From contig NZ_JAIQZF010000008.1 in assembly GCF_020164585.1 (NCBI RefSeq), positions 1 through 64,000 of the forward strand: a stretch of 64,000 nucleotides of DNA, given 5' to 3'. How positions within the stretch are numbered: the first letter of the stretch is position 1; each line of letters opens with the position of its first letter. The notes below the pieces were generated by a model, which saw only the letters and a list, made by a program, of their open reading frames with translations, was not told where the DNA came from and ran no database searches. A program made the translations under genes and the position numbers. Origin of the DNA: Psychroflexus curvus (GTDB lineage: Bacteria; Bacteroidota; Bacteroidia; Flavobacteriales; Flavobacteriaceae). Shown one piece after another: positions 1 through 64,000 of the stretch.

Positions 1-102
1 GGTGATTATCTCAAGGGCGATATACGTAATTGTTATCAAGGGAAGAACCATACTCTTATTGAGACCCTTTATAATTGATTCTTTAAATTTATAAATCTAT
101 AT

Positions 103-213
103 TTATATGAAATCAAACATACGAGGGTTTGTTGCAACTGGTTTAGAATTTTGGGCTACAATACTGCCAAAAACAATCAAAAAGATTAATAAAGTGAATA
201 CTATTTTTTTCAT
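103..213 (-). pseudogene. 36-residue secreted-protein fragment
   Basis: A short reading frame starts with MKKIVFTLLIFLIVFGS, a clear signal peptide ending near VAQN, and stops after 36 residues (last residues MFDFI). It lies just downstream of the amidohydrolase gene on the same strand, 28 bp away. The signal peptide is convincing but there is no room for a mature domain, so it is probably the 5' stub of a lost exported protein. It could also be a real short secreted peptide. No family was recognised. Confidence 0.4.
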
Positions 214-241
214 AATAAACTAGGTTTAGGTATTGTCTTTT

Positions 242-1669
242 TTAATTAAACTTCTCATTTACTGGCCGTAAAAGTCCGCCGCGCATGACGTGGGTAATGG
301 AGCGGATGTTCGAGATATCTTCCGAAGGATCTTTTTCAAGGATAATGAGATCAGCCATTTTGCCTTTTTCCAGGGTGCCTATATCATCCAGTCTTTCCAT
401 AGCCATCGCGCCATTGCGAGTGGCCATGATGATCAATTCAGCCGGTGGGATTCCGGCTTTTTGCATTTCTTCCAACTCGTTATAATAGGATATACCATGC
501 ATTGAACCCGGAATACCAGCGTCAGTACCTACTGTGATTGTGACTCCGGCGTCCCAAAGTTTTTTCAGGTTTGCTAATTCGAGGCTATCAGACTTCCGGT
601 ACTCTTTACTAAGGCTAAAATCAATGTATTCCTGAACGGTCAAAGTGTCAAAGTCGCTAATATATTCCTCTGGGTTGTTTAAGAATCTTAGCGTTCTTTC
701 ATCTACCACTTTATTTAAATCATTGATTTCCACCTTTTCACCAAGTAAGGCCATCATAGCAAGCCTCCATAGATCAGAACTACCCGTAGTGGGTGTATAT
801 AAAGCATTTTTATTTTTAATTAACTCTACAAATTCTGAATCCACAATCTTATCATTTACTCCATGTACCAGCAGCTTCGCACCTAGCTCCAATGCAGCTT
901 TAGCCTCCTCCAGAGTGCTCACATGCACGATCATTTTATTACCAACATTCTGAACCTCTTCTGCCACAGCTTTTAGGTTAGCCATAAATTCCGAGTCATC
1001 CAGCGACATTCGCCATATTTTTATACCGGTTGATCCCAGATAAGTATTGTATTGCACTACTTTTTGGCCCAAAGAGTCTGATGTCAGCCGGACCATTTCT
1101 TTTTCTACAGGTGGATTAATACTTTTGACAAATCTTTCCGGGGCCGGAGTTATTAACGGGCCTGCAGCAGCTACGTGAGGAGCGTTAAGATTCGTTTCTG
1201 CACTTTCCTGTAAAGTTATGGTCCAGGGGGAACCTCCATTATCATAAACTGCCGTAACCCCGGTTCTTAGGTAAGCTTCATAATATTTTTCAATATTGTT
1301 TTTTGTCCAGGCTTTCGCGGCCAGATAATTTAAGGAGTCTACTAGTTTCTCTTTAATCATTCCAGGCCTGGTATCAAATAACCCGGTAGCACTTAAATGC
1401 ACATGGGCATCAATTAATCCCGGAGTGATGAATTTCCCTTCAACATCGATAATTTCAGCATTATCAGGTATAGCAGTGTTTTCATCGCCGGCTGCTTCTA
1501 TAGTTCCTTCTTTAATTACAATGACGCTATTTTCAATCTTTTTACCGTTTCCGTCAAACAGGGTAGCGCCTTTGTAGACGATGTATTCAGGATTGGTATT
1601 TTCAGCATTGTTGCAGCTGATAAAAATTATCAGCAACAACGGTAAAAAAAGTAAACTGAAGGTTTTCAT
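242..1669 (-). CDS. secreted amidohydrolase (lipoprotein), paralogue 1
   Basis: This 475-residue metal-dependent hydrolase belongs to the imidazolonepropionase-like amidohydrolase group. The N-terminus MKTFSLLFLPLLLIIFISC ends in a lipobox, so the enzyme should be a lipoprotein outside the cytoplasm. The small beta domain (VYKGATLFDG, about residue 31) is followed by the metal-binding HxH in GLIDAHVHLSATG near residue 90, later metal-ligand candidates in KMIVHVST and LLVHGV, and GTDAGIPGS near residue 390 with the catalytic Asp. The C-terminus ADLIILEKDPSED is typical of the family. It is paralogous to the gene at 3312-4748, and the 3' ends of the two are almost identical in DNA. Substrate cannot be inferred; family members act on cyclic amides, dipeptides or similar compounds. 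Confidence 0.88.
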   Translation of the reverse strand: MKTFSLLFLPLLLIIFISCNNAENTNPEYIVYKGATLFDGNGKKIENSVIVIKEGTIEAAGDENTAIPDNAEIIDVEGKFITPGLIDAHVHLSATGLFDTRPGMIKEKLVDSLNYLAAKAWTKNNIEKYYEAYLRTGVTAVYDNGGSPWTITLQESAETNLNAPHVAAAGPLITPAPERFVKSINPPVEKEMVRLTSDSLGQKVVQYNTYLGSTGIKIWRMSLDDSEFMANLKAVAEEVQNVGNKMIVHVSTLEEAKAALELGAKLLVHGVNDKIVDSEFVELIKNKNALYTPTTGSSDLWRLAMMALLGEKVEINDLNKVVDERTLRFLNNPEEYISDFDTLTVQEYIDFSLSKEYRKSDSLELANLKKLWDAGVTITVGTDAGIPGSMHGISYYNELEEMQKAGIPPAELIIMATRNGAMAMERLDDIGTLEKGKMADLIILEKDPSEDISNIRSITHVMRGGLLRPVNEKFN

Positions 1670-1731
1670 TAAAATTTGGTTTTAGTTGATGATATATTTA
1701 TCAAGCTATTAAAAGCAGATGGTTGCTGTTG

Positions 1732-3144
1732 TTATTTTTTTGAAGAAGGTTCAGGCAGAGCAGTATGTCTTGGAATGAATATCCTTCCATCCCGGATGAC
1801 AACTTCTCCGTCGCGAATGACCATCTTTATCTTCTTAAGATCTTCAAGATTTTCATCAGGCTTTCCATTAATAATTATGAGATCCGCTAATTTCCCTTTT
1901 TCAAGCGTGCCCAACATGTGATCCATATCCAGTATCTCCGCAGATGTTTTAGTTGCAGCAATTAGAACCTCTTCTTTTGTAAATCCTGCTTTTATGTAAT
2001 TCTTCAGTTCACTTATATAAGCATCTGGTAAAAACCTAAACCAGCCTACCACGAGATCGGTCCCTACTCCTATTTTCACTCCGGCTTTTTTCAGTCTTTT
2101 CAGCATCTTCAAATTATCTTCCTTTGAAAAGGAAAATCTTCTGGAGGTAGATAACCAATATCCCCCACGCTGATCAAAGATGTAATCGTAAGGGATCAAA
2201 GTAGGTACAGAGGCCACATTGTTCTCTGCCATTTTTTTTATAACCTTATCTGTCCTGGGAAGAGGATGTTCTATAATATCCACTCCGGCATCCACGGCCC
2301 ATTCGATGTAAAAAGTCTCACAATCACAGGTTACCTGTAAGCCTAAAGCATGGGCTTCTTCTACAGCTGCAACAATCTCATCTTTGCTAAAATGACTTGC
2401 TACTTTTATGATATCTGCCCCTTTTCTAAAATTTTCCCTTACAGCCTTTCTCCACTCTACAGGTCCGGAAGCCTCCGTTATCGTTCCAGCACCAGAATTA
2501 AGAGGACTCCAATCTTCTGCACCATGGCCACCCGGTGCCGTTATTAAAGTACCGGCCGGAAAAACTCTAGGCCCAATTAATCTTCCTCTGAAAACCCAAT
2601 CCTTAAGCCGGAAAGGGATAGTACCCATAGATCCCACATCCCGTACTGAAGTTATACCGCTTTCAATATAATACCGCATTCTTTCGACAGCTCTCAAAGT
2701 AGCATCAGCTTCATCCAAGGCAATTGCGAGATTACCTGATTCAACATAAGTAAGATGAGTGTGAAGATCTATCAAGCCGGGCATCACCGTTTCTCCATTG
2801 AGATCTAAGACAGTAATATTGGCAGGTAATACTAATGTTCCTGGATCGACAACTGCTTCTATTTTATTACTATAGATCAGAATGTCTTTCATTTTAGCAG
2901 GGCTACCGGTTCCATCAAATACCCGCCCTCCTAATATGGCTATAGAATCTTTAGGCGCAAAAGGATTATGGGGCGGCATTGGAACCCTTCTAACATCAGG
3001 AAGAAGACGAGTTTCTTCTTTTAAAAATTCCCTGCGGTCAGATATTTCGACCTTCTCCTTTCCAGACTGTGCAAAAGCTTTTTCAGGAAAATTTAAGCTG
3101 AAAGCCAAAAATGCAGCAAATAAGTACTTAAATAAATTATTCAT
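1732..3144 (-). CDS. secreted amidohydrolase, distinct subgroup
   Basis: This 470-residue protein starts with MNNLFKYLFAAFLAFSLNF and a signal peptide cut near KAFAQ. I prefer this start to a possible upstream one because the extra 30 residues come from the remnant of another gene. The fold is imidazolonepropionase-like amidohydrolase: FDGTGSPAKMKDILI (beta domain), GLIDLHTHLTYVES with the HxH metal site near residue 128, IKVASHFSKDE, IIEHPLP, and VGTDLVVGW with the catalytic Asp. The C-terminal DLIIINGKPDENLED matches the beta-domain return. Unlike its neighbours it has no lipobox and is clearly diverged from them. It sits in the same-strand cluster, probably co-transcribed. Substrate unknown. 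Confidence 0.85.
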   Translation of the reverse strand: MNNLFKYLFAAFLAFSLNFPEKAFAQSGKEKVEISDRREFLKEETRLLPDVRRVPMPPHNPFAPKDSIAILGGRVFDGTGSPAKMKDILIYSNKIEAVVDPGTLVLPANITVLDLNGETVMPGLIDLHTHLTYVESGNLAIALDEADATLRAVERMRYYIESGITSVRDVGSMGTIPFRLKDWVFRGRLIGPRVFPAGTLITAPGGHGAEDWSPLNSGAGTITEASGPVEWRKAVRENFRKGADIIKVASHFSKDEIVAAVEEAHALGLQVTCDCETFYIEWAVDAGVDIIEHPLPRTDKVIKKMAENNVASVPTLIPYDYIFDQRGGYWLSTSRRFSFSKEDNLKMLKRLKKAGVKIGVGTDLVVGWFRFLPDAYISELKNYIKAGFTKEEVLIAATKTSAEILDMDHMLGTLEKGKLADLIIINGKPDENLEDLKKIKMVIRDGEVVIRDGRIFIPRHTALPEPSSKK

Positions 3145-3170
3145 ATTTAATATTTTTATAATGTATTTCT

Positions 3171-3283
3171 TTAGAACCCTTGCCCCTTTGTAGACCGGAT
3201 TCAGGATTGTAATTTTTAGAATTGTTACAACCAATGAAGATCATCAGCAAAAGGGGTAGGAAAAGTGAGTTGATGGTTTTCAT
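3171..3283 (-). pseudogene. 5' remnant of a further amidohydrolase lipoprotein
   Basis: Starting at 3283 the frame encodes MKTINSLFLPLLLMIFIGC and NNSKNYNPE, nearly the same lipoprotein signal and mature start as the flanking paralogues. After NPE the homology continues in another frame as NPVYKGARVL (compare NPEYIVYKGATLFDG in paralogue 1) and then stops. This is a frameshifted N-terminal stub of about 35 codons left directly upstream of the unrelated amidohydrolase at 1732-3144. It may still supply its leader and promoter DNA. Confidence 0.75.
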
Positions 3284-3311
3284 GAGTTTGTATTTGGTGA
3301 AATTTTTTAAT

Positions 3312-4748
3312 TTATTTCTCAAACTTCTCATTCACTGGCCTTAAAAGTCCGCCGCGCATGACGTGGGTAATGGAGCGGATGTTCGAGATATCTTCCGAAG
3401 GATCTTTTTCAAGGATAATAAGATCAGCCATTTTGCCTTTTTCCAGGGTGCCGATATCATTCAGCCTTTCCATGGCCATGGCTCCATTGCGGGTGGCCAT
3501 GACAATTAAGTCTGATGCCGGGATTCCGGCTTCCTGCATTTTTTCGAGTTCATCGTAATAGGAGATTCCATGTAACATGCCGGGATTGCCGGCATCAGTG
3601 CCTACGACTATGGTGACTCCTGCTTCCCAAAGTTTCTTAAGGTTTAACATAGGAATACTGTCATGTCCCTTTTTAAATTCTTCGCTACGTAAGCCTTTTA
3701 TACCTTCCTGAACACCTGTTGTGTCGAGGCTACTAATATATTCTCCGGGAGATTGAATAAATCTTCGGGTTCGTTCATCAAGTACCTGATTAGGATCCTC
3801 TATATCCCCGGCTTCTCCTATTAAAGCCTCCATAGAATATATCGAAGCTTTCTTCCAGCCAATATTCGGCGTATAAAGTGCATTATTCTTTTTGAATAAG
3901 TTGATAAATTCTTCATCCACTACCTTGTGAGACACTCCGTGCACTAATAGTTTAGCCCCTAATTGTAAGGCGGCCTTGGCGTCATCCAAAACATGCGTGT
4001 GAATAATTAGCTTGTTGCCCAACTTTTCAACTTCATCGGCCACAGCTTCCATCCTGCTCATGAATTCCTCGTCTTCCAATGCCAGTCCCCATATTTTAAT
4101 CCCTGTTGATCCCAGATAGGTGTTATACTGTACTACCTTTCGTCCCAAGGAATCAGATGTCAGACGGATCATTTCTTTTTCTACAGGAGGATTAATACTA
4201 TTCACAAATTCTTCTGATGCAGGGGTTATTAATGTACCGGAGGCAGCCACATGAGGAGCATTGAGGTCATTCTCTGCTGTTTCCTGCAAGGAGATTGTCC
4301 AGGGCGCCCCCCCTGTATCATACACTCCGGTAACACCTGACCTCAGGTAGGCCTCGTAATATTTTTCTACATTATTCTTGGTCCAGGCTTTGGCAGATAA
4401 ATAGTAATTGAGAGAATCCAGGTATTTTTCTTTCGCCTGCCCCGGTCTTGTATCAAATAGCCCGGTGGCACTTAAATGCACATGGGCATCAATTAAGCCC
4501 GGAGTGATATATTTTCCTGTAATATCAATGATTTCAGCATTGTCAGGTATAGCCGTGTTTTCATCCCCGACTGCTTCTATTCTTCCTTTATTAATAATGA
4601 TGATGCTGCTGTCTATTTTTTTACCGGTTCCATCGAATAAGGTGGCGCCCTGATAGACGGTGTATTCCGGATTAGTATTATCAGAATTGTTGCAGCTGAT
4701 AAAGAATATCAGCAACAGAATTGAAAAAAGTGGATTAATTGTCTTCAT
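3312..4748 (-). CDS. secreted amidohydrolase (lipoprotein), paralogue 2
   Basis: This 478-residue lipoprotein (lipobox in LLLIFFISC) is the close paralogue of 242-1669 and shares all its landmarks: VYQGATLFDGTGKK, the HxH in GLIDAHVHLSATG near residue 90, LIIHTHV and LLVHGVSHK for further metal ligands, and VGTDAGNPG with the catalytic Asp. The two differ moderately along most of their length but are nearly identical over the last 45 codons. It lies downstream of the cupredoxin-like lipoprotein with a gap of about 40 bp, consistent with one operon read toward low coordinates. Precise substrate unknown. Confidence 0.88.
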   Translation of the reverse strand: MKTINPLFSILLLIFFISCNNSDNTNPEYTVYQGATLFDGTGKKIDSSIIIINKGRIEAVGDENTAIPDNAEIIDITGKYITPGLIDAHVHLSATGLFDTRPGQAKEKYLDSLNYYLSAKAWTKNNVEKYYEAYLRSGVTGVYDTGGAPWTISLQETAENDLNAPHVAASGTLITPASEEFVNSINPPVEKEMIRLTSDSLGRKVVQYNTYLGSTGIKIWGLALEDEEFMSRMEAVADEVEKLGNKLIIHTHVLDDAKAALQLGAKLLVHGVSHKVVDEEFINLFKKNNALYTPNIGWKKASIYSMEALIGEAGDIEDPNQVLDERTRRFIQSPGEYISSLDTTGVQEGIKGLRSEEFKKGHDSIPMLNLKKLWEAGVTIVVGTDAGNPGMLHGISYYDELEKMQEAGIPASDLIVMATRNGAMAMERLNDIGTLEKGKMADLIILEKDPSEDISNIRSITHVMRGGLLRPVNEKFEK

Positions 4749-4791
4749 AGTTAAAATATTTAGTTAGTGATTTTTTTTTAAAGACGGTGTT

Positions 4792-6018
4792 TTATTTCAC
4801 GACAAATTCAGTTATTTCACCCTGATCGTGATGTCTTTTACCATTTTCAGACTTTGCATTGCACGATATCAGATACGTTCCGGGATTAACTTCAACAGTG
4901 GCTGTATTTTCTTCCCCTTTTAATTTAATCGGATACGCACGCCACGGCCAGGAACCATAAGTTTTCTTTTCTCGGGGAAGATTTAGCCATTTTAAAAAGC
5001 TTTCCTTGTTTTCTCCTTCCTTTATCCGCACTATATATATATCGTGCTCATCCTTCGCGTTATTTAAAAAATGAAAAGTATTTATACCCGCTTTAATATC
5101 ACCATTGACCAGAATGTCATTTTTTACAACTTGTATCTCAACCTTGTTTACATTTTTTTCTTCCTGATTTTTTATTATCCTGTTTTCTGTTGCTCCTTCT
5201 TCTATGGTAAATCTGTCCATTACCCCCCACAAACCAAATTCGTGAGAGATCCATGCATATTCTCCGGGGGAGAAACTATAGGTTATAAAAGTGCTGCGGC
5301 CCGCATCTGCCTGCTTCACACCGGTAAGCCATTCTACAGGAGAAGGATCTTGTATAACGTCCATATATCGTAGGGCTTTTTCTATAGTAGTAGAATCTTT
5401 TACCTCAAGAAGATGAAAATCCAGAGGGAAGTCCTCATGGATTATTTCGACCGTCTGCTGGCCTTCTGCAAAACTTTTGGATCTGCTGTTATCATACTTT
5501 TTAAGTGTGATCTGCGTATCTGCATTTGGTTTTGTAGCTCCGGAAAGATTTTCTGTAACTCTAAAAGCTCTTTTCATACCAAGATCGAAATGACTTTTAC
5601 CACTTTCAGTTTTAAGAAAACAAGTCATAACATAATTCCCAGGCTCAAGATGTATTGTTATGTCGCTTTTTTGATTTGGGCTATGAAAACCAGGACCTCC
5701 AACAAGGGTTCTTGGAAAATCATAATCCGCGGAATCCATTTTGCTTCGGATTTCTTCGATACTTAAATCTGATGTAGATTCATAAATCATTGCCACGTGA
5801 TTTTGCTCACCCATATTTTCCATCCGAAAGGTAATCCACCCGGAAGGAAATTCTGAAGGCATAGCGAAGGCATAATCTACGGCTTTGAGATCGACGACAT
5901 AAACAGAATCTTGCTTTTCATTAGATTCTGCCATATTCGTGTTTTTGTTATTCTGCTTGCAGGAGCCGAAAAGGGTAAGGGCTAAAAGAAAAAGAACAGG
6001 AGAATGAAAATTTTTCAT
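4792..6018 (-). CDS. cupredoxin-like repeat lipoprotein
   Basis: This 408-residue lipoprotein (MKNFHSPVLFLLALTLFGSC) has two copies of a beta-sandwich-like module. The first (about residues 40-155) has AMPSEFPSGWITFRMEN and LEPGNYVMTCFLKTESGKSH. The second ends with VNPGTYLISCNAKSENGKRH. The pattern of a GxxTFR strand followed by PGxYxxxCxxxxxGxxH resembles plastocyanin/cupredoxin folds, but the full copper ligand set is not clear, so copper binding is not claimed. A shorter paralogue lies at 23245-24186. It is the first gene of the amidohydrolase cluster on this strand and may be its promoter-proximal member. Function unknown. Confidence 0.7.
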   Translation of the reverse strand: MKNFHSPVLFLLALTLFGSCKQNNKNTNMAESNEKQDSVYVVDLKAVDYAFAMPSEFPSGWITFRMENMGEQNHVAMIYESTSDLSIEEIRSKMDSADYDFPRTLVGGPGFHSPNQKSDITIHLEPGNYVMTCFLKTESGKSHFDLGMKRAFRVTENLSGATKPNADTQITLKKYDNSRSKSFAEGQQTVEIIHEDFPLDFHLLEVKDSTTIEKALRYMDVIQDPSPVEWLTGVKQADAGRSTFITYSFSPGEYAWISHEFGLWGVMDRFTIEEGATENRIIKNQEEKNVNKVEIQVVKNDILVNGDIKAGINTFHFLNNAKDEHDIYIVRIKEGENKESFLKWLNLPREKKTYGSWPWRAYPIKLKGEENTATVEVNPGTYLISCNAKSENGKRHHDQGEITEFVVK

Positions 6019-6888
6019 AAGGAAGGATTATAGTTTTAATGAATCAATATCTTTTTTTTGCTACTCATACATTTTAGGTCTTCAAGGGATTGTTCCCGGA
6101 CCCGTGATTTCATAGTTAATTTGGACAGATTAGTGTATGATTCACACTGGCATTCTTTCAATGATTTCATACATGATTATAAGATTTTAAACAAGCCTGT
6201 CCATAAAATAGGTTTCAAAAAACAAAGAATGATTAAAGATGTTTTAACATCATGTTTTGTTAAACATAATAAAAAATTATTATAAATCAAATTATATTTA
6301 GTTGACTTACAGGAGTTAGGGTTTATTTTATTATTTGTGAACTAAAAATAGATTAAGAAAACACCATTATTATAGAATGTACCTAATGGGCAAATTGAAG
6401 AAGTGAGCCTAAATGGAATTTTAATAGTTGGGTAGGGGGTAGCTGTGGTAAAATCTTTGCTTTAACTCTTGGATTCTGTGTTGAAATTATTACTTAAATC
6501 AATAATAGTTGAGGTTGCAGGCATTTGAGAGAGGAGAGGTAGTGGTCATACCGTTGAGGTGTTAACCTCGGTTTAATTCATTTTATTTTAGTCTGTTTTT
6601 AAAGGCGTATTGATATCATATATAAAATCGGGTATTTATTATTTCAAATATTTGCCACTAATATTAAATAGTGGTAATAATTTGATTTCAGATTATCTTA
6701 TAAAAAGAAATGATATATCCGATTTTATATCGCTTATAATTTTAAGGTTTTAGGATTCATCAAGAAGAGATAAATGCCTTATATTAGTCTAAAATTAATA
6801 ATAACAAGGTAAACGATCGCGTAAACGATTTTACTTTTAGTGCTGTAATATAGGGTAATTTCATTAAAATATAGCAATTTTGATGAAA
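6019..6888. other. 870-bp AT-rich region without a convincing gene
   Basis: No reading frame here has a recognisable domain, signal peptide or plausible start site. It contains the upstream region of the lipoprotein gene (minus strand) at its left end and one copy of a 33-bp dispersed repeat at 6551-6582. The right end runs into the tRNA fragment at 6889 without any trace of a tRNA 5' half. Confidence 0.6.
6551..6582 (+). repeat. short direct repeat, copy 1
   Basis: CCGTTGAGGTGTTA followed, after about 7 differing bases, by GTTTAATTCATT. The same arrangement recurs at 10383-10415 in the same orientation, so the pair brackets the GIY-YIG/tRNA array and the DUF2779 remnant. Confidence 0.6.
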
Positions 6889-6933
6889 CTCATAACCCGA
6901 AGGTCACTGGTTCGAGTCCAGTCCCCGCTACTA
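6889..6933 (+). pseudogene. initiator tRNA (fMet) 3' fragment, leading copy
   Basis: The fragment begins in the anticodon loop (CTCATAACCCGAAGGTC, CAU anticodon) and continues through a perfect T arm, ACTGG-TTCGAGT-CCAGT, and the acceptor strand CCCCGCT with discriminator A. The 5' side of the anticodon stem should be GGG for an fMet tRNA but is GAAA here, and no D arm or acceptor 5' strand is present upstream. It is the best-preserved T arm and acceptor end at the left edge of the array and is followed by the repeated terminator. Confidence 0.85.
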
Positions 6934-6936
6934 AGT

Positions 6937-6966
6937 AAAAGCTTCACAGCAATGTGAGGCTTTTTT
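6937..6966 (+). terminator. rho-independent terminator of the repeat unit
   Basis: The stem AAAGCTTCAC / GTGAGGCTTT with a short AGCAAT-type loop is followed by TTTTTT. It recurs after each tRNA fragment at about 7301, 7660, 8024, 8388, 8752, 9119 and 9487, so it travels with the cassette. It probably terminated the ancestral tRNA-fMet transcript. Confidence 0.85.
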
Positions 6967-6981
6967 AGTTTAAATTAGGAT

Positions 6982-7233
6982 ATGGAATTTGCCGTCTATA
7001 TTTTAAAATCTTTGTCTTATGACAGACATTATGTTGGCCTTACACAGAATTTAATCTCAAGATTTAAATCTCACAATTCACTAGGGAAGAAAGGCTTTAC
7101 CACAAGATATCGACCCTGGTTTGTGATTTGGGTAGAGTTTTATACAACAAAAGCTGAAGCAATGTCCAGAGAAAAATTTCTAAAAAGCGGCAAAGGTAGG
7201 GAGTGGATGCAAAATCATATTGATGATTACTAG
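6982..7233 (+). CDS. GIY-YIG family nuclease, array copy 1
   Basis: This complete 83-residue single-domain GIY-YIG protein has the GIY strand as VYIL (residues 5-8), the YIG strand as YVG (17-19), the conserved Arg27 in ISRFKSHN, and Glu64 in SREKFLKSGKGREW. The length matches the small UvrC-like GIY-YIG family. The sequence AGGAT lies just before the ATG. The TAG stop is also the TAG of the tRNA TAGCTC motif. A Tyr replaces Ser at residue 13 relative to the other copies. Family members are DNA nucleases; a role in moving or maintaining this cassette is inference. Confidence 0.85.
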   Translation: MEFAVYILKSLSYDRHYVGLTQNLISRFKSHNSLGKKGFTTRYRPWFVIWVEFYTTKAEAMSREKFLKSGKGREWMQNHIDDY

Positions 7234-7298
7234 CTCTTTGGGCTCCTATCCGCCCTAGGCGGACACTGGTTCGAGTCTCCGCCCGAGGCGGACTACTA
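7231..7298 (+). pseudogene. tRNA-fMet 3' fragment, copy 1
   Basis: It starts at TAGCTC (end of the D loop and 3' D stem) and has the anticodon loop changed from CTCATA to CTCCTAT. A GC-rich palindrome (TCCGCCCTAGGCGGA) replaces the 3' anticodon stem and variable loop. It keeps CACTGGTTCGAGT of the T arm, then a second palindrome (TCCGCCCGAGGCGGA) before CTACTA. It cannot fold as a working tRNA. Confidence 0.8.
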
Positions 7299-7345
7299 GT
7301 AAAAGCTTCACAGCAATGTGAGGCTTTTTTAGTTTAAATTAGGAT

Positions 7346-7597
7346 ATGGAATTTGCCGTCTATATTTTAAAATCTTTGTCTTCCGACAGACATTATGTTG
7401 GCTTTACACAGAATTTAATCTCAAGATTTAAATCTCACAATTCACTAGGGAAGAAAGGCTTTACCACAAGATATCGACCCTGGTTTGTGATTTGGATAGA
7501 GTTTTATAAAACAAAAGCTGAAGCGGTGTCCAGAGAAAAATTTTTAAAAAGTGGTAAAGGACGGGAGTGGATGCAAAAGCATATCTATGATTACTAG
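7346..7597 (+). CDS. GIY-YIG family nuclease, array copy 2
   Basis: This 83-residue copy has all GIY-YIG landmarks intact (VYIL, YVG, Arg27, Glu64). It differs from copy 1 by YVGF for YVGL, WIEFYKTKAEAV for WVEFYTTKAEAM, and the ending KHIYDY. Its stop is shared with the downstream tRNA fragment. The Glu/Arg catalytic positions are retained, so it may encode an active enzyme. Confidence 0.85.
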   Translation: MEFAVYILKSLSSDRHYVGFTQNLISRFKSHNSLGKKGFTTRYRPWFVIWIEFYKTKAEAVSREKFLKSGKGREWMQKHIYDY

Positions 7598-7656
7598 CTC
7601 TTCGGGCTCATATCCGCCTAAGGCGGACACTGGTTCGAGTCCAGTCCCCGCTACTA
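7595..7656 (+). pseudogene. tRNA-fMet 3' fragment, copy 2 (best preserved)
   Basis: TAGCTCTTCGGGCTCATAT is followed by the TCCGCCTAAGGCGGA palindrome, then the complete T arm (ACTGGTTCGAGTCCAGT) and acceptor strand CCCCGCT-A-CTA. It keeps the CAU anticodon and matches the fMet pattern TAGCTCGTCGGGCTCATA at all but a few bases. It shows that the fragments derive from initiator tRNA, starting in the D arm. Confidence 0.85.
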
Positions 7657-7704
7657 ATTTAAAGCTTCACAGCAATGTGAGGCTTTTTTAGTTTAAATTA
7701 GGAT

Positions 7705-7956
7705 ATGGAATTTGCCGTCTATATTTTAAAATCTTTGTCTTCCGACAGACATTATGTTGGCCTTACACAGAATTCAATCTCAAGATTTCAATCGCATAAT
7801 GAATTAGGGAAGAAAGGTTTCACGACAAGATATCGGCCATGTTTTGTGATTTGGGTAGAGTTTTATACAACAAAAGCTGAAGCAATGTCCAGAGAAAAAT
7901 TTCTAAAAAGCGGCAAAGGTAGGGAGTGGATGCAAAATCATATTGATGATTACTAG
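7705..7956 (+). CDS. GIY-YIG family nuclease, array copy 3
   Basis: This 83-residue copy carries the variant block NSISRFQSHNELGKK, RPCF in place of RPWF, and the VEFYTTKAEAM ending of copy 1. The catalytic Arg27 and Glu64 are present. The unit before it is 5 bp shorter (period 359) because its tRNA fragment lacks the acceptor palindrome. Confidence 0.85.
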   Translation: MEFAVYILKSLSSDRHYVGLTQNSISRFQSHNELGKKGFTTRYRPCFVIWVEFYTTKAEAMSREKFLKSGKGREWMQNHIDDY

Positions 7957-8021
7957 CTCTTTGGGCTCCTATCCGCCTTAGGCGGACACTGGTTCGAGTC
8001 TCCGCCCGAGGCGGACTACTA
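7954..8021 (+). pseudogene. tRNA-fMet 3' fragment, copy 3
   Basis: Same layout as copy 1: TAGCTC, altered anticodon loop CTCCTAT, palindrome TCCGCCTTAGGCGGA, T-arm half ACTGGTTCGAGT, second palindrome TCCGCCCGAGGCGGA, then CTACTA and the terminator. Confidence 0.8.
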
Positions 8022-8068
8022 GTAAAAGCTTCACAGCAATGTGAGGCTTTTTTAGTTTAAATTAGGAT

Positions 8069-8320
8069 ATGGAATTTGCCGTCTATATTTTAAAATCTTT
8101 GTCTTCCGACAGACATTATGTTGGCCTTACACAGAATTCAATCTCAAGATTTAAATCTCACAATTCACTAGGGAAGAAAGGTTTCACGACAAGATATCGG
8201 CCATGTTTTGTGATTTGGGTAGAGTTTTATACAACAAAAGCTGAAGCAATGTCCAGAGAAAAATTTTTAAAAAGTGGTAAAGGACGGGAGTGGATGCAAA
8301 ATCATATTGATGATTACTAG
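8069..8320 (+). CDS. GIY-YIG family nuclease, array copy 4
   Basis: This 83-residue copy combines the FKSHNSLGKK block of copies 1-2 with RPCF and VEFYTTKAEAM of copy 3, an example of block shuffling inside the array. Arg27 and Glu64 are intact. Confidence 0.85.
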   Translation: MEFAVYILKSLSSDRHYVGLTQNSISRFKSHNSLGKKGFTTRYRPCFVIWVEFYTTKAEAMSREKFLKSGKGREWMQNHIDDY

Positions 8321-8385
8321 CTCTTTGGGCTCCTATCCGCCTTAGGCGGACACTGGTTCGAGTCTCCGCCCGAGGCGGACTACTA
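8318..8385 (+). pseudogene. tRNA-fMet 3' fragment, copy 4
   Basis: It is identical in layout to copy 3, with anticodon loop CTCCTAT and palindromes in the variable region and the acceptor side. The terminator follows at about 8388. Confidence 0.8.
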
Positions 8386-8432
8386 GTAAAAGCTTCACAG
8401 CAATGTGAGGCTTTTTTAGTTTAAATTAGGAT

Positions 8433-8684
8433 ATGGAATTTGCCGTCTATATTTTAAAATCTTTGTCTTCCGACAGACATTATGTTGGCCTTACACAGAA
8501 TTCAATCTCAAGATTTCAATCGCATAATGAATTAGGGAAGAAAGGTTTCACGACAAGATATCGACCCTGGTTTGTGATTTGGATAGAGTTTTATAAAACA
8601 AAAGCTGAAGCGGTGTCCAGAGAAAAATTTTTAAAAAGTGGTAAAGGACGGGAGTGGATGCAAAAGCATATTGATGATCACTAG
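8433..8684 (+). CDS. GIY-YIG family nuclease, array copy 5
   Basis: This 83-residue copy joins the FQSHNELGKK block with RPWF, WIEFYKTKAEAV and the ending KHIDDH. The last codon before the stop is CAC rather than TAC. Catalytic landmarks are intact. Confidence 0.85.
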   Translation: MEFAVYILKSLSSDRHYVGLTQNSISRFQSHNELGKKGFTTRYRPWFVIWIEFYKTKAEAVSREKFLKSGKGREWMQKHIDDH

Positions 8685-8749
8685 CTCTTCGGGCTCCTAT
8701 CCGCCTAAGGCGGACACTGGTTCGAGTCTCCGCCCGAGGCGGACTACTA
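8682..8749 (+). pseudogene. tRNA-fMet 3' fragment, copy 5
   Basis: TAGCTCTTCGGGCTCCTAT is followed by palindrome TCCGCCTAAGGCGGA, the T-arm half, and palindrome TCCGCCCGAGGCGGA before CTACTA. Confidence 0.8.
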
Positions 8750-8793
8750 GTAAAAGCTTCACAGCAATGTGAGGCTTTTTTTGTTTTAAATCG

Positions 8794-9051
8794 GTTACAG
8801 AAGACTATGTTGTTTATGTTTTGAAATCTCTATCTTCAGATAAACATTATATGGGTTTGACCCAGAATTCAATCTCAAGATTTAAATCTCACAATTCACT
8901 AGGGAAGAAAGGCTTTACCACAAGATATCGACCCTGGTTTGTGATTTGGATAGAGTTTTATAAAACAAAAGCTGAAGCGGTGTCCAGAGAAAAATTTTTA
9001 AAAAGTGGTAAAGGACGGGAGTGGATGCAAAAGCATATCTATGATTACTAG
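8794..9051 (+). pseudogene. GIY-YIG array copy 6, start codon missing
   Basis: In frame, the copy reads VTEDYVVYVLKSLSSDKHYM before rejoining the common sequence at GLTQNSIS. The first 30 codons use different codons from copies 1-5 (for example TTGAAATCTCTA for TTAAAATCTTTG), so this 5' part comes from a diverged lineage. There is no ATG where other copies start; the first possible start is TTG at 8821, which would remove the GIY strand. The ORF otherwise ends normally at the tRNA TAG. It is probably not expressed as an active nuclease. Confidence 0.7.
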
Positions 9052-9116
9052 CTCTTCGGGCTCATATCCGCCTAAGGCGGACACTGGTTCGAGTCTCCGC
9101 TCGAGGCGGACTACTA
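9049..9116 (+). pseudogene. tRNA-fMet 3' fragment, copy 6
   Basis: It keeps the CAU anticodon (CGGGCTCATAT), then palindrome TCCGCCTAAGGCGGA, the T-arm half and TCCGCTCGAGGCGGA, in which one base disturbs the palindrome, before CTACTA. Confidence 0.8.
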
Positions 9117-9161
9117 AGAAAAAGCTTCACAGCAATGTGAGGCTTTTTTTGTTTTAAATCG

Positions 9162-9419
9162 GTTACAGAAGACTATGTTGTTTATGTTTTGAAATCTCTA
9201 TCTTCAGATAAACATTATATGGGTTTGACCCAGAATTCAATCTCAAGATTTAAATCTCACAATTCACTAGGGAAGAAAGGCTTTACCATAAGATATCGAC
9301 CCTGGTTTGTGATTTGGATAGAGTTTTATAAAACAAAAGCTGAAGCGGTGTCCAGAGAAAAATTTCTAAAAAGCGGCAAAGGTAGGGAGTGGATGCAGAA
9401 TCATATTGATGATTACTAG
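9162..9419 (+). pseudogene. GIY-YIG array copy 7, start codon missing
   Basis: It has the same diverged 5' block as copy 6 (VTEDYVVYVL...HYMG) and the same lack of an ATG; the first in-frame start candidate is TTG at 9189. Thr41 is changed to Ile (FTIRYRPW). The 3' half matches copies 1-5, with NHIDDY at the end. Copies 6 and 7 are probably a local duplication. Confidence 0.7.
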
Positions 9420-9484
9420 CTCTTCGGGCTCCTATCCGCCTTAGGCGGACACTGGTTCGAGTCTCCGCCTGAGGCGGACTACTA
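9417..9484 (+). pseudogene. tRNA-fMet 3' fragment, copy 7
   Basis: TAGCTCTTCGGGCTCCTAT is followed by TCCGCCTTAGGCGGA, the T-arm half, TCCGCCTGAGGCGGA and CTACTA. The following terminator loop has CCATG instead of CAATG. Confidence 0.8.
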
Positions 9485-9532
9485 AGAAAAAGCTTCACAG
9501 CCATGTGAGGCTTTTTTTGTTTAAATTAGAAT

Positions 9533-9754
9533 ATGGAATATGCTGTCTATGTTTTAAAATCTTTGTCTTCGGCAAAACATTATGTTGGCCTTACACAGAA
9601 TTTAATCTCAAGATTTCAATCGCATAATGAATTAGGGAAGAAAGGTTTTACGACAAGATATCGGCCATGGTTTGTGATTTGGGTAGAGTTTTATACAACA
9701 AAAGCTGAAGCAATGTCCAGAGAAAAATTTCTAAAAAGCGGCAAAGGTAGGTAG
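9533..9754 (+). pseudogene. GIY-YIG array copy 8, premature stop
   Basis: It starts with ATG and reads MEYAVYVLKSLSSAKHYVG, with Arg27 and Glu64 present. A GAG to TAG change at codon 74 (GKGR then stop) removes the last ten residues. The original stop context, ACTAGCTC, is still visible at 9780-9787. Loss of the tail after the catalytic Glu may or may not abolish activity. Confidence 0.75.
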
Positions 9755-9781
9755 TGGATGCAAAATCATAATGATGATTAC

Positions 9782-9897
9782 TAGCTCTTCGGGCTCCTAT
9801 CCGCCTTAGGCGGACACTGGTTCTTCCGAGGTTTCGGACCTGCCTGCCTGCCTGCCTGCCTGCCCGACTGGGACAGGAAGGCAGGTCCCCGCTACTA
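9782..9897 (+). pseudogene. tRNA-fMet 3' fragment, copy 8, expanded
   Basis: TAGCTCTTCGGGCTCCTAT, the TCCGCCTTAGGCGGA palindrome and CACTGGTTC are present. The T arm is then interrupted by a GC-rich insert of about 60 bp containing a CCTG tetranucleotide repeat. The acceptor end CCCCGCTACTA follows at 9887-9897. Confidence 0.75.
9838..9886 (+). repeat. GC-rich hairpin with CCTG tetranucleotide repeat
   Basis: GGACCTGCC begins a run of CTGC/CCTG tetranucleotides (five to six units), followed by a short loop with GGGACAGG and closed by GGCAGGTCC. The ends pair (GGACCTGCC with GGCAGGTCC), so the whole insert can form a long hairpin. A related CCTGCCTG/CAGGCAGG palindrome sits inside the glycosyltransferase gene at 59617-59645. 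Confidence 0.75.
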
Positions 9898-9900
9898 GTA

Positions 9901-9935
9901 AAATCCACTAATTTTAAAATTAGTGGATTTTTATT
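9901..9935 (+). terminator. terminator closing the array
   Basis: AAATCCACTAATTTT pairs perfectly with AAAATTAGTGGATTT and is followed by TTATTTT. It differs from the cassette terminator and marks the right edge of the array, perhaps the terminator of the ancestral locus. Confidence 0.8.
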
Positions 9936-10003
9936 TTGCGATGGTTTGAGCGAGAAGTCTATCCTGATCGAAATACAACGGAAACGAAGGGAGTCCAGCC
10001 TGC

Positions 10004-10186
10004 CCTAACGGCTTATTCTTTTACCCAATACACCAACATGGCTGATAAAGAGCGTGAAGAAATCAGAAAAGCACTGTTGTGGTATTGTGAGCTGGATACG
10101 CTTGCCATGGTCATTGTTTTGAGCATTTGGTGGATATGGTTGAATATGATGCTGCGCTTAAAAGCAAGATCCAATATTTTCAATAA
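10004..10186 (+). pseudogene. DUF2779 protein C-terminal remnant, frameshifted
   Basis: The frame reads AYSFTQYTNMADKE, then REEIRKALLWYCELDTLAMV, and after a one-base deletion near 10120 the next frame continues EHLVDMVEYDAALKSKIQYF and stops at 10186. CELDTLAMVxIxEH near the C-terminus is characteristic of DUF2779 proteins, which usually have several hundred residues. Only about 60 codons remain. It lies just right of the tRNA array, so the array or its rearrangement may have removed the rest. Confidence 0.8.
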
Positions 10187-10382
10187 AACATTTTTATAAA
10201 TGCTCATGTTATTTAGATGAATCTCTGGCTCAAACCAATTGATGCATCGCCTAATGACATAGCAGCTGAAAAGCCGTTGTTAGAACCGTTGCATTAGCCG
10301 TTGCACTTCATTTCAATGCTGTTGCTTTAATTATTAAAAGCCTGTCTTACAGGTTTTTAAATATATAACTTAAATAAGAAAA

Positions 10383-10415
10383 CCGTTGAGGTGTTATTCG
10401 AAGGTTTAATTCATT
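10383..10415 (+). repeat. short direct repeat, copy 2
   Basis: CCGTTGAGGTGTTA, a diverged centre, then GGTTTAATTCATT; it is the counterpart of 6551-6582. It lies just downstream of the hip operon stop codon. Confidence 0.6.
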
Positions 10416-10436
10416 AACCCTTGAAAATAATTTGAT

Positions 10437-11384
10437 TTAATCTTCTAATTCTAAAGATTGATATCTGCTTTTAAGTAAATTTATATAAGCCGTTTTCATA
10501 CCATCTGATAGAAAGGATCGATGAACCCACTCCATGGCCTTCGGCTTATTTTTTTTAATTCGATTGAAGCTCCCTTTGATTTGCTTAGGAGTCAATTCCA
10601 TGCCTTTAGCCAATTTTTCAAAATGTTCTCGCTTAAATTTCTTTTTCTTCCCTGATAAAGACAAAGCAAGTTCCTCGGTGTCGTCTGGTAGTACTATAGA
10701 AGCATTCAAAAGATCATAAGCTGGTGATAATGTCCAGCCCGTTTGACTTTCTATCATGGAAAAGTTTTTAAGGTGCATATCATTGTTACCAGTAACAAAC
10801 GATAAAAGAGCTAAATCAAAATAAAAGGTTTTATCTAGCAAAGTGTTACTGGAATACTTGTCCAGCGCATTTCCGATTTTTTCCATAGACCCTTTATACT
10901 TATCAAATGCTTCTGTGATTTGAAACATGTCCAGCATATGTATTTTTCTTCCATCTTCTGTTCGGTCAACCCGTTTTGTTATGTAAGATAATTCTCCTGA
11001 AGATAATCGAATAAGTGATGAAGGAACAACCCTGATTCCAAATGCTTCAGCTATACGCATGGTGACATGCTCGTTTTCCGGCATTTCAGGAAATTGCTCA
11101 GAAGGTGGCTTAAAGATGTATTGACCTCCCAATGCATCTATAACGGTTAAGCGTGTATTGGAATTCTTTTTAGCCTTATCAACTAATGACAAAGATAGTT
11201 TTGGTTGAACGCCTGGGACAGCAATGCTTCGTTCTAAAACACGTTTGGCAAGCTCATCCATTTGGTTAAGAGTATACTCTATTTCAGGTGGTGTTTTGGA
11301 ATCAAAAAACAGAAGAGAGCAATCTTGATGAAAGTCATGTCCTTTTTCAATAGCTTTATAACAATACAAACATTTATTTTTCAT
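10437..11384 (-). CDS. hipT: HipT-like serine/threonine kinase toxin
   Basis: This 315-residue protein carries the HipA C-terminal kinase domain. The N-terminus has a small zinc-knuckle pattern (C5xxC8, H19xxC22). RSIAVPGVQPKLSLSL at residues 52-67 is the ATP-loop region; in HipT the Ser-Ile-Ser motif is the autophosphorylation site, and here it reads Ser53-Ile54-Ala55. The catalytic core is TGNNDMHLKNFSMI with the metal-ligand Asp in SPAYDLLNA. Because HipA's N-terminal subdomain is encoded separately by the upstream gene, the unit fits the three-part HipBST type, in which HipT phosphorylates an aminoacyl-tRNA synthetase (TrpS in E. coli O127). It overlaps hipS by 11 bp. Target here is unknown. 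Confidence 0.85.
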   Translation of the reverse strand: MKNKCLYCYKAIEKGHDFHQDCSLLFFDSKTPPEIEYTLNQMDELAKRVLERSIAVPGVQPKLSLSLVDKAKKNSNTRLTVIDALGGQYIFKPPSEQFPEMPENEHVTMRIAEAFGIRVVPSSLIRLSSGELSYITKRVDRTEDGRKIHMLDMFQITEAFDKYKGSMEKIGNALDKYSSNTLLDKTFYFDLALLSFVTGNNDMHLKNFSMIESQTGWTLSPAYDLLNASIVLPDDTEELALSLSGKKKKFKREHFEKLAKGMELTPKQIKGSFNRIKKNKPKAMEWVHRSFLSDGMKTAYINLLKSRYQSLELED

Positions 11385-11709
11385 CTTCTTCTGTAATAGG
11401 TTCTACACTCACGGCACCGATGCAGTTTTGACAGCAAGCCAATAACAATCCCATTCTGTCATTTTTATTGATTTTCCAATTTTCAGAAGCAATATCCAGT
11501 AACCAGCCTTCTGGAATTAAGCCTTCAAAAAAAGGAAAAAGTCGTTTTTCGGTGTAGGCTTCATGTTGAACAGGCATGGTGAAGCTGATAAATTTATGAG
11601 GATGATTTGTTACATAATCATCCTCATATTGAAACACATAGTCACCATCATTGGTTTCTGTGATGATTCCAGCCAAATGGGTTTTATAAAATACCTTTCC
11701 TTGTCTCAT
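11374..11709 (-). CDS. hipS: HipS-like antitoxin (HipA N-terminal subdomain)
   Basis: This 111-residue protein matches the HipA N-terminal subdomain: GKVFYKTHLAGIITE, YEDDYVTNHPHKFISFTMP, and FPFFEGLIPEGWLLDIASE followed by DRMGLLLACCQNCIGAVSVE. In full-length HipA this part is fused to the kinase. As a separate gene between an HTH gene and a kinase it corresponds to HipS, which neutralises HipT in the known HipBST system. ATGA overlap with hipB upstream and 11-bp overlap with hipT downstream support translational coupling. Confidence 0.85.
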   Translation of the reverse strand: MRQGKVFYKTHLAGIITETNDGDYVFQYEDDYVTNHPHKFISFTMPVQHEAYTEKRLFPFFEGLIPEGWLLDIASENWKINKNDRMGLLLACCQNCIGAVSVEPITEEDEK

Positions 11710-11915
11710 TTATGCATTGCTTTACTGTTAACTGGTGCTAATTCATGTCCGAACATTCTGAGAACCAGATTGACTTTTTCCATGTTTAGATTGGTTTTAC
11801 CCTGTTCAATTTTACGAACGACCGTCAATGCAACTCCTGCACGATCGGCAAATTCTTCCTGTGTAAGATTAACTTGCTTTCTACGCTCTTTTACAAAATC
11901 CGCTAATTGATTCAT
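11706..11915 (-). CDS. hipB: HipB-like HTH regulator
   Basis: This 69-residue XRE-type DNA-binding protein has the helix-turn-helix in LTQEEFADRAGVALTVVRKI followed by EQGKTNLNMEKVNLVLRMFG. It is the first gene of the three-gene operon and should repress it, helped by HipS/HipT as in other hip systems. An operator-like site overlaps its start codon and two more lie upstream at 40-bp steps. Confidence 0.85.
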   Translation of the reverse strand: MNQLADFVKERRKQVNLTQEEFADRAGVALTVVRKIEQGKTNLNMEKVNLVLRMFGHELAPVNSKAMHK

Positions 11916-11935
11916 TATACGTTTTTAAATATAAT
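11914..11935. promoter_or_regulatory. hip operator-like site O1
   Basis: ATTATACGT-N6-ATATAAT pattern (ATTATACGTTTTTAAATATAAT is 22 bp; half-sites ATTATA and TATAAT are inverted). It overlaps the hipB start codon. Together with O2 and O3 it starts at exact 40-bp intervals. Confidence 0.65.
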
Positions 11936-11953
11936 TATGATCAAATATATTAA

Positions 11954-11975
11954 ATTATATGTAATTAGATATAAT
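11954..11975. promoter_or_regulatory. hip operator-like site O2
   Basis: ATTATATGT then AATTAG then ATATAAT, with the same inverted half-sites as O1 and starting exactly 40 bp from it. Confidence 0.65.
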
Positions 11976-11993
11976 ACGAAAGAAAATAAAAAT

Positions 11994-12015
11994 TTTATAC
12001 GTAAAAGCATATAAT
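11994..12015. promoter_or_regulatory. hip operator-like site O3
   Basis: TTTATACGT then AAAAGC then ATATAAT, starting exactly 40 bp from O2. The equal spacing puts all three sites at nearly the same angular phase of the helix, as expected for co-operative binding. Beyond it, to 12269, I see no gene. Confidence 0.6.
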
Positions 12016-12269
12016 TTAGACTTGAATCAATTTAGTCTCAAATCCAATTTAATTTCATTGTTTTAAGTGTATTTGAAAGGAATAAGTGCTTTAAATTTTT
12101 TCGAATCACCTTCTTCATGTTTGCTATTGCCTGCAGCAGTGCTTATAATTCCTTTAAAATTTGTTTTTATTTAAAGACAGCACTTAGTTTTGCAGTTGAA
12201 AATAAATAGCAACCTAAGCAATCAATCTTTGGCAGTCAGGACTAAGCTGATGTTGGTAAATATGAATCG

Positions 12270-12965
12270 ATGAACAATTCAGCTCAAAACAAGAATAACA
12301 AGAGTCATCTTCCTCTTGTATTTACACTGACACTATTAGGCGGCATGGTGGCTGGTTATTTTTTTGTGCCGAGCCTGCAGCAATTTCTAGACGAAGCCTG
12401 GAGAGTCCTTAGCAGCAATGATGAGCAACGTATTAAAAATTGGGTGGATGATTTTGGCTGGTACGGCCCTTTAGTTCTGATTCTGGCCATGGTAGTGCAG
12501 ATGTTTTTAATAGTCATTCCAAGTTTAGCCCTTATGGTTGTTTCAATTCTCGCCTATGGTGCGGTTTGGGGTAGTATTATCAGTTTGGTTGCTATTTTTG
12601 CGGCTTCATCGGTGGGGTACTTCGTCGGACGTTATTTAGGCCAAACCATCATCATGAAGCTATTAGGGGAGAAGACCGAAACTAAGATAAAACTCTTTTT
12701 AAACAACTATGGATTCTGGGCAGTCATCATCACACGGCTCAACCCGTTTCTTTCCAACGATGCCATTAGTTTTGTTGGTGGTATGCTAAAAATGGGCTAC
12801 TGGCGATTTATAGGGGCAACTCTGTTTGGAATCTTACCACTCACTGTTTTTATAGCTGTTTTAGGAGAAAATTTGGAACGCTTAAAGTGGGGGGCTTTAA
12901 TCTTTTTACTTGGCTTTGTTTACTACGTATGGTGGGATAATAAACCTCAAAAGCATGAGGAATAG
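12270..12965 (+). CDS. VTT-domain (TVP38/TMEM64, DedA-like) membrane protein
   Basis: This 231-residue integral membrane protein has an N-terminal membrane segment (LVFTLTLLGGMVAGYFFV), a soluble stretch ending WVDDFGWYGPLVLI, and the VTT core: IPSLALMVVSILAYGAVWG, ASSVGYFVGRYLGQ, FWAVIITRLNPFLSNDAISF and GGMLKMGYWRFIGATLFG. The RLNPFLSNDxxSFVGG motif resembles the conserved re-entrant loop of the family, whose members are linked to lipid scrambling or transport. It seems to be a single-gene unit. Confidence 0.85.
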   Translation: MNNSAQNKNNKSHLPLVFTLTLLGGMVAGYFFVPSLQQFLDEAWRVLSSNDEQRIKNWVDDFGWYGPLVLILAMVVQMFLIVIPSLALMVVSILAYGAVWGSIISLVAIFAASSVGYFVGRYLGQTIIMKLLGEKTETKIKLFLNNYGFWAVIITRLNPFLSNDAISFVGGMLKMGYWRFIGATLFGILPLTVFIAVLGENLERLKWGALIFLLGFVYYVWWDNKPQKHEE

Positions 12966-13573
12966 TCGATTTTATTGACGACGTCCTGTTCCTAAATTCT
13001 TCGCCTAAGAAGAAGCGTTGAGGATGTAACCATTGACACTCCAGGCGTTTAATTTTTTTATAACTGAGACCAACATTTCTAGGATGCTGAATAACCAGAA
13101 GAATATTCAAAACCTGTTTCAGTGATAAGATAAGAAACAGCATTAATCGACATACCCCTGCACTGAGCTGGTGTATTCTCTCGCAAGCTCTTGCATCCAA
13201 AAACAAAAACAGAAGAAAATGTTGCGTTTGTAGTGAAACAATTTAAAATGCCAAAAAACCATTTACAGCATGCATTGCAGAATAATTCTGATATAAATAG
13301 TCTCATCCTGCCTTAAGTCTTTTCTGATAAAATGAGTAAACACTCCATATATCCGCAACAAAAGCAAACTTAAAAAGGCTGGAAGAATTACTACAACCTT
13401 AGCATAAAGTTGGAACTATCAAAACCATTGTTCTTAAAAAAAATCAACTTCTTATCTATAGCAGCTCACTTTTCGGAATATTTTGTAAATGCATATTTTC
13501 TTAGGTTTGTGCTAATGCAAAATCAACTCACTTGCTTAAGCTGACAGAATATTTATAAAAAAACAAATTTAAT
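12966..13573. other. 608-bp intergenic region, no gene seen
   Basis: Open frames on the minus strand at 12850-13306 show no domain, have poor start contexts and overlap the VTT gene, so they are not called. No promoter matching TTTG-N(17-23)-TAnnTTTG was evident. Confidence 0.5.
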
Positions 13574-14233
13574 GTGAAGCAGAAAATTAAAAAGGCCTGG
13601 CCCACCAGGAAGGCTATGGAGCAAATTTATACCATGAAGCTCTGGGGAGACAACCACTCTGATTTTTATTCAGGCATCGGTTCTCATCATCCTGGATTCG
13701 TAAATCCTTACATTGAGGTTTTATCTTTTTATTTGCAGAGTTTTAAATCTGTCCCTGTCGTTTGTGACCTGGGCTGTGGCGATTTTAATATTGGAAAACA
13801 TCTGGTACAGTATGCCGATAGATATATCGGTGTGGATATTGTTGAGGAGCTTATCGACTATAATTCCAGAACCTTTACGGATGAACACTTAGAGTTTTAC
13901 TGTCTGGATATTGCGGTCGATGATTTACCGGCCGCTGAGGTAGTCATTTTAAGACAGGTGCTGCAGCATCTCTCAAATGATGAGATACACAATATTCTAA
14001 CCAAACTAAGTCATTATAAATACCTCATTCTCACCGAACATTTGCCTCAGGGTGAATTTGTGCCGAATAAAGAGATCATTTCCGGTCAGGGAACACGACT
14101 CAAAAAGCAAAGCGGGGTCAATTTATTAGCACCACCATTTCATTTTAAAGTCAAGGAAGAAAAAAATCTACTGACCATTCCGTCTGAAGATCATAAAGGT
14201 GTTATTCAGACCACCTTATATACCCTGTATTAA
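13574..14233 (+). CDS. class I SAM-dependent methyltransferase
   Basis: This 219-residue protein has motif I as VCDLGCGDFNIGKHL (about residue 63), the acidic end of strand 2 in YIGVDIVEELIDYN, motif II-like FYCLDIAVDDLP and post-motif VVILRQVLQHLSNDEI. The start is GTG at 13574, since the overlapping ATG at 13572 is followed at once by TGA; an internal ATG at 13616 is an alternative. The LQHLSN signature is common in small-molecule and lipid methyltransferases. Substrate unknown; no operon partner. Confidence 0.8.
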   Translation: MKQKIKKAWPTRKAMEQIYTMKLWGDNHSDFYSGIGSHHPGFVNPYIEVLSFYLQSFKSVPVVCDLGCGDFNIGKHLVQYADRYIGVDIVEELIDYNSRTFTDEHLEFYCLDIAVDDLPAAEVVILRQVLQHLSNDEIHNILTKLSHYKYLILTEHLPQGEFVPNKEIISGQGTRLKKQSGVNLLAPPFHFKVKEEKNLLTIPSEDHKGVIQTTLYTLY

Positions 14234-14260
14234 GTCAGCTATTTTTGACTTTTCAGTTAA

Positions 14261-15136
14261 TCAATCCTCGTCTTTGTAATCGTTCAATCCCTTGAGTGCT
14301 GCCTTGCGTCCCATTTCTATCAATTCATCAGCTTTATAAAAATCATAGATTTCACAGCTATACCGTGGCGTTTCTATTAAAATATCAGGGGGGTATTTTT
14401 CAAGTATATGCTTAACCATTTCATTCCTCATCAATTCAAAGGAGACATTCATGATATCAAAATAGCTTAACGCATTACTATCATCCTCCGGGAATAATTC
14501 ACTCAGATTTTCATTGAATTTATCTATTGTATTTTGATAAAACGATTGCTCTTCCTCTTCTTTTTTCTTTTCATTTTTCTCGGGTAGGGGAAGGTCTGCA
14601 TTTACATTTACTGCAATCAAAACATCATTGTCGTTTCGAGGAGCATGGGGGATAGGAATATTATTGATGACACCCCCATCCACAAGGATAGACTCTTCAT
14701 TTTTTACTGGGGTGATGACATTCGGAATAGCTACGGAAGCCCGCATGGCCTTATACAGACTTCCTTCCCTGAACACCACCTGTTTTTTGCTAATCAAATC
14801 GGTGGCGGTAGCGCAAAACCGAATGGGTAAGTCCTGAATCTGTTTGTCAGGAATGAAGCCTGATAATTCTTCAAAGGCTTTGTCTCCTTCAATAAATCCG
14901 CTTTTAAACAGGGTGAAATCCACCAGATTAAAGACATCTATTTTATCGAGTTTCAAGGTCCACTCTTTAAATTCTTTAAGTTTTCCTGCTGCATAAATTC
15001 CGCCAACCACTGCACCCATAGACGTGCCAGTTATGGAGTGAATTTCATAACCTTGCTGTTCAAGCTCTTCCAGGACTCCTATATGGGCAAGGCCTCTTGC
15101 ACCTCCTCCGGATAAAACTAAGGATACTTTTTTCAT
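14261..15136 (-). CDS. patatin-like phospholipase
   Basis: This 291-residue patatin-family hydrolase has the oxyanion motif LSGGGARGLAHIGVLE at the N-terminus, nucleophile Ser in GTSMGAVVGG (about residue 40) and the catalytic Asp in DGGVINNIP (about residue 165). There is no signal peptide, so it should act in the cytoplasm or at the inner membrane face, like RssA-type proteins. A Lys/Glu-rich insert (KNEKKKEEEEQ) follows the catalytic Asp. It converges with the methyltransferase gene. Confidence 0.88.
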   Translation of the reverse strand: MKKVSLVLSGGGARGLAHIGVLEELEQQGYEIHSITGTSMGAVVGGIYAAGKLKEFKEWTLKLDKIDVFNLVDFTLFKSGFIEGDKAFEELSGFIPDKQIQDLPIRFCATATDLISKKQVVFREGSLYKAMRASVAIPNVITPVKNEESILVDGGVINNIPIPHAPRNDNDVLIAVNVNADLPLPEKNEKKKEEEEQSFYQNTIDKFNENLSELFPEDDSNALSYFDIMNVSFELMRNEMVKHILEKYPPDILIETPRYSCEIYDFYKADELIEMGRKAALKGLNDYKDED

Positions 15137-15600
15137 TTGATTTTGTTTATGATCTTAACCACAGTAAAACTTAGTTTCAAATTTACTTTTAAAAAATTTC
15201 CAAATCATCAAAATGTTCTTTTTTACCATTTAAAGCTTAAAAAGATAACCTGCAGGTATAGAATGGGTATAGGATGAACTTTAGCTGGTTTTATTTGAAA
15301 TCAACCTTTGATGAAAGCGATTATTAGAATTACATTATTTTTTATATCAATAAGAATCGCTTGACAGAACTCAAAGGACAAGTAAATAAGCTATAATAGA
15401 TAAGGCCTAACTTTTTTGATCCGGGCACTGATAAGCGTTTAAAAGAGGTAAATTTAAAATAACGCTTTAAAAATGAATTTATTTTTGTGAGATTTTGATA
15501 AATGTGTAGATTGCAAATATTAGAATAAGTTGCTGCAAATTGTGAAGAATTGTGAAATTATGAATGTGATTAGTAAATATTTCTTAAGGAATTAGTTTAT
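15137..15600. other. 464-bp intergenic region, promoters expected
   Basis: It separates the divergent patatin and histidine-kinase genes, so it should hold promoters for both. No clear ORF, RNA gene or strong inverted repeat was found. Confidence 0.4.
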
Positions 15601-16611
15601 ATGAAGGTAAATAGATTTGAACATAAGATAACTATACTTTACACACTAATTGGGGGGCTTTGGATACTTTTCTCTGATAAAATCCTCTATTCGCTGATTA
15701 TTGACAAGGCCAAATTAAGCGATTATCAAACCTACAAAGGGTGGTTTTATGTTATTATTACTGCAATTATGTTATTCTTCTTCATAAGAAGGCATCTTAA
15801 AAAGCAACGAGATTCAAAAATAGTATTACGAGAACATCAAAATCAACTTGAGGATTTAGTTAAGGTTCGTACTGAGTTATTAGAATTGAATATCAAACGT
15901 CTTAAAGAGACTCAAGCTCATTTAGTTCAAACAGAAAAAATGGCCTCACTTGGTATATTAACAGCAGGTGTTGCCCATGAAATTAACAATCCATTGAATT
16001 ACATCATGGGTTCTTATGTTGGTTTACTCCGTCATTATAAAGAAAATACATTTTCTGATTATCCTGAGCAAGTAGGAAAATTAATCGAAGCTATGAAGAC
16101 CGGTATTGATCGTTCCTCTGCTATTGTGCAGGGTTTAAACCAATTCAGTCGTAAAAGTGATTCCTATGACGAAGATTGTAATGTGAATGAAATAGTGGAG
16201 AACTCACTCATCATGTTGCATAATCTGATTAAAAGTCAAATTTCTATTGAAAAAGATTATAATGATTCTGATATTATAATTAAAGGTAACGTAGGGAATT
16301 TACATCAGGTATTTATAAATATATTAGGTAATGCTATTCAGGCAATAAAATCAGAAAAGGGGACAATTAGTATAAAGACAGAAGAAAAAGAATCTGAAGT
16401 ACTCATAACAATTGCAGATACTGGTGTAGGTATTCCAAAAAAGGATCTGAAAAAGGTTACAGACCCCTTTTTTACAACTAAAGCCCCTGGGGAAGGCACG
16501 GGTCTCGGATTATCAATTACATATAACATCATAAATGAGCACAAGGGAAAACTTGAATTTGAATCAGAAGTAGGAAAAGGAACAACTGTGAGAATTGTAT
16601 TGCCAAAATAA
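15601..16611 (+). CDS. membrane sensor histidine kinase
   Basis: This 336-residue kinase has two membrane segments (ITILYTLIGGLWILFSDK and GWFYVIITAIMLFFFI) enclosing only a short loop, then a coiled-coil linker. The phospho-acceptor His lies in GILTAGVAHEINNPLNYI (about residue 126). The ATPase domain shows the N box (VFINILGNAIQAI), G1 (DTGVGIPKK), F box (DPFFTTKAPGEG) and G2 (GTGLGLSI). There is almost no periplasmic sensor, so the signal may be sensed in the membrane. The response regulator follows at once, 7 bp downstream. Confidence 0.9.
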   Translation: MKVNRFEHKITILYTLIGGLWILFSDKILYSLIIDKAKLSDYQTYKGWFYVIITAIMLFFFIRRHLKKQRDSKIVLREHQNQLEDLVKVRTELLELNIKRLKETQAHLVQTEKMASLGILTAGVAHEINNPLNYIMGSYVGLLRHYKENTFSDYPEQVGKLIEAMKTGIDRSSAIVQGLNQFSRKSDSYDEDCNVNEIVENSLIMLHNLIKSQISIEKDYNDSDIIIKGNVGNLHQVFINILGNAIQAIKSEKGTISIKTEEKESEVLITIADTGVGIPKKDLKKVTDPFFTTKAPGEGTGLGLSITYNIINEHKGKLEFESEVGKGTTVRIVLPK

Positions 16612-16618
16612 ATATGGG

Positions 16619-16981
16619 ATGAGTGATAAAATCAAGATAATATATATTGATGACGAAGAAATGAATGTTATGCTTTTTCAAATTAATTTCTCCGTTAGTT
16701 ATGAAGTTTATACAGGGTATAGTGGGCTTGAAGGACTGAAACTATTAGAAAAATATCCTGACATAAAAGTCGTAATTAGTGATATGAGTATGCCTGAAAT
16801 GAACGGGATAGAATTTATTAGAGAAGCGAAAGAAAAATACCCCGAAAAGAAATTTTATATCTTAACAGGTTACGAACTAACAGGAGAAATCCAAAATGCT
16901 ATAAAGTCAGGATTGATTCAGAAATATTTCCGCAAGCCCTTTGATATGCGAGAAATTGAGAGAGAAATTAATAAACTGTAA
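16619..16981 (+). CDS. single-domain response regulator
   Basis: This 120-residue receiver-only protein has acidic residues in IIYIDDEEMN, the phospho-acceptor Asp in VVISDMSMPEMNG, Thr in YILTGYEL and Lys in YFRKPFDM. No output domain follows, so it acts through protein partners or as a phosphorelay shuttle. The start MSDKIKI at 16619 is chosen over an upstream in-frame start inside the kinase gene. Confidence 0.9.
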   Translation: MSDKIKIIYIDDEEMNVMLFQINFSVSYEVYTGYSGLEGLKLLEKYPDIKVVISDMSMPEMNGIEFIREAKEKYPEKKFYILTGYELTGEIQNAIKSGLIQKYFRKPFDMREIEREINKL

Positions 16982-17327
16982 TAGAGAATAACTGGCGCTA
17001 ATACCTGGTGTATTTCATAAGAGTTTCAATGCTTTTCGAACGTTTGTGTAACTTTAAAAAAGGCGGTATAAACGGACAGGAAATCGCTTCGTTTTCCCAC
17101 ACGATAACATATCATAACCTTGATATTTAAAAATGAATTGTAGCCAAATTTTCTTTAAAGCAGGAAGGAAAAAGATGCACAGATTATTTGTCAAAATTCC
17201 AAATCAGAACGATCAAAAATGAAAGTTCTAATTTTTGTAATCAACTAATCGACTATCATTTTATGAAATAAAGACCTTATAAAACTTTAATACAATAGGG
17301 TTCAGCCTAACTTTGATGATAAGTTTT
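16982..17327. other. 346-bp intergenic region, no gene seen
   Basis: This lies between the convergent response-regulator and FUSC genes. No ORF with a credible start or domain, no strong terminator hairpin and no RNA gene was seen. Confidence 0.4.
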
Positions 17328-19583
17328 TCATTCCTCCTGCAAAATCGTCTCCTCATAGCGCTTTGTAGAGCGCTTTAAATTATCGGATAAAGAGACAAGC
17401 CATCCCAGATGGTTAGAGATCAGGTAGGCTTCCTGTAACGCATGCAGGGTTTCGGTATCCAGGGTTTCATTCCCCAGTTTGATGTTTTCATCTCTGGCCT
17501 GCGCTAAGCGCTTGTATTTATTTAGTAATTTCTCATGAGCATCTTCAGCTTTAGTTTTGGCTATATTTTCCTGTGTCGAAGTTTGTTCCAGTCTGTCCAG
17601 GGCACCCTGAAGCGTATTTGAGATTCTTTTGATGAGCATATTAAATTCAACCGAAGCCGGCGTGGTTTGATGCTGGGTAATGAAGTTGCCGATAGAGGCT
17701 ATGGCCGAAATGAGCGTCTGGTGAAGCGTTACCATTTCATAAATCAGCTGAAATTCTTTTTGCTTGGATTTTGGATCCTGAGTCAGTCTCTGAAAGGCAG
17801 CGTTCAACTGGCTGATAGCCAGAAAGGCCTCTTTTCTGGCCAAATTATAAGCCAGTAGGTTATCCTCAGGATCCCTGTATAAGTCCTGAGTAGCCAGAAG
17901 ATAGGTTTTGTTGGCTTTAAGGGCCTTGATGAGGACCTGCTTAAGGTTGAATACTTCCCAGCTGGGCAACAGGCTATAATTAGCCACTACGGCGATGATT
18001 GCGCCTATAAATGTATCTATCACTCTATACTGTATAACTTCTAAAGCTTTAGGGTTAATAAATGAGTAGACAAACACGATGCTGATGGTGATAAGGGTTG
18101 CAGCCCACTTATAGTTCTGCTGAATCAAGGCGAACGCAAAAACCAGAGAGACCAGGGCCAGAACCGCATAGAGTATTTCATTTTGAGTCAGTAAGACAAT
18201 CCCTACAGCGATGACCGCTCCTATAAGGGTGCCTATAATTCGATCCTTGGAGCGCTCCTTGGTCAATCCATAACTGGGACGCATAATGACTATGATGGTA
18301 AGTAAAATCCAGTAGGTGTTTTGAATTTCAAAAAAGAGGCCCAGACTGTAGGCGAACAGCATGGCAATGCTAAGTCTTAACGAGTGTCTGAATAAGGTAG
18401 AGTCTAAGCGCAAGTTTTGTAAGATCACGTTGAACCTGTACTCGTGCAGGGTCAGAAACTGACTGGCATCCTGGCGTTTTAAAGACATTTTTGAAGCTTC
18501 TTTCACATTAGCCATAGCTCTTCTGATCGCTATGATTTCTTCCAGCAACTGTTGCTGGTAATCGTATAAGTTCTTCAAAATCAAAGCGCCTTCCCTGGCC
18601 TGAGGCAGCTTCACGTTTTCCAGGTAAGCGGTTATGGAATCGTTTGCCCGGGTTAAAGTCGCCGTTAAATTCTTTTTATCTGGTAATGGATTGTCCTGCA
18701 TCAGCACCTCCGACAGACGAACAAGATGATTCCCCATGATCTTATTTAACTTCTTTGCTGGTTTTAAAAATTCTTTTTTATCCTTAAAAATTTTATCGAT
18801 AGTTTCATAATTCATCTGTTCAGCTTCGATGAGTTCGAAAATTTTGATTGTCGAGATAAAAATCAACAACTGTTTTTCTTCGTAGCGTGAGCGTCCAGAC
18901 CGTTTTCTAGCGGTTAATAGCATCTCGCGAAGGCTTTCGTGCTTATCGTTGATTTGATTTTGAAGACTAAAGTTTCGCTGAACGCGCTGGTCTCTGTCTT
19001 TTGTACTGGTAAGCAGTTTGGCACGCAGCTTCAAGTAATTACCAATCAGATGCAGTGTATCCGATAGCAATTGATTTTGATCTTTGTTTGGAAAAATGAC
19101 TTGAAAAAGAAGAGATACTGCTAAGTACCAGAGACCACCTACGCCCATCAGGGCCACCTGGATTAAAATAGCAGAAGTCGATGTTTTATCGATGGCAAAG
19201 GCAATCACCATGGCCAGTAAGCCCGAGAAAGACACCAGAGATGCCCTAAAACCATAAACAGATAGGAGAGATACAAAAAAGGCAATCACTCCCATGGCAA
19301 TTAATAAAAGCGGCAGGTGAGGTTTTGCAAACAGTATGATTGTGGTGATCAGCATGGTTAACCCCGTACTGATTAAAATGGCGTTAACTTTACGCTTTCT
19401 ACTACCCGGCATGTCTCCTGGAGCATTTAAAAATGCACCCAATACAATGGGTAGAGCTAATTCGAAATGGCCTAAAGCGTAAAGTACAGCAAACGGAAGA
19501 GCCAGAGCTACGCCTACACGAATTCCACGATCAAAATTGGAACTCTTGAAGAATAATTCGAGTTGTTTGATCGTTTCTTTCAA
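17328..19583 (-). CDS. FUSC-family (YccS/YhfK-like) membrane protein
   Basis: This 751-residue protein has two blocks of membrane helices (about residues 20-165 and 395-545), each followed by a long cytoplasmic helical region, the layout of YccS/FusC-type proteins. The second block contains NTYWILLTIIVIMRPSYGLT, with the family RPSYG-like motif and following KERSKDRIIGTLIGA. Members are linked to efflux of aromatic acids and similar compounds. It stands alone on its strand. Confidence 0.85.
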   Translation of the reverse strand: MKETIKQLELFFKSSNFDRGIRVGVALALPFAVLYALGHFELALPIVLGAFLNAPGDMPGSRKRKVNAILISTGLTMLITTIILFAKPHLPLLLIAMGVIAFFVSLLSVYGFRASLVSFSGLLAMVIAFAIDKTSTSAILIQVALMGVGGLWYLAVSLLFQVIFPNKDQNQLLSDTLHLIGNYLKLRAKLLTSTKDRDQRVQRNFSLQNQINDKHESLREMLLTARKRSGRSRYEEKQLLIFISTIKIFELIEAEQMNYETIDKIFKDKKEFLKPAKKLNKIMGNHLVRLSEVLMQDNPLPDKKNLTATLTRANDSITAYLENVKLPQAREGALILKNLYDYQQQLLEEIIAIRRAMANVKEASKMSLKRQDASQFLTLHEYRFNVILQNLRLDSTLFRHSLRLSIAMLFAYSLGLFFEIQNTYWILLTIIVIMRPSYGLTKERSKDRIIGTLIGAVIAVGIVLLTQNEILYAVLALVSLVFAFALIQQNYKWAATLITISIVFVYSFINPKALEVIQYRVIDTFIGAIIAVVANYSLLPSWEVFNLKQVLIKALKANKTYLLATQDLYRDPEDNLLAYNLARKEAFLAISQLNAAFQRLTQDPKSKQKEFQLIYEMVTLHQTLISAIASIGNFITQHQTTPASVEFNMLIKRISNTLQGALDRLEQTSTQENIAKTKAEDAHEKLLNKYKRLAQARDENIKLGNETLDTETLHALQEAYLISNHLGWLVSLSDNLKRSTKRYEETILQEE

Positions 19584-20065
19584 GTTGATTTTTTAAGTAA
19601 AGTTAATTTAATTCATAGGAACAGGCCTTGCTTTTTCATTGTTTTAGGAGTGTTCCTGGTTTTGCAGCATTTGATATAAATTGTTGCAAAGCTGTTGTAT
19701 CAAGCCTTGCATCCTGTTTCAAAATTGTTGCTTAAATTAATAAAAGTTTGTTTTACGGTGATTTAGACGAGAAGTTTATACTGAGCACAGGGCAGCGGCG
19801 ACGAAGGAAGTCTCAGCCTGAGTCACGCTATTACCCAAAGACCCCTTTATTCAACAAAACCCATGTAGAAAGAATTATCAGCTTTTGGGGTAAGTTGAAG
19901 ACAAAAACGTATCTGACTGTATGAGAACTTAGATAAAGTTAGAGTAAACATGAGTTATAATATCTAAATCTTAACCCCTTTTTTCTTTTTGGTGGTTTAC
20001 ATTTGAAATTTGTAGTATAAATACCAGGACTTTTAATTTTATTAATGTTTTTAAAACACTAAGGA
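19584..20065. other. 482-bp intergenic region with dispersed repeat debris
   Basis: No gene was recognised. Bases 19715-19760 resemble 10306-10350 (TGTTGCTT...AATTA.TAAAAG), and 19767-19840 resemble 9939-10010 (CGAGAAGT.TAT.CTGA...ACGAAGG.AGTC). So two modules flank each other here but lie in swapped order near the DUF2779 remnant. Confidence 0.45.
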
Positions 20066-20071
20066 TTGAAT

Positions 20072-21583
20072 ATGAAAAACTACACCAATAAATACTTTGA
20101 CATTTCAAAACCAGTATTTATACCATCTGCGTTAATTACAGTTGTTTTTGTGTCATTTACTATCATATTCAATGAGCAGGCGGAAGCAGGATTTTCAAGT
20201 TTTAGGGCGTATATGTCCGAAAACTTTGGGTGGTTTATCAATATAGCTATCAATTATTTTTTGTTTTTCGTTGTTTTTCTAGCCTTTAGCAAGTATGGTA
20301 AAATAAGAATTGGAGGAAGCGATGCCCGTCCCAATTTTAGTAAATTTTCATGGATTGCTATGTTGTTTTCGGCTGGAATGGGCATTGGCTTAGTTTATTT
20401 TAGTGTGGCAGAACCCATGTTGCATTTCAGTAATCCCATTGAAGCCGGTCTCTCCGGTATAGAGAAATCTAAATTGGCGATGAAACACACGTTTTTTCAT
20501 TACGGATTTCATGTGTGGGGCATTTATACATTGCTGGGGATTGCTTTAGCTTATTTCACATTCAATAAAAATACTCATTTATCGATAAAATCAACTTTGA
20601 AACCACTATTTGGTAACTACATGAATTCCTTTGTTGGTTATGCTATAGATGTCATTGCTGTACTAGCAACTTTATTTGGTTTAGCGACAACACTTGGTTT
20701 TGGGGCAGTTCAGTTTACAACGGGTATTTCAGAACTGTCAGGGGTGGCCAATTCTATAAATCTACAAATTTTATCCATTGTTGGAATCACATTAATTGCC
20801 ACAGTGTCTGTGCTCTCAGGTTTAAATAAAGGTTTAAAGTATTTGAGTAACCTGAATATAGTCATCGCAGGAATACTGTTTGTTTTTATTTTATTCGTTG
20901 CTTCAACAGTCTTTCTATTTGACGGATTTGTGGAAAGCTTAGGCCTTTACTTGACTGATTTTTTTGAACTGAGCACCTACAGAAATCAATATGGAGAAGA
21001 AGGGAAGTGGTTTAAATCCTGGTCTATGTTTTACTGGGTGTGGTGGATTTCATGGTCGCCATTTGTAGGCACTTTTATCGCTAGAATTTCCAAAGGAAGA
21101 ACGCTTCAGGACATCGCTATCTATGGTTTATTGGTGCCCTCTCTGTTTTCTATGCTCTGGATGTCTGTCATAGGCGGAACAGCATTGGATATGCAGCTTA
21201 ACAATGTTGCGGATTTAGCCCAAATTGTAACCGATGACAGCTCTATGGGTCTGTTTAAAATGCTAGAAAACCTGCCGTACTATAAAATCACCGCAATTTT
21301 AAGTATTTTTCTGGTGGGGACTTTTTTTATCACCTCCTCAGATAGTGGCTCATTGGTGGTTGATTTTATGACTTCAGGAGGAAAGCTGGACGCTCCCAGA
21401 GGGCAGAAGGTCTTTTGGGCATTTATGGAAGGTGCTATAGCCATCGCCTTACTGATTGGAGGAGGCCTGTCTGCTCTTCAGTCTGCATCCATATCAACAG
21501 GGTTTCCGTTTGCTGTTATTTTGATTTTTGTAAGCATCTCCCTGCTGAAAAGCCTCAAGAAAGATCCTCAGCTTAAAAGGTAG
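20072..21583 (+). CDS. BCCT-family betaine/choline/carnitine transporter
   Basis: This 503-residue protein with about 12 membrane helices has BCCT hallmarks: the glycine-rich GMGIGLVYFSVAEPMLHF near residue 105 and FYWVWWISWSPFVGTFIARI near residue 325, with the Trp box that binds trimethylammonium groups. The start is the ATG at 20072, six bases after a TTG alternative and preceded by AAGG. Related carriers take up compatible solutes with Na+ or H+ and respond to osmotic stress. It is a single-gene unit. Confidence 0.9.
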   Translation: MKNYTNKYFDISKPVFIPSALITVVFVSFTIIFNEQAEAGFSSFRAYMSENFGWFINIAINYFLFFVVFLAFSKYGKIRIGGSDARPNFSKFSWIAMLFSAGMGIGLVYFSVAEPMLHFSNPIEAGLSGIEKSKLAMKHTFFHYGFHVWGIYTLLGIALAYFTFNKNTHLSIKSTLKPLFGNYMNSFVGYAIDVIAVLATLFGLATTLGFGAVQFTTGISELSGVANSINLQILSIVGITLIATVSVLSGLNKGLKYLSNLNIVIAGILFVFILFVASTVFLFDGFVESLGLYLTDFFELSTYRNQYGEEGKWFKSWSMFYWVWWISWSPFVGTFIARISKGRTLQDIAIYGLLVPSLFSMLWMSVIGGTALDMQLNNVADLAQIVTDDSSMGLFKMLENLPYYKITAILSIFLVGTFFITSSDSGSLVVDFMTSGGKLDAPRGQKVFWAFMEGAIAIALLIGGGLSALQSASISTGFPFAVILIFVSISLLKSLKKDPQLKR

Positions 21584-21671
21584 TAAATGGAATCTACAAG
21601 CAAAAATTTCAGAATCCAGTCTTGCTCTAAATTGGAAAATAAACGTTTATCTTGAATTAAATTCAGAACCA

Positions 21672-22409
21672 ATGTGCGCCCATACTTCCCAAATCCAAAC
21701 CGTAGAAAAACTCGAAGAACACTATAAAGTAAAGCTGAGCGATGAAAGTAAGCGTGAACTGTTTGATGTGCCACACTACCATATCATCGGATTTACACAT
21801 GCTCAGCTATTGATTATTCCTCAGGAAAAGTCAGGTGTTCTGGCCGCTGCCACCTGGGGCATAGCTCCGGAAGACAAATCGGTGGATGAGCTGAAAGCCT
21901 ATTACAAAGAAGCGGCGAAGTTTGGCGGGGGCATCAATGCCAGGTCAGAAAAAGCCTTTGATCATTTTTTGTATAAGCAATCTATTTTTACTAAACGCTG
22001 TATCATACCTGTTTCCGCTTTCTTTGAGCCACATGATCACAAAGGCAATAAGTATCCTTTTGTATTCAAACCCAAAGACAAAGACTTTATATCTCTGGCA
22101 GGAATCTATACGAGAATAGGAAACAAAGTCACTTTTGCTATTCTCACTAAAGAAGCCTCGCCTTTATTTGCTAAAATCCATAACAAAAAGAATCGGCAAC
22201 CCGTGATGTTAACTGCGGAGCAGGAAAAGAATTGGCTAAGCAATGACCTAAATCAAGACGAGGTCGAAGCTATTTTAAATCAGGATTATGATGAAGCTCA
22301 ACTCGACTATTATCCCGTGAGCCAGGATTTGTTTCATCCCCAAACGAACAGCGATGTCAAAACTATTCTGGAGAAGGTGGAGTATGAGGAGCTGGAAGTG
22401 AACTATTAA
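21672..22409 (+). CDS. SOS-response-associated (SRAP) protein
   Basis: This 245-residue member of the SRAP family (HMCES/YedK) forms a thiazolidine crosslink with abasic sites in single-stranded DNA. The catalytic Cys2 follows the initiator Met (MCAHTSQ), and the conserved NARSE, IPVSAFFEP (Glu) and KIHNKKNRQPVML (His) motifs are present. The second and third positions are Cys-Ala rather than Cys-Gly. It is downstream of the BCCT gene but separated by about 90 bp. Confidence 0.9.
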   Translation: MCAHTSQIQTVEKLEEHYKVKLSDESKRELFDVPHYHIIGFTHAQLLIIPQEKSGVLAAATWGIAPEDKSVDELKAYYKEAAKFGGGINARSEKAFDHFLYKQSIFTKRCIIPVSAFFEPHDHKGNKYPFVFKPKDKDFISLAGIYTRIGNKVTFAILTKEASPLFAKIHNKKNRQPVMLTAEQEKNWLSNDLNQDEVEAILNQDYDEAQLDYYPVSQDLFHPQTNSDVKTILEKVEYEELEVNY

Positions 22410-22453
22410 ATTGAATTTGGTGCGGATTCAGCCTTATACCGAAAACCCTGTTT

Positions 22454-23017
22454 ATGGAGCTAGAAAATTTTATTTACTGCCTCGAAGCCATTCCCGATGT
22501 GGATAGAGAGGAAACGACTGAAGTGGTCGGCATATTGGAGAACATGGCCTTGACTCAGGATATCTCCAGTATTTACAAGGCCTGCGACACGATTGAAGGT
22601 TTGGAGGAAAGCCTGAATTTCTTATTGTATGAGGATCATCATTTTCAGGATTATGAAATCATTTATCTGGTGCTCCCCGGAGAGGCGAATACCATTTTAA
22701 TCAACGGCTACTACTACAGCATTGAAGAGATTGCAGAACTTTTTGAAGGACAAATGAAAGGGAAGGTCATTCACTTTGCTAACCTAAAGGTTCTGGACCT
22801 CACCGATGAAGAGTGCCAGTATTTTCTGGATGTTACAGGTGCCAGGGCGGTCTCCGGATACGGGTTTCGCTCCGAAAGCCTGTCTAGTGCGTTCACCATA
22901 GATCGTTTGTTTTTTAGCCTGTTTTATGAAAATGACGATCTTATTGAAGTCGTTGAACAGATGTTTCAAAAGCAGTATAAGCTCTGTAAGCTACTGGATT
23001 TCAGGCTATATTATTGA
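22454..23017 (+). CDS. DUF6642-like protein with altered active-site positions
   Basis: This 187-residue soluble protein has IYCLEAIP near the N-terminus, then EIIYLVLPGEANTILINGYY, ISIEE-like YSIEEIAELFEG and KGKVIHFANLKVL, ending with GARAVSGYG and AFTIDRLFFSLF. The order of these blocks recalls DUF6642 proteins, which typically have FHGEPG and YFGSC at the two corresponding positions. Here these read LPGEAN and HFANLK, so a His/Cys pair would be lost. The family call is from memory and the consequence is inference. It lies 44 bp after the SRAP gene and may be co-transcribed. Confidence 0.5.
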   Translation: MELENFIYCLEAIPDVDREETTEVVGILENMALTQDISSIYKACDTIEGLEESLNFLLYEDHHFQDYEIIYLVLPGEANTILINGYYYSIEEIAELFEGQMKGKVIHFANLKVLDLTDEECQYFLDVTGARAVSGYGFRSESLSSAFTIDRLFFSLFYENDDLIEVVEQMFQKQYKLCKLLDFRLYY

Positions 23018-23244
23018 AAAATCTATAGACTCACTTTACTCAGATCAAAATTAATTTAACCAGAGTTCTATATATTTTGAATTGGGTAGAGGATGAGAAG
23101 TTTGAAGCTAAGGATAAAATAAATATTAAATCATAGGCTATGCCAGGTTTATTATAAAAGCCTTCGAAAATCCCTTGCTTCAACAGTTGAATTTCATCAA
23201 GTTAAGTTTGCCAGCAGTCTTTTATACTTTAGATTTTTATTTTT

Positions 23245-24186
23245 TTATTCAGACACTTCAAAAATTTTCATTAGGTTTTTACTTGAAGCATCGGGTACTT
23301 CAGATATGAGCATATAATTACCTGGCGTAAGCTTGGCTTTGAAATAGCCGGTATTTCCTTCTGGCATGTCGTTTACACCCCCGATAAAAGTAACAGCTTT
23401 GGGTGCAGGTTCCATCAAACCTTCGGGATTTGCCCAGTTCATCCAGTTTTCAAGTTCATTCAGGTTAGCATTTTTAGCAAGCCTTACAAGGTTTACATCG
23501 TGTCCAACAAAATTTTCGTGAACAGTTTGATCTTTATAGTAGACTGAGAAAGTGTGTTCGCCAGAACTAATGCTGTCGTTAAATACAATTCCATCGGTAG
23601 TGGAGATGCTGATTTTAGTGTCTGCAGCTGGTTGTTCGTTTCCAGAATCAGTTGGGCTGACCACAAGATCTTTCGTCATTCCCATAGATGTGTGAAATAC
23701 ACCATTGCTCATTTTCACATAACATTCAACAATGTATTCACCGGGTTTGAGATGAAAGCTTGTTTCTCCGACTTGACCTGGAGATAATAAGCCTGAACCT
23801 CCAACAAACACAACTTCTCCAAACCAGTCGGGTAGTTTTGAAAACTCAGTAAAACCTTCCTCACTTTTTCCTTCCATGATCAGCTTCATGGCATCGTCGA
23901 ATACAGGCATAACAAATTCCTCCGCATCCTTGGTAGTTTTGCCTTCAGGGTATTTATCTACAAGAAAAAAGTGGGTTTGGGGAGATAGATTTTTATAACG
24001 AAAGGTGTTCCAACCGGAAGGAATCGTATCGGGCATCTGGAAATCCATATCCTCTGTTACTATTTCAATGACATTGTCTTTCTTCTCATCAGCGGTGGCG
24101 GTTTGCTCTTTTGGTTCATCCGATTTTCCCTTACAGCTTATCAATACACCAATTAATAAAATACTTAAACTGCTTATCATTCTCAT
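23245..24186 (-). CDS. cupredoxin-like lipoprotein, paralogue of 4792-6018
   Basis: This 313-residue lipoprotein (SILLIGVLISC) contains DFQMPDTIPSGWNTFRYKN and LKPGEYIVECYVKMSNGVFH, then a second module ending LTPGNYMLISEVPDAS. The pattern follows the 408-residue lipoprotein near the amidohydrolase cluster, with IPSGWNTFR matching FPSGWITFR. The second module has lost its Cys. Copper binding is possible but unproven. No operon partner. Confidence 0.7.
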   Translation of the reverse strand: MRMISSLSILLIGVLISCKGKSDEPKEQTATADEKKDNVIEIVTEDMDFQMPDTIPSGWNTFRYKNLSPQTHFFLVDKYPEGKTTKDAEEFVMPVFDDAMKLIMEGKSEEGFTEFSKLPDWFGEVVFVGGSGLLSPGQVGETSFHLKPGEYIVECYVKMSNGVFHTSMGMTKDLVVSPTDSGNEQPAADTKISISTTDGIVFNDSISSGEHTFSVYYKDQTVHENFVGHDVNLVRLAKNANLNELENWMNWANPEGLMEPAPKAVTFIGGVNDMPEGNTGYFKAKLTPGNYMLISEVPDASSKNLMKIFEVSE

Positions 24187-24528
24187 AATACTTGTTTTTG
24201 ATTGTTAATATCGTCTTAAAATAATAATATTTATATAATTATTTTAACGAATGTAAAAGATTTTTTTAAAAAATACAATTTTAAACATCTGATAATAAAG
24301 TAATTGTATCGATATAGACTTCGATAAAAGTTAATAAATACTGATTGAAAGGCATTTTTGACATATATCAAAGCGCTCATTACATTTAGATATACCCGTG
24401 TAAGCATTCGGACTGCCGAACCTGAATGCGAATTTTTTCAGACGATGAAGTCCCTATAAGGGGGCCAAATACTTTTGAGTAAGATTAACTCCTTTTCTTC
24501 GTTTACAACAAAAACTCATAATGCCTGC

Positions 24529-24550
24529 ATTACATGTAATTGGATATAGA
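24529..24550. promoter_or_regulatory. distal hip-operator-like site, left
   Basis: ATTACATGT then AATTGG then ATATAGA resembles O2 of the hip promoter (ATTATATGT-AATTAG-ATATAAT), with three differences. It starts 30 bp before the better right-hand site. Confidence 0.45.
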
Positions 24551-24558
24551 ATTGATGA

Positions 24559-24580
24559 ATTATACGTAAATACATATAAT
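24559..24580. promoter_or_regulatory. distal hip-operator-like site, right
   Basis: ATTATACGT then AAATAC then ATATAAT keeps both half-sites of hip site O3 exactly, with differences in the centre only. It is 165 bp upstream of the T9SS cargo start at 24745. Confidence 0.55.
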
Positions 24581-24744
24581 AAAGAGCTATACTAAATCTA
24601 ATTTATAATCCATTGAATAATAATGTTATGAAGTTTTTAAGTAATCTTTGTTTAAAATCATCTAATTTACTTCCATACTTTAATCTTTATTTCTGATTAA
24701 ATAAAAATCAACCGCATAGTATGTGCCTAAGCAGTCTTAACAAA

Positions 24745-25986
24745 ATGAAGTGTTTACTAGTTCAAATTGTTCTTTTGAGTTGTACACTACAACTCTATGC
24801 GCAGACACCCGGATGCACCGATGACCTGGCGACTAACTTTGATCCGAATGCAACTGTCAACGACGGGAGTTGTGATTATGCTTCAGCAAGTGTGAGTGTC
24901 ACAAATTCCTGGCTGTTACCTCAGGTTCTAAATGAAACCTCTGGTTTGATTCAGTGGAATACTAAAATCTGGACCCATAACGATGACACGGATATTAACC
25001 TCTACGAAATCAACAGCACTGACATCGATAATTATGCGACTTATCCCTTGGCGCAAACTGATAATGTAGACTGGGAGGAAATTTCACAAGATGATAATTA
25101 CCTGTACGTAGGCGATTTTGGAAATAATGCCAACGGAAATAGAACGGACTTAAAAATTCTAAGGGTCGATAAATCTTCTCTTTTAAATATTACTCCTAGC
25201 ATAGATACCATAGCGTTTTCCTATTCTACACAGACTGATTTTACTCCAAAAGGCGCAAATAATACAAATTATGACTGTGAAGCTTTTATAGTTTCAACAG
25301 ACAAAATTTACCTATTTACCAAAGAGTGGATCAGCAAGACGACGACGGTGTATTCATTACCCAAAACCCCGGGAAGCTACATTGCTGATCATGTTTCAGA
25401 CTACGATGTATCCGGCTTAATCACTGGCACTACCCATCTGGAAGACAAGCGACTTGTTGTCCTTTCAGGCTATTCCAGCACACTTGAGCCTTTTGTTTTT
25501 TTGCTGTATGATTTTCAGAATGCTGACTATTTTAAAGGGAATAAACGAAAAATCACACTCGACCTTCCTTTTCATCAGGTTGAAGGGATTACTACTACAA
25601 ATGGACTTGATTACTTTGTTTCTAATGAGCGCTTTAGCCAATCGGGTATAACTACTGAAGCTCAACTCCATGACGTGGACCTGTCTAGCTTCCTGGGGGA
25701 TTATTTGGAAACCCTTTCATCAGACTTTCCAGGTTCAGAAAACTCAGAGAGTATCCGTCTTTATCCAAACCCTGGTAGTGAGGTGATAAATGTAAAGTTG
25801 AATACGTCCCATTTAGATCATCTGAGACTGGTGATTTATAATCATCGCGGTCAAAAAATAACTGATTATAGTGTCACTTCAGATTCATTTCAAATTGATG
25901 TCAGTGCGTATAATGCTGGGATTTACTATTATAGCATGACAGGAAAAACAAAATCAGTTTTCAATGGAAAGTTTTTGGTGAACTAG
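24745..25986 (+). CDS. secreted protein with T9SS C-terminal sorting domain
   Basis: This 413-residue protein starts at MKCLLVQIVLLSCTLQLYAQ (signal peptide); an upstream in-frame ATG at 24721 would add eight residues and weaken it. Residues after the signal read GCTDDLATNFDPNATVNDGS, a short Cys-containing repeat frequent in Bacteroidetes secreted proteins. The middle has beta-propeller-like strands (YLYVGDFGNNANGNRTDLKI). The C-terminal domain, SIRLYPNPGSEVINVKL to NGKFLVN, is the type A sorting signal for type IX secretion, so it should be exported and attached to the surface or released. Enzymatic role unknown. Confidence 0.85.
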   Translation: MKCLLVQIVLLSCTLQLYAQTPGCTDDLATNFDPNATVNDGSCDYASASVSVTNSWLLPQVLNETSGLIQWNTKIWTHNDDTDINLYEINSTDIDNYATYPLAQTDNVDWEEISQDDNYLYVGDFGNNANGNRTDLKILRVDKSSLLNITPSIDTIAFSYSTQTDFTPKGANNTNYDCEAFIVSTDKIYLFTKEWISKTTTVYSLPKTPGSYIADHVSDYDVSGLITGTTHLEDKRLVVLSGYSSTLEPFVFLLYDFQNADYFKGNKRKITLDLPFHQVEGITTTNGLDYFVSNERFSQSGITTEAQLHDVDLSSFLGDYLETLSSDFPGSENSESIRLYPNPGSEVINVKLNTSHLDHLRLVIYNHRGQKITDYSVTSDSFQIDVSAYNAGIYYYSMTGKTKSVFNGKFLVN

Positions 25987-26207
25987 AAGTGACTTTTGCC
26001 TGTTGGTTTTTTTATCAGGGCATTTTTAATTTCATTGAATGAGCTTTTTTCCTCAATTAGATTCGAATTTAGGTGGTTGGCTTACTGCAATTGTTAGTAG
26101 AACTAATTCCAGTAGCAAAGCGTTTTGATATGAAGTCGTGTAATATCCCGGTGCTCTGACTTAAATAGAGAGTTCATTCCCACTATTTTTCGGAATACCT
26201 TTGGGTT

Positions 26208-26918
26208 TCATTTTTTTGATTTTTTCTTCCATTTTCTAATGGTAGAGGAACTGGTATACCAGAGTAAAAAACCACTTAAGACCGTAATTAAGCCAAGAAG
26301 AGAAAACACCCTTAAAACCAGTGTATTAAAATCATCCCTTCCCTGATAATCCATAGTATGCGTCATCCATAGAAAATCAAACCAGCGCCAGTCCCTGTGC
26401 CTCAAAGTTTGGAAAGCACCTTCTTTAACGGATACATAGGCTTTAATATTTTCAGGAGTCTGGTATGATAATACATAAGCAGGCAGGGGTCTGCCTCTGT
26501 ATTCGCTGTGGCTCCCTACCTGTTCAATTCGCTTGATGTGTTCCAGTTCCAGACGTTCTAACATGTAGCGTTGTGCAATTTGCAAAGCCTCTTCTTCTGA
26601 AATTTCTTTTTTAAGGTTTCCTGTTTCTGCATTAAAAAGTTGAGCTTCATTGACCCAATAGTAAGGTATTCCTGCAATTTCTCTAAGTTCTAAAGCTGAG
26701 ATAGCTTTTTCTGTGTTAAGCTCAGAGGGACTAATCAGGTTTTCAAAGGCAGATTGTACAACAGATTCTTTTTTAAAATGATCCCCGTGAATCTCATCAA
26801 TGTCAGTCCAGCTGAAATACATTCCGCTTATAGTCCACATCAAAAATTGTATGCCAAGGAAAATTCCCAGATACCTATGTGCTTTCCTTATTTTTAAAGC
26901 TGTTTTTCTTTTAACCAT
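26208..26918 (-). CDS. PepSY-associated membrane protein
   Basis: This 236-residue protein has membrane helices near both ends (YLGIFLGIQFLMWTISGMYF and VFSLLGLITVLSGFLLWYTS) and a middle region with a PepSY-like module (EEALQIAQRYMLERLELEHI). The final helix is followed by a basic tail. Family members are linked to iron or copper metabolism or reductase systems. It lies 7 bp downstream of the DUF2911 gene and so is probably co-transcribed. Confidence 0.75.
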   Translation of the reverse strand: MVKRKTALKIRKAHRYLGIFLGIQFLMWTISGMYFSWTDIDEIHGDHFKKESVVQSAFENLISPSELNTEKAISALELREIAGIPYYWVNEAQLFNAETGNLKKEISEEEALQIAQRYMLERLELEHIKRIEQVGSHSEYRGRPLPAYVLSYQTPENIKAYVSVKEGAFQTLRHRDWRWFDFLWMTHTMDYQGRDDFNTLVLRVFSLLGLITVLSGFLLWYTSSSTIRKWKKKSKK

Positions 26919-26925
26919 TTCAGTC

Positions 26926-27507
26926 TTAGATTACTTTGAAGGGAATCCGAATGCTTAGGTTGTCCCAGGACATACTTAACACCCCGATATCTTCACCTGT
27001 TTTGTTAATCGTATAGGTGAGATGCTCCGTTAGGCTATCATTTTCTAATGGTTTTGCTTTTACGCGCAATACATCTTCGTCTTTGTTATACTCATCTTTT
27101 CCATGTTGATTCCAGCGAGTATTGAAAATAAGCGTCCATTCTTCCTCCTGAGATGGAATAACAAAAAAGCCATATTTCCCTGCTTCTAATAACTTTCCTT
27201 CAATTTCCAAATCTTTATCAGTTTCTATCCAGGTGGCATTATGGGCACCAGCCTGCCAAGCTTCATCATAGGCTAGCAGACCTCCAAAAATCATTCTATT
27301 TCTTACGCCGGGAGATGAATAATCTATATGAATATGCGCCCCATCAATTAGTGCCATTTCTGAAGTGTGTGGGCTCAGTGTTTTTTTAACCTCACTATTA
27401 GAAACTTTTTCGTGATGGTCATGATCCGAAGAATTATCGTTTTGATGATCTTGCTTACAGGATATACTGATTAAAACACTACAAATAACCAATGCCATTT
27501 TTTTCAT
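26926..27507 (-). CDS. DUF2911-family lipoprotein
   Basis: This 193-residue lipoprotein (LVICSVLISISC) has a His/Asp-rich stretch after the lipobox (DHDHHEK) and the DUF2911 core: SPGVRNRMIFGGLLAYDEAW, WIETDKDLEIEGKLLEAGKY and WTLIFNTRWNQHG. The His-rich tract could bind metal, which would fit the PepSY neighbour downstream. Biochemical role of DUF2911 is unknown. Confidence 0.85.
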   Translation of the reverse strand: MKKMALVICSVLISISCKQDHQNDNSSDHDHHEKVSNSEVKKTLSPHTSEMALIDGAHIHIDYSSPGVRNRMIFGGLLAYDEAWQAGAHNATWIETDKDLEIEGKLLEAGKYGFFVIPSQEEEWTLIFNTRWNQHGKDEYNKDEDVLRVKAKPLENDSLTEHLTYTINKTGEDIGVLSMSWDNLSIRIPFKVI

Positions 27508-27573
27508 AGGTACTTAAAATTAGGTCTGATTTGAAGCTCTAAAAGTAAGCTTAAGGGGATTAAGAAAAAAATA

Positions 27574-28038
27574 TCAAACCTTCTTATTCAAGCGTTTTGC
27601 TAATCTGTTGATGATCAGCAATAACAATGTAGCACTAATGGAAAGCACGTATTGTTCCAAAGCAACGGCTATACCGATACCTGCCGAGAAAAGGACGGTA
27701 GCGGCAGTAGTCAGATAATACACCTTACTTTCTTCGTCGCCTTTTCCTTTTAAAATAGTTCCGGCACCAATAAAACTAATTCCCAAAATGATGGCCTCAA
27801 TAATCCTTGTGGGGTCTGGCTGTATCACATCTTGCAGTCCGTTTTCTATATAGCTTTCAACAAGTACTTTACCCAGAGATAAAATTAAAGCCGAAGAACC
27901 TCCAACTATCATATTGGTTCTAAATCCTGCAGGTTTATCTTTTACTTCTCTTTCCAGTCCAATAAACCCAGTTAGTACCGCTGCGATGACCACATTCATT
28001 AATATGAGTAACTCTCCAGTCCAGTTGATGTCAGGCAT
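27574..28038 (-). CDS. MgtC/SapB-family membrane protein
   Basis: This 154-residue protein has four or more membrane helices with GFIGLEREVKDKPAGFRTNM near residue 22, the family R-E-x3-P-A-G-x-R-T motif, and GISFIGAGTILKGKGDE. The size equals the N-terminal MgtC domain without the C-terminal soluble part. MgtC relatives influence ATP synthase, phosphate and magnesium homeostasis. It is a separate unit from the PepSY pair (66 bp away). Confidence 0.88.
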   Translation of the reverse strand: MPDINWTGELLILMNVVIAAVLTGFIGLEREVKDKPAGFRTNMIVGGSSALILSLGKVLVESYIENGLQDVIQPDPTRIIEAIILGISFIGAGTILKGKGDEESKVYYLTTAATVLFSAGIGIAVALEQYVLSISATLLLLIINRLAKRLNKKV

Positions 28039-28225
28039 AAAAAAAGGTTTTAGTTTAACGATCAGGATTCAGATAAAAAATAATTTGAATGTTAGGTTGG
28101 TTCGAATATAAGGTTTACAGATTAATTTTATGTCTTTAAAGAAGTGCAAGCCATCAAAAAGCTTGTTTATTTAACCCAACCATTAATACGTTTAACTAGT
28201 TAAAAAGCTGAAGGATGGATTTTAA

Positions 28226-28762
28226 TCAGGTGTATTCCGGAACCCTTCCTACTATCCCCTTGTAAAATTCCTGTAAGTCCTGCAAATCCTTTTCATATTG
28301 ACCTGTAGTGTAAAAGGGTTTTGAAATCTTGACCGTTTTGGTGGAGTAATCAAAGGCTACAGAGGTGATAGGGACTTCTGCTTGATGGGCGATATAGTAA
28401 AATCCGCTTTTCCACTGGTCTACTTTTTTCCTGGTCCCTTCCGGAGCAATAGCCAGACGAAATTCATTTTTGGAGTTGAATAGCTCAACGATTTGTTCCA
28501 CCTTGTTTTGTCTGGAAGTCCGTTCGATGGGTTCACCGCCCATCCATTTGAAATACCAGCCGAAAGGAGAGTCGAAGAGTTCCTTTTTGGCGACATAGTG
28601 AATAGGGACGTTGATAATTTTTCTGGCTAAAGCCCCAACATAGAAATCGTACCAGCTGGTATGTGGCGAGACAGTAATAACTGTCTTTCGGACTTTTTTG
28701 TCAAACTCACCCTCAATAGACCAGCCTAAGTGCGAATAAAATATGTATTTAGCTAAATGCAT
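28226..28762 (-). CDS. 1-acylglycerol-3-phosphate acyltransferase-like protein
   Basis: This 178-residue acyltransferase has motif I HTSWYD (HxxxxD), motif II-like GGEPIERTSRQ and motif III APEGTRKKVDQWKSGFYYIA (EGTR). It lacks an obvious N-terminal membrane helix. The small size and PEGTRKK sequence match a family seen in Bacteroidetes and Proteobacteria. It probably esterifies lysophosphatidic acid or a related lysolipid at the inner membrane. Confidence 0.85.
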   Translation of the reverse strand: MHLAKYIFYSHLGWSIEGEFDKKVRKTVITVSPHTSWYDFYVGALARKIINVPIHYVAKKELFDSPFGWYFKWMGGEPIERTSRQNKVEQIVELFNSKNEFRLAIAPEGTRKKVDQWKSGFYYIAHQAEVPITSVAFDYSTKTVKISKPFYTTGQYEKDLQDLQEFYKGIVGRVPEYT

Positions 28763-29005
28763 TATTTAATTTAAACTGCCAAGATAAATCATTGTCTATA
28801 AAATTTAAATGTATTTTTATTCTGAATAGATTAGGGGACAAAACTCGAACATGGGTTTTTATTTAAACTGGAATTTTGAACTGCCGTAGAAAGAGTTTCA
28901 GGACTTATTTATAAAAGCCTGGAAGGAGTTCCGCGGTAGAGTAGGATTTGCTAGTGTTAGAAGTGTTAAACCATTCATTGTAAAAGGTTGAGGCGATTTC
29001 AAATG

Positions 29006-29470
29006 TCAATAGTCAAGAGCTATTGATAGTTGCAGATCTCCTCCATCGTACAAAAATTTAGCTTCAGAAAAGGAAGGTGCACTCATATTGACTTCAGCAC
29101 CACTGGAGAACCCATAGCCTTCTGTCGGTATCCCGAACAGGTTGGAGTCAAGTTCACCGTTCATGTTTTCATCATGAATTACGGCAATAGCATAAGTTCC
29201 AGGTTTGATATCTGAAAACTCAAAACTTGCATCTTTTCCCGTTATCTGGGTGATCATGATTTTAGACCCGGATTTCATGAATTTATCTGGATAGCCTTCT
29301 CCAGATTCAAATATTGCACAGGCGATAACTCCTGTACTATTAGATATATTTTGAATTTTTACACTAATCGATGAACATTCTGTTTGAGCAAATCCGGTTG
29401 ACGACACCCCTCCTAAAATTAATACCAGTCCAAAGAATAGCTTTGACAAATTAAAAAGAATGGGGTACAT
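29006..29470 (-). CDS. DUF2141-family secreted protein
   Basis: This 154-residue exported protein is taken to start at MYPILFNLSKLFFGLVLILG, which gives a clean signal peptide ending STGFAQ; an in-frame start 51 bases upstream adds an odd basic leader. The DUF2141 core shows SVKIQNISNSTGVIACAIFE, PGTYAIAVIHDENMNGELD and FGIPTEGYGFS. It is a small beta-sandwich of unknown function. Confidence 0.85.
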   Translation of the reverse strand: MYPILFNLSKLFFGLVLILGGVSSTGFAQTECSSISVKIQNISNSTGVIACAIFESGEGYPDKFMKSGSKIMITQITGKDASFEFSDIKPGTYAIAVIHDENMNGELDSNLFGIPTEGYGFSSGAEVNMSAPSFSEAKFLYDGGDLQLSIALDY

Positions 29471-29766
29471 TTTTGACTTTTCGGGTTTTTGAAGAAAAAT
29501 AGAAAGAAGAGGAGTCCGCATTTTTATAAATTTTATACATAAATTTATTGTTTTTTTTCATAAAACGCTAGAAATTAGGAAGAAATAATGCCTTAGTTGA
29601 AATTACGTTTATTTATAATATTAATTTTTTAAGTAGCTTAGCCAACTGAGGGCTCATATCGTAATTATGCTCAGTTAAGCGTATATAATTAGAGGACTAA
29701 GGGTTCTCACCTTCTGTGAAAATATTCTGTTGAACTAAACACTATTAATAATCAAATAGAATTAGT

Positions 29767-30195
29767 ATGATTCCAAAAAACCACCAGTACTGGATGCGTA
29801 AAGCCATAGAACAGGCAAAACTAGGCGGTACGCCTTTTGGAGCAGTGATTGTCAATAAAGAACAGCAGTCTGTAGAAGCTTATAACACCACAAAACAAGA
29901 CGGGCCAGTGGCGCATGCCGAAATCAATGCTATTCAACAACTGAAATGTTTAGATTTTACCGACTCAAAATCCCTGACGCTTTTCTCAACCGTGGAACCC
30001 TGTCCTATGTGTATGAGTGCTGCAGTTTGGGCGGGAATTGGCAAAGTGGTTTATGGCGCTTCTATTGCAGATGCTTCATTATTTGGAAGCCAAATCAACA
30101 TATCCTGTGAGGAAGTTGCTCAAAAGTCATGGTATAGCATCGCTTTGGTGCCTGGCGTAGAAAGGGAAAAGTGCCTTGAACTTTTCGATAAGTGA
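29767..30195 (+). CDS. nucleoside deaminase (guanine deaminase/TadA-like)
   Basis: This 142-residue cytidine-deaminase-fold protein has zinc ligands and catalytic Glu in GPVAHAEINAIQ (HAE) and TVEPCPMCMSAAVWAG (PCxxC). The length and ADASLFGSQINISCEEVAQ tail resemble bacterial guanine deaminases more than tRNA adenosine deaminase TadA, but the substrate is uncertain. Confidence 0.85.
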   Translation: MIPKNHQYWMRKAIEQAKLGGTPFGAVIVNKEQQSVEAYNTTKQDGPVAHAEINAIQQLKCLDFTDSKSLTLFSTVEPCPMCMSAAVWAGIGKVVYGASIADASLFGSQINISCEEVAQKSWYSIALVPGVEREKCLELFDK

Positions 30196-30358
30196 AACAA
30201 ATTCAGGACTAATTATAATACACGATGTCTTCTAAAGTTTCATTTTACTGAGTCAAGGTGATCATTTCATAGGGCCAGTTGCTTTTGCTCCTGAACCATT
30301 GCCGAATTTAAAAACAACAGGCTTATCACTAAAAACATTAAATCTTTCACGGTAAATT

Positions 30359-30784
30359 TTAATTCGTTTTGGTCCAGTTCTGAATAACTTCTACCTCATT
30401 TTCGGTGAAGCTAAAGGTCAGGTTCTCGCCTGAATCATCCACTGAGTAGTCATAAATGATCAGGTCGTCATCAAAATTGTCGAATGTGATAAGGCCGTCG
30501 CTGAGGTTAACCGTAAATTCACCATTATAAGTTAAACCTTGATCATCTGTGAACGTGTAGCTGCCCGTGTAATCATCGGGATCAGAATCGGTATAAAATT
30601 CCAGGAATCTACAGCATTTGGGCAACATGTCGGAAATGCCATCCCGGGTTTCATCTGCTATTTCCCAGCTACCCATCAAACCGGTTTCATTTAGGTTATC
30701 GTTTTCAAGGTTTTCCATTTCGTCTTCATCACATTGGAAAGCCATCAAAAAAGGCAATAGGAGAAGGAACTTTAAATTTTTCAT
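30359..30784 (-). CDS. small lipocalin-like exported protein
   Basis: This 141-residue protein has an N-terminal leader LKFLLLLPFLMAFQC, with Cys placed as in a lipobox, then an acidic linker and a small beta-rich domain: GSWEIADETRDG, YTFTDDQGLTYNGEFTVN and LTFSFTENEVEVIQNWTK. The GxWxxxxx start and alternating strands resemble lipocalin-like domains of Bacteroidetes. No partner gene. Confidence 0.6.
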   Translation of the reverse strand: MKNLKFLLLLPFLMAFQCDEDEMENLENDNLNETGLMGSWEIADETRDGISDMLPKCCRFLEFYTDSDPDDYTGSYTFTDDQGLTYNGEFTVNLSDGLITFDNFDDDLIIYDYSVDDSGENLTFSFTENEVEVIQNWTKTN

Positions 30785-30998
30785 AAATTCACTTTTGGCG
30801 TAAATATAGTTTTAAAAAAATATAGTCATTTAAATACTAAGTTTTTAAATGGTTAATTTACGGTAAATAATGAATGCTGCGACTTGATTTAATAGAGCCT
30901 TTTTTATTGCTCTTTTTTAACGATTTATAACTTAAGATTTTGGCAGGACAGTCGAATAATTTTTAAATTTATACTAACTTTTCAGAAAATTAATATCC

Positions 30999-31298
30999 AT
31001 GAAGACACTTGTTTATGCAGCCCTTGCATTATGTTTTATAACTTGCAGTACACAAAACAATGATTTTAATACGTCACCTATGTCAGAGTACAAAGGGCTT
31101 TTGCAGGCGCAGGGGATCACCAGCTATCAATATGGTACGCATACGCTTCAAACCAAAGATTCGCTTTATGCTTTAAAGAGTGAAAGGATAAACTTAGATA
31201 ACTATATAGGAAAGACAATCACTTTAACTGCAGAACCCATAGAGGGGTACCCCGTGGATGGAGGGCCAGGTTATTTGAATGTTATAGGGGTTAAATAA
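30999..31298 (+). CDS. small lipoprotein of unknown function
   Basis: This 99-residue protein starts with MKTLVYAALALCFITC, a lipobox, and has a short beta-rich domain (SYQYGTHTLQTKDSLYALKS, NYIGKTITLTAEPIEGYPV) recalling OB-fold-like small lipoproteins. A palindromic repeat begins 13 bp after its stop codon. No family was recognised. Confidence 0.7.
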   Translation: MKTLVYAALALCFITCSTQNNDFNTSPMSEYKGLLQAQGITSYQYGTHTLQTKDSLYALKSERINLDNYIGKTITLTAEPIEGYPVDGGPGYLNVIGVK

Positions 31299-31310
31299 AA
31301 TAGAAGCTAT

Positions 31311-31409
31311 CGCGCGATACAATCGCGCGTAAACTCGTCTAGACTTGTGGTTTGAAACCACCGAAATGGTAAAATAAAAAAGCAGCTGACCCGCGATACA
31401 ATCGCGCGT
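31311..31409. repeat. CGCGCGATACAATCGCGCG palindromic repeat, two copies
   Basis: Copies at 31311-31329 and 31391-31409 (the second with CCGCG at its left end). Each can fold with stem CGCGCGAT / ATCGCGCG and loop ACA. Both lie between the small lipoprotein gene and the bidirectional terminator. Three related copies lie at 33073-33186. Confidence 0.8.
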
Positions 31410-31464
31410 CAGCTCCTTATAACCTGTGTAGTCAAAAATTAGACAGCTCCTTACAGATGTAAAA

Positions 31465-31497
31465 TAAAAAAGAGCCGATAAAATCGGCTCTTTTTTT
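31465..31497. terminator. bidirectional rho-independent terminator
   Basis: AGAGCCGAT-AAA-ATCGGCTCT with AAAAAA before and TTTTTTT after forms a perfect hairpin with U tracts on both strands. It ends the subtilase gene on the minus strand and the small lipoprotein gene on the plus strand. Confidence 0.9.
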
Positions 31498-31514
31498 ATC
31501 TAAAAAAAATTGAT

Positions 31515-32804
31515 TTAGTGTGTGATAATAGCATCAGGAGTGCCATCGGGATCACCATTAACTGTACCGCTTGTACTTGCAGCACCTAATAGTAATATAC
31601 CGGCAGCATGTGGCGTTGCCATGGATGTCCCACTGATCGTATTGTAAGCACCATCTTTCCAGGTAGATTTTACTGAAACACCTGGCGCACAGAAATCAAC
31701 TGGTGGATTTCCAAAGTTTGAAAAACTTGCCCAGTTGTCTCCTTCGCTCATCGCGGAAATCGTATAGATATTAGCTCCATTCACACGGGCAGGGGATACA
31801 TTATTAGCATCCTGTGCCTCGTTTCCTGCAGCTAACATGAAGTTAATCCCTTGCTGTGCAGCTGCTTTAATAGCATCTTCAAGAGCTACAGAGACCGGCC
31901 CACCCAGACTCATGTTGGCAACATCGCCAGCAGTTCCATTAGCGGCCACGTGATCTACTCCAGCAATAACACCAGAATAAGACCCTGATCCGTTTGAATC
32001 TAAGACTTTAACAGGAACAACAGTTGCACCTGGAGCAACACCAATAACGCCTATAGAGTTATTTAAAGCCGCAATAGTTCCAGCGACATGTGAGCCGTGT
32101 CCGTTTCCATCATCTGTAGATTTTCCATCTCTGCCTTTTGTGAAAGCATTAAATCCACGAGTGGCATCTACATTTAAATCTGGGTGATCTAAATCGATAC
32201 CAGAATCTAAAATCCAAGCCACATTAGTTCCAGTATAACTGGCTGCGCCATTGACACGTGTAATTCCCCAAGGCGTTTCCTGAGAAGACGTATCGCCTCC
32301 ACCATCATCTACTGGATCAGTTGGTTCGGCTGGATCGCAAGGTCCTCCATTTGGAGTACCACAAGGTGGAGCAAACTGAACAATACGATCTTGTTCAACA
32401 TAACTTACTCGCTTGTCTTTTCTTAAAAACTCTACTTGAGTTTCAGATAATTTTAAGGTAGCTCCGGAAATAGACTTGGAATAAACATTTAAAGCCTCTA
32501 AGCTTGTAGATGTTTTACTTTCAGAACTATTGTTCTCAGAAAGTATCGATTGCAGGACATCTAAAACATTTTCGCGAGCACCTGCGTTGGTTTTGGAAGC
32601 AGTTCCTTTTGCAACATCATCATTAAGAACAACGATGTATTGCCCTGGAATAAGTTGTGAGTCTCCTACAGTATTTGCAGAGTCAAAACTGTCTGATTCC
32701 TCAATGTTTTGAAGGCTATCAGAATCTACCTCTTCAGAACAGGAAAACAGTGTTAATGCAAAGGTTGCTATTAGCAAAAATTTAAAATTAAAATAATTTT
32801 TCAT
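31515..32804 (-). CDS. S8-family subtilisin-like serine protease (lipoprotein)
   Basis: This 429-residue protease has a lipobox in FALTLFSC, an inhibitor I9 propeptide (PGQYIVVLNDDVAKGT near residue 53 to SYVEQDRIVQF) and a Pro/Asp-rich linker. The catalytic domain has Asp in AWILDSGIDLDHPDLN, His in GNGHGSHVAGTIAALN and Ser in GTSMATPHAAGILL. It ends soon after the catalytic Ser helix, close to the compact subtilase length. It should be exported, self-process and act outside the cell or on the surface. Confidence 0.92.
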   Translation of the reverse strand: MKNYFNFKFLLIATFALTLFSCSEEVDSDSLQNIEESDSFDSANTVGDSQLIPGQYIVVLNDDVAKGTASKTNAGARENVLDVLQSILSENNSSESKTSTSLEALNVYSKSISGATLKLSETQVEFLRKDKRVSYVEQDRIVQFAPPCGTPNGGPCDPAEPTDPVDDGGGDTSSQETPWGITRVNGAASYTGTNVAWILDSGIDLDHPDLNVDATRGFNAFTKGRDGKSTDDGNGHGSHVAGTIAALNNSIGVIGVAPGATVVPVKVLDSNGSGSYSGVIAGVDHVAANGTAGDVANMSLGGPVSVALEDAIKAAAQQGINFMLAAGNEAQDANNVSPARVNGANIYTISAMSEGDNWASFSNFGNPPVDFCAPGVSVKSTWKDGAYNTISGTSMATPHAAGILLLGAASTSGTVNGDPDGTPDAIITH

Positions 32805-33174
32805 AGAATATATTTAAGTTAGTATTATGATAAAATTAACAATTTATTAATTTTGACCAAATTAATCATAAGTTCATTTTCAATATGATTTTTGCAGATT
32901 CATTTATTGGAATGAGATATATCTGATTTGCAAATAATTAGGGGCTTAGTCGTAAAAATGTTAAAATTTAGAAGTTCTAAAACCTATTTTATCAAAACCT
33001 TGCTTAGAAGAAAATTCTAAGGCGAAAATGGATTTTCAAGAATTTAAAACTAGGTCTGGCATCACGTACCGTCGCGCGATACAATAGTGCATGAACGTCA
33101 TTTATTCTTTTAAGCCTACGCGCGATACAATCGCGCGTGAACGCCTTAAGCAAAGGTTTAAGCTGTTGCGCGAT
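32805..33174. other. 370-bp intergenic region with palindromic repeats
   Basis: No gene was seen. The left part should hold the subtilase promoter on the minus strand; the right part holds three copies of the CGCGCGAT palindrome. Confidence 0.5.
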
Positions 33175-33186
33175 TCAATCGCGCGC
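33073..33186. repeat. CGCGCGAT palindromic repeat, three copies
   Basis: Copies at 33073-33090 (degenerate, AATAGTGC on the right), 33119-33137 (perfect) and 33168-33186 (ATTCAAT centre). After the first two comes TGAACG. The last copy overlaps the 3' end of the metalloprotease gene and supplies its stop codon. Confidence 0.8.
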
Positions 33187-35592
33187 GAACCCATGACACC
33201 TAAAGCTCCCAATCGGACTGCCATCCGGAATTGTTGGTGATTGTATCACCTCGAATTCTTCGGGGTCTTCCATAAATTGATCGATGCGGTAACGTATTTC
33301 TGAGGCCATAGCAGAATCATCGGTGCTATACCTGTCTTTTAGCTGGCTTAAGGTTTCGTTGGCCAGCGCTTTCACCTGTGGAATGCTTTTATCGCTTGCG
33401 GAGAGGTTCATGACGTGCTTTAAGACATTGAAGTTGACAGTGTTTTGTACCTGAGTCAAATAATCAGAGTTGTGTTTTTTGCTGAATGAGTTTTTAACTA
33501 ACTCCTGCAAAACTTCTTCCAAACCTATGCTGGATTTGTCTAAAGAGTTCTGTTGAATTAATCGGTTGGCACGTTCCGGATGCAGCAGTAAACCTAAACT
33601 CATGTCGCTTGCGGTGGCGGCAGCGCCCAGGGCATCAAAACTGACGCCGGTATTGCTTTTGAAAGATTCGCGACTTCTGGAATAGCCAAAAGCTCTGGGT
33701 GGAAACAGGTCCAAAATGCGTTTTGGAATCGCCAAAGCTTCAGCGTCGAGGGTATTTAAAGCCGCGCCAAGTGCTTTTTTCTGATCGGATTTTGAAATTC
33801 CTTCCACTATCTTTAAGTCACTTCCTTTAGTAGCAAAGTTGTAATCCAAACCCCCGATAAGTTTAACAGTAGCTTCGGTTTGGTAACGATGGAAGAAATA
33901 CAAAGGCACAAACACATCTTCCAAAACGGAATAGGCTTCCCCCGTTTTGATATTGTCCACAGAAAAATTAGAAATGGCCGCTTGACGGAGTTCTAAAACC
34001 CGATTCAGTTCTTCGGAAGCTTCTTTTCCGTTATCCCACAAATGGGCGTAAGCATGCGCTCCGCCTTGTGGTCGAGCATCGGCATCGCTGATGAACTGCA
34101 ACCCATCATCCTGAGCCTGTTTTAAAACAGAATTCAAGTAGTCTTTTTCGGTCTGGTCGGCTCTGCTCTCGCCGTAACTATAAGCAACGGTCACTTTATC
34201 CCATTCGCCAATATAGGTGTCGTAAGCTTCAGAAAAATCGATTTGATCATCTTTCAGTTTCAAATTAGGGTGGGGGTAATCCATCACACTGGCATTGGCA
34301 TTGGTGCTGGCGGCAAAGTTATGAGCAAAACCAAGGGTGTGTCCAACTTCGTGAGCAGACAACTGACGAATTCTTGCCAGTGCCATATCCAGCATAGGTT
34401 TGTAATTGTCATCTGAAGTGGCGAAGGGGCGGTTCATCAAGGCCTGGGCAATCATAAAATCCTGACGGATTCTGAGGCTGCCTAAACTCACATGACCTTT
34501 CAGTATCTCACCTGTTCGTGGATCTGTCACACTGGCGCCGTAACTCCAGCCGCGCGTGGAACGGTGTACCCATTGAATCATATTGTAACGCAAATCCATA
34601 GGATCGGCATCAGCAGGGAGGACCCTGACCTGGAAGGCATTTTTATAACCTATGGCTTCAAAGGCCTGATTCCACCACCGGGCACCTTCGAGCAGGGCCG
34701 ACCTGACAGGCTCCGGGGTTCCAGGATCTAAATAATAAATAATGGGGTCTTTGGCTTCGCTAACTTTTGCCTCAGGATTCTTTTTTTCCAAACGATGGCG
34801 TTTGATGTAGCGTTTGGTCAATGGCTCAAAAATGGGGGTTGCATAATCCTGATAAGAAATAAAATTGGCTCCGCTTCGGGTATCAAATTCACGTTTTTGG
34901 TAGCCGTCATCCGGCAGCTGTACGAAACTGTGGTGCTGAGTGACGCTTAGGTTGGACGCATCTGGAGCCACCGAGCGGATGTTTCTGCTTTCAGCGTCCC
35001 CGGAGAAGGTGAGCAGGGCTTCAAATTCTGTGTTTTTAGGAAAGGCTTTGGTCCGTTGCATCGCCAAAGCGCTTTTGCTTAGGTCTAGTTTATAAGTGCC
35101 TTGTTTTTGCTGTTTTAAGCGTTTGGAAACCCCATGTGCATCCTGCATTAAAAAAGGAGTGAAGTCAATAAGGAAAGTGTTTTCGCTTTCGTCCTTAATT
35201 TCGAAACCAAATAACACCGATTTGGCAAACGCCTGTTCGACGCTTCGGCGTTCCAGTTCATTATCGGTGTTGGCTCTGTAGTCCTGATTGGGCTGCACCA
35301 ATAACAGCTTGTTTCCCGCACGTTGAAACTTGACGATGGCGGTTCCACCTAGCTGTCCGCGGTCCAGACCAATGTCATTGGAACCCAGACCGCTGGTTAA
35401 CGAATGCACATAGATAAATTCCTGATTGAGCTGACTGACTTGCAGGTAGATTTTATCTTCTTTTTGGGAATACCAGAAATCAAAAAATCCTTCCTGTTTA
35501 GTGAGTTTTTCTTTGTCTTTTAAAGTGTCGAAGGTTTGTGCAGTTGTTATGGAGGTAATGAGTAAAACGAAAATGCCAATAAGTCTTTTCAT
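33175..35592 (-). CDS. zinc-dependent metalloprotease (DUF4953/DUF5117 group)
   Basis: This 805-residue exported protein has signal peptide MKRLIGIFVLLITSITTAQ, then beta-rich N-terminal domains (about residues 30-270; YVHSLTSGLGSNDIGLDRGQ). The metzincin-like zinc site is SAHEVGHTLGFAHNFA near residue 415, and MDYPHPNLKL plays the Met-turn role. Large proteases with this layout are widespread in Bacteroidetes. The last codons (GFARD then stop) are read from a palindromic repeat, so the natural C-terminus may have been slightly changed. It stands alone, with a start at 35592. Confidence 0.88.
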   Translation of the reverse strand: MKRLIGIFVLLITSITTAQTFDTLKDKEKLTKQEGFFDFWYSQKEDKIYLQVSQLNQEFIYVHSLTSGLGSNDIGLDRGQLGGTAIVKFQRAGNKLLLVQPNQDYRANTDNELERRSVEQAFAKSVLFGFEIKDESENTFLIDFTPFLMQDAHGVSKRLKQQKQGTYKLDLSKSALAMQRTKAFPKNTEFEALLTFSGDAESRNIRSVAPDASNLSVTQHHSFVQLPDDGYQKREFDTRSGANFISYQDYATPIFEPLTKRYIKRHRLEKKNPEAKVSEAKDPIIYYLDPGTPEPVRSALLEGARWWNQAFEAIGYKNAFQVRVLPADADPMDLRYNMIQWVHRSTRGWSYGASVTDPRTGEILKGHVSLGSLRIRQDFMIAQALMNRPFATSDDNYKPMLDMALARIRQLSAHEVGHTLGFAHNFAASTNANASVMDYPHPNLKLKDDQIDFSEAYDTYIGEWDKVTVAYSYGESRADQTEKDYLNSVLKQAQDDGLQFISDADARPQGGAHAYAHLWDNGKEASEELNRVLELRQAAISNFSVDNIKTGEAYSVLEDVFVPLYFFHRYQTEATVKLIGGLDYNFATKGSDLKIVEGISKSDQKKALGAALNTLDAEALAIPKRILDLFPPRAFGYSRSRESFKSNTGVSFDALGAAATASDMSLGLLLHPERANRLIQQNSLDKSSIGLEEVLQELVKNSFSKKHNSDYLTQVQNTVNFNVLKHVMNLSASDKSIPQVKALANETLSQLKDRYSTDDSAMASEIRYRIDQFMEDPEEFEVIQSPTIPDGSPIGSFRCHGFARD

Positions 35593-36172
35593 GGTGTAAA
35601 GGTTTCAAAACTAAGTTAACACCGAAGATAAGATTTACTTGGAAAATCTTAGTGTTTGAGTTTGAGGAAATTTTGGATTTGTAGGGATAAGGGAAGTGGA
35701 TATAGGTGTTGAACCAAATTTCAGGGTATTAACTAAACAGCTACTAATAAAAGTACCAGTTCGATCTATTGGACTATTTTTAATTTCTAGAATTTTTAAT
35801 CTCATTAATGATTTCATCAGAATTTCTAGAATCTTCCCAGGCTCCTTATAAATCTTTTAAGCTTATGCTTGTTTCTTTTTTGTCCTCAATCGATTTTTTT
35901 AAGCTTATAATTAGTCCTTTCTTAGAGTTACTGTCTAAGCAGTTAATTGCTGAGATGTCAGCGTCTTAAAGGTTCCCTAAACACCTTTAGTGAATCTTAT
36001 CACCAAGCTGGTTCATCAAGCTGTCGTTTTGCTTTAAGCAATGTAGTGTAAAGCATAACTTTAGCAGGGGCAAAATCCGCTGGTGGGATTTTTTGTTCTC
36101 GATAGGTGACATTCGACGAGTTGTCGATACCGTTGCCTTGCTCGACAGGATAAGCTTAGTTGTCAACATTCG
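35593..36172. other. 580-bp intergenic region with left flanking repeat
   Basis: Short frames here lack domains and good starts. The region contains the metalloprotease promoter side, the left copy of a direct repeat (35979-36080) and a Gly-Ser-poor AT-rich spacer before the HepT gene stop codon. Confidence 0.5.
35979..36080 (+). repeat. direct repeat flanking the HepT-MntA module, left
   Basis: It begins AAACACCTTTAGTGAATC and contains the long identical core TTAAGCAATGTAGTG, TAAAGCATAACTTTAGCAGG and CAAAATCCGCT. The right copy is at 36964-37066. The two copies differ at scattered positions, so they are not fresh. Confidence 0.85.
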
Positions 36173-36520
36173 TTAGTTATCATCAATCAGCTTACTGATT
36201 TCAGATTTTAATTTTGGAAGGTGATTGATTAAAATCGACCAAATATTTTCATCAGAAATATTATCATAGGCGTGAATAACTTGATTTCTAAGACCGATAA
36301 TAGATTTTGAATTAGAGATTTTATTTTCAAATGAATTATCTTTTTTCAGAATTCTATTCCTAGCTTCCCCAATAATCTCTAAATTTCTTTCAATAGCTCT
36401 TTTGAGCATTAAATCCTTTCGATATTGAAAAAAATCTTTTTCTCTTTTTTCAAAATAGCCATCAGTTTCTTCCACTGCCAGTTTAATATCGTACAACCAC
36501 TTGAGGATTATGTTATCCAT
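36173..36520 (-). CDS. hepT: HepT-like HEPN ribonuclease toxin
   Basis: This 115-residue all-helical HEPN (DUF86) protein has the catalytic RNase motif RX4H followed by Tyr in GLRNQVIHAYDNI. That Tyr is the residue AMPylated by the partner MntA in characterised HepT-MntA systems. The gene overlaps the nucleotidyltransferase gene by 8 bp. HEPN toxins cut tRNA or mRNA; the target here is unknown. Confidence 0.9.
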   Translation of the reverse strand: MDNIILKWLYDIKLAVEETDGYFEKREKDFFQYRKDLMLKRAIERNLEIIGEARNRILKKDNSFENKISNSKSIIGLRNQVIHAYDNISDENIWSILINHLPKLKSEISKLIDDN

Positions 36521-36818
36521 AAACCAGTTCTTTATTTTCGTTGATTGAATTAATTAAAATGGGGTTTTTTAATGTTTGTTCTTCTATTAAATCAATTTCA
36601 CGACCAAATAGCCTTTTTAAGTTTTCTTTGAAACCTATATAATTATCAAAATAATCGGCTAAATCAATAGGTTTAAATTTTACCAAAAAGTCAATGTCGC
36701 TTTTTGTATTAAAATCAGGAGTAAGGGCAGAACCAAATAAATACATTTTTTCCACGTGATATTGATCACATAGATTTTTTAAATTTTTGATATGCTTTTC
36801 TTCTAATTTCATAGTCAA
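36513..36818 (-). CDS. mntA: MntA-like minimal nucleotidyltransferase antitoxin
   Basis: This 101-residue nucleotidyltransferase has the catalytic motif GSx10DxD in LFGSALTPDFNTKSDIDFLV and the third Asp in GREIDLIEEQ. In known systems it AMPylates the HEPN toxin and so keeps it inactive. It is the upstream gene of the pair. Confidence 0.9.
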   Translation of the reverse strand: MTMKLEEKHIKNLKNLCDQYHVEKMYLFGSALTPDFNTKSDIDFLVKFKPIDLADYFDNYIGFKENLKRLFGREIDLIEEQTLKNPILINSINENKELVYG

Positions 36819-37165
36819 ATTTAATTAAAAGAATAGAGTCGGTTAATTCTTTTCGATTTTCTTGTTAAATGCAAACTCGTTTTGTTAGTATTAATCTAAG
36901 CGTTTATCTTAATTTTCTAGAGAAACCAATTTTTTACTTAATCTTTCAAATCAAATGCTGTCAAAACACCTTCAGTAAATCCTATCACCAAGCTGGGTCA
37001 TCAGGCTATCGCTATGCCTTAAGCAATGTAGTGTAAAGCATAACTTTAGCAGGTGCAAAATCCGCTTGCGAAAATAATTTGAAACAGAGGAGTGACAATT
37101 GAATGGGATGAAGTAGGCTGAATCTATTGAGATCTGCTTATTTTTATAACTTTAAATAAAACCTT
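36819..37165. other. 347-bp intergenic region with right flanking repeat
   Basis: It contains the promoter side of the mntA-hepT pair (minus strand), the right copy of the direct repeat (36964-37066) and the upstream region of the Fpg gene. No gene was seen. Confidence 0.5.
36964..37066 (+). repeat. direct repeat flanking the HepT-MntA module, right
   Basis: It begins AAACACCTTCAGTAAATC and shares AAGCAATGTAGTG, TAAAGCATAACTTTAGCAGG and CAAAATCCGCT with the left copy. Together they bracket the two-gene TA module, with a start-to-start distance of 985 bp. Confidence 0.85.
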
Positions 37166-37948
37166 ATGCCCGAATTACCAGAAGTAGAGACGTATAAAAC
37201 CTATATAGACAGTACGGCTTTGCATCAACGCATCACAGCGATGGAGTGCGGTGATAAGAGATTGCTGAAACAGCCCCAATCTGATTTTGAAACTCATTTG
37301 ATCGGCCAGGAATTTAAAGCTACTCAGCGAATTGGGAAGTATTTATTTATCGAGACGACCGGAGAAAAAGTACTGGTGCTTCATTTTGGGATGACGGGCC
37401 GACCGCACTACTACAAAACTGAAGAAAGCAGGCCAAAGTACGCGCATATCGTGCTTACCTTCGAGAACGGCTTTCACTTTGGTTTTGAAAATAAACGCAA
37501 GTTTGGCTGGTGGAACCTTACGAGCTCTATTGCTGAATTTAAAGTTGAACACAAACTCAGCGATGATGCCAGAAATCTGAAGCTCGATGATTTTAAAAAC
37601 GCACTGGAGGGCAGAAAAACAGACATCAAAAAAATACTGATGGATCAAAGCGTGGCTGCTGGTGTGGGCAACTGGATGGCAGACGAAATTTTATACCAGG
37701 CCCAGATGCATCCCACCAAAAAAGTGAACGATATGACCACTGAAGCTATAGAGCGCGTCTTTGAGGCTATGAAAAAAGTGATTGAAGTGGCTATTGAAAA
37801 CGACGCCCACTACGCTGACTTCCCTGATCATTTTTTAATGCACTTCAGAAAAGAAGGGGCGACTTGTTTTCACACCGGTGCCAAAATTGAAAAGATAAAA
37901 GTCGGTGGAAGGACGACTTATTTCTCACCGGAATGGCAGAAGCTTTAG
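37166..37948 (+). CDS. Fpg/Nei-family DNA glycosylase, zinc-finger-less
   Basis: This 260-residue protein has the N-terminal catalytic MPELPEVETYK (Pro1, Glu2 after Met removal), the conserved QRIGKYLFIE and the H2TH element VGNWMADEILYQAQMHP. The C-terminus FHTGAKIEKIKVGGRTTYFS-PEWQ retains the beta-hairpin of the zinc finger and its key Arg, but only one of the four zinc Cys positions is a Cys. It is therefore a zincless variant. It probably removes oxidised bases from DNA. No neighbour partner. Confidence 0.88.
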   Translation: MPELPEVETYKTYIDSTALHQRITAMECGDKRLLKQPQSDFETHLIGQEFKATQRIGKYLFIETTGEKVLVLHFGMTGRPHYYKTEESRPKYAHIVLTFENGFHFGFENKRKFGWWNLTSSIAEFKVEHKLSDDARNLKLDDFKNALEGRKTDIKKILMDQSVAAGVGNWMADEILYQAQMHPTKKVNDMTTEAIERVFEAMKKVIEVAIENDAHYADFPDHFLMHFRKEGATCFHTGAKIEKIKVGGRTTYFSPEWQKL

Positions 37949-37967
37949 GTTTAATAGTTGTGAGTTA

Positions 37968-38828
37968 TTAGGGTTTAGGTACTTTCTCTACAATAGTTCT
38001 GTGTGGGAATGGAATTTCGATGCCTTCTCTGTCGAATCTTTTCTTAACGCTTTCCAGTAAATCACAGTGCATAACAAAAGACTTGCCTGAATTTTGCGCC
38101 CAAACCCAGGCCCTTAAATTGACGGAAGAATCGCCCATGGACAAGACCCTTACGGTGACTTCAGGGGTGTTATTTGCCAGGTCTTCTTTGCTGCGAACGT
38201 CAAAATAGTCGGGATGGTGACGGACTTCCTCGAAAAGGATTTTTTTGGCTAAATCTATATCGCTGTCATAACTGATCCCCATTTCTAAAAAGCGACAAAT
38301 TTTCTCATCGCCCAGGTCAGAATTGGTTATGGCTTCATTGCTTATGACCGAGTTGGGGATAATGATTCTTCTATTTTCAAAGTTTCTGATGACGGTATGT
38401 CTGAGGGTTATGTCTTCGACTATGCCAGACATGTTGTCTCTAATGCTCAAGCGGTCATTCACTCTAAAAGGCTTGAAAATGACGATGAATATACCTGAAA
38501 CGATATTGGACAAAGCCTGTTGCGATGCCAGAGTAACCCCTAAGGCAAGGATGCTGGCTCCTGCAAGAAGCGAAGTTGCCAGAGTTTTAAGCTGAGGTAT
38601 TGCTATGATCGCAAAACTAAATCCAATGATGTAAATCAAGGCTGTTAGAAAATGGCCTAAGAAATTGTATTTAGTGGGGTTATTCTTAAGATAAACAGAT
38701 CTTTTTCTAATCCATGAGAAATACACACGATTAAAAATTAAAGCCAAAACAAAAGTGATTAAGATAATCCCTAAAGGCAATGCAATCGTAATGGCCTTAT
38801 TGATAAATTCACCAGAAATTTGATCCAT
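37968..38828 (-). CDS. MscS-family mechanosensitive channel
   Basis: This 286-residue protein has three membrane helices: an N-terminal one near residue 15, one with YIIGFSFAIIAIPQLKTLAT, and a pore helix with LLAGASILALGVTLASQQAL. These are followed by the MscS beta domain (VNDRLSIRDNMSGIVEDITL, NRRIIIPNSVI). Size matches the small MscS class. It opens under hypo-osmotic membrane tension. Confidence 0.9.
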   Translation of the reverse strand: MDQISGEFINKAITIALPLGIILITFVLALIFNRVYFSWIRKRSVYLKNNPTKYNFLGHFLTALIYIIGFSFAIIAIPQLKTLATSLLAGASILALGVTLASQQALSNIVSGIFIVIFKPFRVNDRLSIRDNMSGIVEDITLRHTVIRNFENRRIIIPNSVISNEAITNSDLGDEKICRFLEMGISYDSDIDLAKKILFEEVRHHPDYFDVRSKEDLANNTPEVTVRVLSMGDSSVNLRAWVWAQNSGKSFVMHCDLLESVKKRFDREGIEIPFPHRTIVEKVPKP

Positions 38829-38897
38829 GTCAAGGTATTTATAGGACTAAGATACTAATTAGAAACAAGTTATAGTGTAAAAAATGAGTAACCTGGT

Positions 38898-39401
38898 TTA
38901 GCCTTGTAAAAGTTCGGATTGATATGTTAAATATCGATAAAGGTATAGTCGTTTATTCTTCTTACTGATCAGCATTATTTTTACCCTTTCGCCAGATTCG
39001 ATATAATAGAACCTGTACCCGAAAACCAAAAAAACGGGGTTGAAGTAGGAAACCCGGGAAACATAGGTGAAAATAATTGTAATGCCAAAAATCACCCAAA
39101 AGGCAGTTAAGCCTTTTACACTCAAGGCTACAAAAAAGAAAGCAAAATAGTTTTCCAGAAAGTTATTATCGGATGGATTGATGGAAATCACTTTACTTAT
39201 GGTTGATTTCGGTAAAAATCGACACAAGCTGAGGGAAAATAATACTGTCAGAAATGGAATTAAACCGTAAATCAAATGGATAATCCAATCATAGATTCCA
39301 AGCTCGATTTTAAATGGATTGATATCGTTTTGGATAAGGTAAACCATCAAAAAGAAGGACACCGAACTAAAGGTGAGAACTAGTCTTAAAATAAAATTCA
39401 T
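38898..39401 (-). CDS. unknown four-helix membrane protein
   Basis: This 167-residue protein has about four predicted membrane segments (near residues 5-22, 37-60, 85-105 and 108-130) and a C-terminal cytoplasmic tail with FGYRFYYIESGERVKIMLIS and KKNKRLYLYRYL. No family was recognised with confidence. Its accessory-looking position, single-gene unit and the tail pattern resemble membrane proteins seen in variable regions of bacterial chromosomes, but no defence function is claimed. Confidence 0.6.
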   Translation of the reverse strand: MNFILRLVLTFSSVSFFLMVYLIQNDINPFKIELGIYDWIIHLIYGLIPFLTVLFSLSLCRFLPKSTISKVISINPSDNNFLENYFAFFFVALSVKGLTAFWVIFGITIIFTYVSRVSYFNPVFLVFGYRFYYIESGERVKIMLISKKNKRLYLYRYLTYQSELLQG

Positions 39402-39598
39402 GCGCCTTAGTTTTAAGGGTTCAGAGAAAGCCTGCCAGATAGACTTAGTCTCTAATGTTATGTAAATATAGGTAGATTTATGTCAGGGACTGTTCATAAA
39501 GAAAACCTTCATTTGGCGAAGATATTTTTGTACTGGAATTTACTAATCAGGTTTTAGCAGGAAGCCTTATCTTGCTCACCTAACTTTAAAAAACAGAT

Positions 39599-40471
39599 AT
39601 GGCTTCAGGTTTTTTTGCACTGCTAGATGATGTGGCTACACTGATGGATGATGTAGCGATGATGAGTAAAATCGCAGGAAAGAAAACGGCAGGTTTACTG
39701 GGTGATGACTTGGCTGTGAATGCAGAAAAGGCTTCAGGATTCGTCTCTGCACGCGAATTGCCGGTCATCTGGGAAATAACTAAAGGCTCATTTCTCAATA
39801 AACTGATTATCCTGCCGCTGGCTTTTGTGCTTAGTGCTTTTGTGCCTACTGCAATAACAATCATACTTGTTATAGGTGGACTATACCTTGCTTACGAAGG
39901 CGCTGAAAAGATTTATGAATACGTTGTTCCTCATGCCAACAAAAATAAAACTCCAAAACTTCAAAAACCTTCCAAAGAAGACATCTTAAGTCTGGAAAAA
40001 GAAAAGATAAAATCGGCTATTCTCACTGATTTTATTCTCTCTGTAGAAATTGTGATTATAGCCTTGGGTAGTATTGCCAGTCAGGACGACTTGCTTATCC
40101 AAATCCTTACGGTAAGCCTCATAGCCGTAATTGCTACTGTGGGAGTTTACGGCCTGGTAGCGCTTATCGTCAGGATGGACGAATTCGGAGCTAAACTGGT
40201 TTCTTTAAATAACAGCTTTTCAGATAAAATCGGTCGTTTTTTAATCAGTGCGCTGCCAGTAGTCATCAAAAGCCTGACGGTCATAGGGACTATCGCTTTG
40301 TTATTGGTTTCGGGGGGGATTTTCACTCACAACATTCATTTTGTCCACGATCTTCTTACATTTTTGCCTTCTATTCTGGCAGAGTTTTTAGTCGGTCTTG
40401 TCGTGGGGTTTATCGTTTTGCTAATCGTAAAGTCTGCTGGCAAGCTTTGGAAAAAAGTTTCTGGAAATTAG
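39599..40471 (+). CDS. DUF808-family membrane protein
   Basis: This 290-residue protein starts MASGFFALLDDVATLMDDVA, the hallmark of DUF808, continues ARELPVIWEITKGSFLNK, and has about six membrane helices. It is complete and similar in length to characterised family members of unknown function. It converges with the dab operon. Confidence 0.9.
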   Translation: MASGFFALLDDVATLMDDVAMMSKIAGKKTAGLLGDDLAVNAEKASGFVSARELPVIWEITKGSFLNKLIILPLAFVLSAFVPTAITIILVIGGLYLAYEGAEKIYEYVVPHANKNKTPKLQKPSKEDILSLEKEKIKSAILTDFILSVEIVIIALGSIASQDDLLIQILTVSLIAVIATVGVYGLVALIVRMDEFGAKLVSLNNSFSDKIGRFLISALPVVIKSLTVIGTIALLLVSGGIFTHNIHFVHDLLTFLPSILAEFLVGLVVGFIVLLIVKSAGKLWKKVSGN

Positions 40472-40506
40472 AAATCGAATTTTGCTGATTCCCTATTAAC
40501 CTTAAA

Positions 40507-40532
40507 GGCGGTGACTTTTTCAAGTCTCCGCC
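40507..40532. terminator. hairpin between convergent genes
   Basis: GGCGGTGACTT and AAGTCTCCGCC pair over 10 of 11 positions around a TTTC loop. It lies between the DUF808 and dabA stops. The U tract is weak on both strands, so a terminator role is only likely. Confidence 0.5.
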
Positions 40533-40586
40533 AATAAAGGGCTAAAAAAAAACATTTTCAGGATGAAGTTTTCATTTTAGCTGGTT

Positions 40587-42944
40587 TTATCGTACAACAG
40601 TCAGCTCTCTTTCGACCGCTTTGTGTGATGTTTTCCACTTCAAATTCTGTCCGTATGCTTTGATGTTGTTAAAATCCTCAGGATCGATAACCAATAGATA
40701 AATCCACTCGTTATCCAGCAGGGATTTTAGGTTTGGGTTCTTTTGTAAAATAGCGGTAATTCTTTCCAGTGGAGCCTGGATATAAACCGATAATCTCAGG
40801 GGCTGGTGGTAGGCTTTTTGATCGGTTTCGTTGACAGATTGAAGCGGCAGCCCTCTTTTTAAGTCACCTCCATTTCCCTGCATGACACCAAATCGTCCTG
40901 TGACGTTGTGGGTGATTTTGGAGCCTCCACCATAGTTGTCATTATCGACAGATGAGAAGTAGTAATGGTTGTTGATCCACTGAGTCACCACCATAGGCCC
41001 CTGCATAATGCCTTCCAGGGCTTTACCTTCCGGGTCCATTTCCCAGTCGTAAGAGTGGAGGAAGCAGTTTCCTTTCAGGTGGATGCGTTTAGACAAAGAT
41101 CTGGGTCCGACGATAAATCCGGCATTTTTCGTAAGTCCCCATTCAGGTCTGGTTTCAGACCAGTCATTGGTTTTTACATGAGCTGCTTTAATGCTGTTTC
41201 CTGATTTTCCAAGGCGTTCTGAGGTAGCTGAACTTTGAGCCTGATGTAAATTTTCCTTCAAATTTGAAAGCCGTGTTTGGTGAGCCTCTGGCAATTCAGA
41301 ATCGAATATGACGATGTCGTCTGTCGTGGTGTTGTGTTCTGCACCTAAGAAAAAAGTAGATGAAGGGATGTTGATGCTGAACGCCTTGAGCGCTTCCCTC
41401 ACTTCGGGCTGATTGGCGAGTTTGGCCAGCATTCTGGCATTATGTCTTCCGGGACTGGCGGCACAGGCTCCACAGTCTAAACTGGATCCAAAGGGATTGT
41501 TAGCAGAGTGGCTGCCGTGTCCAACAAACAGAACTAAAGGCGAAAAGCTTTTCCACCCCATAAGGTCAAAGGCGGATTTCACGATGGCTGTTTTTTCTTC
41601 CAGATTGATTTGAGCTGAAGGTGAGGTTTCGGTTACAGCATGTAAGTGCGGATGGAAATGACGCTCAAAAGATCGGTTTTCTGCTCGCCTGGGGTTGTAA
41701 AGCTTTCCCGGGAGTACCGTTCTTAAGAAAAGTGAAATACCATAAAAGAAGCCAGACCCTTCCACATATCCGAAGGCTGAAGGGAGCATGTGTTTCATAC
41801 GTTTCAGGAAGTAATGTGTGAATTTTTCTCTTTCCTGGCGCTTGTGGTATGTGTTGGCTTCCGGCTGATGTTTGCTTTTTGGCTGTTCTTTAACTTTATA
41901 AGATGAAGCCAAGATCGGCGGACATGATTTTTTGGTCACACCATCGCTTAAGTTTTGGTAATCCATGGCAATTCCAAAAAAACCGGCGTAGCCAAAGGTT
42001 TCATAATTCCCTTTGGACTCTACATGGCGTCGGATCAGTTCCGATCGGGTATCGATGCAAAACACCAGTTGAGCGTCGGGAGTTTCAACTCCCTCTGATT
42101 GTCGGGTATCCCTGGAAGTCTTAAGGACCGTATCCAGTTCCTTGGACATTCTTTTTTGCCAGGTCAATTCCCAGGCTTTCAGCCAGGCATACTGAAGTTC
42201 TCTTTTTCCAGTCTTGTCCTGAGCAATAGGCTGATCAGGCAGCAATTCAAAATCCAATTGACCGGCAATACACAGGCGTACCGCAAGGTAGTCTTCCAGT
42301 GTGATCTTGAATTTCTTTTGCCATTCTGAATTTGTTTCTGCTCTGTACTTGATGTAGCCCGTCCAGCCTGGTAGGGCAGCCAGGTGGTTTTCTAGAATTT
42401 TAACCTGGTCACCTTCAGGATAGTCTTTTAAGAGTTCATGTAAGGCGTAACAACTTTCCTCAGGTAGAGCAACTAAGGGTTTTAAGTTGAATTCTTTATC
42501 GTACCGGACCAGTGATTTCCAGGCTTTATAAAAGCCTTTATCTTTATTGGGCATGCTCCATTCTGCAAGGCCTTCATCCATAAAAACCATCAGCCATTTG
42601 ATGACAAGTCTGTCGACTTCATGAGAAGAATTATGGGATTCTGCAATCGAAGATTCCATCTGAAGCAGACTTTCTTCTGGAGAATAAGTGATACCGCCTT
42701 TTTTGAAAAGTGCTTCCAGCTCTTGTCGGTCAATCTCACCTTTATCCCACGCACTGCTGAATACTGAAACTTCAGGGAAAAGATGCCCGCCTGTCAGTTG
42801 CTCAGCATTGAGCGTTGCCTGTTTGAAATGCTCGTTTTCGTAGCCAGTCAGTGGGTTGGAGGTCACGAAAGCATAAAGTGGCCAGGTTTTGCCAATCACA
42901 TGGGATGCGGAATCAATCTTTTGTAGAATGCTGTCTCGTTTCAT
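40587..42944 (-). CDS. dabA: DabA: inorganic carbon uptake subunit (DUF2309)
   Basis: This 785-residue beta-carbonic-anhydrase-like protein shows the zinc-site motifs of DabA: Cys and Asp in QLVFCIDTRSELIRRHVE (about residue 295) and His and Cys in FVGHGSHSANNPFGSSLDCG (about residue 480). Known DABs accumulate bicarbonate with a cation-driven partner, DabB. It lies 4 bp downstream of dabB, a strong operon. Length matches the family. Confidence 0.9.
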   Translation of the reverse strand: MKRDSILQKIDSASHVIGKTWPLYAFVTSNPLTGYENEHFKQATLNAEQLTGGHLFPEVSVFSSAWDKGEIDRQELEALFKKGGITYSPEESLLQMESSIAESHNSSHEVDRLVIKWLMVFMDEGLAEWSMPNKDKGFYKAWKSLVRYDKEFNLKPLVALPEESCYALHELLKDYPEGDQVKILENHLAALPGWTGYIKYRAETNSEWQKKFKITLEDYLAVRLCIAGQLDFELLPDQPIAQDKTGKRELQYAWLKAWELTWQKRMSKELDTVLKTSRDTRQSEGVETPDAQLVFCIDTRSELIRRHVESKGNYETFGYAGFFGIAMDYQNLSDGVTKKSCPPILASSYKVKEQPKSKHQPEANTYHKRQEREKFTHYFLKRMKHMLPSAFGYVEGSGFFYGISLFLRTVLPGKLYNPRRAENRSFERHFHPHLHAVTETSPSAQINLEEKTAIVKSAFDLMGWKSFSPLVLFVGHGSHSANNPFGSSLDCGACAASPGRHNARMLAKLANQPEVREALKAFSINIPSSTFFLGAEHNTTTDDIVIFDSELPEAHQTRLSNLKENLHQAQSSATSERLGKSGNSIKAAHVKTNDWSETRPEWGLTKNAGFIVGPRSLSKRIHLKGNCFLHSYDWEMDPEGKALEGIMQGPMVVTQWINNHYYFSSVDNDNYGGGSKITHNVTGRFGVMQGNGGDLKRGLPLQSVNETDQKAYHQPLRLSVYIQAPLERITAILQKNPNLKSLLDNEWIYLLVIDPEDFNNIKAYGQNLKWKTSHKAVERELTVVR

Positions 42945-42948
42945 AAAC

Positions 42949-44433
42949 TTATTTTTTGTAATAATGAATGGTTTTCTTGTAAGGCTGAGATAAATTCAGG
43001 AGCCTGACATACAGCCACGGAGATTTGGTATGCACGCCAAGTTTCATGATGAAAAAGCCTATTAAAAAGATAATTCCAAAAACAATCTGAAGCGTATCCA
43101 GGCTTTGCGGAACCTGAATCATCGGCATTTCAGACATCAAGAGTGTAATTCCGTTGAAAAGAAGTGCATAAACACTTATTCCTACAATAAAAAGGACTGC
43201 CGAAGTGGTCATTTTCTGCAGGTAAGTAAAGCTTTTTTCCTTGACGATGTTGTAGGTGGCCTGACCTACGGTTATGGCAACGATAAGTGTAAGGAATATA
43301 CTGCTATCGGTGATACTGGTTTTGCCAGTGAGGTAGGAAAACAGGAGGGCTCCAAAAACTCCGTAGACAGCAACGGCTATGGCCTGTAAAACTGTTATTC
43401 TTAGGCGTGGGGAATCCTGAGGTGAACTTTGCATGACTTGTTCGCCTGAGGATAGGAATAAGTAAGCTTTATAAAACCCGTGTAAGATGAGGTGAGCAAT
43501 TGCCGCATTAAAAAACCCTAAACCGCATTGCATGACCATAAACCCCATCTGAGCAATAGTGGAGCAGGCCAGTTTATGCTTCACATTAACCTGTATCAAT
43601 TTTTGAAACTGAGCTAAAATTGCCGTGATGCCCCCGATGATAAATAGAATCCAAAGCGTGTTGGAGAGGATAAGCAGGGGCGCAAACAAGGTGAGCAATA
43701 GTCCGGAGCCATTCACGAATCCCGCATGCATAAGTGCTGAAGCAGGAGTGGGTGAAGTCATCGCTGAAAGCAACCACTTATGAAAGGGGAAAATTGCAGA
43801 TTGAATGATAGCGGCTGCGATAATCAGTATAGAGGAGAAGATTAAAATGGGAGTACTAAATTCATCAGTGCTCATTAATCCCTGCACTGTGAATTGATTG
43901 CTGTCATAGCAGAGCAGAAGTATCCCCAGGCTTAATACCAAAGCACCAGACACGAAATACCTTAACGAAAACCTTTCTGCCTGCCTTGCTTCTCCCCAGT
44001 TTTTATGGACACCAATCAGTTTTGCCATAAAATAACCCATGGTAAACCAGGAGATAAGCAAAGCTAAAATATGATTTGACATCACAAATAGCAACACCGA
44101 TAAGGTAAAGCCGATGCTTAAGAGCGAGAAGCGTTTATGGTACTGGAAACCCGTGAGGTAATTTTTAGAATAGCTACTTACTATCGAACTGAAGAAAAGA
44201 ACAGTCGTCCAAATGAGAAGCGTGAATCCGTTAATTCTAAAAACATCTAAATAGTCCCAGTCTGGAGAATACACCTGATAAAAAATTAAGGCTGAAATGC
44301 TGGCTAACAACAAAAACCAGTGTACTGAAGATGAAATTCTGGAGACTAAAGGAATCGCACTGGCCTGCTCTTGGGTTTGATTTTCAATTGTGGATAAAGT
44401 ATAACTTTCCATAATGAGTTTTAAAAGTTTCAT
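42949..44433 (-). CDS. dabB: DabB: NuoL-like cation-translocating membrane subunit
   Basis: This 494-residue protein has about 13 membrane helices in the complex-I NuoL/antiporter fold, with the Lys-bearing helix region FPFHKWLLSAMTSPTPASAL and HGFYKAYLFLSSGEQVMQ. It is the membrane partner of DabA and couples bicarbonate capture to a proton or sodium gradient. The 5' start could be 44433 or the second ATG at 44412 (MESYTL). The upstream site has the better AAAGG spacing. Confidence 0.88.
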   Translation of the reverse strand: MKLLKLIMESYTLSTIENQTQEQASAIPLVSRISSSVHWFLLLASISALIFYQVYSPDWDYLDVFRINGFTLLIWTTVLFFSSIVSSYSKNYLTGFQYHKRFSLLSIGFTLSVLLFVMSNHILALLISWFTMGYFMAKLIGVHKNWGEARQAERFSLRYFVSGALVLSLGILLLCYDSNQFTVQGLMSTDEFSTPILIFSSILIIAAAIIQSAIFPFHKWLLSAMTSPTPASALMHAGFVNGSGLLLTLFAPLLILSNTLWILFIIGGITAILAQFQKLIQVNVKHKLACSTIAQMGFMVMQCGLGFFNAAIAHLILHGFYKAYLFLSSGEQVMQSSPQDSPRLRITVLQAIAVAVYGVFGALLFSYLTGKTSITDSSIFLTLIVAITVGQATYNIVKEKSFTYLQKMTTSAVLFIVGISVYALLFNGITLLMSEMPMIQVPQSLDTLQIVFGIIFLIGFFIMKLGVHTKSPWLYVRLLNLSQPYKKTIHYYKK

Positions 44434-44450
44434 GTAAACCTTTGATTAGC

Positions 44451-44753
44451 TTAATCAACAGGCTTTATTGTTAAGATGCCGCTTATACTGAGTTTTTTAC
44501 CTTCTTTTTTGATGTCGGACATATAGCGGTCAATGGCTTTTTTTTCTTCTTCCAGTTCCTGTATTCTTCTGATGTATGGTTTTGGATCAGTGTTATGATT
44601 CTGCTCCCAATGCTGCAGATTTTCAATTTTGTGATAGTTTATTTTTTGATCAATAAGAGCATTTAAAATGTCCAAAGCCTGAGTGGGGGTAAACTCGCCA
44701 TCTACTAATTTTACTTTTTTGTCTTGAATAGTTAATGTTTGATTTGCTTCCAT
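44451..44753 (-). CDS. small coiled-coil protein of the dab operon
   Basis: This 100-residue soluble protein has a helical coiled-coil (IRRIQELEEEKKAIDRYMSD) and a C-terminal strand pair (KKLSISGILTIKPVD). It is the first gene of the dab operon, 17 bp before dabB, and diverges from the LysR gene. No family was recognised; a link to Dab assembly or regulation is inference from position. Confidence 0.65.
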   Translation of the reverse strand: MEANQTLTIQDKKVKLVDGEFTPTQALDILNALIDQKINYHKIENLQHWEQNHNTDPKPYIRRIQELEEEKKAIDRYMSDIKKEGKKLSISGILTIKPVD

Positions 44754-44846
44754 AATTCAGTTTGATTTTGTTTTATGATGCAAATATTATAAATTTGACT
44801 CATTAATTTTTATTTATATAATTAATACAATACATTAAAATAAATT
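44754..44846. promoter_or_regulatory. divergent promoter region, dab operon / lysR
   Basis: This 93-bp spacer separates the divergent start codons. Bases 44802-44826 (ATTAATT...AATTAAT) form an imperfect inverted repeat with 7-bp arms, a plausible LysR-type operator. TATAATATTTG (minus strand) is a possible -7 element of the dab promoter. Confidence 0.55.
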
Positions 44847-45773
44847 ATGAATTACACCCTGCACCAGTTGCTTATTTTTTCGGAAATCGCAAATTCCAAG
44901 AGTATTACCAGAACAGCAGAGAAGCTTCACCTGACTCAGCCAGCTGTATCCATACAGCTGAAAAATTTTCAAGATCAATTTTCGATTCCGTTAACGGAGA
45001 TCGTAGGCCGACAACTTTTCGTTACAGATTTTGGTAATGAAATTGCTGAAGCTGCCAAAAAAATTCTTGAAGAAGTGGATGCGATCAATTATAAAACCAA
45101 TGCTTTTAAGGGAAAGCTTTCGGGTAGAATAAAAATTTCTGTGGCTTCCACTGGCAAATATGTCATGCCTTTTTTCTTGTCAGATTTCATGAACACGCAT
45201 GCAGGAGTCGATCTCATTATGGATGTGACCAACAAAACCAAAGTGATCAGAAGCATGGAAAAAAATGAAGTTGATTTTGCACTGATTTCTGTCTTACCCA
45301 AAAAGCTGAAGGTGAGTAGCCTCGAACTGATGGAAAATCAGCTTTTTCTTGTAGCTGGTCGGCACCTGTCTCAGGATCAGCTGGCTCAGAAAGAACAACT
45401 GCTAAGTCAGCTTCCACTTATTTTTAGAGAAGAGGGTTCAGCAACTCGAAAGGCTATGGAAGCCTATATTTCAAAACACAATTTTCAGGTGAAAAAGAAG
45501 ATGGAACTCACTTCCAATGAGGCTGTAAAACAGGCGGTCATGGCTGGTTTAGGGATTTCTATAATGCCACTGATTGGGATTAAAAATGAACTCAAGGGAA
45601 AAGATCTTCAAATTATACCTGTTCACAATCTTCCTATTTCAACTACCTGGCAGGTGGTATGGTTAAAATCTAAAAAACTGACACCGGTAGCCAAGGCATT
45701 TCTGGATTATTTAGAACTTGAAAAGGAAAAAATATCAAAAGATCACTTTTCATGGATAAAGACTCATAAATGA
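44847..45773 (+). CDS. LysR-family regulator of the dab operon (likely)
   Basis: This 308-residue regulator has an N-terminal winged HTH (SKSITRTAEKLHLTQPAVSI) and the substrate-binding domain (ISVASTGKYVMPFFLSDF, LISVLPKKL, ISIMPLIGIK). CbbR-type LysR proteins regulate CO2-related genes, and divergent placement from dab suggests that role here. Confidence 0.88.
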   Translation: MNYTLHQLLIFSEIANSKSITRTAEKLHLTQPAVSIQLKNFQDQFSIPLTEIVGRQLFVTDFGNEIAEAAKKILEEVDAINYKTNAFKGKLSGRIKISVASTGKYVMPFFLSDFMNTHAGVDLIMDVTNKTKVIRSMEKNEVDFALISVLPKKLKVSSLELMENQLFLVAGRHLSQDQLAQKEQLLSQLPLIFREEGSATRKAMEAYISKHNFQVKKKMELTSNEAVKQAVMAGLGISIMPLIGIKNELKGKDLQIIPVHNLPISTTWQVVWLKSKKLTPVAKAFLDYLELEKEKISKDHFSWIKTHK

Positions 45774-45836
45774 AAGATTTGTAAGATGTTTAGAGATAAA
45801 TGGACTAATTTAGTATAAATCCTAAATTCTCCTCTC

Positions 45837-46568
45837 ATGTCTACTTCATTTAAAGGCTTAAAAGCAGTATTTCTAAATTGCACTTTAAAAAAGTCACCTC
45901 GAAAAAGCCATACCCGTTCCTTGATGGATATATCTATTGACCTTATGAAAAAAGAAGGTGTTGAGGTAGAAGTGATTCGACCTGTAGATTACCATTTGCC
46001 CGTGGGAGTCCAGCCCGATATGGTGGAAGAAGGTGAAAATCGCGATGACTGGCCAAGGCTTTACGACAAGATTATTCATGCAGATATTTTGGTTTTGGGA
46101 ACACCTATTTGGCTGGGCGAACGCTCTTCGATTGCTTCCAAAGTGATTGAGCGCTTATATGCTATGTCTGGCTACACCAACGATAAGGGGCAGTATGTGT
46201 ATTACGGAAAGGTGGGTGGATGCCTTATCACGGGAAATGAAGACGGCGTTAAGCACTGTGCTATGGGCATGCTGTATGCTTTACAACATTTGGGTTATAG
46301 CATTCCTCCTCAGGCCGATGCCGGCTGGATTGGTGAAGTAGGCCCTGGACCAAGCTATGGAGATACCGAATGGAGTGGCCAGAAACTGGATCAACCCGCA
46401 GGTTTTCACTCTGAATTTACCAATAGAAACACCACGTTTATGACGTACAATTTATTACATCTTGCCAGCATGCTCAAGTCTTGTGGAGGTTACCCTGCTT
46501 ACGGAAATTCACGTAAAGATTGGGATGCGGGTACACGCTGGAATTTTGAAAATCCGGAATACCGCTAG
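45837..46568 (+). CDS. flavodoxin-like NAD(P)H-dependent oxidoreductase
   Basis: This 243-residue flavodoxin-fold protein has FMN phosphate loop FLNCTLKKSPRKSHTRSLM at the N-terminus and the ring-binding loop GTPIWLGERSSIASKVIERL near residue 90. It has a longer C-terminal part than WrbA. It overlaps the following convergent HAD gene by 4 bp. Substrate unknown. Confidence 0.8.
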   Translation: MSTSFKGLKAVFLNCTLKKSPRKSHTRSLMDISIDLMKKEGVEVEVIRPVDYHLPVGVQPDMVEEGENRDDWPRLYDKIIHADILVLGTPIWLGERSSIASKVIERLYAMSGYTNDKGQYVYYGKVGGCLITGNEDGVKHCAMGMLYALQHLGYSIPPQADAGWIGEVGPGPSYGDTEWSGQKLDQPAGFHSEFTNRNTTFMTYNLLHLASMLKSCGGYPAYGNSRKDWDAGTRWNFENPEYR

Positions 46569-47236
46569 TCCAGAGCAATTAATTTCTCGCATAACTCAGT
46601 AAAATCTTTACAAAGAAGTTGCGGTGGTTTGACTTTTGGATAAATAAATTTCCCCGGCCTTTGTATAAATGCCGTTTGCATGCCTGCCTGCTGAGCTCCG
46701 GCGATATCCCAGGCATGCGCTGCAACAAGCATGGCTTCTTCTGAAGCTGTCTTTTCCCTGGCTAAAACATGGCGATAAGCATCGGGATGGGGTTTGAATT
46801 TTCTTACAGCTTCAACGCTATATAAGCCTTCCAATAAAACTCCCAGACCAGAATACTTCATCTGCTGCTTCAAGGTTTCTGAGCCACCATTGGTCAAAGC
46901 AACAAGTCTAAATCCATTAGACGTCAATTTTTTCAAAGCGGTTTTAACTTCAGGATGAGGTTCCAGCTTTTTGATGAGGTTTAAGCAGCGTTTTAGCTCC
47001 TCTTCTGAAACGAATGTCGAATGCTTTTCTGCGGTCATCTTCAGAGTAGCCAGCCCAATGTCGCCAAAATCCGAGTAAGTATCCGTCAGGGTTTCCACCA
47101 TGGCCATTTGAATCAATTTTGAAAACCAATCCTCAAAGGCCTTAGAATCATCCAGCATTGCATTGATGCGGCTTTTTAAAACTGATAGATCCAGCAGGGT
47201 TTCATTGACATCGAAAATAAGAAGTTTGGGTTTCAT
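46565..47236 (-). CDS. haloacid dehalogenase type II-like hydrolase
   Basis: This 223-residue HAD protein has nucleophile Asp in LLIFDVNETLLDL, motif II Thr/Ser in LVALTNGGSE, Lys in VRKFKPHPDAYRH and the acidic MLVAAHAWDIAGAQQAGM. The cap and 220-residue length match L-2-haloacid dehalogenase/type II. It is 9 bp downstream of the SDR gene and likely co-transcribed. Confidence 0.88.
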   Translation of the reverse strand: MKPKLLIFDVNETLLDLSVLKSRINAMLDDSKAFEDWFSKLIQMAMVETLTDTYSDFGDIGLATLKMTAEKHSTFVSEEELKRCLNLIKKLEPHPEVKTALKKLTSNGFRLVALTNGGSETLKQQMKYSGLGVLLEGLYSVEAVRKFKPHPDAYRHVLAREKTASEEAMLVAAHAWDIAGAQQAGMQTAFIQRPGKFIYPKVKPPQLLCKDFTELCEKLIALD

Positions 47237-47245
47237 AATGTTAGA

Positions 47246-48034
47246 TTACATAGCTCTGTGTTTTTCAGTTCTCTCTTTATAAGCGTCGTAGTTTTCCTTA
47301 ACAGACTTATCGATTTCTAAAGGACGGTTAAAATTGGTAGCTATGTTTTTTATTTTTTCTTCACCTCCCAAAATCACATTGATTTCTTTGTTTAATAAGC
47401 CTTCGATAGATTTCCGGGCGACCAGTTCTGGGCTATCCATCTCGTTTACCTTGGCAGAGGTCATCATATCTGTATCGGTTGCTGTGGGATAAACCGTCAT
47501 CACGTGGATGTTTTCAAAAATAAGTTCTCTTCGCATCGCTTCAGAAAAATGTCTTACACCAGCTTTGGTGGCAGCATAAACCGAGTAAAAAGGTTTAGCG
47601 ATATAGCCCAGGCCCGATGAAATGTTCATGAGGCCGGCGGTTTCGCTTTTGAGGAGTAAAGGCAGCGCCTTTTTCGTCAACAGAATTAGTCCGGTGAGGT
47701 TGATGTTGATCTGATTGATGATGTCTTCATCAGTCATGTCCTGAAGTGGATCTGCGCTTACCACCCCGGCATTATTGATAAGAAGATCGATGTGTCCCCA
47801 GTGTTCACCAACTGTTTCAACGAGGCGTTTGATGTCAGCCAACTTTGAAACATCCCCGGCTACAAGTATAAAATTCGCTTCTTTAAATTCATCCTTTAGC
47901 GCGTCCAGCTTGTCCTGAGATCTGCCAATCACCGCAAAATCCTTTACCCCCTGCGCGAGTAGTTCTCTGATTAATGCTTTTCCTATTCCAGCGCTTCCGC
48001 CAGTGACCACTACTTTTTTATCTTTAAGTTCCAT
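47246..48034 (-). CDS. short-chain dehydrogenase/reductase
   Basis: This 262-residue SDR has the Rossmann motif VVVTGGSAGIGKALIREL, NNAGV in LLINNAGVVS, catalytic Ser in LMNISSGLGY and YxxxK in YAATKAGVRHF. It ends with a C-terminal tail typical of membrane-less SDRs with oxidoreductase activity toward small alcohols. Upstream partner of the HAD gene. Confidence 0.9.
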   Translation of the reverse strand: MELKDKKVVVTGGSAGIGKALIRELLAQGVKDFAVIGRSQDKLDALKDEFKEANFILVAGDVSKLADIKRLVETVGEHWGHIDLLINNAGVVSADPLQDMTDEDIINQININLTGLILLTKKALPLLLKSETAGLMNISSGLGYIAKPFYSVYAATKAGVRHFSEAMRRELIFENIHVMTVYPTATDTDMMTSAKVNEMDSPELVARKSIEGLLNKEINVILGGEEKIKNIATNFNRPLEIDKSVKENYDAYKERTEKHRAM

Positions 48035-48389
48035 AGTTGTTTTATTGAATGAGTTGAAGATAAAAAGGAAGTTCCGATCAGCGTAGGTTTTAGCTTTATT
48101 TTATCGGTTTTAGGGTGATCTAGAAACCTAGCAGTTTTTTTCTTTTGACATGCCTTTTATTTTTTTGCTGGCGGATTTTGTACACGTTAGCTTCAGCGTT
48201 TTGCGATATTCAGCTTAGGAGCAAAGCTTAGCTTTATGCTCTCGTCCTGAGTGCAAAGGTTCAACTTTAGTTACAGGGTTCTAATCAGAAGTTGATAATG
48301 CCTGAAGCCCTTGAGAGTGTCGTTAAACAAAAAATCCTGACTAAATGCATAATCAGGATTTTAAATAAATTTCAAATTTTCAATCAAAA
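48035..48389. other. 355-bp intergenic region, one terminator
   Basis: No gene was seen. A hairpin at 48331-48363 terminates the OmpA-family gene. Confidence 0.5.
48331..48363 (-). terminator. terminator after the OmpA-family gene
   Basis: On the minus strand AAAATCCTGA-TTATGCATTTAG-TCAGGATTTT is followed by TTGTTT. Stem of ten pairs and short U tract; it lies 27 bp after the stop of the gene at 48390. Confidence 0.8.
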
Positions 48390-49220
48390 TTACTCTTCAC
48401 CAAGCATGGCAAAAAATTTATCTAAGTTGGGCATAATAACGATTTGAGTTCTGCGATTTTTAGCCATGTTTGCTTTGCCATCATTTGGTGCAACAGGATC
48501 GTAACTCGATCTGCCTGCAACGATTAGCTGCTCGGAAGGAACACTGAACTTATTTTCCAGGCGTCTCACAACAGCAGCACTTCTTCTGGCGCTTAAGTCC
48601 CAGTTATCGATAATATAACTGTCTTCTTTAACAGTTCTGCTATCGGTGTGACCTTCAACCAAAACTTCCAAAGAAGGTTCAGACTCAACTACATCAGCAA
48701 TTCTTGAGAGAATATCATCCGCATCGTTTCCTATCCTGTAACTGCTATCTCCAAACAGCAGATTATCGTCGATGTTTATCTTCACCATAGTTTCTTCTAT
48801 AGACACATTGAGATCTTCTCCAGATTCTCCAATCTTTTTTGAGATGTTATGAGAAATAGCGATGTTCAAAGAATCTTTAAGCGAAGTTGCGCCTGCTAGT
48901 TTAGATGCAGGAACATCCTTTAAGGTTCTTCGCATTGCTTCTTTGTTTTTTTCTGAAAGCACAATATTCTCCCTAGGAATACTCACCATCATTCCGTCCT
49001 TTTCAGTCTGTAGAGAAGCGATCTTGGAATTGTAACGCTCAACTCGCATTTCAATTTGATTCATTTGAGTTTCTAATTTTTCTTTTTCAACTCGGGTCTG
49101 CATCAATTCTGACTTGGTATCGTCTAAATTAGTTTCTAGTTCGGTGTATTTCTTTTTTGAAACACAACCCGACATAAGGGCTACTGCACTTAAGGCTAAT
49201 ACTATTTTTTTGGTCTGCAT
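48390..49220 (-). CDS. OmpA-family peptidoglycan-binding lipoprotein
   Basis: The 276-residue protein is taken to start at MQTKKIVLALSAVALMSGC (lipobox), since an upstream start would bury the signal peptide behind 28 residues. It has a coiled-coil linker (residues 20-75) and the OmpA C-terminal domain, with VEGHTDSRTVK and NWDLSARRSAAVVRRLE and RRTQIVIMP. It tethers the outer membrane to peptidoglycan. Confidence 0.9.
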   Translation of the reverse strand: MQTKKIVLALSAVALMSGCVSKKKYTELETNLDDTKSELMQTRVEKEKLETQMNQIEMRVERYNSKIASLQTEKDGMMVSIPRENIVLSEKNKEAMRRTLKDVPASKLAGATSLKDSLNIAISHNISKKIGESGEDLNVSIEETMVKINIDDNLLFGDSSYRIGNDADDILSRIADVVESEPSLEVLVEGHTDSRTVKEDSYIIDNWDLSARRSAAVVRRLENKFSVPSEQLIVAGRSSYDPVAPNDGKANMAKNRRTQIVIMPNLDKFFAMLGEE

Positions 49221-49324
49221 AGGTTTATTTTTAATTATTGGTGACAATAACGGTATTTTGCTGTAGCTTATTGTTAATATGGTATGAAGATTTTGGAAAA
49301 ACAATAAAAACCAGTCTGTAAGAA

Positions 49325-50005
49325 TTAAGCCTTGTGATCTGGATAAAAGCGTTTGAGCTGATTTGGTGCAATGCCCAGTTTGAACAACATGACCAGTACT
49401 GTATCCAGAGTCAGTTGTGTAAGGACTCCGTTTTTTTGGAATCTCCGATTGGAGGTGATGACCGAAGTCTTCAGTTTTTTAAATTTTCCTTGTTTTCGAA
49501 GCCGCTTTTGGATTTCCACGTCTTCCATAAAGGTGATGCTTTTAAAGCCATTTATTTTTTTAAAGGTCTCCGCTTTGACGAAGATTGCATGATCGCCGTA
49601 GGTGAAAAACTCCAGGCTGAACTGACTGCACCACTTGTAAAACTTGAAAATAGGGTGGGTGTCCTTCATCATCAGCCTAAAACTCCCGCCTATGACATCA
49701 GGATCCTGGCATAATTCAACGATGGAAGCATAAGCATCCTCGGGCAAAAACGTATCGGCATGAAGAAACAGGAGGAGGTTTCCCCGGGCATGCCGAGCGC
49801 CAAAATTCATTTGATTGGCTCTGCCTTTGGAAGTTTTTAATACGCTAACAGATTTAAACCGTTTTGCTTTTTCAAGGGTCAGGTCCTGACTACCGCCATC
49901 CACGACGATAATTTCAAAATGACCTGAAAGTTTCAAGCTGTGTTCTAAAACCTCAGAAATAAACGCTTCTTCATTTAAGGTCGGTATAATGATACTAATG
50001 AGCAT
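49325..50005 (-). CDS. TIGR04283-type glycosyltransferase
   Basis: This 226-residue GT2-family enzyme has ISIIIPTLNEEAFISEVL, EIIVVDGGSQDLT, KGRANQMNFGARHARG, the DxD-like FLHADTFLP, and GGSFRLMM, followed by FMEDVEIQKRLRKQG. The GRANQMNxGA motif matches the TIGR04283 family, linked to arsenosugar biosynthesis in other organisms. No arsenosugar partner gene is nearby, so the pathway is not confirmed. Confidence 0.85.
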   Translation of the reverse strand: MLISIIIPTLNEEAFISEVLEHSLKLSGHFEIIVVDGGSQDLTLEKAKRFKSVSVLKTSKGRANQMNFGARHARGNLLLFLHADTFLPEDAYASIVELCQDPDVIGGSFRLMMKDTHPIFKFYKWCSQFSLEFFTYGDHAIFVKAETFKKINGFKSITFMEDVEIQKRLRKQGKFKKLKTSVITSNRRFQKNGVLTQLTLDTVLVMLFKLGIAPNQLKRFYPDHKA

Positions 50006-50119
50006 AAAAATTAATTTATATCAAATTTGTTCACCAAATCTGGAGGACCGGTTTTTCATCATCCACAAAGGCGTAGCAAAATATACTATTTTAACCAAAA
50101 TGCCTTGTTTGTATAACTA

Positions 50120-50280
50120 AGATGTCAGGGCGCTGCCCCTCTATTTCTTTTCTAATACATTATGCTAATAAGATGTCAGGGCGCTGCCCTTTCATTTTTC
50201 TTCCAAATGCTGGATTACAAAGCCTATGCTTTTCGTTTTGCCGAATAATCGAATAGTCGAATAATCGTGCAGTCGAGTAG
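50120..50280 (+). repeat. 161-bp direct repeat, copy 1
   Basis: It begins AGATGTCAGGGCGCTGCCCC, continues CTATTTCTTTTCTAATACAT, a second GATGTCAGGGCGCTGCCC, TTCTTCCAAATGCTGG and ATTACAAAGCCTATGC and the tract GAATAATCGAATAGTCGAAT. The second copy is at 50431-50591. Confidence 0.85.
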
Positions 50281-50430
50281 TCGACAAGTCGAACCACGAA
50301 TCAAGAACCACGACTGCTGACTTCTGGCTCTTGATTCAAAACATAACGAATATTGGAATAGCAAATTTCACCACATCACTCTTCACCAATCATTACTTTG
50401 GCTCCTGACTTTGGTTACATCTAACTAATA

Positions 50431-50591
50431 TAGATGTCAGGGCGCTGCCCCTCTGTTTCTTTTCTAATACATTATGCTAATAAGATGTCAGGGCGCTGCC
50501 CCCTTCATTGTTCTTCCAAATGCTGGATTACAAAGCCTATGCTTTTCGTTTTGCCGAATAATCGAATAGTCGAATAATCGTGTAGTCGAGT
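50431..50591 (+). repeat. 161-bp direct repeat, copy 2
   Basis: Same sequence as 50120-50280 with a few changes (CTGTTTCTT for CTATTTCTT; an extra C after GCTGCCC; TGTAGTCG for TGCAGTCG). Start-to-start distance 311 bp. Confidence 0.85.
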
Positions 50592-50627
50592 AATGGGGAG
50601 TAGCCTACAACGCGCTGCCGATTATAC

Positions 50628-51048
50628 GATTAGTGGCGCAGCCACGCCGAATATACGATTGGACATTATTTTTGAATCTGGTACATTTTGCTTTTCGAGT
50701 ATTCGTGTATTCGAGTATTCGTGTAATGGGAACTTAGCAACCCCGCGCTGCCGATTATACGATTAGTGGCGCAGCCACGCCGAATATACGATTGGACATT
50801 ATTTTTGAATCTGGTACATTTTGCTTTTCGAGTATTCGTGTATTCGAGTATTCGTGTAATGGAAACTTAGCAACCCCGCCCTGCCAACTATACGATTAGT
50901 GGCGCAGCCACGCCGAATATACGATTGGACATTATTTTTGAATCTGGTACATTTTGCTTTTCGAGTATTCGTGTATTCGAGTATTCGTGTAATGGGAACT
51001 TAGCAACCCCGCCCTGCCGAATATACGATTAGTGGCGCAGCCACGCCG
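50628..51048 (+). repeat. 133-bp tandem repeat, three copies plus a partial
   Basis: Copies start at 50628, 50761, 50894 and 51027, exactly 133 bp apart. Each begins GATTAGTGGCGCAGCCACGC, with hairpin GTGGC-GCA-GCCAC, includes ATTGGACATTATTTTTGAAT and a TCGAGTATTCGTG tract, and ends AACTTAGCAACCCCGC. No reading frame through it looks coding. Confidence 0.9.
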
Positions 51049-51069
51049 ATGATGTGATTTGTCTTTGAT

Positions 51070-51222
51070 AAGGGGCGTAGCCCTGACATCTTAGTAAAGG
51101 GCGTAGCCCTGACATCTCCGTTAGGGGCGTAGCCCTGGCATCTTAGTAAGGGCGTTAGCCCTGGCATCTCCGTTAGGGGCGTAGCCCTGGCATCTCCGTT
51201 AGGGGCGTTAGCCCTGGCATCT
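51070..51222 (+). repeat. 26-bp tandem hairpin repeat, six copies
   Basis: GGGCGTAGCCCTGACATCT or GGGCGTTAGCCCTGGCATCT units start at 51073, 51099, 51125, 51150, 51177 and 51203, about 26 bp apart. GGGC-GTA-GCCC is a hairpin. The unit is the reverse complement of the AGATGTCAGGGC...GCCC element at the left of this region, so the island has inverted ends. The last unit touches the stop codon of the DUF456 gene. Confidence 0.88.
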
Positions 51223-51723
51223 TTATAACAACAACTCCCTGTACTGAATAAGCTTGTAAGTAAAAATAATAAGGAAAGCCAAAGCCCCCATAAATTCTAT
51301 AAAGGTGGAAGCCAAAAACCCGATAAATGAGCCGAAAGCTGCTCTCAAGGCCTGTTTGCTGCCTTTTCTGGAAAAATAAAGTTCTGCGATATAGGCCCCC
51401 AAAAAAGGAAATACCAAAACCGTTAACGGGATAGGAGTGAAGATGCCCACCAGCAAGCCAATACCTGCACCATACATACCGTATTTACTGCCGCCGTATT
51501 TTTTGACTCCGAACATAGGAATGACATAATCCAGGATAAAAATCACGACGGTAATGCCAAAAGTGATCCACAACAGGTTTGAGCTCACCTCCACTTCGGG
51601 AACGAAATAAAGCAGCAAAATGCCTATCCATGAAATAGGTAAACCGGGTAAAACCGGCAGAAAACTTCCGATAAGTCCTACAATACAGCAGATAAACCCC
51701 AAACTGATTAAAAGTATACTCAT
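51223..51723 (-). CDS. DUF456-family membrane protein
   Basis: This 166-residue protein has about four membrane helices with FLPVLPGLPISWIGILLLYF, the Pro-Gly-rich loop of DUF456, and GVKKYGGSKYGMYGAGIGLL in the middle. It is complete. It diverges from hemW with 76 bp between the start codons, and its stop lies at the end of the 26-bp repeat array. Confidence 0.88.
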   Translation of the reverse strand: MSILLISLGFICCIVGLIGSFLPVLPGLPISWIGILLLYFVPEVEVSSNLLWITFGITVVIFILDYVIPMFGVKKYGGSKYGMYGAGIGLLVGIFTPIPLTVLVFPFLGAYIAELYFSRKGSKQALRAAFGSFIGFLASTFIEFMGALAFLIIFTYKLIQYRELLL

Positions 51724-51799
51724 GTTTTATTTGTCTAAAATCGAACTTAAACTTAAAGAATTCGATGAAGTAAATCCTACTTTTGAGGAAATAATTTTA

Positions 51800-52930
51800 A
51801 TGAGTTCACTTTACATCCATATTCCGTTTTGTAAGCAGGCTTGCCATTACTGCGATTTTCACTTTTCGACTTCGTTGAAACACAAAGACCAATTGGTGGA
51901 GGCGATTGGCAAGGAACTCAGCATGCGAAAAAACGAGCTTCCGGGAGCAGTCGAGAATATTTATTTTGGTGGGGGGACGCCGAGTTTGCTCTCAGAATCT
52001 GACCTGACTTCCATTTTTGAAACGATTTACGCACACTATGAGGTAGTTGAATATCCCGAGATCACGCTGGAAGCCAATCCGGATGATTTGGATATCAGCT
52101 ACCTGCAAATGTTATCGGGAACTAAAGTCAACAGGCTAAGCATTGGAGTACAGTCGTTTTTTGAAGAAGACCTCAAGCTGATGAACAGAGCGCATAATGC
52201 CGGAGAAGCAGAATCGTCCATTTTACTGGCCAAGCAGTTTTTTGATAACATCTCGATTGATTTGATCTACGGAATTCCCGAGATGAGCGTGGAGCGCTGG
52301 CAAGCCAATCTGTCCAAAGCTTTGGAACTGGGCATTCCTCATATTTCCAGTTACGCCTTAACGGTCGAACCCAATACGGCTTTAAAGCATTTTATAGACA
52401 AAGAAATCATTCCACCTGTGGATGATGACCTGGCTAAACTGCATTTTGATATTTTGGTAGACACCCTGCAAAACATGGGTTATGAGAACTACGAGTTTTC
52501 CAATTTTGGAAAGCCGGGCTACTTTTCACAGAACAATACCGCGTATTGGACGGGAAAGTTTTATCTGGGCATAGGCCCTTCGGCCCACAGTTTTGTGAAC
52601 AGCACGCGGAGCTGGAACATCAACAATAATCCTAAATACATCAAAGCTCTGGAAGCCGGAGAGCTTCCGGCTAAGCGCGAGGAGTTATCCCGAACAGATC
52701 GGTATAACGAATACATCATGACCCGTCTTCGCACCCAGTGGGGTGTGGATTTGAAAGTGGTCGAAACCGAATTTGGTCTCAATTATGCCGCTTATCTGAT
52801 GGATCACATCCAGGCCTTTCAACAGCAGGGTTTGCTGAAACTTGAGGGCGATATACTCAAAGTCACCGGCGATGGTAAATTCTTATCAGATGGGATTGCA
52901 TCAGAATTGTTTATGCTAAATTTGAAGTAA
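51800..52930 (+). CDS. hemW: HemW-like radical SAM protein
   Basis: This 376-residue protein has the radical SAM motif in FCKQACHYCDFHF (CxxxCxxC), GGGTPSLLS, and ITLEANPDDL then LSIGVQSF. The start MSSLYIHIPF at 51800 is chosen because upstream in-frame codons overlap the divergent DUF456 gene and are not conserved-looking. HemW is a haem chaperone related to coproporphyrinogen oxidase HemN. Its last 39 bases recur at 53820-53858. Confidence 0.92.
   Translation: MSSLYIHIPFCKQACHYCDFHFSTSLKHKDQLVEAIGKELSMRKNELPGAVENIYFGGGTPSLLSESDLTSIFETIYAHYEVVEYPEITLEANPDDLDISYLQMLSGTKVNRLSIGVQSFFEEDLKLMNRAHNAGEAESSILLAKQFFDNISIDLIYGIPEMSVERWQANLSKALELGIPHISSYALTVEPNTALKHFIDKEIIPPVDDDLAKLHFDILVDTLQNMGYENYEFSNFGKPGYFSQNNTAYWTGKFYLGIGPSAHSFVNSTRSWNINNNPKYIKALEAGELPAKREELSRTDRYNEYIMTRLRTQWGVDLKVVETEFGLNYAAYLMDHIQAFQQQGLLKLEGDILKVTGDGKFLSDGIASELFMLNLK
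52892..52930 (+). repeat. hemW 3' end, original copy
   Basis: GGGATTGCATCAGAATTG followed by TTTATGCTAAATTTGAAGTAA encodes the last residues of HemW and its stop. It is repeated at 53820-53858 after a TA module. Confidence 0.85.
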
Positions 52931-53123
52931 TACCGATATTATTTTAAATGTCGCAAAAATGCTCCTTAAAATACCTGGCTGCGTTTTACTTGGAAGGCAG
53001 ATATATACGCAATTGCTAACGACATTAATCATTCAAATTGGTATAACTTAAAGGGTTTTTAATTTGAAATTGAATTTGATAGAGTTTTAGAGAAAATTTA
53101 ATCAAAAAGCGACTACAAGACGT

Positions 53124-53426
53124 TTATCCAATCGAGATATTCAAGTTTTTTCCAAGTCCTGTTTCAATCAATTTATAATAAGTAGAGATTTGAATATCAC
53201 TTAAGCCTCTTTCAATTCGGGAAATGTAACTTTTTTTGGTGCCCGTTTTATTCGCTAATTCTTCCTGAGTCAAATTTGCCTCCTTGCGCGCTTCTTTCAG
53301 CATGACACCAAGACGAAAAGCAAGAGAATCAGCGTCAAATTTATCGCGCTTTGTTGTTCCTTTTGCCCCGTATTTATCAATTAAAAGCTCTTCAAAATTT
53401 GTAATATCTTTCATTTTAAGTGTCAT
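53124..53426 (-). CDS. higA: XRE-family antitoxin of a HigBA-type module
   Basis: This 100-residue protein has an HTH core in LTQEELANKTGTKKSYISRI and ERGLSDIQISTYYKLIETGL. The N-terminal part (FEELLIDKYGAKGTTKRDKF) matches that of the antitoxin at 57027-57344 (IGKKGTAERDVYENEL). It follows the toxin gene on the same strand, overlapping by 11 bp. Its toxin is broken by a stop codon, so this antitoxin may now be an orphan repressor. Confidence 0.85.
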   Translation of the reverse strand: MTLKMKDITNFEELLIDKYGAKGTTKRDKFDADSLAFRLGVMLKEARKEANLTQEELANKTGTKKSYISRIERGLSDIQISTYYKLIETGLGKNLNISIG

Positions 53427-53757
53427 TTTTAAGTTTTAAATATTCTTTCTTCAAGCTTTCGGCTTGTTTGATTTCTCTCTTTGGAGTTTTCTGTGTTTTC
53501 TTAAGAAAGCAGTTAGTTAAGACAACTAGATTTCCATCATCGAGAAAACATAAAAGGCGGATGCTTTTAAAAGTTGTAATAATTCGTATCTTATAAATTC
53601 CATCTGTATTTTCAAGTTGTTTAAAGAATTTCTTAGGTACCTGTTTTTCAAATCGAACCAAATCCAGAACATAGTCAATTTTTTGCTGGACTTTTTCATC
53701 TTGCTATTTATAAAACCTAACAAAATAATTTTTATATGCTATTATAGTTCTTACCAC
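53416..53757 (-). pseudogene. higB: HigB/RelE-type toxin with an in-frame stop
   Basis: Read through, the frame from GTG at 53757 gives MVRTIIAYKNYFVRFYK, a TAG at 53704-53706, then QDEKVQQKIDYVLDLVRF and EKQVPKKFFKQLENTDGIY, and the closing TNCFLKKTQKTPKREIKQAE. The total is 113 codons, the same length as the intact HigB-like toxin at 56683-57024, and the KKTQKTPK ending is shared. Only one codon is damaged. A TTG at 53661 could restart translation but would drop about 32 residues. Confidence 0.8.
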
Positions 53758-53819
53758 GCCTCAAAGTTAACTAATTAGTTTATTTTTTATAATATTTTTT
53801 TGAAAATATGTATCGCACG

Positions 53820-53858
53820 GGGATTGCTTCAGAATTGTTTATGCTAAATTTAAAATAA
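53820..53858 (+). repeat. hemW 3' end, duplicate copy
   Basis: GGGATTGCTTCAGAATTG followed by TTTATGCTAAATTTAAAATAA differs from the real hemW end at three positions. It lies 928 bp downstream of the original and marks the far side of the TA insertion. Confidence 0.85.
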
Positions 53859-53920
53859 AATATAAGCAACTAGTCAGTATCAAAAAATAATCTAATTACT
53901 ACTTATAAATACTTTTAAAT

Positions 53921-54058
53921 CAGTGTTTTGTGTGTCTTTTTCACGCAAAGACAACTAAGCTGTTCGCAAAGGCCGCAAATTTATATATTGATGATTTTCA
54001 ATCATTTGCGTAACTTTGCGTTTTTTTCTTTGCGAATTTTGCGTGAAATAAAACACTG
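53921..54058. repeat. long imperfect inverted repeat
   Basis: CAGTGTTTT at 53921 pairs with AAAACACTG at the right end. Nested inside are TTTTTCACGCAAAG with TTTGCGTGAAAT, and TTCGCAAAGG with TCTTTGCGAA. The arms are interrupted, so several hairpins are possible. Similar palindromic units with CACGCAAAG recur in Flavobacteria from my recollection; this could not be searched. Confidence 0.7.
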
Positions 54059-54108
54059 TTAGTTAATGTTTAAAATAGACTGTTTAGTTACAAATAAAAG
54101 TCAAACTC

Positions 54109-54345
54109 ATGTCCAACGTAGATTTAATTATTGAAGAGCGCGCAACAGATATCGGTAACTTTACACTGAAAGCTAACACGACCGTTTATATTTTTGGTGG
54201 AGAAGTATTTCCAGAAAAACGCTACATTCATTGGAATTTTGTGTCTAGTAGCAAGGATAAAATCCAAAAAGCCCGTGACATGTGGAAAAATCAAGAATTT
54301 GATAAAGTGCCTGGTGAAACTGATTTCGTTCCCTTACCGGGTTAA
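54109..54345 (+). CDS. internally deleted pirin-like protein
   Basis: This 78-residue protein starts MSNVDLIIEERATDIGNF, matching the N-terminus of Bacteroidetes pirins, then joins directly to TLKANTTVYIFGGEVFPEKR and IHWNFVSSSKDKIQKARDMW with KVPGETDFVPLP, the pirin C-terminal end. A normal pirin has about 230-300 residues, so some 200 residues, including the metal-binding N-terminal cupin, are missing while the frame stays open. It may be a decaying gene or a fixed small protein. It has its own ATG and is followed 12 bp later by the MmcQ gene. Confidence 0.75.
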   Translation: MSNVDLIIEERATDIGNFTLKANTTVYIFGGEVFPEKRYIHWNFVSSSKDKIQKARDMWKNQEFDKVPGETDFVPLPG

Positions 54346-54357
54346 TTTCTATTGACG

Positions 54358-54726
54358 ATGAACATCGAAGAACTTCGGGACTACTGCCTAAGCAAACCCG
54401 AAGCAACCGAAGCCTTTCCTTTTGATAACGACACCCTGGTGTTTAAAGTCAAAGGCAAACTCTTTGCCCTGACTTCACTGAAAAAATGGGAAGCGGGTGA
54501 CCACAGCGTCAACCTGAAATGCGATCCACAAAAAGCGGTCGCCTACCGGCAAAACTATCCGGAGGAGGTCTTTCCCGGTTACCACATGAATAAGAAACAC
54601 TGGAACACGGTGGTTGTTGATGGACCGCAACTTTCCCGAAAATTCCTTCAGCACCTCATCAACCACAGCTATGAGTTGGTGGTGAGCAAACTTACCAAAT
54701 CTCAGCGGCAGGGCCTGCAGATCTGA
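54358..54726 (+). CDS. MmcQ/YjbR-family DNA-binding-like protein
   Basis: This 122-residue protein has the MmcQ/YjbR fold: MNIEELRDYCLSKPEATEAF, VFKVKGKLFAL, NLKCDPQKAVAYRQNYPE and GYHMNKKHWNTVVVDG. The ATG at 54358 is chosen over TTG six bases earlier. Family members have a double-wing fold; function is poorly known. Confidence 0.88.
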   Translation: MNIEELRDYCLSKPEATEAFPFDNDTLVFKVKGKLFALTSLKKWEAGDHSVNLKCDPQKAVAYRQNYPEEVFPGYHMNKKHWNTVVVDGPQLSRKFLQHLINHSYELVVSKLTKSQRQGLQI

Positions 54727-54804
54727 AGACATGGTATAAACTTCTTCTTTTTTTAGTGGCAGATAGACCAATAACTCTATTTTTGCAATTCAATTTTTAG
54801 ACTT

Positions 54805-56577
54805 ATGCCAACTCCAGGAGCTACTTATTCTGAATTTATTTCTCGATATACCACCGATTTAAAAGCCATAAAAACTCAGTTATTCTGGTCGAGCATGCTT
54901 CGGCTGGTCGTTTTTCTGGCGATTGCCTCGGCGATATATTTTTTCTGGTCCTCCACAAGAATCGTCATCGGTTCCATCATCCTTGGCATTGTCATCTTTC
55001 TCATTTTAGTGACCAGGCACTCTAAAATTCAGTATAAAAAGGCCAAACTGAAAGCCCTGCTTCAGCTCAACGACACCGAACTTCAGGTCTTAAAAAGAGA
55101 TTTTTCTGACTTACCCGCTGGTGAACACTACAAAAATCCGGAGCACGAATTTAGCCAGGACATCGATATTTTCGGGAAGCATTCTTTTTTTCAATACCTC
55201 AACCGAACCGCCTTAACCGAAGGTGAAGAAAATTTAGCCGCCAAGCTCACCTCCAATTCTATCGATAAGATTGACTCCAAACAGGAGGCCATTCAGGAAC
55301 TCGCTCAGAAAGTGGAGTTAAGACAAAACTTCACCGCCGATGCTAAGCTGGTCAACACCGAAACCAAAGCCAGCAGTATCATCACCTGGATCACCAAGTA
55401 TAAAACCTTCGTACCCAAGTGGATGTCCTGGTTCCCGAGGGTCTTTTCAGTGATTTCTCTTGTTGTGATTACAGCCTATTTCTTCAATGTCATCACCGGC
55501 GCTCAGTTGTTACTTTGGTTTGTGATTGGTTTGGGATTTACGGGAGTTTTCCTAAAACGCGTCAATGAACTTTCCAGCCATGTGAGTCAGGCCCAAAGCA
55601 CCTTTCAGCAGTATTTCAAACTGTTGAAACTGATTGAGGATGCTGAATTTGATTCGAGTTTACTTAAGTCTTTTCAATCTGAAATTCATTCGGAATCGGC
55701 AAAGGCCAGTCAGATTCTAAAAAAGCTTTCCAAGCATATCGACGGTCTCGACCAGCGGAATAATATTTTACTTGGCATCGTTTTGAACGGCTTTATGTTA
55801 AGAGATTTGACGCAATCCTTAAAAATCGAAAAATGGATTTCAGCGCATGCTGATCAAGTCGAAAGTTGGTTTAAAGTGATTGCGGAAGTCGATGCTTACA
55901 ACAGCCTGGCCAATTTCCGTTTCAATCATCCCCATTACGTTTTCCCGGAAATCAAACAGGAGGGAAGCTTCACCAGAACCCGGGGTGCTGTGCATCCTCT
56001 GATTGATCCAAAAGATGCCGTGAAAAATGATTTCGAAATTAAAGACAATGAGTTTTTTATCATCACCGGAGCCAATATGGCGGGAAAAAGTACTTTTTTG
56101 AGAACGGTGTCCATTCAGATTGTGATGTCCAATGTTGGACTTCCAGTTTGTGCCGCTTCCTGTGACTATGTTCCGACCAAACTCATCACCAGTATGCGCA
56201 CGGTGGATTCTCTGGCCGATGAAGCCTCCTATTTCTTTGCGGAACTGACCCGACTCAAATACATCGTGGACCAAATCCAAACCGACAAATACTTCATCGT
56301 TCTGGATGAAATCTTAAAAGGGACCAATTCGACCGATAAAGCTATCGGTTCCCGGAAATTCGTGGAACGCCTGGTCAAAGCCAATGCCATCGGCATTATT
56401 GCTACGCATGACCTGAGTTTATGTGAAGTCGCCGATGCACTGCCGCAGGTAATAAATTATTACTTCGATGCAGAAATTATCGATGATGAACTGCATTTTG
56501 ACTATACCCTCAAGACAGGGGTTTGTCAGAACATGAACGCTTCGTTCCTGTTGAAGAAGATGGATATCGTGGAGTAG
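54805..56577 (+). CDS. membrane-anchored MutS-like ATPase
   Basis: This 590-residue protein carries two N-terminal membrane helices (LRLVVFLAIASAIYFFW and SIILGIVIFLILV), a further hydrophobic pair near residues 215-250, and the MutS ATPase domain: Walker A TGANMAGKSTFLRT, DEASYFFAELTRLK, Walker B YFIVLDEILKGTNSTD and IATHDLSLCE. It lacks the mismatch-recognition domain, so it is a MutS-related subfamily rather than MutS itself. The substrate is unknown. Confidence 0.85.
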   Translation: MPTPGATYSEFISRYTTDLKAIKTQLFWSSMLRLVVFLAIASAIYFFWSSTRIVIGSIILGIVIFLILVTRHSKIQYKKAKLKALLQLNDTELQVLKRDFSDLPAGEHYKNPEHEFSQDIDIFGKHSFFQYLNRTALTEGEENLAAKLTSNSIDKIDSKQEAIQELAQKVELRQNFTADAKLVNTETKASSIITWITKYKTFVPKWMSWFPRVFSVISLVVITAYFFNVITGAQLLLWFVIGLGFTGVFLKRVNELSSHVSQAQSTFQQYFKLLKLIEDAEFDSSLLKSFQSEIHSESAKASQILKKLSKHIDGLDQRNNILLGIVLNGFMLRDLTQSLKIEKWISAHADQVESWFKVIAEVDAYNSLANFRFNHPHYVFPEIKQEGSFTRTRGAVHPLIDPKDAVKNDFEIKDNEFFIITGANMAGKSTFLRTVSIQIVMSNVGLPVCAASCDYVPTKLITSMRTVDSLADEASYFFAELTRLKYIVDQIQTDKYFIVLDEILKGTNSTDKAIGSRKFVERLVKANAIGIIATHDLSLCEVADALPQVINYYFDAEIIDDELHFDYTLKTGVCQNMNASFLLKKMDIVE

Positions 56578-56632
56578 GTTCAATTAATAAAGGCCTTGAG
56601 TGTAATACAGGGAGTTCTTTTTTGAAATTCGA

Positions 56633-56664
56633 TTTGTTTACTTAAAAGGAAACATTTATCTTTG
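56633..56664 (+). promoter_or_regulatory. Bacteroidetes-type promoter of the HigBA module
   Basis: TTTG at 56633-56636, a 20-bp spacer, then TATCTTTG at 56657-56664, which fits TTTG-N(17-23)-TAnnTTTG. The start codon follows 18 bp later. Confidence 0.7.
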
Positions 56665-56682
56665 TAACAATAGAATTCATAA

Positions 56683-57024
56683 ATGATTGAAAAATTTAAA
56701 GTTGTGTTTCTTAAAGAAGTTTTTGAATTTCTTGACGGACTCGATAAAAAGGCTCGGGATAAAATCTTTTACAATATTGACAAAGCAAAGGTTAAAACAA
56801 ATAACTCTATCTTTAAGAAACTAAATTCGGATATCTGGGAGTTTCGGACTTTGTACAACAAAAAACAATATCGACTTTTTGCCTTCTGGGATAAAACCGA
56901 CAATAAAGTGAGCTTAGTAATTGCAACTCATGGAATTGTCAAAAAAACACAGAAAACACCAAAAAAAGATTTAGACAAGGCAACCGAGTTGATGAATAAA
57001 TATTTTGAATTTAAAAACAAATAA
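56683..57024 (+). CDS. higB: HigB/RelE-type toxin (Gp49-like)
   Basis: This 113-residue toxin has the RelE fold: VVFLKEVFEFLDGLDKKARD, DIWEFRTLYNKKQYRLFAFW with Arg/Tyr positions, and the HGIVKKTQKTPKKDLDKATE ending typical of HigB/Gp49 toxins. It precedes its antitoxin gene by 2 bp, the HigB-first order. It should be a ribosome-dependent mRNA endonuclease. A good promoter precedes it. Confidence 0.9.
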   Translation: MIEKFKVVFLKEVFEFLDGLDKKARDKIFYNIDKAKVKTNNSIFKKLNSDIWEFRTLYNKKQYRLFAFWDKTDNKVSLVIATHGIVKKTQKTPKKDLDKATELMNKYFEFKNK

Positions 57025-57026
57025 CT

Positions 57027-57344
57027 ATGGAAACATACTCGTTTGACGAAGTCAAAGATAAATACATTGGAAAAAAAGGAACGGCTGAAAGGGATGTTTA
57101 TGAAAACGAATTACGACTTGACTTAATTGGAGAAGCAATAAAACATGCTCGTAAAGAACGAAAGTTAACCCAAACCCAACTTGGAGAATTAATTGGTGTA
57201 AAAAAAGCTCAAATTTCTAAAATAGAAAATAATCTGACTGACGCTCGATTTGATACTATTTTGAAAGTTTTTAGAGCATTAAATGCCAAAATTAACTTTA
57301 ACGTGGAATTGCTTAACCAAAAAATGGATTTAGCTACTGAATAA
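57027..57344 (+). CDS. higA: XRE-family antitoxin of the HigBA module
   Basis: This 105-residue HTH protein contains LTQTQLGELIGVKKAQISKI and ENNLTDARFDTILKVFRAL, with the N-terminal YIGKKGTAERDVYENELRLD shared with the orphan antitoxin at 53124-53426. It is 2 bp downstream of the toxin. It should bind the toxin and the promoter at 56633. Confidence 0.9.
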   Translation: METYSFDEVKDKYIGKKGTAERDVYENELRLDLIGEAIKHARKERKLTQTQLGELIGVKKAQISKIENNLTDARFDTILKVFRALNAKINFNVELLNQKMDLATE

Positions 57345-57507
57345 GGAAGTTATGTATCATTTCATTATTTGATGACTAGAAGTCTATTTGAATTGAAGTT
57401 TTTAGTTTTCAACTACACCAACTTATCCTCTATAGGCCTGAGTCATTTATTTTGAAAAAAATAAATGTTTACCTTGTACTTGCTGGTGGGTGGAAAAATT
57501 TGTAAAA

Positions 57508-57675
57508 ATGAAAACAACAACACTTTCAGATTTTAAAAGAAATTTCAAAATGTATTTCGATAGAATTACAAAAAACTCTGAGGCTCTGACTATAAACCTA
57601 AGAAAAGATTCAGGAATTGTCGTGATGTCTCTGCAAGAGTATAAATCTTTAATTTCAAAATGTAGATTCCACTAA
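57508..57675 (+). pseudogene. truncated Phd/YefM-type antitoxin, toxin missing
   Basis: The frame starts at MKTTTLSDFKRNFKMYFDRI (57508) and continues TINLRKDSGIVVMSLQEYKS before ending LISKCRFH. Phd/YefM antitoxins normally have 75-90 residues; the toxin-binding C-terminus is gone and no YoeB-like toxin follows. It still has the DNA-binding part and may be an orphan regulator or a remnant. Confidence 0.7.
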
Positions 57676-57773
57676 GATTGATTTTCGTACAACCAAAATT
57701 TACAGGATTTATTTTGATAAGACGGATTAGAGATTTGAATTAATAATTTTAAAATCTAAAATCTGCCTAAGGT

Positions 57774-58328
57774 CTACTTCTTCACTCGCTTTTCATTCTT
57801 TTTCACAAAGGCATCCCAGCCGGTATAGGAAGTGCCAATATCGGGTTGTCCGGAGTTATAGAAATGGCAAACCGCCGCAGCCAGTCCGTCGGTAGAGTCC
57901 AGGTTTTTGGGCAGTTCTTTGATGTTCAGCATCTGCTGCAGCATCTTGGCCACCTGTTCTTTGCTGGCATTTCCGTTGCCTGTAATGGCCATTTTGATCT
58001 TTTTGGGAAGGTATTCTGTGATAGGAATCTGACGTGAAAGACCCGCAGCCATGGCGACGCCCTGAGCTCTGCCCAGCTTCAGCATCGACTGGACATTTTT
58101 CCCAAAAAACGGAGCCTCAATAGCAATTTCGTCGGGGTGGTAGGTGTCGATCAGCTCGATGGTACGCTCAAAAATGAGTTTCAGTTTAGTGTAAGGGTCA
58201 TCGTATTTTTTAAGCATGAGTTCATTCAACTGAACAAACTTCATTTTTTTGTTCTCGATTTCAATGACTCCAAACCCCATGATGGTGGTGCCGGGGTCTA
58301 TGCCTAAAATGATTCGTTCTGTCGCCAA
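57774..58328 (-). CDS. ruvC: crossover junction endodeoxyribonuclease RuvC
   Basis: This 184-residue resolvase has acidic residues in RIILGIDPGTTIMGFGVIE (Asp), DEIAIEAPFFGKNVQS (Glu), and NLDSTDGLAAAVCHFYN (Asp). The basic KKIKMAITGNGNASKEQV contacts DNA. It cleaves Holliday junctions with RuvAB. It diverges from the flippase-like gene at 58357 with 28 bp between the start codons. Confidence 0.95.
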   Translation of the reverse strand: MATERIILGIDPGTTIMGFGVIEIENKKMKFVQLNELMLKKYDDPYTKLKLIFERTIELIDTYHPDEIAIEAPFFGKNVQSMLKLGRAQGVAMAAGLSRQIPITEYLPKKIKMAITGNGNASKEQVAKMLQQMLNIKELPKNLDSTDGLAAAVCHFYNSGQPDIGTSYTGWDAFVKKNEKRVKK

Positions 58329-58356
58329 TCTTTTATTTATTCGTTATTTTGTACAC

Positions 58357-59301
58357 ATGAAGTTGCCTCACAAAACTAATCAATTCTGGACGCTAGCCAT
58401 CAAATTTTTGCTAGTAAGTCTGAGCCTGGTAGTGATTTTAAAAGCTATACAAGACGTCAGCCCTGCTCACTGGCAATTGATTTTTGATTTTTCACAGTCG
58501 ACAGATTTGTTATGGCTTGGCTTTTTTTTCTCTCTGCTGAACTGGTCACTGGAAAGTTTGAAGTGGAAAACTTTGCTTAGCCATACCAAAACTATCACAC
58601 TTTCCAGCGCCTTTTCAGAGACCCTGAGAGCGCATGCGGTGAGTATCATTACCCCCAATAAAATCGGAGAATTTGGTGCCAAAGCGAGTTTTTATTCAAA
58701 ATCGCTAAGACCTCAAATTTTAAAACTCACACTGATAGGCCAGTTGTACCAGCTCCTGGCGACCTTCTTTTTTGGGGTGCTGGGCTTGTCTATTATTTAC
58801 GCTCAGTTGTCTTTTCAGTTAAAACTTTCTATCGGAATTGCTTTAGGACTGCTTTTAATTTTAGGTTTGGTTTTCTACTTCACGAAGTTTCAAAACAAAT
58901 GGCTCTTGAAATTAGAGACTTACTTTTCTTCATTAACCAAATTATCAGATAGAAACAATGCCAAAGTGTTAACCCTTTCAATGTTGAGGTATATGTGTTT
59001 TAGTCATCAGTTTTATTTATTGCTGTGGTTGTTTCAGCCAGAATTGAGTTACACGCAAGTCATGCCGATTATCTTTTCGATTTATTTCATAAGTTCGATT
59101 GTGCCCACATTCCTGATTTTGGATGCGACACTTAAAGCCGGCTTAGGTTTGGTTTTATTGAGCGGTTTCCTGGCTACAGAAGTTATCATCGCCGTGAGTT
59201 TACTGATGTGGATTTTCAATTTTGGAGTTCCTGCTTTGTTTGGAAACCTTTTGCTATTGAAGCCCAAACGCCTCAGCATTGAATCTAAACACCTACTATG
59301 A
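58357..59301 (+). CDS. LPG-synthase-type flippase-like membrane protein
   Basis: This 314-residue protein has about eight membrane helices and the LPG-synthase TM (UPF0104) signature ITPNKIGEFGAKASF near residue 95. The start MKLPHKTNQF at 58357 is chosen; upstream in-frame codons run through the ruvC antisense. It overlaps the following glycosyltransferase gene by an ATGA, so the two are translationally coupled and may build one envelope glycolipid. Confidence 0.8.
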   Translation: MKLPHKTNQFWTLAIKFLLVSLSLVVILKAIQDVSPAHWQLIFDFSQSTDLLWLGFFFSLLNWSLESLKWKTLLSHTKTITLSSAFSETLRAHAVSIITPNKIGEFGAKASFYSKSLRPQILKLTLIGQLYQLLATFFFGVLGLSIIYAQLSFQLKLSIGIALGLLLILGLVFYFTKFQNKWLLKLETYFSSLTKLSDRNNAKVLTLSMLRYMCFSHQFYLLLWLFQPELSYTQVMPIIFSIYFISSIVPTFLILDATLKAGLGLVLLSGFLATEVIIAVSLLMWIFNFGVPALFGNLLLLKPKRLSIESKHLL

Positions 59302-60458
59302 CCTGGCTTTTTGGTTTCTATCTGATTCTGGCGATTTATCTGGCTTACATTCTATGGATGACTCTGGGTCTTACTAGATTTTTAAAGCAAAAACCCTTAC
59401 AATTTAAAACGCCCAAAACCAAATTCAGCATCGTCATTCCCATGCGGGACGAAGCCGAAAACCTCCCTGCCTTGTTTCGTTCTATTTCAGAATTGTCTTA
59501 CCCTAACTCCTTATTCGAAATTATTGTAGTGGATGACGCCTCCCGGGACGACTCCTGGAAACTGGTCAGAGCATTTCAGGCTCACTATCGCGAGATTAAA
59601 ATCTATCTTGTATCAGGCCTGCCTGACCGCGTCACGCAGGCAGGCTCAGAAGGAAAGTTTACTCCCAAAAAAAACGCCATTCATAAAGCTATTTCCTTAT
59701 CTTCTTATCCCTATATTCTGACCACAGATGCAGATGTTTTGCTTCCGGCTTACTGGCTTGAGAGCTACGACTCAAGACTACAACAGACTGATACAGACCT
59801 TGTCGCCGGTGGGGTAGTGGTGGCCAAAAGCACCTCTTTTTTATCCCGGTACCAGCATTTTGATATGCTGAGTTTGCAGGCTTTTGGCCTGGGGAGTTTT
59901 GCCAGACGTCAGCCTGTGATTTGCAATGGCGCCAACTTATGTTATAAAAAACAAGCCTATGTGGATGCAGAGGTTAATCGCGGAACAGCGCACATTGCCA
60001 GTGGAGATGATGTGTTTACGCTGCAGAGTTTTCGGGAAAAAGGCTTTGTGATCGACTACATGTCGAATCCAGAAAGTGTGGTGTGGACCAAGGCTTTGGA
60101 GTCTTTTGGAGAGTTGTGGCAGCAGCGCAGACGCTGGGCAAGAAAGACGACCTCTGTAGACAGCTGGTATATGAAAGGTGTAGGGACTCTGATCACCCTG
60201 ATGCAGCTCGCTTTGGTGTTGAGCCTTATCTTAGGCTTTTGGCATCAGGCTTATTTTGGGTTTTTGGTCAATGCGTTTGTGTTGAAATTTATCCTGGATG
60301 GCTGGAGTTTGTCGCGTATGGCAAAGCTTCAAAATCTAGGCTTTTGTTGGATGGATTTTCTAAAAGTGAGTCTGGTTTATCCCTTCTTTACTTTGTTTTT
60401 TTCTTTGACGAGTTTGTATGGAAAATTCGACTGGAAGGGCAGACGATTTTCGAAATAA
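59298..60458 (+). CDS. GT2-family glycosyltransferase with inserted palindrome
   Basis: This 386-residue membrane-associated GT2 enzyme has FSIVIPMRDEAENLPALFRS, IIVVDDASRDDSWKLV, the DxD TTDADVLLPAYW, GGVVVAKSTSF, ASGDDVFTLQSF and QQRRRWARKT, with C-terminal membrane helices. Between strand and nucleotide-binding loop the protein carries SGLPDRVTQAGSEG, read through a palindromic DNA element at 59617-59645 that keeps the frame. It is coupled to the flippase-like gene. Acceptor unknown. Confidence 0.88.
   Translation: MTWLFGFYLILAIYLAYILWMTLGLTRFLKQKPLQFKTPKTKFSIVIPMRDEAENLPALFRSISELSYPNSLFEIIVVDDASRDDSWKLVRAFQAHYREIKIYLVSGLPDRVTQAGSEGKFTPKKNAIHKAISLSSYPYILTTDADVLLPAYWLESYDSRLQQTDTDLVAGGVVVAKSTSFLSRYQHFDMLSLQAFGLGSFARRQPVICNGANLCYKKQAYVDAEVNRGTAHIASGDDVFTLQSFREKGFVIDYMSNPESVVWTKALESFGELWQQRRRWARKTTSVDSWYMKGVGTLITLMQLALVLSLILGFWHQAYFGFLVNAFVLKFILDGWSLSRMAKLQNLGFCWMDFLKVSLVYPFFTLFFSLTSLYGKFDWKGRRFSK
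59617..59645. repeat. 29-bp palindrome inside the glycosyltransferase gene
   Basis: GCCTGCCTG (59617-59625) and CAGGCAGGC (59637-59645) pair around ACCGCGTCACG. It is inserted in frame. The sequence resembles the CCTGCC/GGCAGG hairpin in array copy 8 at 9838-9886. Confidence 0.85.
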
Positions 60459-60514
60459 GTAAAGTTTCACATCAATCATTTTCAAGGTCTAGACATCAAA
60501 ATTTAACCCTGAAA

Positions 60515-60646
60515 TCACCTATATTCCAGAGGTTCTCTTTTAGTATGTCTAACTCGTAAAATTCTAATTTCAGAATTTGTAACCTGGTCAGCAATGCAAC
60601 TCTTATTAGCTTCAAAAGCTAATTTTCGCCAGACAACTTCTACCAT
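60515..60646 (-). CDS. internally deleted ParE/RelE-like toxin (43 aa)
   Basis: This short ORF starts in an ATG that overlaps the antitoxin stop and encodes MVEVVWRKLAFEANKSCIAD, then QVTNSEIRILRVRHTKREPL and a stop. The first part matches ParE/RelE toxin N-termini and the tail matches the ILRVRHTKR-type C-terminus, but the central 50 or so residues are missing. The deletion keeps the frame. It could be a decayed toxin or a small fixed protein. Confidence 0.65.
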   Translation of the reverse strand: MVEVVWRKLAFEANKSCIADQVTNSEIRILRVRHTKREPLEYR

Positions 60647-60822
60647 TGATTAGCAATTTCTCGAGCTTGTTCTTGTGTATAAAAGTCCCCGTTGTCAACA
60701 TCTTCAATGGCTTCGTCAATTTCTTTATTGTATTGCTTTAAAGAAATTCTTTGAGTTTCTTTTGCCTCTTTGTTTATTAGAGTTTCTAGCTTTTCAAGCA
60801 TTCTTTCGTCAACATCAAACAA
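60640..60822 (-). CDS. small antitoxin-like protein of the ParE/RelE module
   Basis: This 60-residue helical protein (LEKLETLINKEAKETQRISL, then KQYNKEIDEAIEDVDNGDF) ends YTQEQAREIANQW and overlaps the mini-toxin start by a TAG/ATG arrangement. The acidic helical character and position fit an antitoxin of the ParE/RelE group. No HTH is apparent. Confidence 0.65.
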   Translation of the reverse strand: MFDVDERMLEKLETLINKEAKETQRISLKQYNKEIDEAIEDVDNGDFYTQEQAREIANQW

Positions 60823-61000
60823 TTTTTAAATAAACTCATATTTTCTTGCTTCTAAATCCATAACATCTGCTTTTATTAATACAAGTCTACAATTAATGTT
60901 TTTAGTTTAGAATTTGCTAATTTGATTTATACGGCTCGCTGGATTCTAATCTCGACTACCTGCTCATTTCAATTATAAGATCAAAAACCCTTTAAACACA

Positions 61001-61471
61001 TTATTCCAATAGGATAGGAAGCTCAGTACGTAAAGCTACAGGGACGCTTCTTTTTTGAGCGGGATACACTTCGGGGAGTTGAGAAATGGCCTCTTTGAGC
61101 CAGCCTTCAAGTTTAGGGTTTTGTGAGGAGATTTTATCAGAAATCCTGAGGTTTTCCACTCTGGCTTCTCCCTCTTCAGTGATATAAAGTTCTAAGACAA
61201 GTGTATCCAGTGAAGCTTCTGAAGTGGTGATTTGTTGCTGACTTAGCTGATTGCTCACTGCCTTTTTAATCTGTGTCTCAAAGCAAATTTTGCTTTCCTG
61301 TTTGGAAGTCACCACCCCGCAATCCTGAAAAGTCGGATAAAAATCTACTTCTTTCCAATTGATAGCTTTCATTTCCTCCTGCAAAATTTCCTCTGCAGAT
61401 TGTTTTTTTAAATTGAAATCTTTGCACGAAGACAGTATTAAAATCAAAAAAAGAGGAGTCCATAACTTCAT
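61001..61471 (-). CDS. lipoprotein with TonB-C-like domain
   Basis: This 156-residue lipoprotein (LFLILILSSC) has a C-terminal domain like those of energy-transducer TonB repeats: SLDTLVLELYITEEGEARVE, and AISQLPEVYPAQKRSVPVAL with hydrophobic strands. A Cys pair (QDCGVV and KICFE) could form a disulfide. It lies 24 bp upstream of the glycosyltransferase gene on the same strand order. Function unknown. Confidence 0.65.
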   Translation of the reverse strand: MKLWTPLFLILILSSCKDFNLKKQSAEEILQEEMKAINWKEVDFYPTFQDCGVVTSKQESKICFETQIKKAVSNQLSQQQITTSEASLDTLVLELYITEEGEARVENLRISDKISSQNPKLEGWLKEAISQLPEVYPAQKRSVPVALRTELPILLE

Positions 61472-61495
61472 AAAGTAAAGATAATCAAAAGCCTT

Positions 61496-62740
61496 CTAAG
61501 TTGAAGTTTTGTTTTTGGATTCTATCCACAAAGACATGTACTTAGTACTTTGTGTGGTATGGTGCATTAAAACCTGACCCACAAAATTCTTTTGCCTGTG
61601 TAAATTCACATCTTTTTCCAGTTTTTTAAGCCGTTTGAAAAAATTGGCTGCAAAGACTCGACGCTGAAACCGCTGATTGATAATTTTAAAGCCGTTTTTT
61701 TGTCCTATTTTCCAGCGTTTAGGCATTTTGTAGAGCAGTATAGCCTGTCGGGCAATCTCTTCGGGGGTGTTGGCAATTTCGCCACACCAGGGCAAGTCTC
61801 CACAAAGGCCTTCAGCACCGACAGTGGTTGTGATGGAGGGTGTTCCTGCCTGCATGGCATCTATAAATTTGCCTTTAAGTCCCGCGCCGAATCTTAAGGG
61901 CCCCAGTAAAACCCGGGCCTGCTTAATCGCCTCTATGGCGTTTGGCGCTCGTCCTTTTATCAAAAAACCCTGCTTGGCATTGTGAAGCTGCTCGACTTTT
62001 TGGGAGGTATAGGCGCCATAGACATGAAGCTCTGCTTCCGGCAATTCTTTTTTGATGAGCGGCCAGATGTCTTCTTTTAAAAATAAGGTTTTATCCCAGT
62101 TGGGGGCGTGCAAAAAATTACCGATGCTGATGAAGTGTTGTCGTTCTTCGAAGCCCGGGAGATTTTCTATGTCTTTATCTTTTAGAGGTTTTAATAAAAA
62201 AGGAAGATAAAGGAGCAGGCTTTTGTGGACTTTAAATTCATTCACCAGCAAGCCCATTTCAGATTTTGAAATGATCAAACTCAGGTCACTTCGAAGAATG
62301 GAAGCGATTTCTCGTTTGGCGATGTCGGTGTATAAATACTTCTTTTTAAAGGATTTCTTTTCCTTGTAGGCCTGTTGTCGTGCTTTCCTCAAAAAATGAA
62401 GATCTTCGGTGTCCAGTATTCTCAGGGCATCGGGGCAGTGCTCGGCAACTCGCCAGCCAAACTGCTCTTCCATCATAAACCGGTCGAAGAGCACATGCGT
62501 GGGTTGTTCTTCTTTCAGGAAGTCGTCAAAATCTGAGTTATTGACCTGTATTTGCTTTTGGGGGATTCCGAGTTGCTCAAGGTTCTCTGCATTCTCCGAA
62601 AATCCGGCCGGCGAGGCGTATACGATGTCAAAGTTTCGTTTGAGAAAAAGATCAATAATTTGCATCATCCGGCTTCCGGCGGCAGAAGAATTCGGCTCCG
62701 GCCACACAAATCCAATAATCAATAACTTAGCCTGATTCAT
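61496..62740 (-). CDS. GT4-family glycosyltransferase-like protein
   Basis: This 414-residue GT-B protein has an N-terminal Rossmann part (LLIIGFVWPEPNSSAAGSRM) and the C-terminal glycosyltransferase part: ISIGNFLHAPNWDKTLFLKE, ELHVYGAYTSQKVEQLHNAK, VLLGPLRFGAGLKGKFIDAM with the expected G-x-K-x-K-x-x-E/D region, and AGTPSITTTVGAEGL. It lies 24 bp before the lipoprotein. Sugar donor and acceptor unknown. Confidence 0.85.
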   Translation of the reverse strand: MNQAKLLIIGFVWPEPNSSAAGSRMMQIIDLFLKRNFDIVYASPAGFSENAENLEQLGIPQKQIQVNNSDFDDFLKEEQPTHVLFDRFMMEEQFGWRVAEHCPDALRILDTEDLHFLRKARQQAYKEKKSFKKKYLYTDIAKREIASILRSDLSLIISKSEMGLLVNEFKVHKSLLLYLPFLLKPLKDKDIENLPGFEERQHFISIGNFLHAPNWDKTLFLKEDIWPLIKKELPEAELHVYGAYTSQKVEQLHNAKQGFLIKGRAPNAIEAIKQARVLLGPLRFGAGLKGKFIDAMQAGTPSITTTVGAEGLCGDLPWCGEIANTPEEIARQAILLYKMPKRWKIGQKNGFKIINQRFQRRVFAANFFKRLKKLEKDVNLHRQKNFVGQVLMHHTTQSTKYMSLWIESKNKTST

Positions 62741-62841
62741 AGCTGCAAATTTTAATTCGTTGCGAAAATCGATAATCTAAGGCTATTTCTTTAAAGATGT
62801 TTTGATTATTTTTTCAATACATTTGAGTCAAACAAGTTGAG

Positions 62842-63399
62842 ATGAGCAAGGAGAGATTGCAGCCAGAATTTTGGGTGGACAGGTACGGGGATTACTTTCT
62901 GTATTTCACGCTTTCAAAGGTGAGTGACAGGGAGGTCGCCAAAGATATCGTGTCCGAGACTTTTCTGGCGGGACTGAAATCCAAAGCTAATTTTGAAGGG
63001 AGGTCTACCGAAAAAACATGGCTGACGTCCATTTTGAACCGGAAAATCATCGACTACTACCGCAAGATCAATTCAAAAAAAGGTAAAGCTGAAATTAAAA
63101 TCGACTATACCAGCGAAGATCAGGAGGGCTCCTGGCTGGAAGAACAGGTCTCGGGCAACCAGTCTGCGTCTGCAGATTTTTCACTAGAAAACAAGGAATT
63201 GGGAGAAGCTATTTTAGCCTGTCTGGAAAAGATTCATCCTAAACATGCTGAAATTTTCAAGATGAAAACCATGCAGGATTATGACAACGAAGTCATTTGT
63301 AATGAAATGGGAATTACTTCGTCTAATTTATGGGTCATTATCCACAGAGCACGAACGGCTTTAGCCAGTTGTCTGGATAATTCCTGGTTTAAAACATAA
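62842..63399 (+). CDS. ECF-type RNA polymerase sigma factor
   Basis: This 185-residue sigma-70 factor has region 2 (YGDYFLYFTLSKVSDREVAK with DIVSETFLAGLKSKANFEGR) and region 4 (CLEKIHPKHAEIFKMKTMQD with NEVICNEMGITSSNLWVIIH). A -7-like TACATTTG lies at 62818-62825, overlapping the leader. The next gene encodes a short Zn-binding partner. Confidence 0.88.
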   Translation: MSKERLQPEFWVDRYGDYFLYFTLSKVSDREVAKDIVSETFLAGLKSKANFEGRSTEKTWLTSILNRKIIDYYRKINSKKGKAEIKIDYTSEDQEGSWLEEQVSGNQSASADFSLENKELGEAILACLEKIHPKHAEIFKMKTMQDYDNEVICNEMGITSSNLWVIIHRARTALASCLDNSWFKT

Positions 63400-63401
63400 A
63401 A

Positions 63402-63650
63402 ATGGAGATTAAGAAACTAAAAAATTTACCCACGTCCTGTCAGAAAGTAGCTGAATTTAGCGATAAACAACAGTATGCGGAAGCTGGTTTTTGGGAAAAG
63501 ATGCGAGTTCAAATTCATATTTTGCATTGCAGGCATTGCCACTCCTATCATATTAAAAATGAAGCATTGACAGAGCTCTTGCAGAAACATGAGCTTAATC
63601 TGCTCTCTAAATCAGAAAAAGAAGAACTAAAGGCAAAGCTGGTCTTATAA
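63402..63650 (+). CDS. short zf-HC2-like anti-sigma candidate
   Basis: This 82-residue protein has HILHCRHCHSYH (HxxxCxxC, an anti-sigma zinc signature) and lies 2 bp after the sigma gene. It has no membrane helix, so it would be a soluble anti-sigma. Its stop overlaps the convergent porin gene end by 6 bp. Confidence 0.8.
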   Translation: MEIKKLKNLPTSCQKVAEFSDKQQYAEAGFWEKMRVQIHILHCRHCHSYHIKNEALTELLQKHELNLLSKSEKEELKAKLVL

Positions 63651-64000
63651 AAAGAAATTCCACACCAGACCAAAGCGAATGGCAAAATCTCTATAGGGCT
63701 GTCTTGGTGCAGCAAAATTGGAATTCCCTTCCAAAAGCGTTGTGAAATTTTCTAGTTTAAAGTATATACGAGCTTCTCTCACCTTGGCATTCAGGAAGAA
63801 ATCAAGCGTATAAAAACCATCGAGCTCCTGGGAATTTTGAATAGCAAATTCTGAAAGAACAGGGTCGTAGGCTTTACTCATAAAACCGGTAAAGTAATTG
63901 AACGTTAGTCCTGTTTGAAGGTACAAAGCCTTGTCAAACAAATAATTATCGTAATAAAGCGAGTTTCTGGTCACAAATTCGGGAACAGGAAAAACGGATT
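63645..64000 (-). CDS. putative porin, C-terminal part (runs off the window)
   Basis: The frame stays open from 64000 to the stop at 63645 and ends with amphipathic strands and aromatic end FGLVWNFFL, typical of outer-membrane beta barrels. VPEFVTRNSLYYDNYLFDKA and FKLENFTTLLEGNSNF match putative porins of Bacteroidetes. The 5' part lies beyond 64000. Confidence 0.8.
   Translation of the reverse strand, partial: SVFPVPEFVTRNSLYYDNYLFDKALYLQTGLTFNYFTGFMSKAYDPVLSEFAIQNSQELDGFYTLDFFLNAKVREARIYFKLENFTTLLEGNSNFAAPRQPYRDFAIRFGLVWNFFL

What the first reader, a model, noticed from the sequence alone, without database searches (positions are those of the whole stretch)
6889..9935. Tandem GIY-YIG cassettes fused to initiator tRNA 3' ends
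Seen: eight units of about 360 bp, each with a GIY-YIG ORF whose TAG stop is the TAG of TAGCTC in the tRNA-fMet D arm, followed by the rest of the tRNA 3' part and a terminator. Known: small GIY-YIG proteins are nucleases, and tRNA 3' parts are common integration targets. Inference: a unit of 3'-tRNA, terminator and ORF, entering the D loop of an intact tRNA-fMet gene, would rebuild a full tRNA at its left and leave the old 3' part at its right. Repetition gives this array. This would be a tRNA-homing nuclease cassette. The left edge here has lost the tRNA 5' half.
Basis: partly seen in the sequence, partly recalled or inferred. Interest (0 to 1): 0.85.

Follow-up and report, generated by a model that had tools for sequence, protein, structure and literature searches.

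The report
Nuclease cassettes that parasitise tRNA genes
A bacterial chromosome carries eight tandem copies of a tiny DNA-cutting-enzyme gene wedged against broken copies of the start-codon tRNA gene, and the same kind of cassette sits beside many different tRNA genes in related bacteria, which suggests a little-noticed family of selfish genes that home on tRNA genes.

Summary
The array is real: eight 359-411 bp units (6939-9900), each a terminator, a small GIY-YIG ORF, then a partial tRNA-fMet copy, headed by a tRNA-fMet 3' half. It is one case of a widespread pattern. Close relatives of the protein lie beside an intact tRNA gene in 77 of 88 class-level loci and 19 of 23 further phylum-level loci. 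Usual layout: intact tRNA, ORF, partial copy of that tRNA. The partial copy is often broken by a GC-rich palindrome at a place that mostly goes with the nuclease lineage. The nuclease tree follows tRNA identity, not host family. At an orthologous tRNA-Asn gene two genomes share an ORF at 99.7% identity although their upstream flanks are 79% identical. Selection is purifying. In the window the tRNA 5' half is missing, probably because elements that integrate in tRNA-fMet separated it from the array. Best reading: free-standing homing-type nuclease cassettes aimed at tRNA genes. Cleavage is untested, as is why intact tRNA genes tolerate the nuclease.

The parts
6550..6889 (+). End of an integrated element that abuts the tRNA-fMet 3' half
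   Evidence: Window 6550-6936 is 92.5% identical over 388 columns to C31 sequence that abuts the same tRNA-fMet 3' half beside a serine recombinase gene
6890..6933 (+). tRNA-fMet 3' half (anticodon loop to 3' end), no 5' half
   Evidence: intact gene at C31:69484-69556
6939..6966 (+). Terminator-like hairpin with T run, unit 1; the same element starts at 7303, 7662, 8026, 8390, 8754, 9122, 9490
6982..7233 (+). GIY-YIG ORF, unit 1, 83 aa
   Evidence: PF01541 E 1.2e-15
7231..7298 (+). Palindrome-broken partial tRNA-fMet copy, unit 1 (its TAG is the ORF stop)
7346..7597 (+). GIY-YIG ORF, unit 2, 83 aa
7595..7656 (+). Partial tRNA-fMet copy, unit 2
7705..7956 (+). GIY-YIG ORF, unit 3, 83 aa
7954..8021 (+). 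Partial tRNA-fMet copy, unit 3
8069..8320 (+). GIY-YIG ORF, unit 4, 83 aa (first sequence of the alignment modelled by AlphaFold2: pLDDT 82.1, pTM 0.72)
8318..8385 (+). Partial tRNA-fMet copy, unit 4
8433..8684 (+). GIY-YIG ORF, unit 5, 83 aa
   Evidence: PF01541 E 1.4e-14
8682..8749 (+). Partial tRNA-fMet copy, unit 5
8803..9051 (+). GIY-YIG frame, unit 6; no in-frame ATG at the usual place (TTG at 8821)
9049..9116 (+). Partial tRNA-fMet copy, unit 6
9171..9419 (+). GIY-YIG frame, unit 7; no in-frame ATG at the usual place (TTG at 9189)
9417..9484 (+). Partial tRNA-fMet copy, unit 7
9533..9754 (+). GIY-YIG ORF, unit 8, cut to 73 aa by an early TAG
9782..9897 (+). Last partial tRNA-fMet copy, with further palindromic repeats

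Best explanation
The array is a tandemly amplified, chromosomal, free-standing homing-type cassette. Its minimal GIY-YIG nuclease (about 83 aa) belongs to a lineage tied to Met-tRNA genes that hold CATAACCC. Such cassettes sit next to an intact tRNA gene, with a partial copy of the same tRNA on the far side of the ORF, often broken by a palindrome at what is probably the nuclease's target. The tRNA stays whole, so insertion is tolerated. They spread by copying into the same tRNA gene of other genomes after a cut. Repeated cutting, or unequal exchange between the repeats, makes tandem arrays like the one in the window. Shown here: layout, tRNA-specific lineages, purifying selection, patchy occupancy of orthologous tRNA genes, and recent sharing of a cassette at one tRNA-Asn gene. 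Inferred: DNA cleavage in the tRNA gene, repair by recombination, and the protective role of the palindrome. In the window the array was probably separated from its intact tRNA-fMet (C31:69484) when elements with site-specific recombinases integrated in that tRNA.
For: tRNA adjacency (same strand, <=600 bp): 34 of 89 loci in a sample chosen mainly by Pfam from own, genus and order genomes (one locus came), against 1.3% expected from the own genome's tRNA positions. In that tree one group has 37 of 51 rows beside an intact tRNA (8 window rows left out), the other 2 of 49; Fisher P 2e-13. Class sample: 77 of 88 distinct loci, 63 with the ORF downstream and 14 upstream; 70 have partial copies in the locus. 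Phylum sample: 19 of 23, 18 with partial copies. Lineages follow the tRNA: 57 label changes against 88.5 in shuffles (0 of 200 as low), host family 81 against 82.2 (49 of 200 as low). Met lineage: 18 of 18 class tRNAs hold CATAACCC, 0 of 59 other cassette tRNAs, three other CAT-anticodon tRNAs included. Palindromes at inner edges of partial copies: stem>=6 at 119 of 230 edges against 5 of 230 shuffled flanks and 96 of 3080 random stretches. Shared cassette: G008 and G001 tRNA-Asn loci, upstream flank 79.3%, ORF1 99.7%, ORF2 97.4%, no downstream homology found; G015 has only the ORF2 type, G004 only a decayed ORF1 type. dN/dS 0.05-0.36 in the pairs with dS above 0.1 and not saturated. Y6, Y17, G19, R27, H31 and E64 invariant in 24 relatives. 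Precedent: SegB of phage T6 needs its nuclease to amplify a tRNA-Tyr+segB unit and cuts in tRNA genes (PMC13096335; abstract, sections 9 and 10 and passages read).
Against: No cleavage assay. The intact tRNA keeps the presumed target, so the simple homing rule (insertion destroys the site) does not cover it. The protein has no visible DNA-binding domain; its best solved relatives are UPF0213 proteins and the structure-specific SLX1. 11 of 88 class loci have no adjacent tRNA: by eye five show tRNA pieces, five group in the tree with the cassettes in protein genes, one is unclear. The class and phylum searches used a profile of 19 tRNA-linked rows, four in or by protein genes and one window row, so they favour this lineage. 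Two tRNA-linked ORFs of the own genome (Ser, Asp) fall outside the main group in one tree, and one congener ORF beside a CAT-anticodon tRNA (L143) falls with the Asn group on a long branch. Palindrome places have exceptions (for example L184, L202, L244), and edges of one array are not independent. Trees rest on 82-85 columns. No relative found in viral contigs (pattern-based scans) or phage records, so the vehicle is unknown. Clustering by tRNA could also come from old vertical inheritance with losses; only the tRNA-Asn pair speaks directly for recent sharing.
Confidence: 0.77

Rival explanations
1. Passive duplication: tRNA genes are recombination hot spots, a small GIY-YIG repair-type gene happened to lie beside some of them, and unequal exchange made the arrays. 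The protein takes no part in movement.
For: Tandem repeats recombine readily (established knowledge); ORF-less repeats of partial tRNAs also occur, upstream of tRNA-fMet at C31:69484 and upstream of G010 tRNA-fMet.
Against: The pattern recurs at 23 labelled tRNA kinds with lineages that follow the tRNA, not the host family; a cassette far more similar than its flank; purifying selection; of the sister group of GIY-YIG genes in the same genomes only 2 of 49 rows are tRNA-linked.
Confidence: 0.1
2. The partial tRNAs are att scars of tyrosine or serine recombinase islands, and the GIY-YIG genes are cargo.
For: tRNA-fMet does receive recombinase elements here: a serine recombinase gene ends in a tRNA-fMet 3' half at C31:36.9 kb, and a phage-type integrase lies beside C31:69484.
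Against: Units of about 360 bp hold no recombinase; cassettes occur both upstream and downstream of tRNAs, and partial copies are internally broken by palindromes, unlike exact att repeats.
Confidence: 0.05
3. A domesticated host function, such as tRNA dosage or defence against tRNA-cutting toxins, as SegB amplification gives phage T6.
For: SegB precedent (PMC13096335); strong purifying selection.
Against: The window units amplify broken tRNA parts, not an intact tRNA, and occupancy is patchy among close relatives.
Confidence: 0.08

Closest known systems
Phage T4/T6 SegB (free-standing GIY-YIG homing endonuclease in tRNA regions)
   Same: GIY-YIG nuclease gene among tRNA genes; cuts within tRNA genes; makes tandem tRNA+nuclease repeats; microhomology between a tRNA end and the gene end (PMC13096335, abstract, two sections and passages read). 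Its motif RAWTSGAAC, reversed, resembles the tRNA T loop; 29 of 77 cassette tRNAs hold that string.
   Different: SegB is a phage protein and larger (size recalled, not read). Here the ORFs are small (83 aa in the window), in bacterial chromosomes, beside a partial, often palindrome-broken copy of one tRNA. The window protein matches no PHROG family; 6 of 24 aligned relatives match phrog_314, homing endonuclease.
Fungal mitochondrial mobile ORFs with duplicated gene ends (Allomyces atp6; Glomus atp6, atp9, cox2, nad3)
   Same: A nuclease ORF sits beside a gene with a duplicated gene part on the far side (PMC3630166, passages read; Glomus atp9 has a GIY-YIG ORF).
   Different: There the element brings a foreign gene end. 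Here the partial tRNA resembles the resident tRNA: closer than to any other sampled tRNA of its kind in 28 of 44 loci, tied in 13, worse in 3.
UPF0213 small GIY-YIG proteins and SLX1
   Same: Best solved relatives by profile: 1zg2 E 9e-14, 1ywl E 4e-13, SLX1 chains E 8e-7 to 4e-5. Best fold match 1zg2 at E 1.8e-3; none at E<=0.001.
   Different: No tRNA linkage is known to me for those proteins (recalled).
E. coli tyrT repeats
   Same: Tandem repeats that carry a tRNA 3' end (recalled; nothing read).
   Different: No nuclease gene in those repeats (recalled).

Membership tests
Free-standing homing endonuclease genes | Nuclease domain with conserved catalytic residues | tested here: met
   PF01541 in 3 of 3 window ORFs scanned; invariant Y6, Y17, G19, R27, H31, E64 in 24 rows (that these are catalytic positions is recalled); model closest to a GIY-YIG protein
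Free-standing homing endonuclease genes | Patchy presence at orthologous sites, empty alleles known | tested here: met
   tRNA-fMet: ORF directly downstream in 4 of 17 genus genomes, two of them partial; the own genome's intact gene is one of the 13 without (flanks of three loci are short). tRNA-Asn: G008 and G001 both ORFs, G015 and G004 one each
Free-standing homing endonuclease genes | Cassette more similar than its flanks between genomes | tested here: met
   99.7% and 97.4% against 79.3% at one locus pair; other pairs not examined in this way
Free-standing homing endonuclease genes | Insertion destroys the recognition site | tested here: inconclusive
   Partial copies are often broken by palindromes at places that go with the lineage, but the intact tRNA remains
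Free-standing homing endonuclease genes | Site-specific cleavage of empty alleles | not testable with these tools
   Needs purified protein
SegB family proper | Sequence membership | tested here: not met
   Window protein: no PHROG family; 6 of 24 aligned proteins hit phrog_314 homing endonuclease; the one tblastn made against phage records, with the Asn-type relative as query, found nothing
tRNA-targeting integrative islands | Integrase or recombinase within the element | tested here: not met
   Each unit of 359-411 bp holds one GIY-YIG frame and no room for a recombinase
Group I introns with GIY-YIG | Self-splicing intron RNA | tested here: not met
   No intron family at E<=1 in 6500-10300; the ORFs lie beside tRNAs that ARAGORN reads as whole

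The most novel reading that the evidence does not exclude
The palindromes are part of the system: short mobile hairpins that the GIY-YIG nucleases place at, or leave after cutting, their target loops, and that block re-cutting. GIY-YIG cassettes (in tRNA genes, and with inverted repeats at their ends in protein genes) and the many small GC-rich palindromes of these genomes would then be autonomous and non-autonomous forms of one new class of mobile element. A hint: in L175 an ORF-less mini-element with CCCTGTGAAATAA...TTATTTCACAGGG ends lies just beside an ORF-bearing one.
Probability: 0.2. Interest if true: 0.92.

Novelty: new variant of a known kind. Interest (0 to 1): 0.82.

Why it matters
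tRNA genes are the best known landing pads for integrases; this is evidence for a second, integrase-free and far smaller kind of parasite that may use them, common in this phylum (profile match in 138 of 198 class genomes at E<=1e-6; 77 of 148 phylum genomes at E<=1e-15; a match is not by itself proof of tRNA linkage). It offers dozens of natural nuclease-tRNA pairs with an apparent specificity code in about 85 residues, and may explain many tRNA fragments and small GIY-YIG genes. Seven paper searches paired GIY-YIG with tRNA terms (one search listed 20 of 112). No listed title or abstract start describes this in bacterial chromosomes; the library lacks most subscription papers and preprints.

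Tried and rejected
Reading the array as att scars was rejected because the units hold no recombinase and the copies are internally broken. Reading the palindromes as genome background was tested: 96 of 3080 random stretches against 119 of 230 edges at stem>=6. TCCGCCTNAGGCGGA does occur at 23 sites in the own genome, 8 of them in this array and 3 in the C31 tRNA-fMet repeats, so it is not exclusive. A viral vehicle was looked for and not found; a plasmid search gave two matches of 34-35% identity, not followed. Comparing the window's right flank with the two congener tRNA-fMet loci gave nothing. The genome-contig scan gave two loci, one beside tRNA-Asn in Flavobacterium macrobrachii.

Dropped rows: L171 was merged with L200 (same array). 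In one search, ORFs of 200 aa or more and domains under 55 residues were left out, as were three loci that repeat others (L066, L067, L079). The weak own match C31:34448 was not in the sample, my seed profile having missed it. In one search one locus (L239) was dropped for a short domain and one domain per locus was used. ARAGORN calls of SeC and Phe(aaa) were ignored, SeC and unknown type. tRNA labels are ARAGORN's; at least L186 (Phe or Ala) is doubtful. In one search a partial copy counts wherever it lies in the locus.
Full report
WHAT IS THERE. The window holds eight tandem units between 6939 and 9900. Each starts with the same terminator-like hairpin, then a small GIY-YIG ORF, then a 62-116 bp partial copy of tRNA-fMet whose TAG is the ORF's stop in units 1-7. 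Three of three ORFs scanned match PF01541. Units are 82-97% identical, so they are diverged copies rather than one repeat multiplied by assembly (inference). Unit 8 has an early TAG; units 6 and 7 lack an ATG at the usual place. Ahead of the array is a tRNA-fMet 3' half, 6890-6933. In the partial copies the stretch after the anticodon is replaced by a palindrome (CCGCCTNAGGCGG at eight places in the window, all inside the array; none in 100 shuffles).

THE SAME LAYOUT ELSEWHERE IN THE GENOME. The own genome has 25 PF01541 matches and 34 tRNAs. GIY-YIG ORFs lie beside (within about 420 bp of) intact tRNA-Arg(ACG), tRNA-Ser(TGA), tRNA-Asp and a CAT-anticodon tRNA at C35, each with partial copies of that same tRNA. 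For tRNA-Arg the ORF is upstream, runs 20 bases into the tRNA, and stops in its D loop. The intact tRNA-fMet at C31:69484 has four ORF-less partial copies upstream.

RELATIVES. With nine own-genome loci and one Flavobacterium record, 34 of 89 loci have a tRNA on the same strand within 600 bp; 1.3% of positions in the own genome qualify (either strand). Eight loci with PF01541 in proteins of 457-649 aa showed no tRNA within about 1.5 kb (L048, L051, L088-L093). A tree of 108 domains splits into a group of 59 with nearly all tRNA-linked ORFs and a group of 49 with two; one further ORF of the second group lies near a tRNA-Gln on the other strand (L100). Of 14 unlinked rows in the first group, by eye six have tRNA pieces beside them, five lie inside protein genes, one lies next to a protein gene (L113), and two are unclear.

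A profile of 24 proteins matched 138 of 198 class genomes. Of 88 distinct loci taken from the top of that list, 77 have an intact tRNA within 600 bp on the same strand, of 23 labelled kinds, and 70 have partial copies in the locus; the ORF is downstream in 63 and upstream in 14. In a phylum search (77 of 148 genomes at E<=1e-15), 19 of 23 newly fetched loci have an adjacent tRNA, 18 with partial copies. The profile was made mostly from tRNA-linked proteins, so these two samples favour the lineage; the Pfam sample does not.

TARGET LINEAGES. On a 112-row tree, tRNA identity needs 57 changes (88.5 in shuffles, none of 200 as low) and host family 81 (82.2 in shuffles, 49 of 200 as low). One supported group (SH-aLRT 99) holds all 21 rows labelled initiator or elongator tRNA-Met in that tree, the window's included, plus two rows without an intact tRNA. 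All 18 class tRNAs with these labels hold CATAACCC; none of 59 other cassette tRNAs does, including three other CAT-anticodon tRNAs. Seven Asn rows form a group of their own; five further Asn rows lie elsewhere. Leu rows share a group with two Ser rows. Against this, one congener ORF beside a CAT-anticodon tRNA (L143) falls with Asn rows on a long branch in the earlier tree.

THE PALINDROMES. At inner edges of partial copies a perfect stem of at least 6 begins within 6 bases at 119 of 230 edges, against 5 of 230 shuffled flanks and 96 of 3080 random stretches; edges of one locus are not independent. The place mostly goes with the lineage: tRNA positions 37/38 to 47-49 in most of the Met group, 25 to 36 in the main Asn group, about 28 to 44 in many Val and in Arg(TCT), 22/23 in several Arg cassettes, the T loop in the genus's Phe and in some Leu/Ser, with exceptions. 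At the tRNA-Asn gene of G008 the copy after ORF1 is broken in the anticodon arm and the copy after ORF2 in the T loop. I read the palindrome as a mark of the nuclease target; this is inference. The partial copies resemble the resident tRNA: closer than to any other sampled tRNA of the kind in 28 of 44, tied in 13, worse in 3.

MOVEMENT. G008 and G001 share the tRNA-Asn locus. Upstream flank 79.3%, tRNA 96.0%, ORF1 99.7%, ORF2 97.4%; no downstream homology was found. G015 has only the ORF2 type; G004 only a decayed ORF1 type whose partial copy shows both palindromes by eye. At tRNA-fMet, 18 of 19 genus genomes had pattern matches; of the 18 loci read, 17 are tRNA-fMet and one an elongator. The ORF lies directly downstream in G010 and G006, at a contig end in G012, as a remnant in G014. 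dN/dS is 0.05-0.36 in the pairs with dS above 0.1 and not saturated; copies within the array may be homogenised.

LEFT EDGE. Window 6550-6936 is 92.5% identical to C31 sequence that abuts another tRNA-fMet 3' half, in which a serine recombinase gene ends. Next to the intact tRNA-fMet on C31 lies a phage-type integrase. In G010 upstream partial copies, intact tRNA-fMet and GIY-YIG unit are contiguous. So integration probably split this locus in the window's genome. The contigs are not joined, so this is inference.

MECHANISM. Six positions that I recall as GIY-YIG catalytic ones are invariant in 24 relatives. SegB of T6, also GIY-YIG, cuts in tRNA genes, needs its activity to amplify a tRNA-Tyr+segB unit, and amplification also needs phage recombination genes (PMC13096335; abstract, sections 9 and 10 and passages read). 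Fungal mitochondrial mobile ORFs show the same gene, nuclease, duplicated-part layout (PMC3630166, passages read). The open problem is why the intact tRNA tolerates the nuclease; a wider recognition site, low expression, or a structure preference as in SLX1 are possible. The window proteins show no other Pfam domain, and the model (pLDDT 82.1) is closest to UPF0213 1zg2, weakly (E 1.8e-3).

PROTEIN-GENE FORM. Five genus loci of the same group lie within protein genes (L153, L082, L097, L101, L108), with exact inverted repeats of 9-13 bases near their ends such as ACCTGTGAAAT...ATTTCACAGGT. In two (L082, L097) the 5' part of an epimerase-like gene is repeated before the ORF and an intact gene start follows (by eye). 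L101, L108 and class locus L175 lie in genes that look alike (four-helix-bundle type, named from memory).

Noticed in passing
L153, L082, L097, L101, L108, L175: GIY-YIG cassettes of the same lineage in protein genes, with exact inverted repeats of 9-13 bases near their ends; the host genes were named by eye (AlbA-like, epimerase, four-helix-bundle). L194 and L217 also seem to lie in protein genes (integrase, transposase), without repeats above chance.
   Followed up: partly
L175, just downstream of its ORF: ORF-less mini-element with the same type of inverted repeats (CCCTGTGAAATAA...TTATTTCACAGGG), like a non-autonomous copy.
   Followed up: no
G000:C31:69484-70000 (L020, L261) and L117: ORF-less tandem repeats of palindrome-broken tRNA-fMet parts upstream of the intact gene, four in the own genome and seven in G010.
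   Followed up: partly
L200 (G137:C9:904500-912000): Ten-ORF array, 457 bp spacing, behind an intact tRNA-fMet; a second array of at least four ORFs lies at C9:624689-626071.
   Followed up: partly
window 10437-11915, minus strand: HipA-type toxin split in two ORFs (HipA N-terminal and C-terminal domains) with a helix-turn-helix gene, next to the array.
   Followed up: partly
G000:C23:427197 and C23:426937-427155: A TCCGCCTNAGGCGGA palindrome about 40 bp from the match of a stand-alone GIY-YIG ORF of the lineage that is mostly not tRNA-linked.
   Followed up: no
tRNA-Asn cassettes L121, L124, L135, L137: The ORF's C-terminus (GKLAQLVRVPHVRD) is encoded by the tRNA D arm plus the palindrome and is the same in four genomes.
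   Followed up: no
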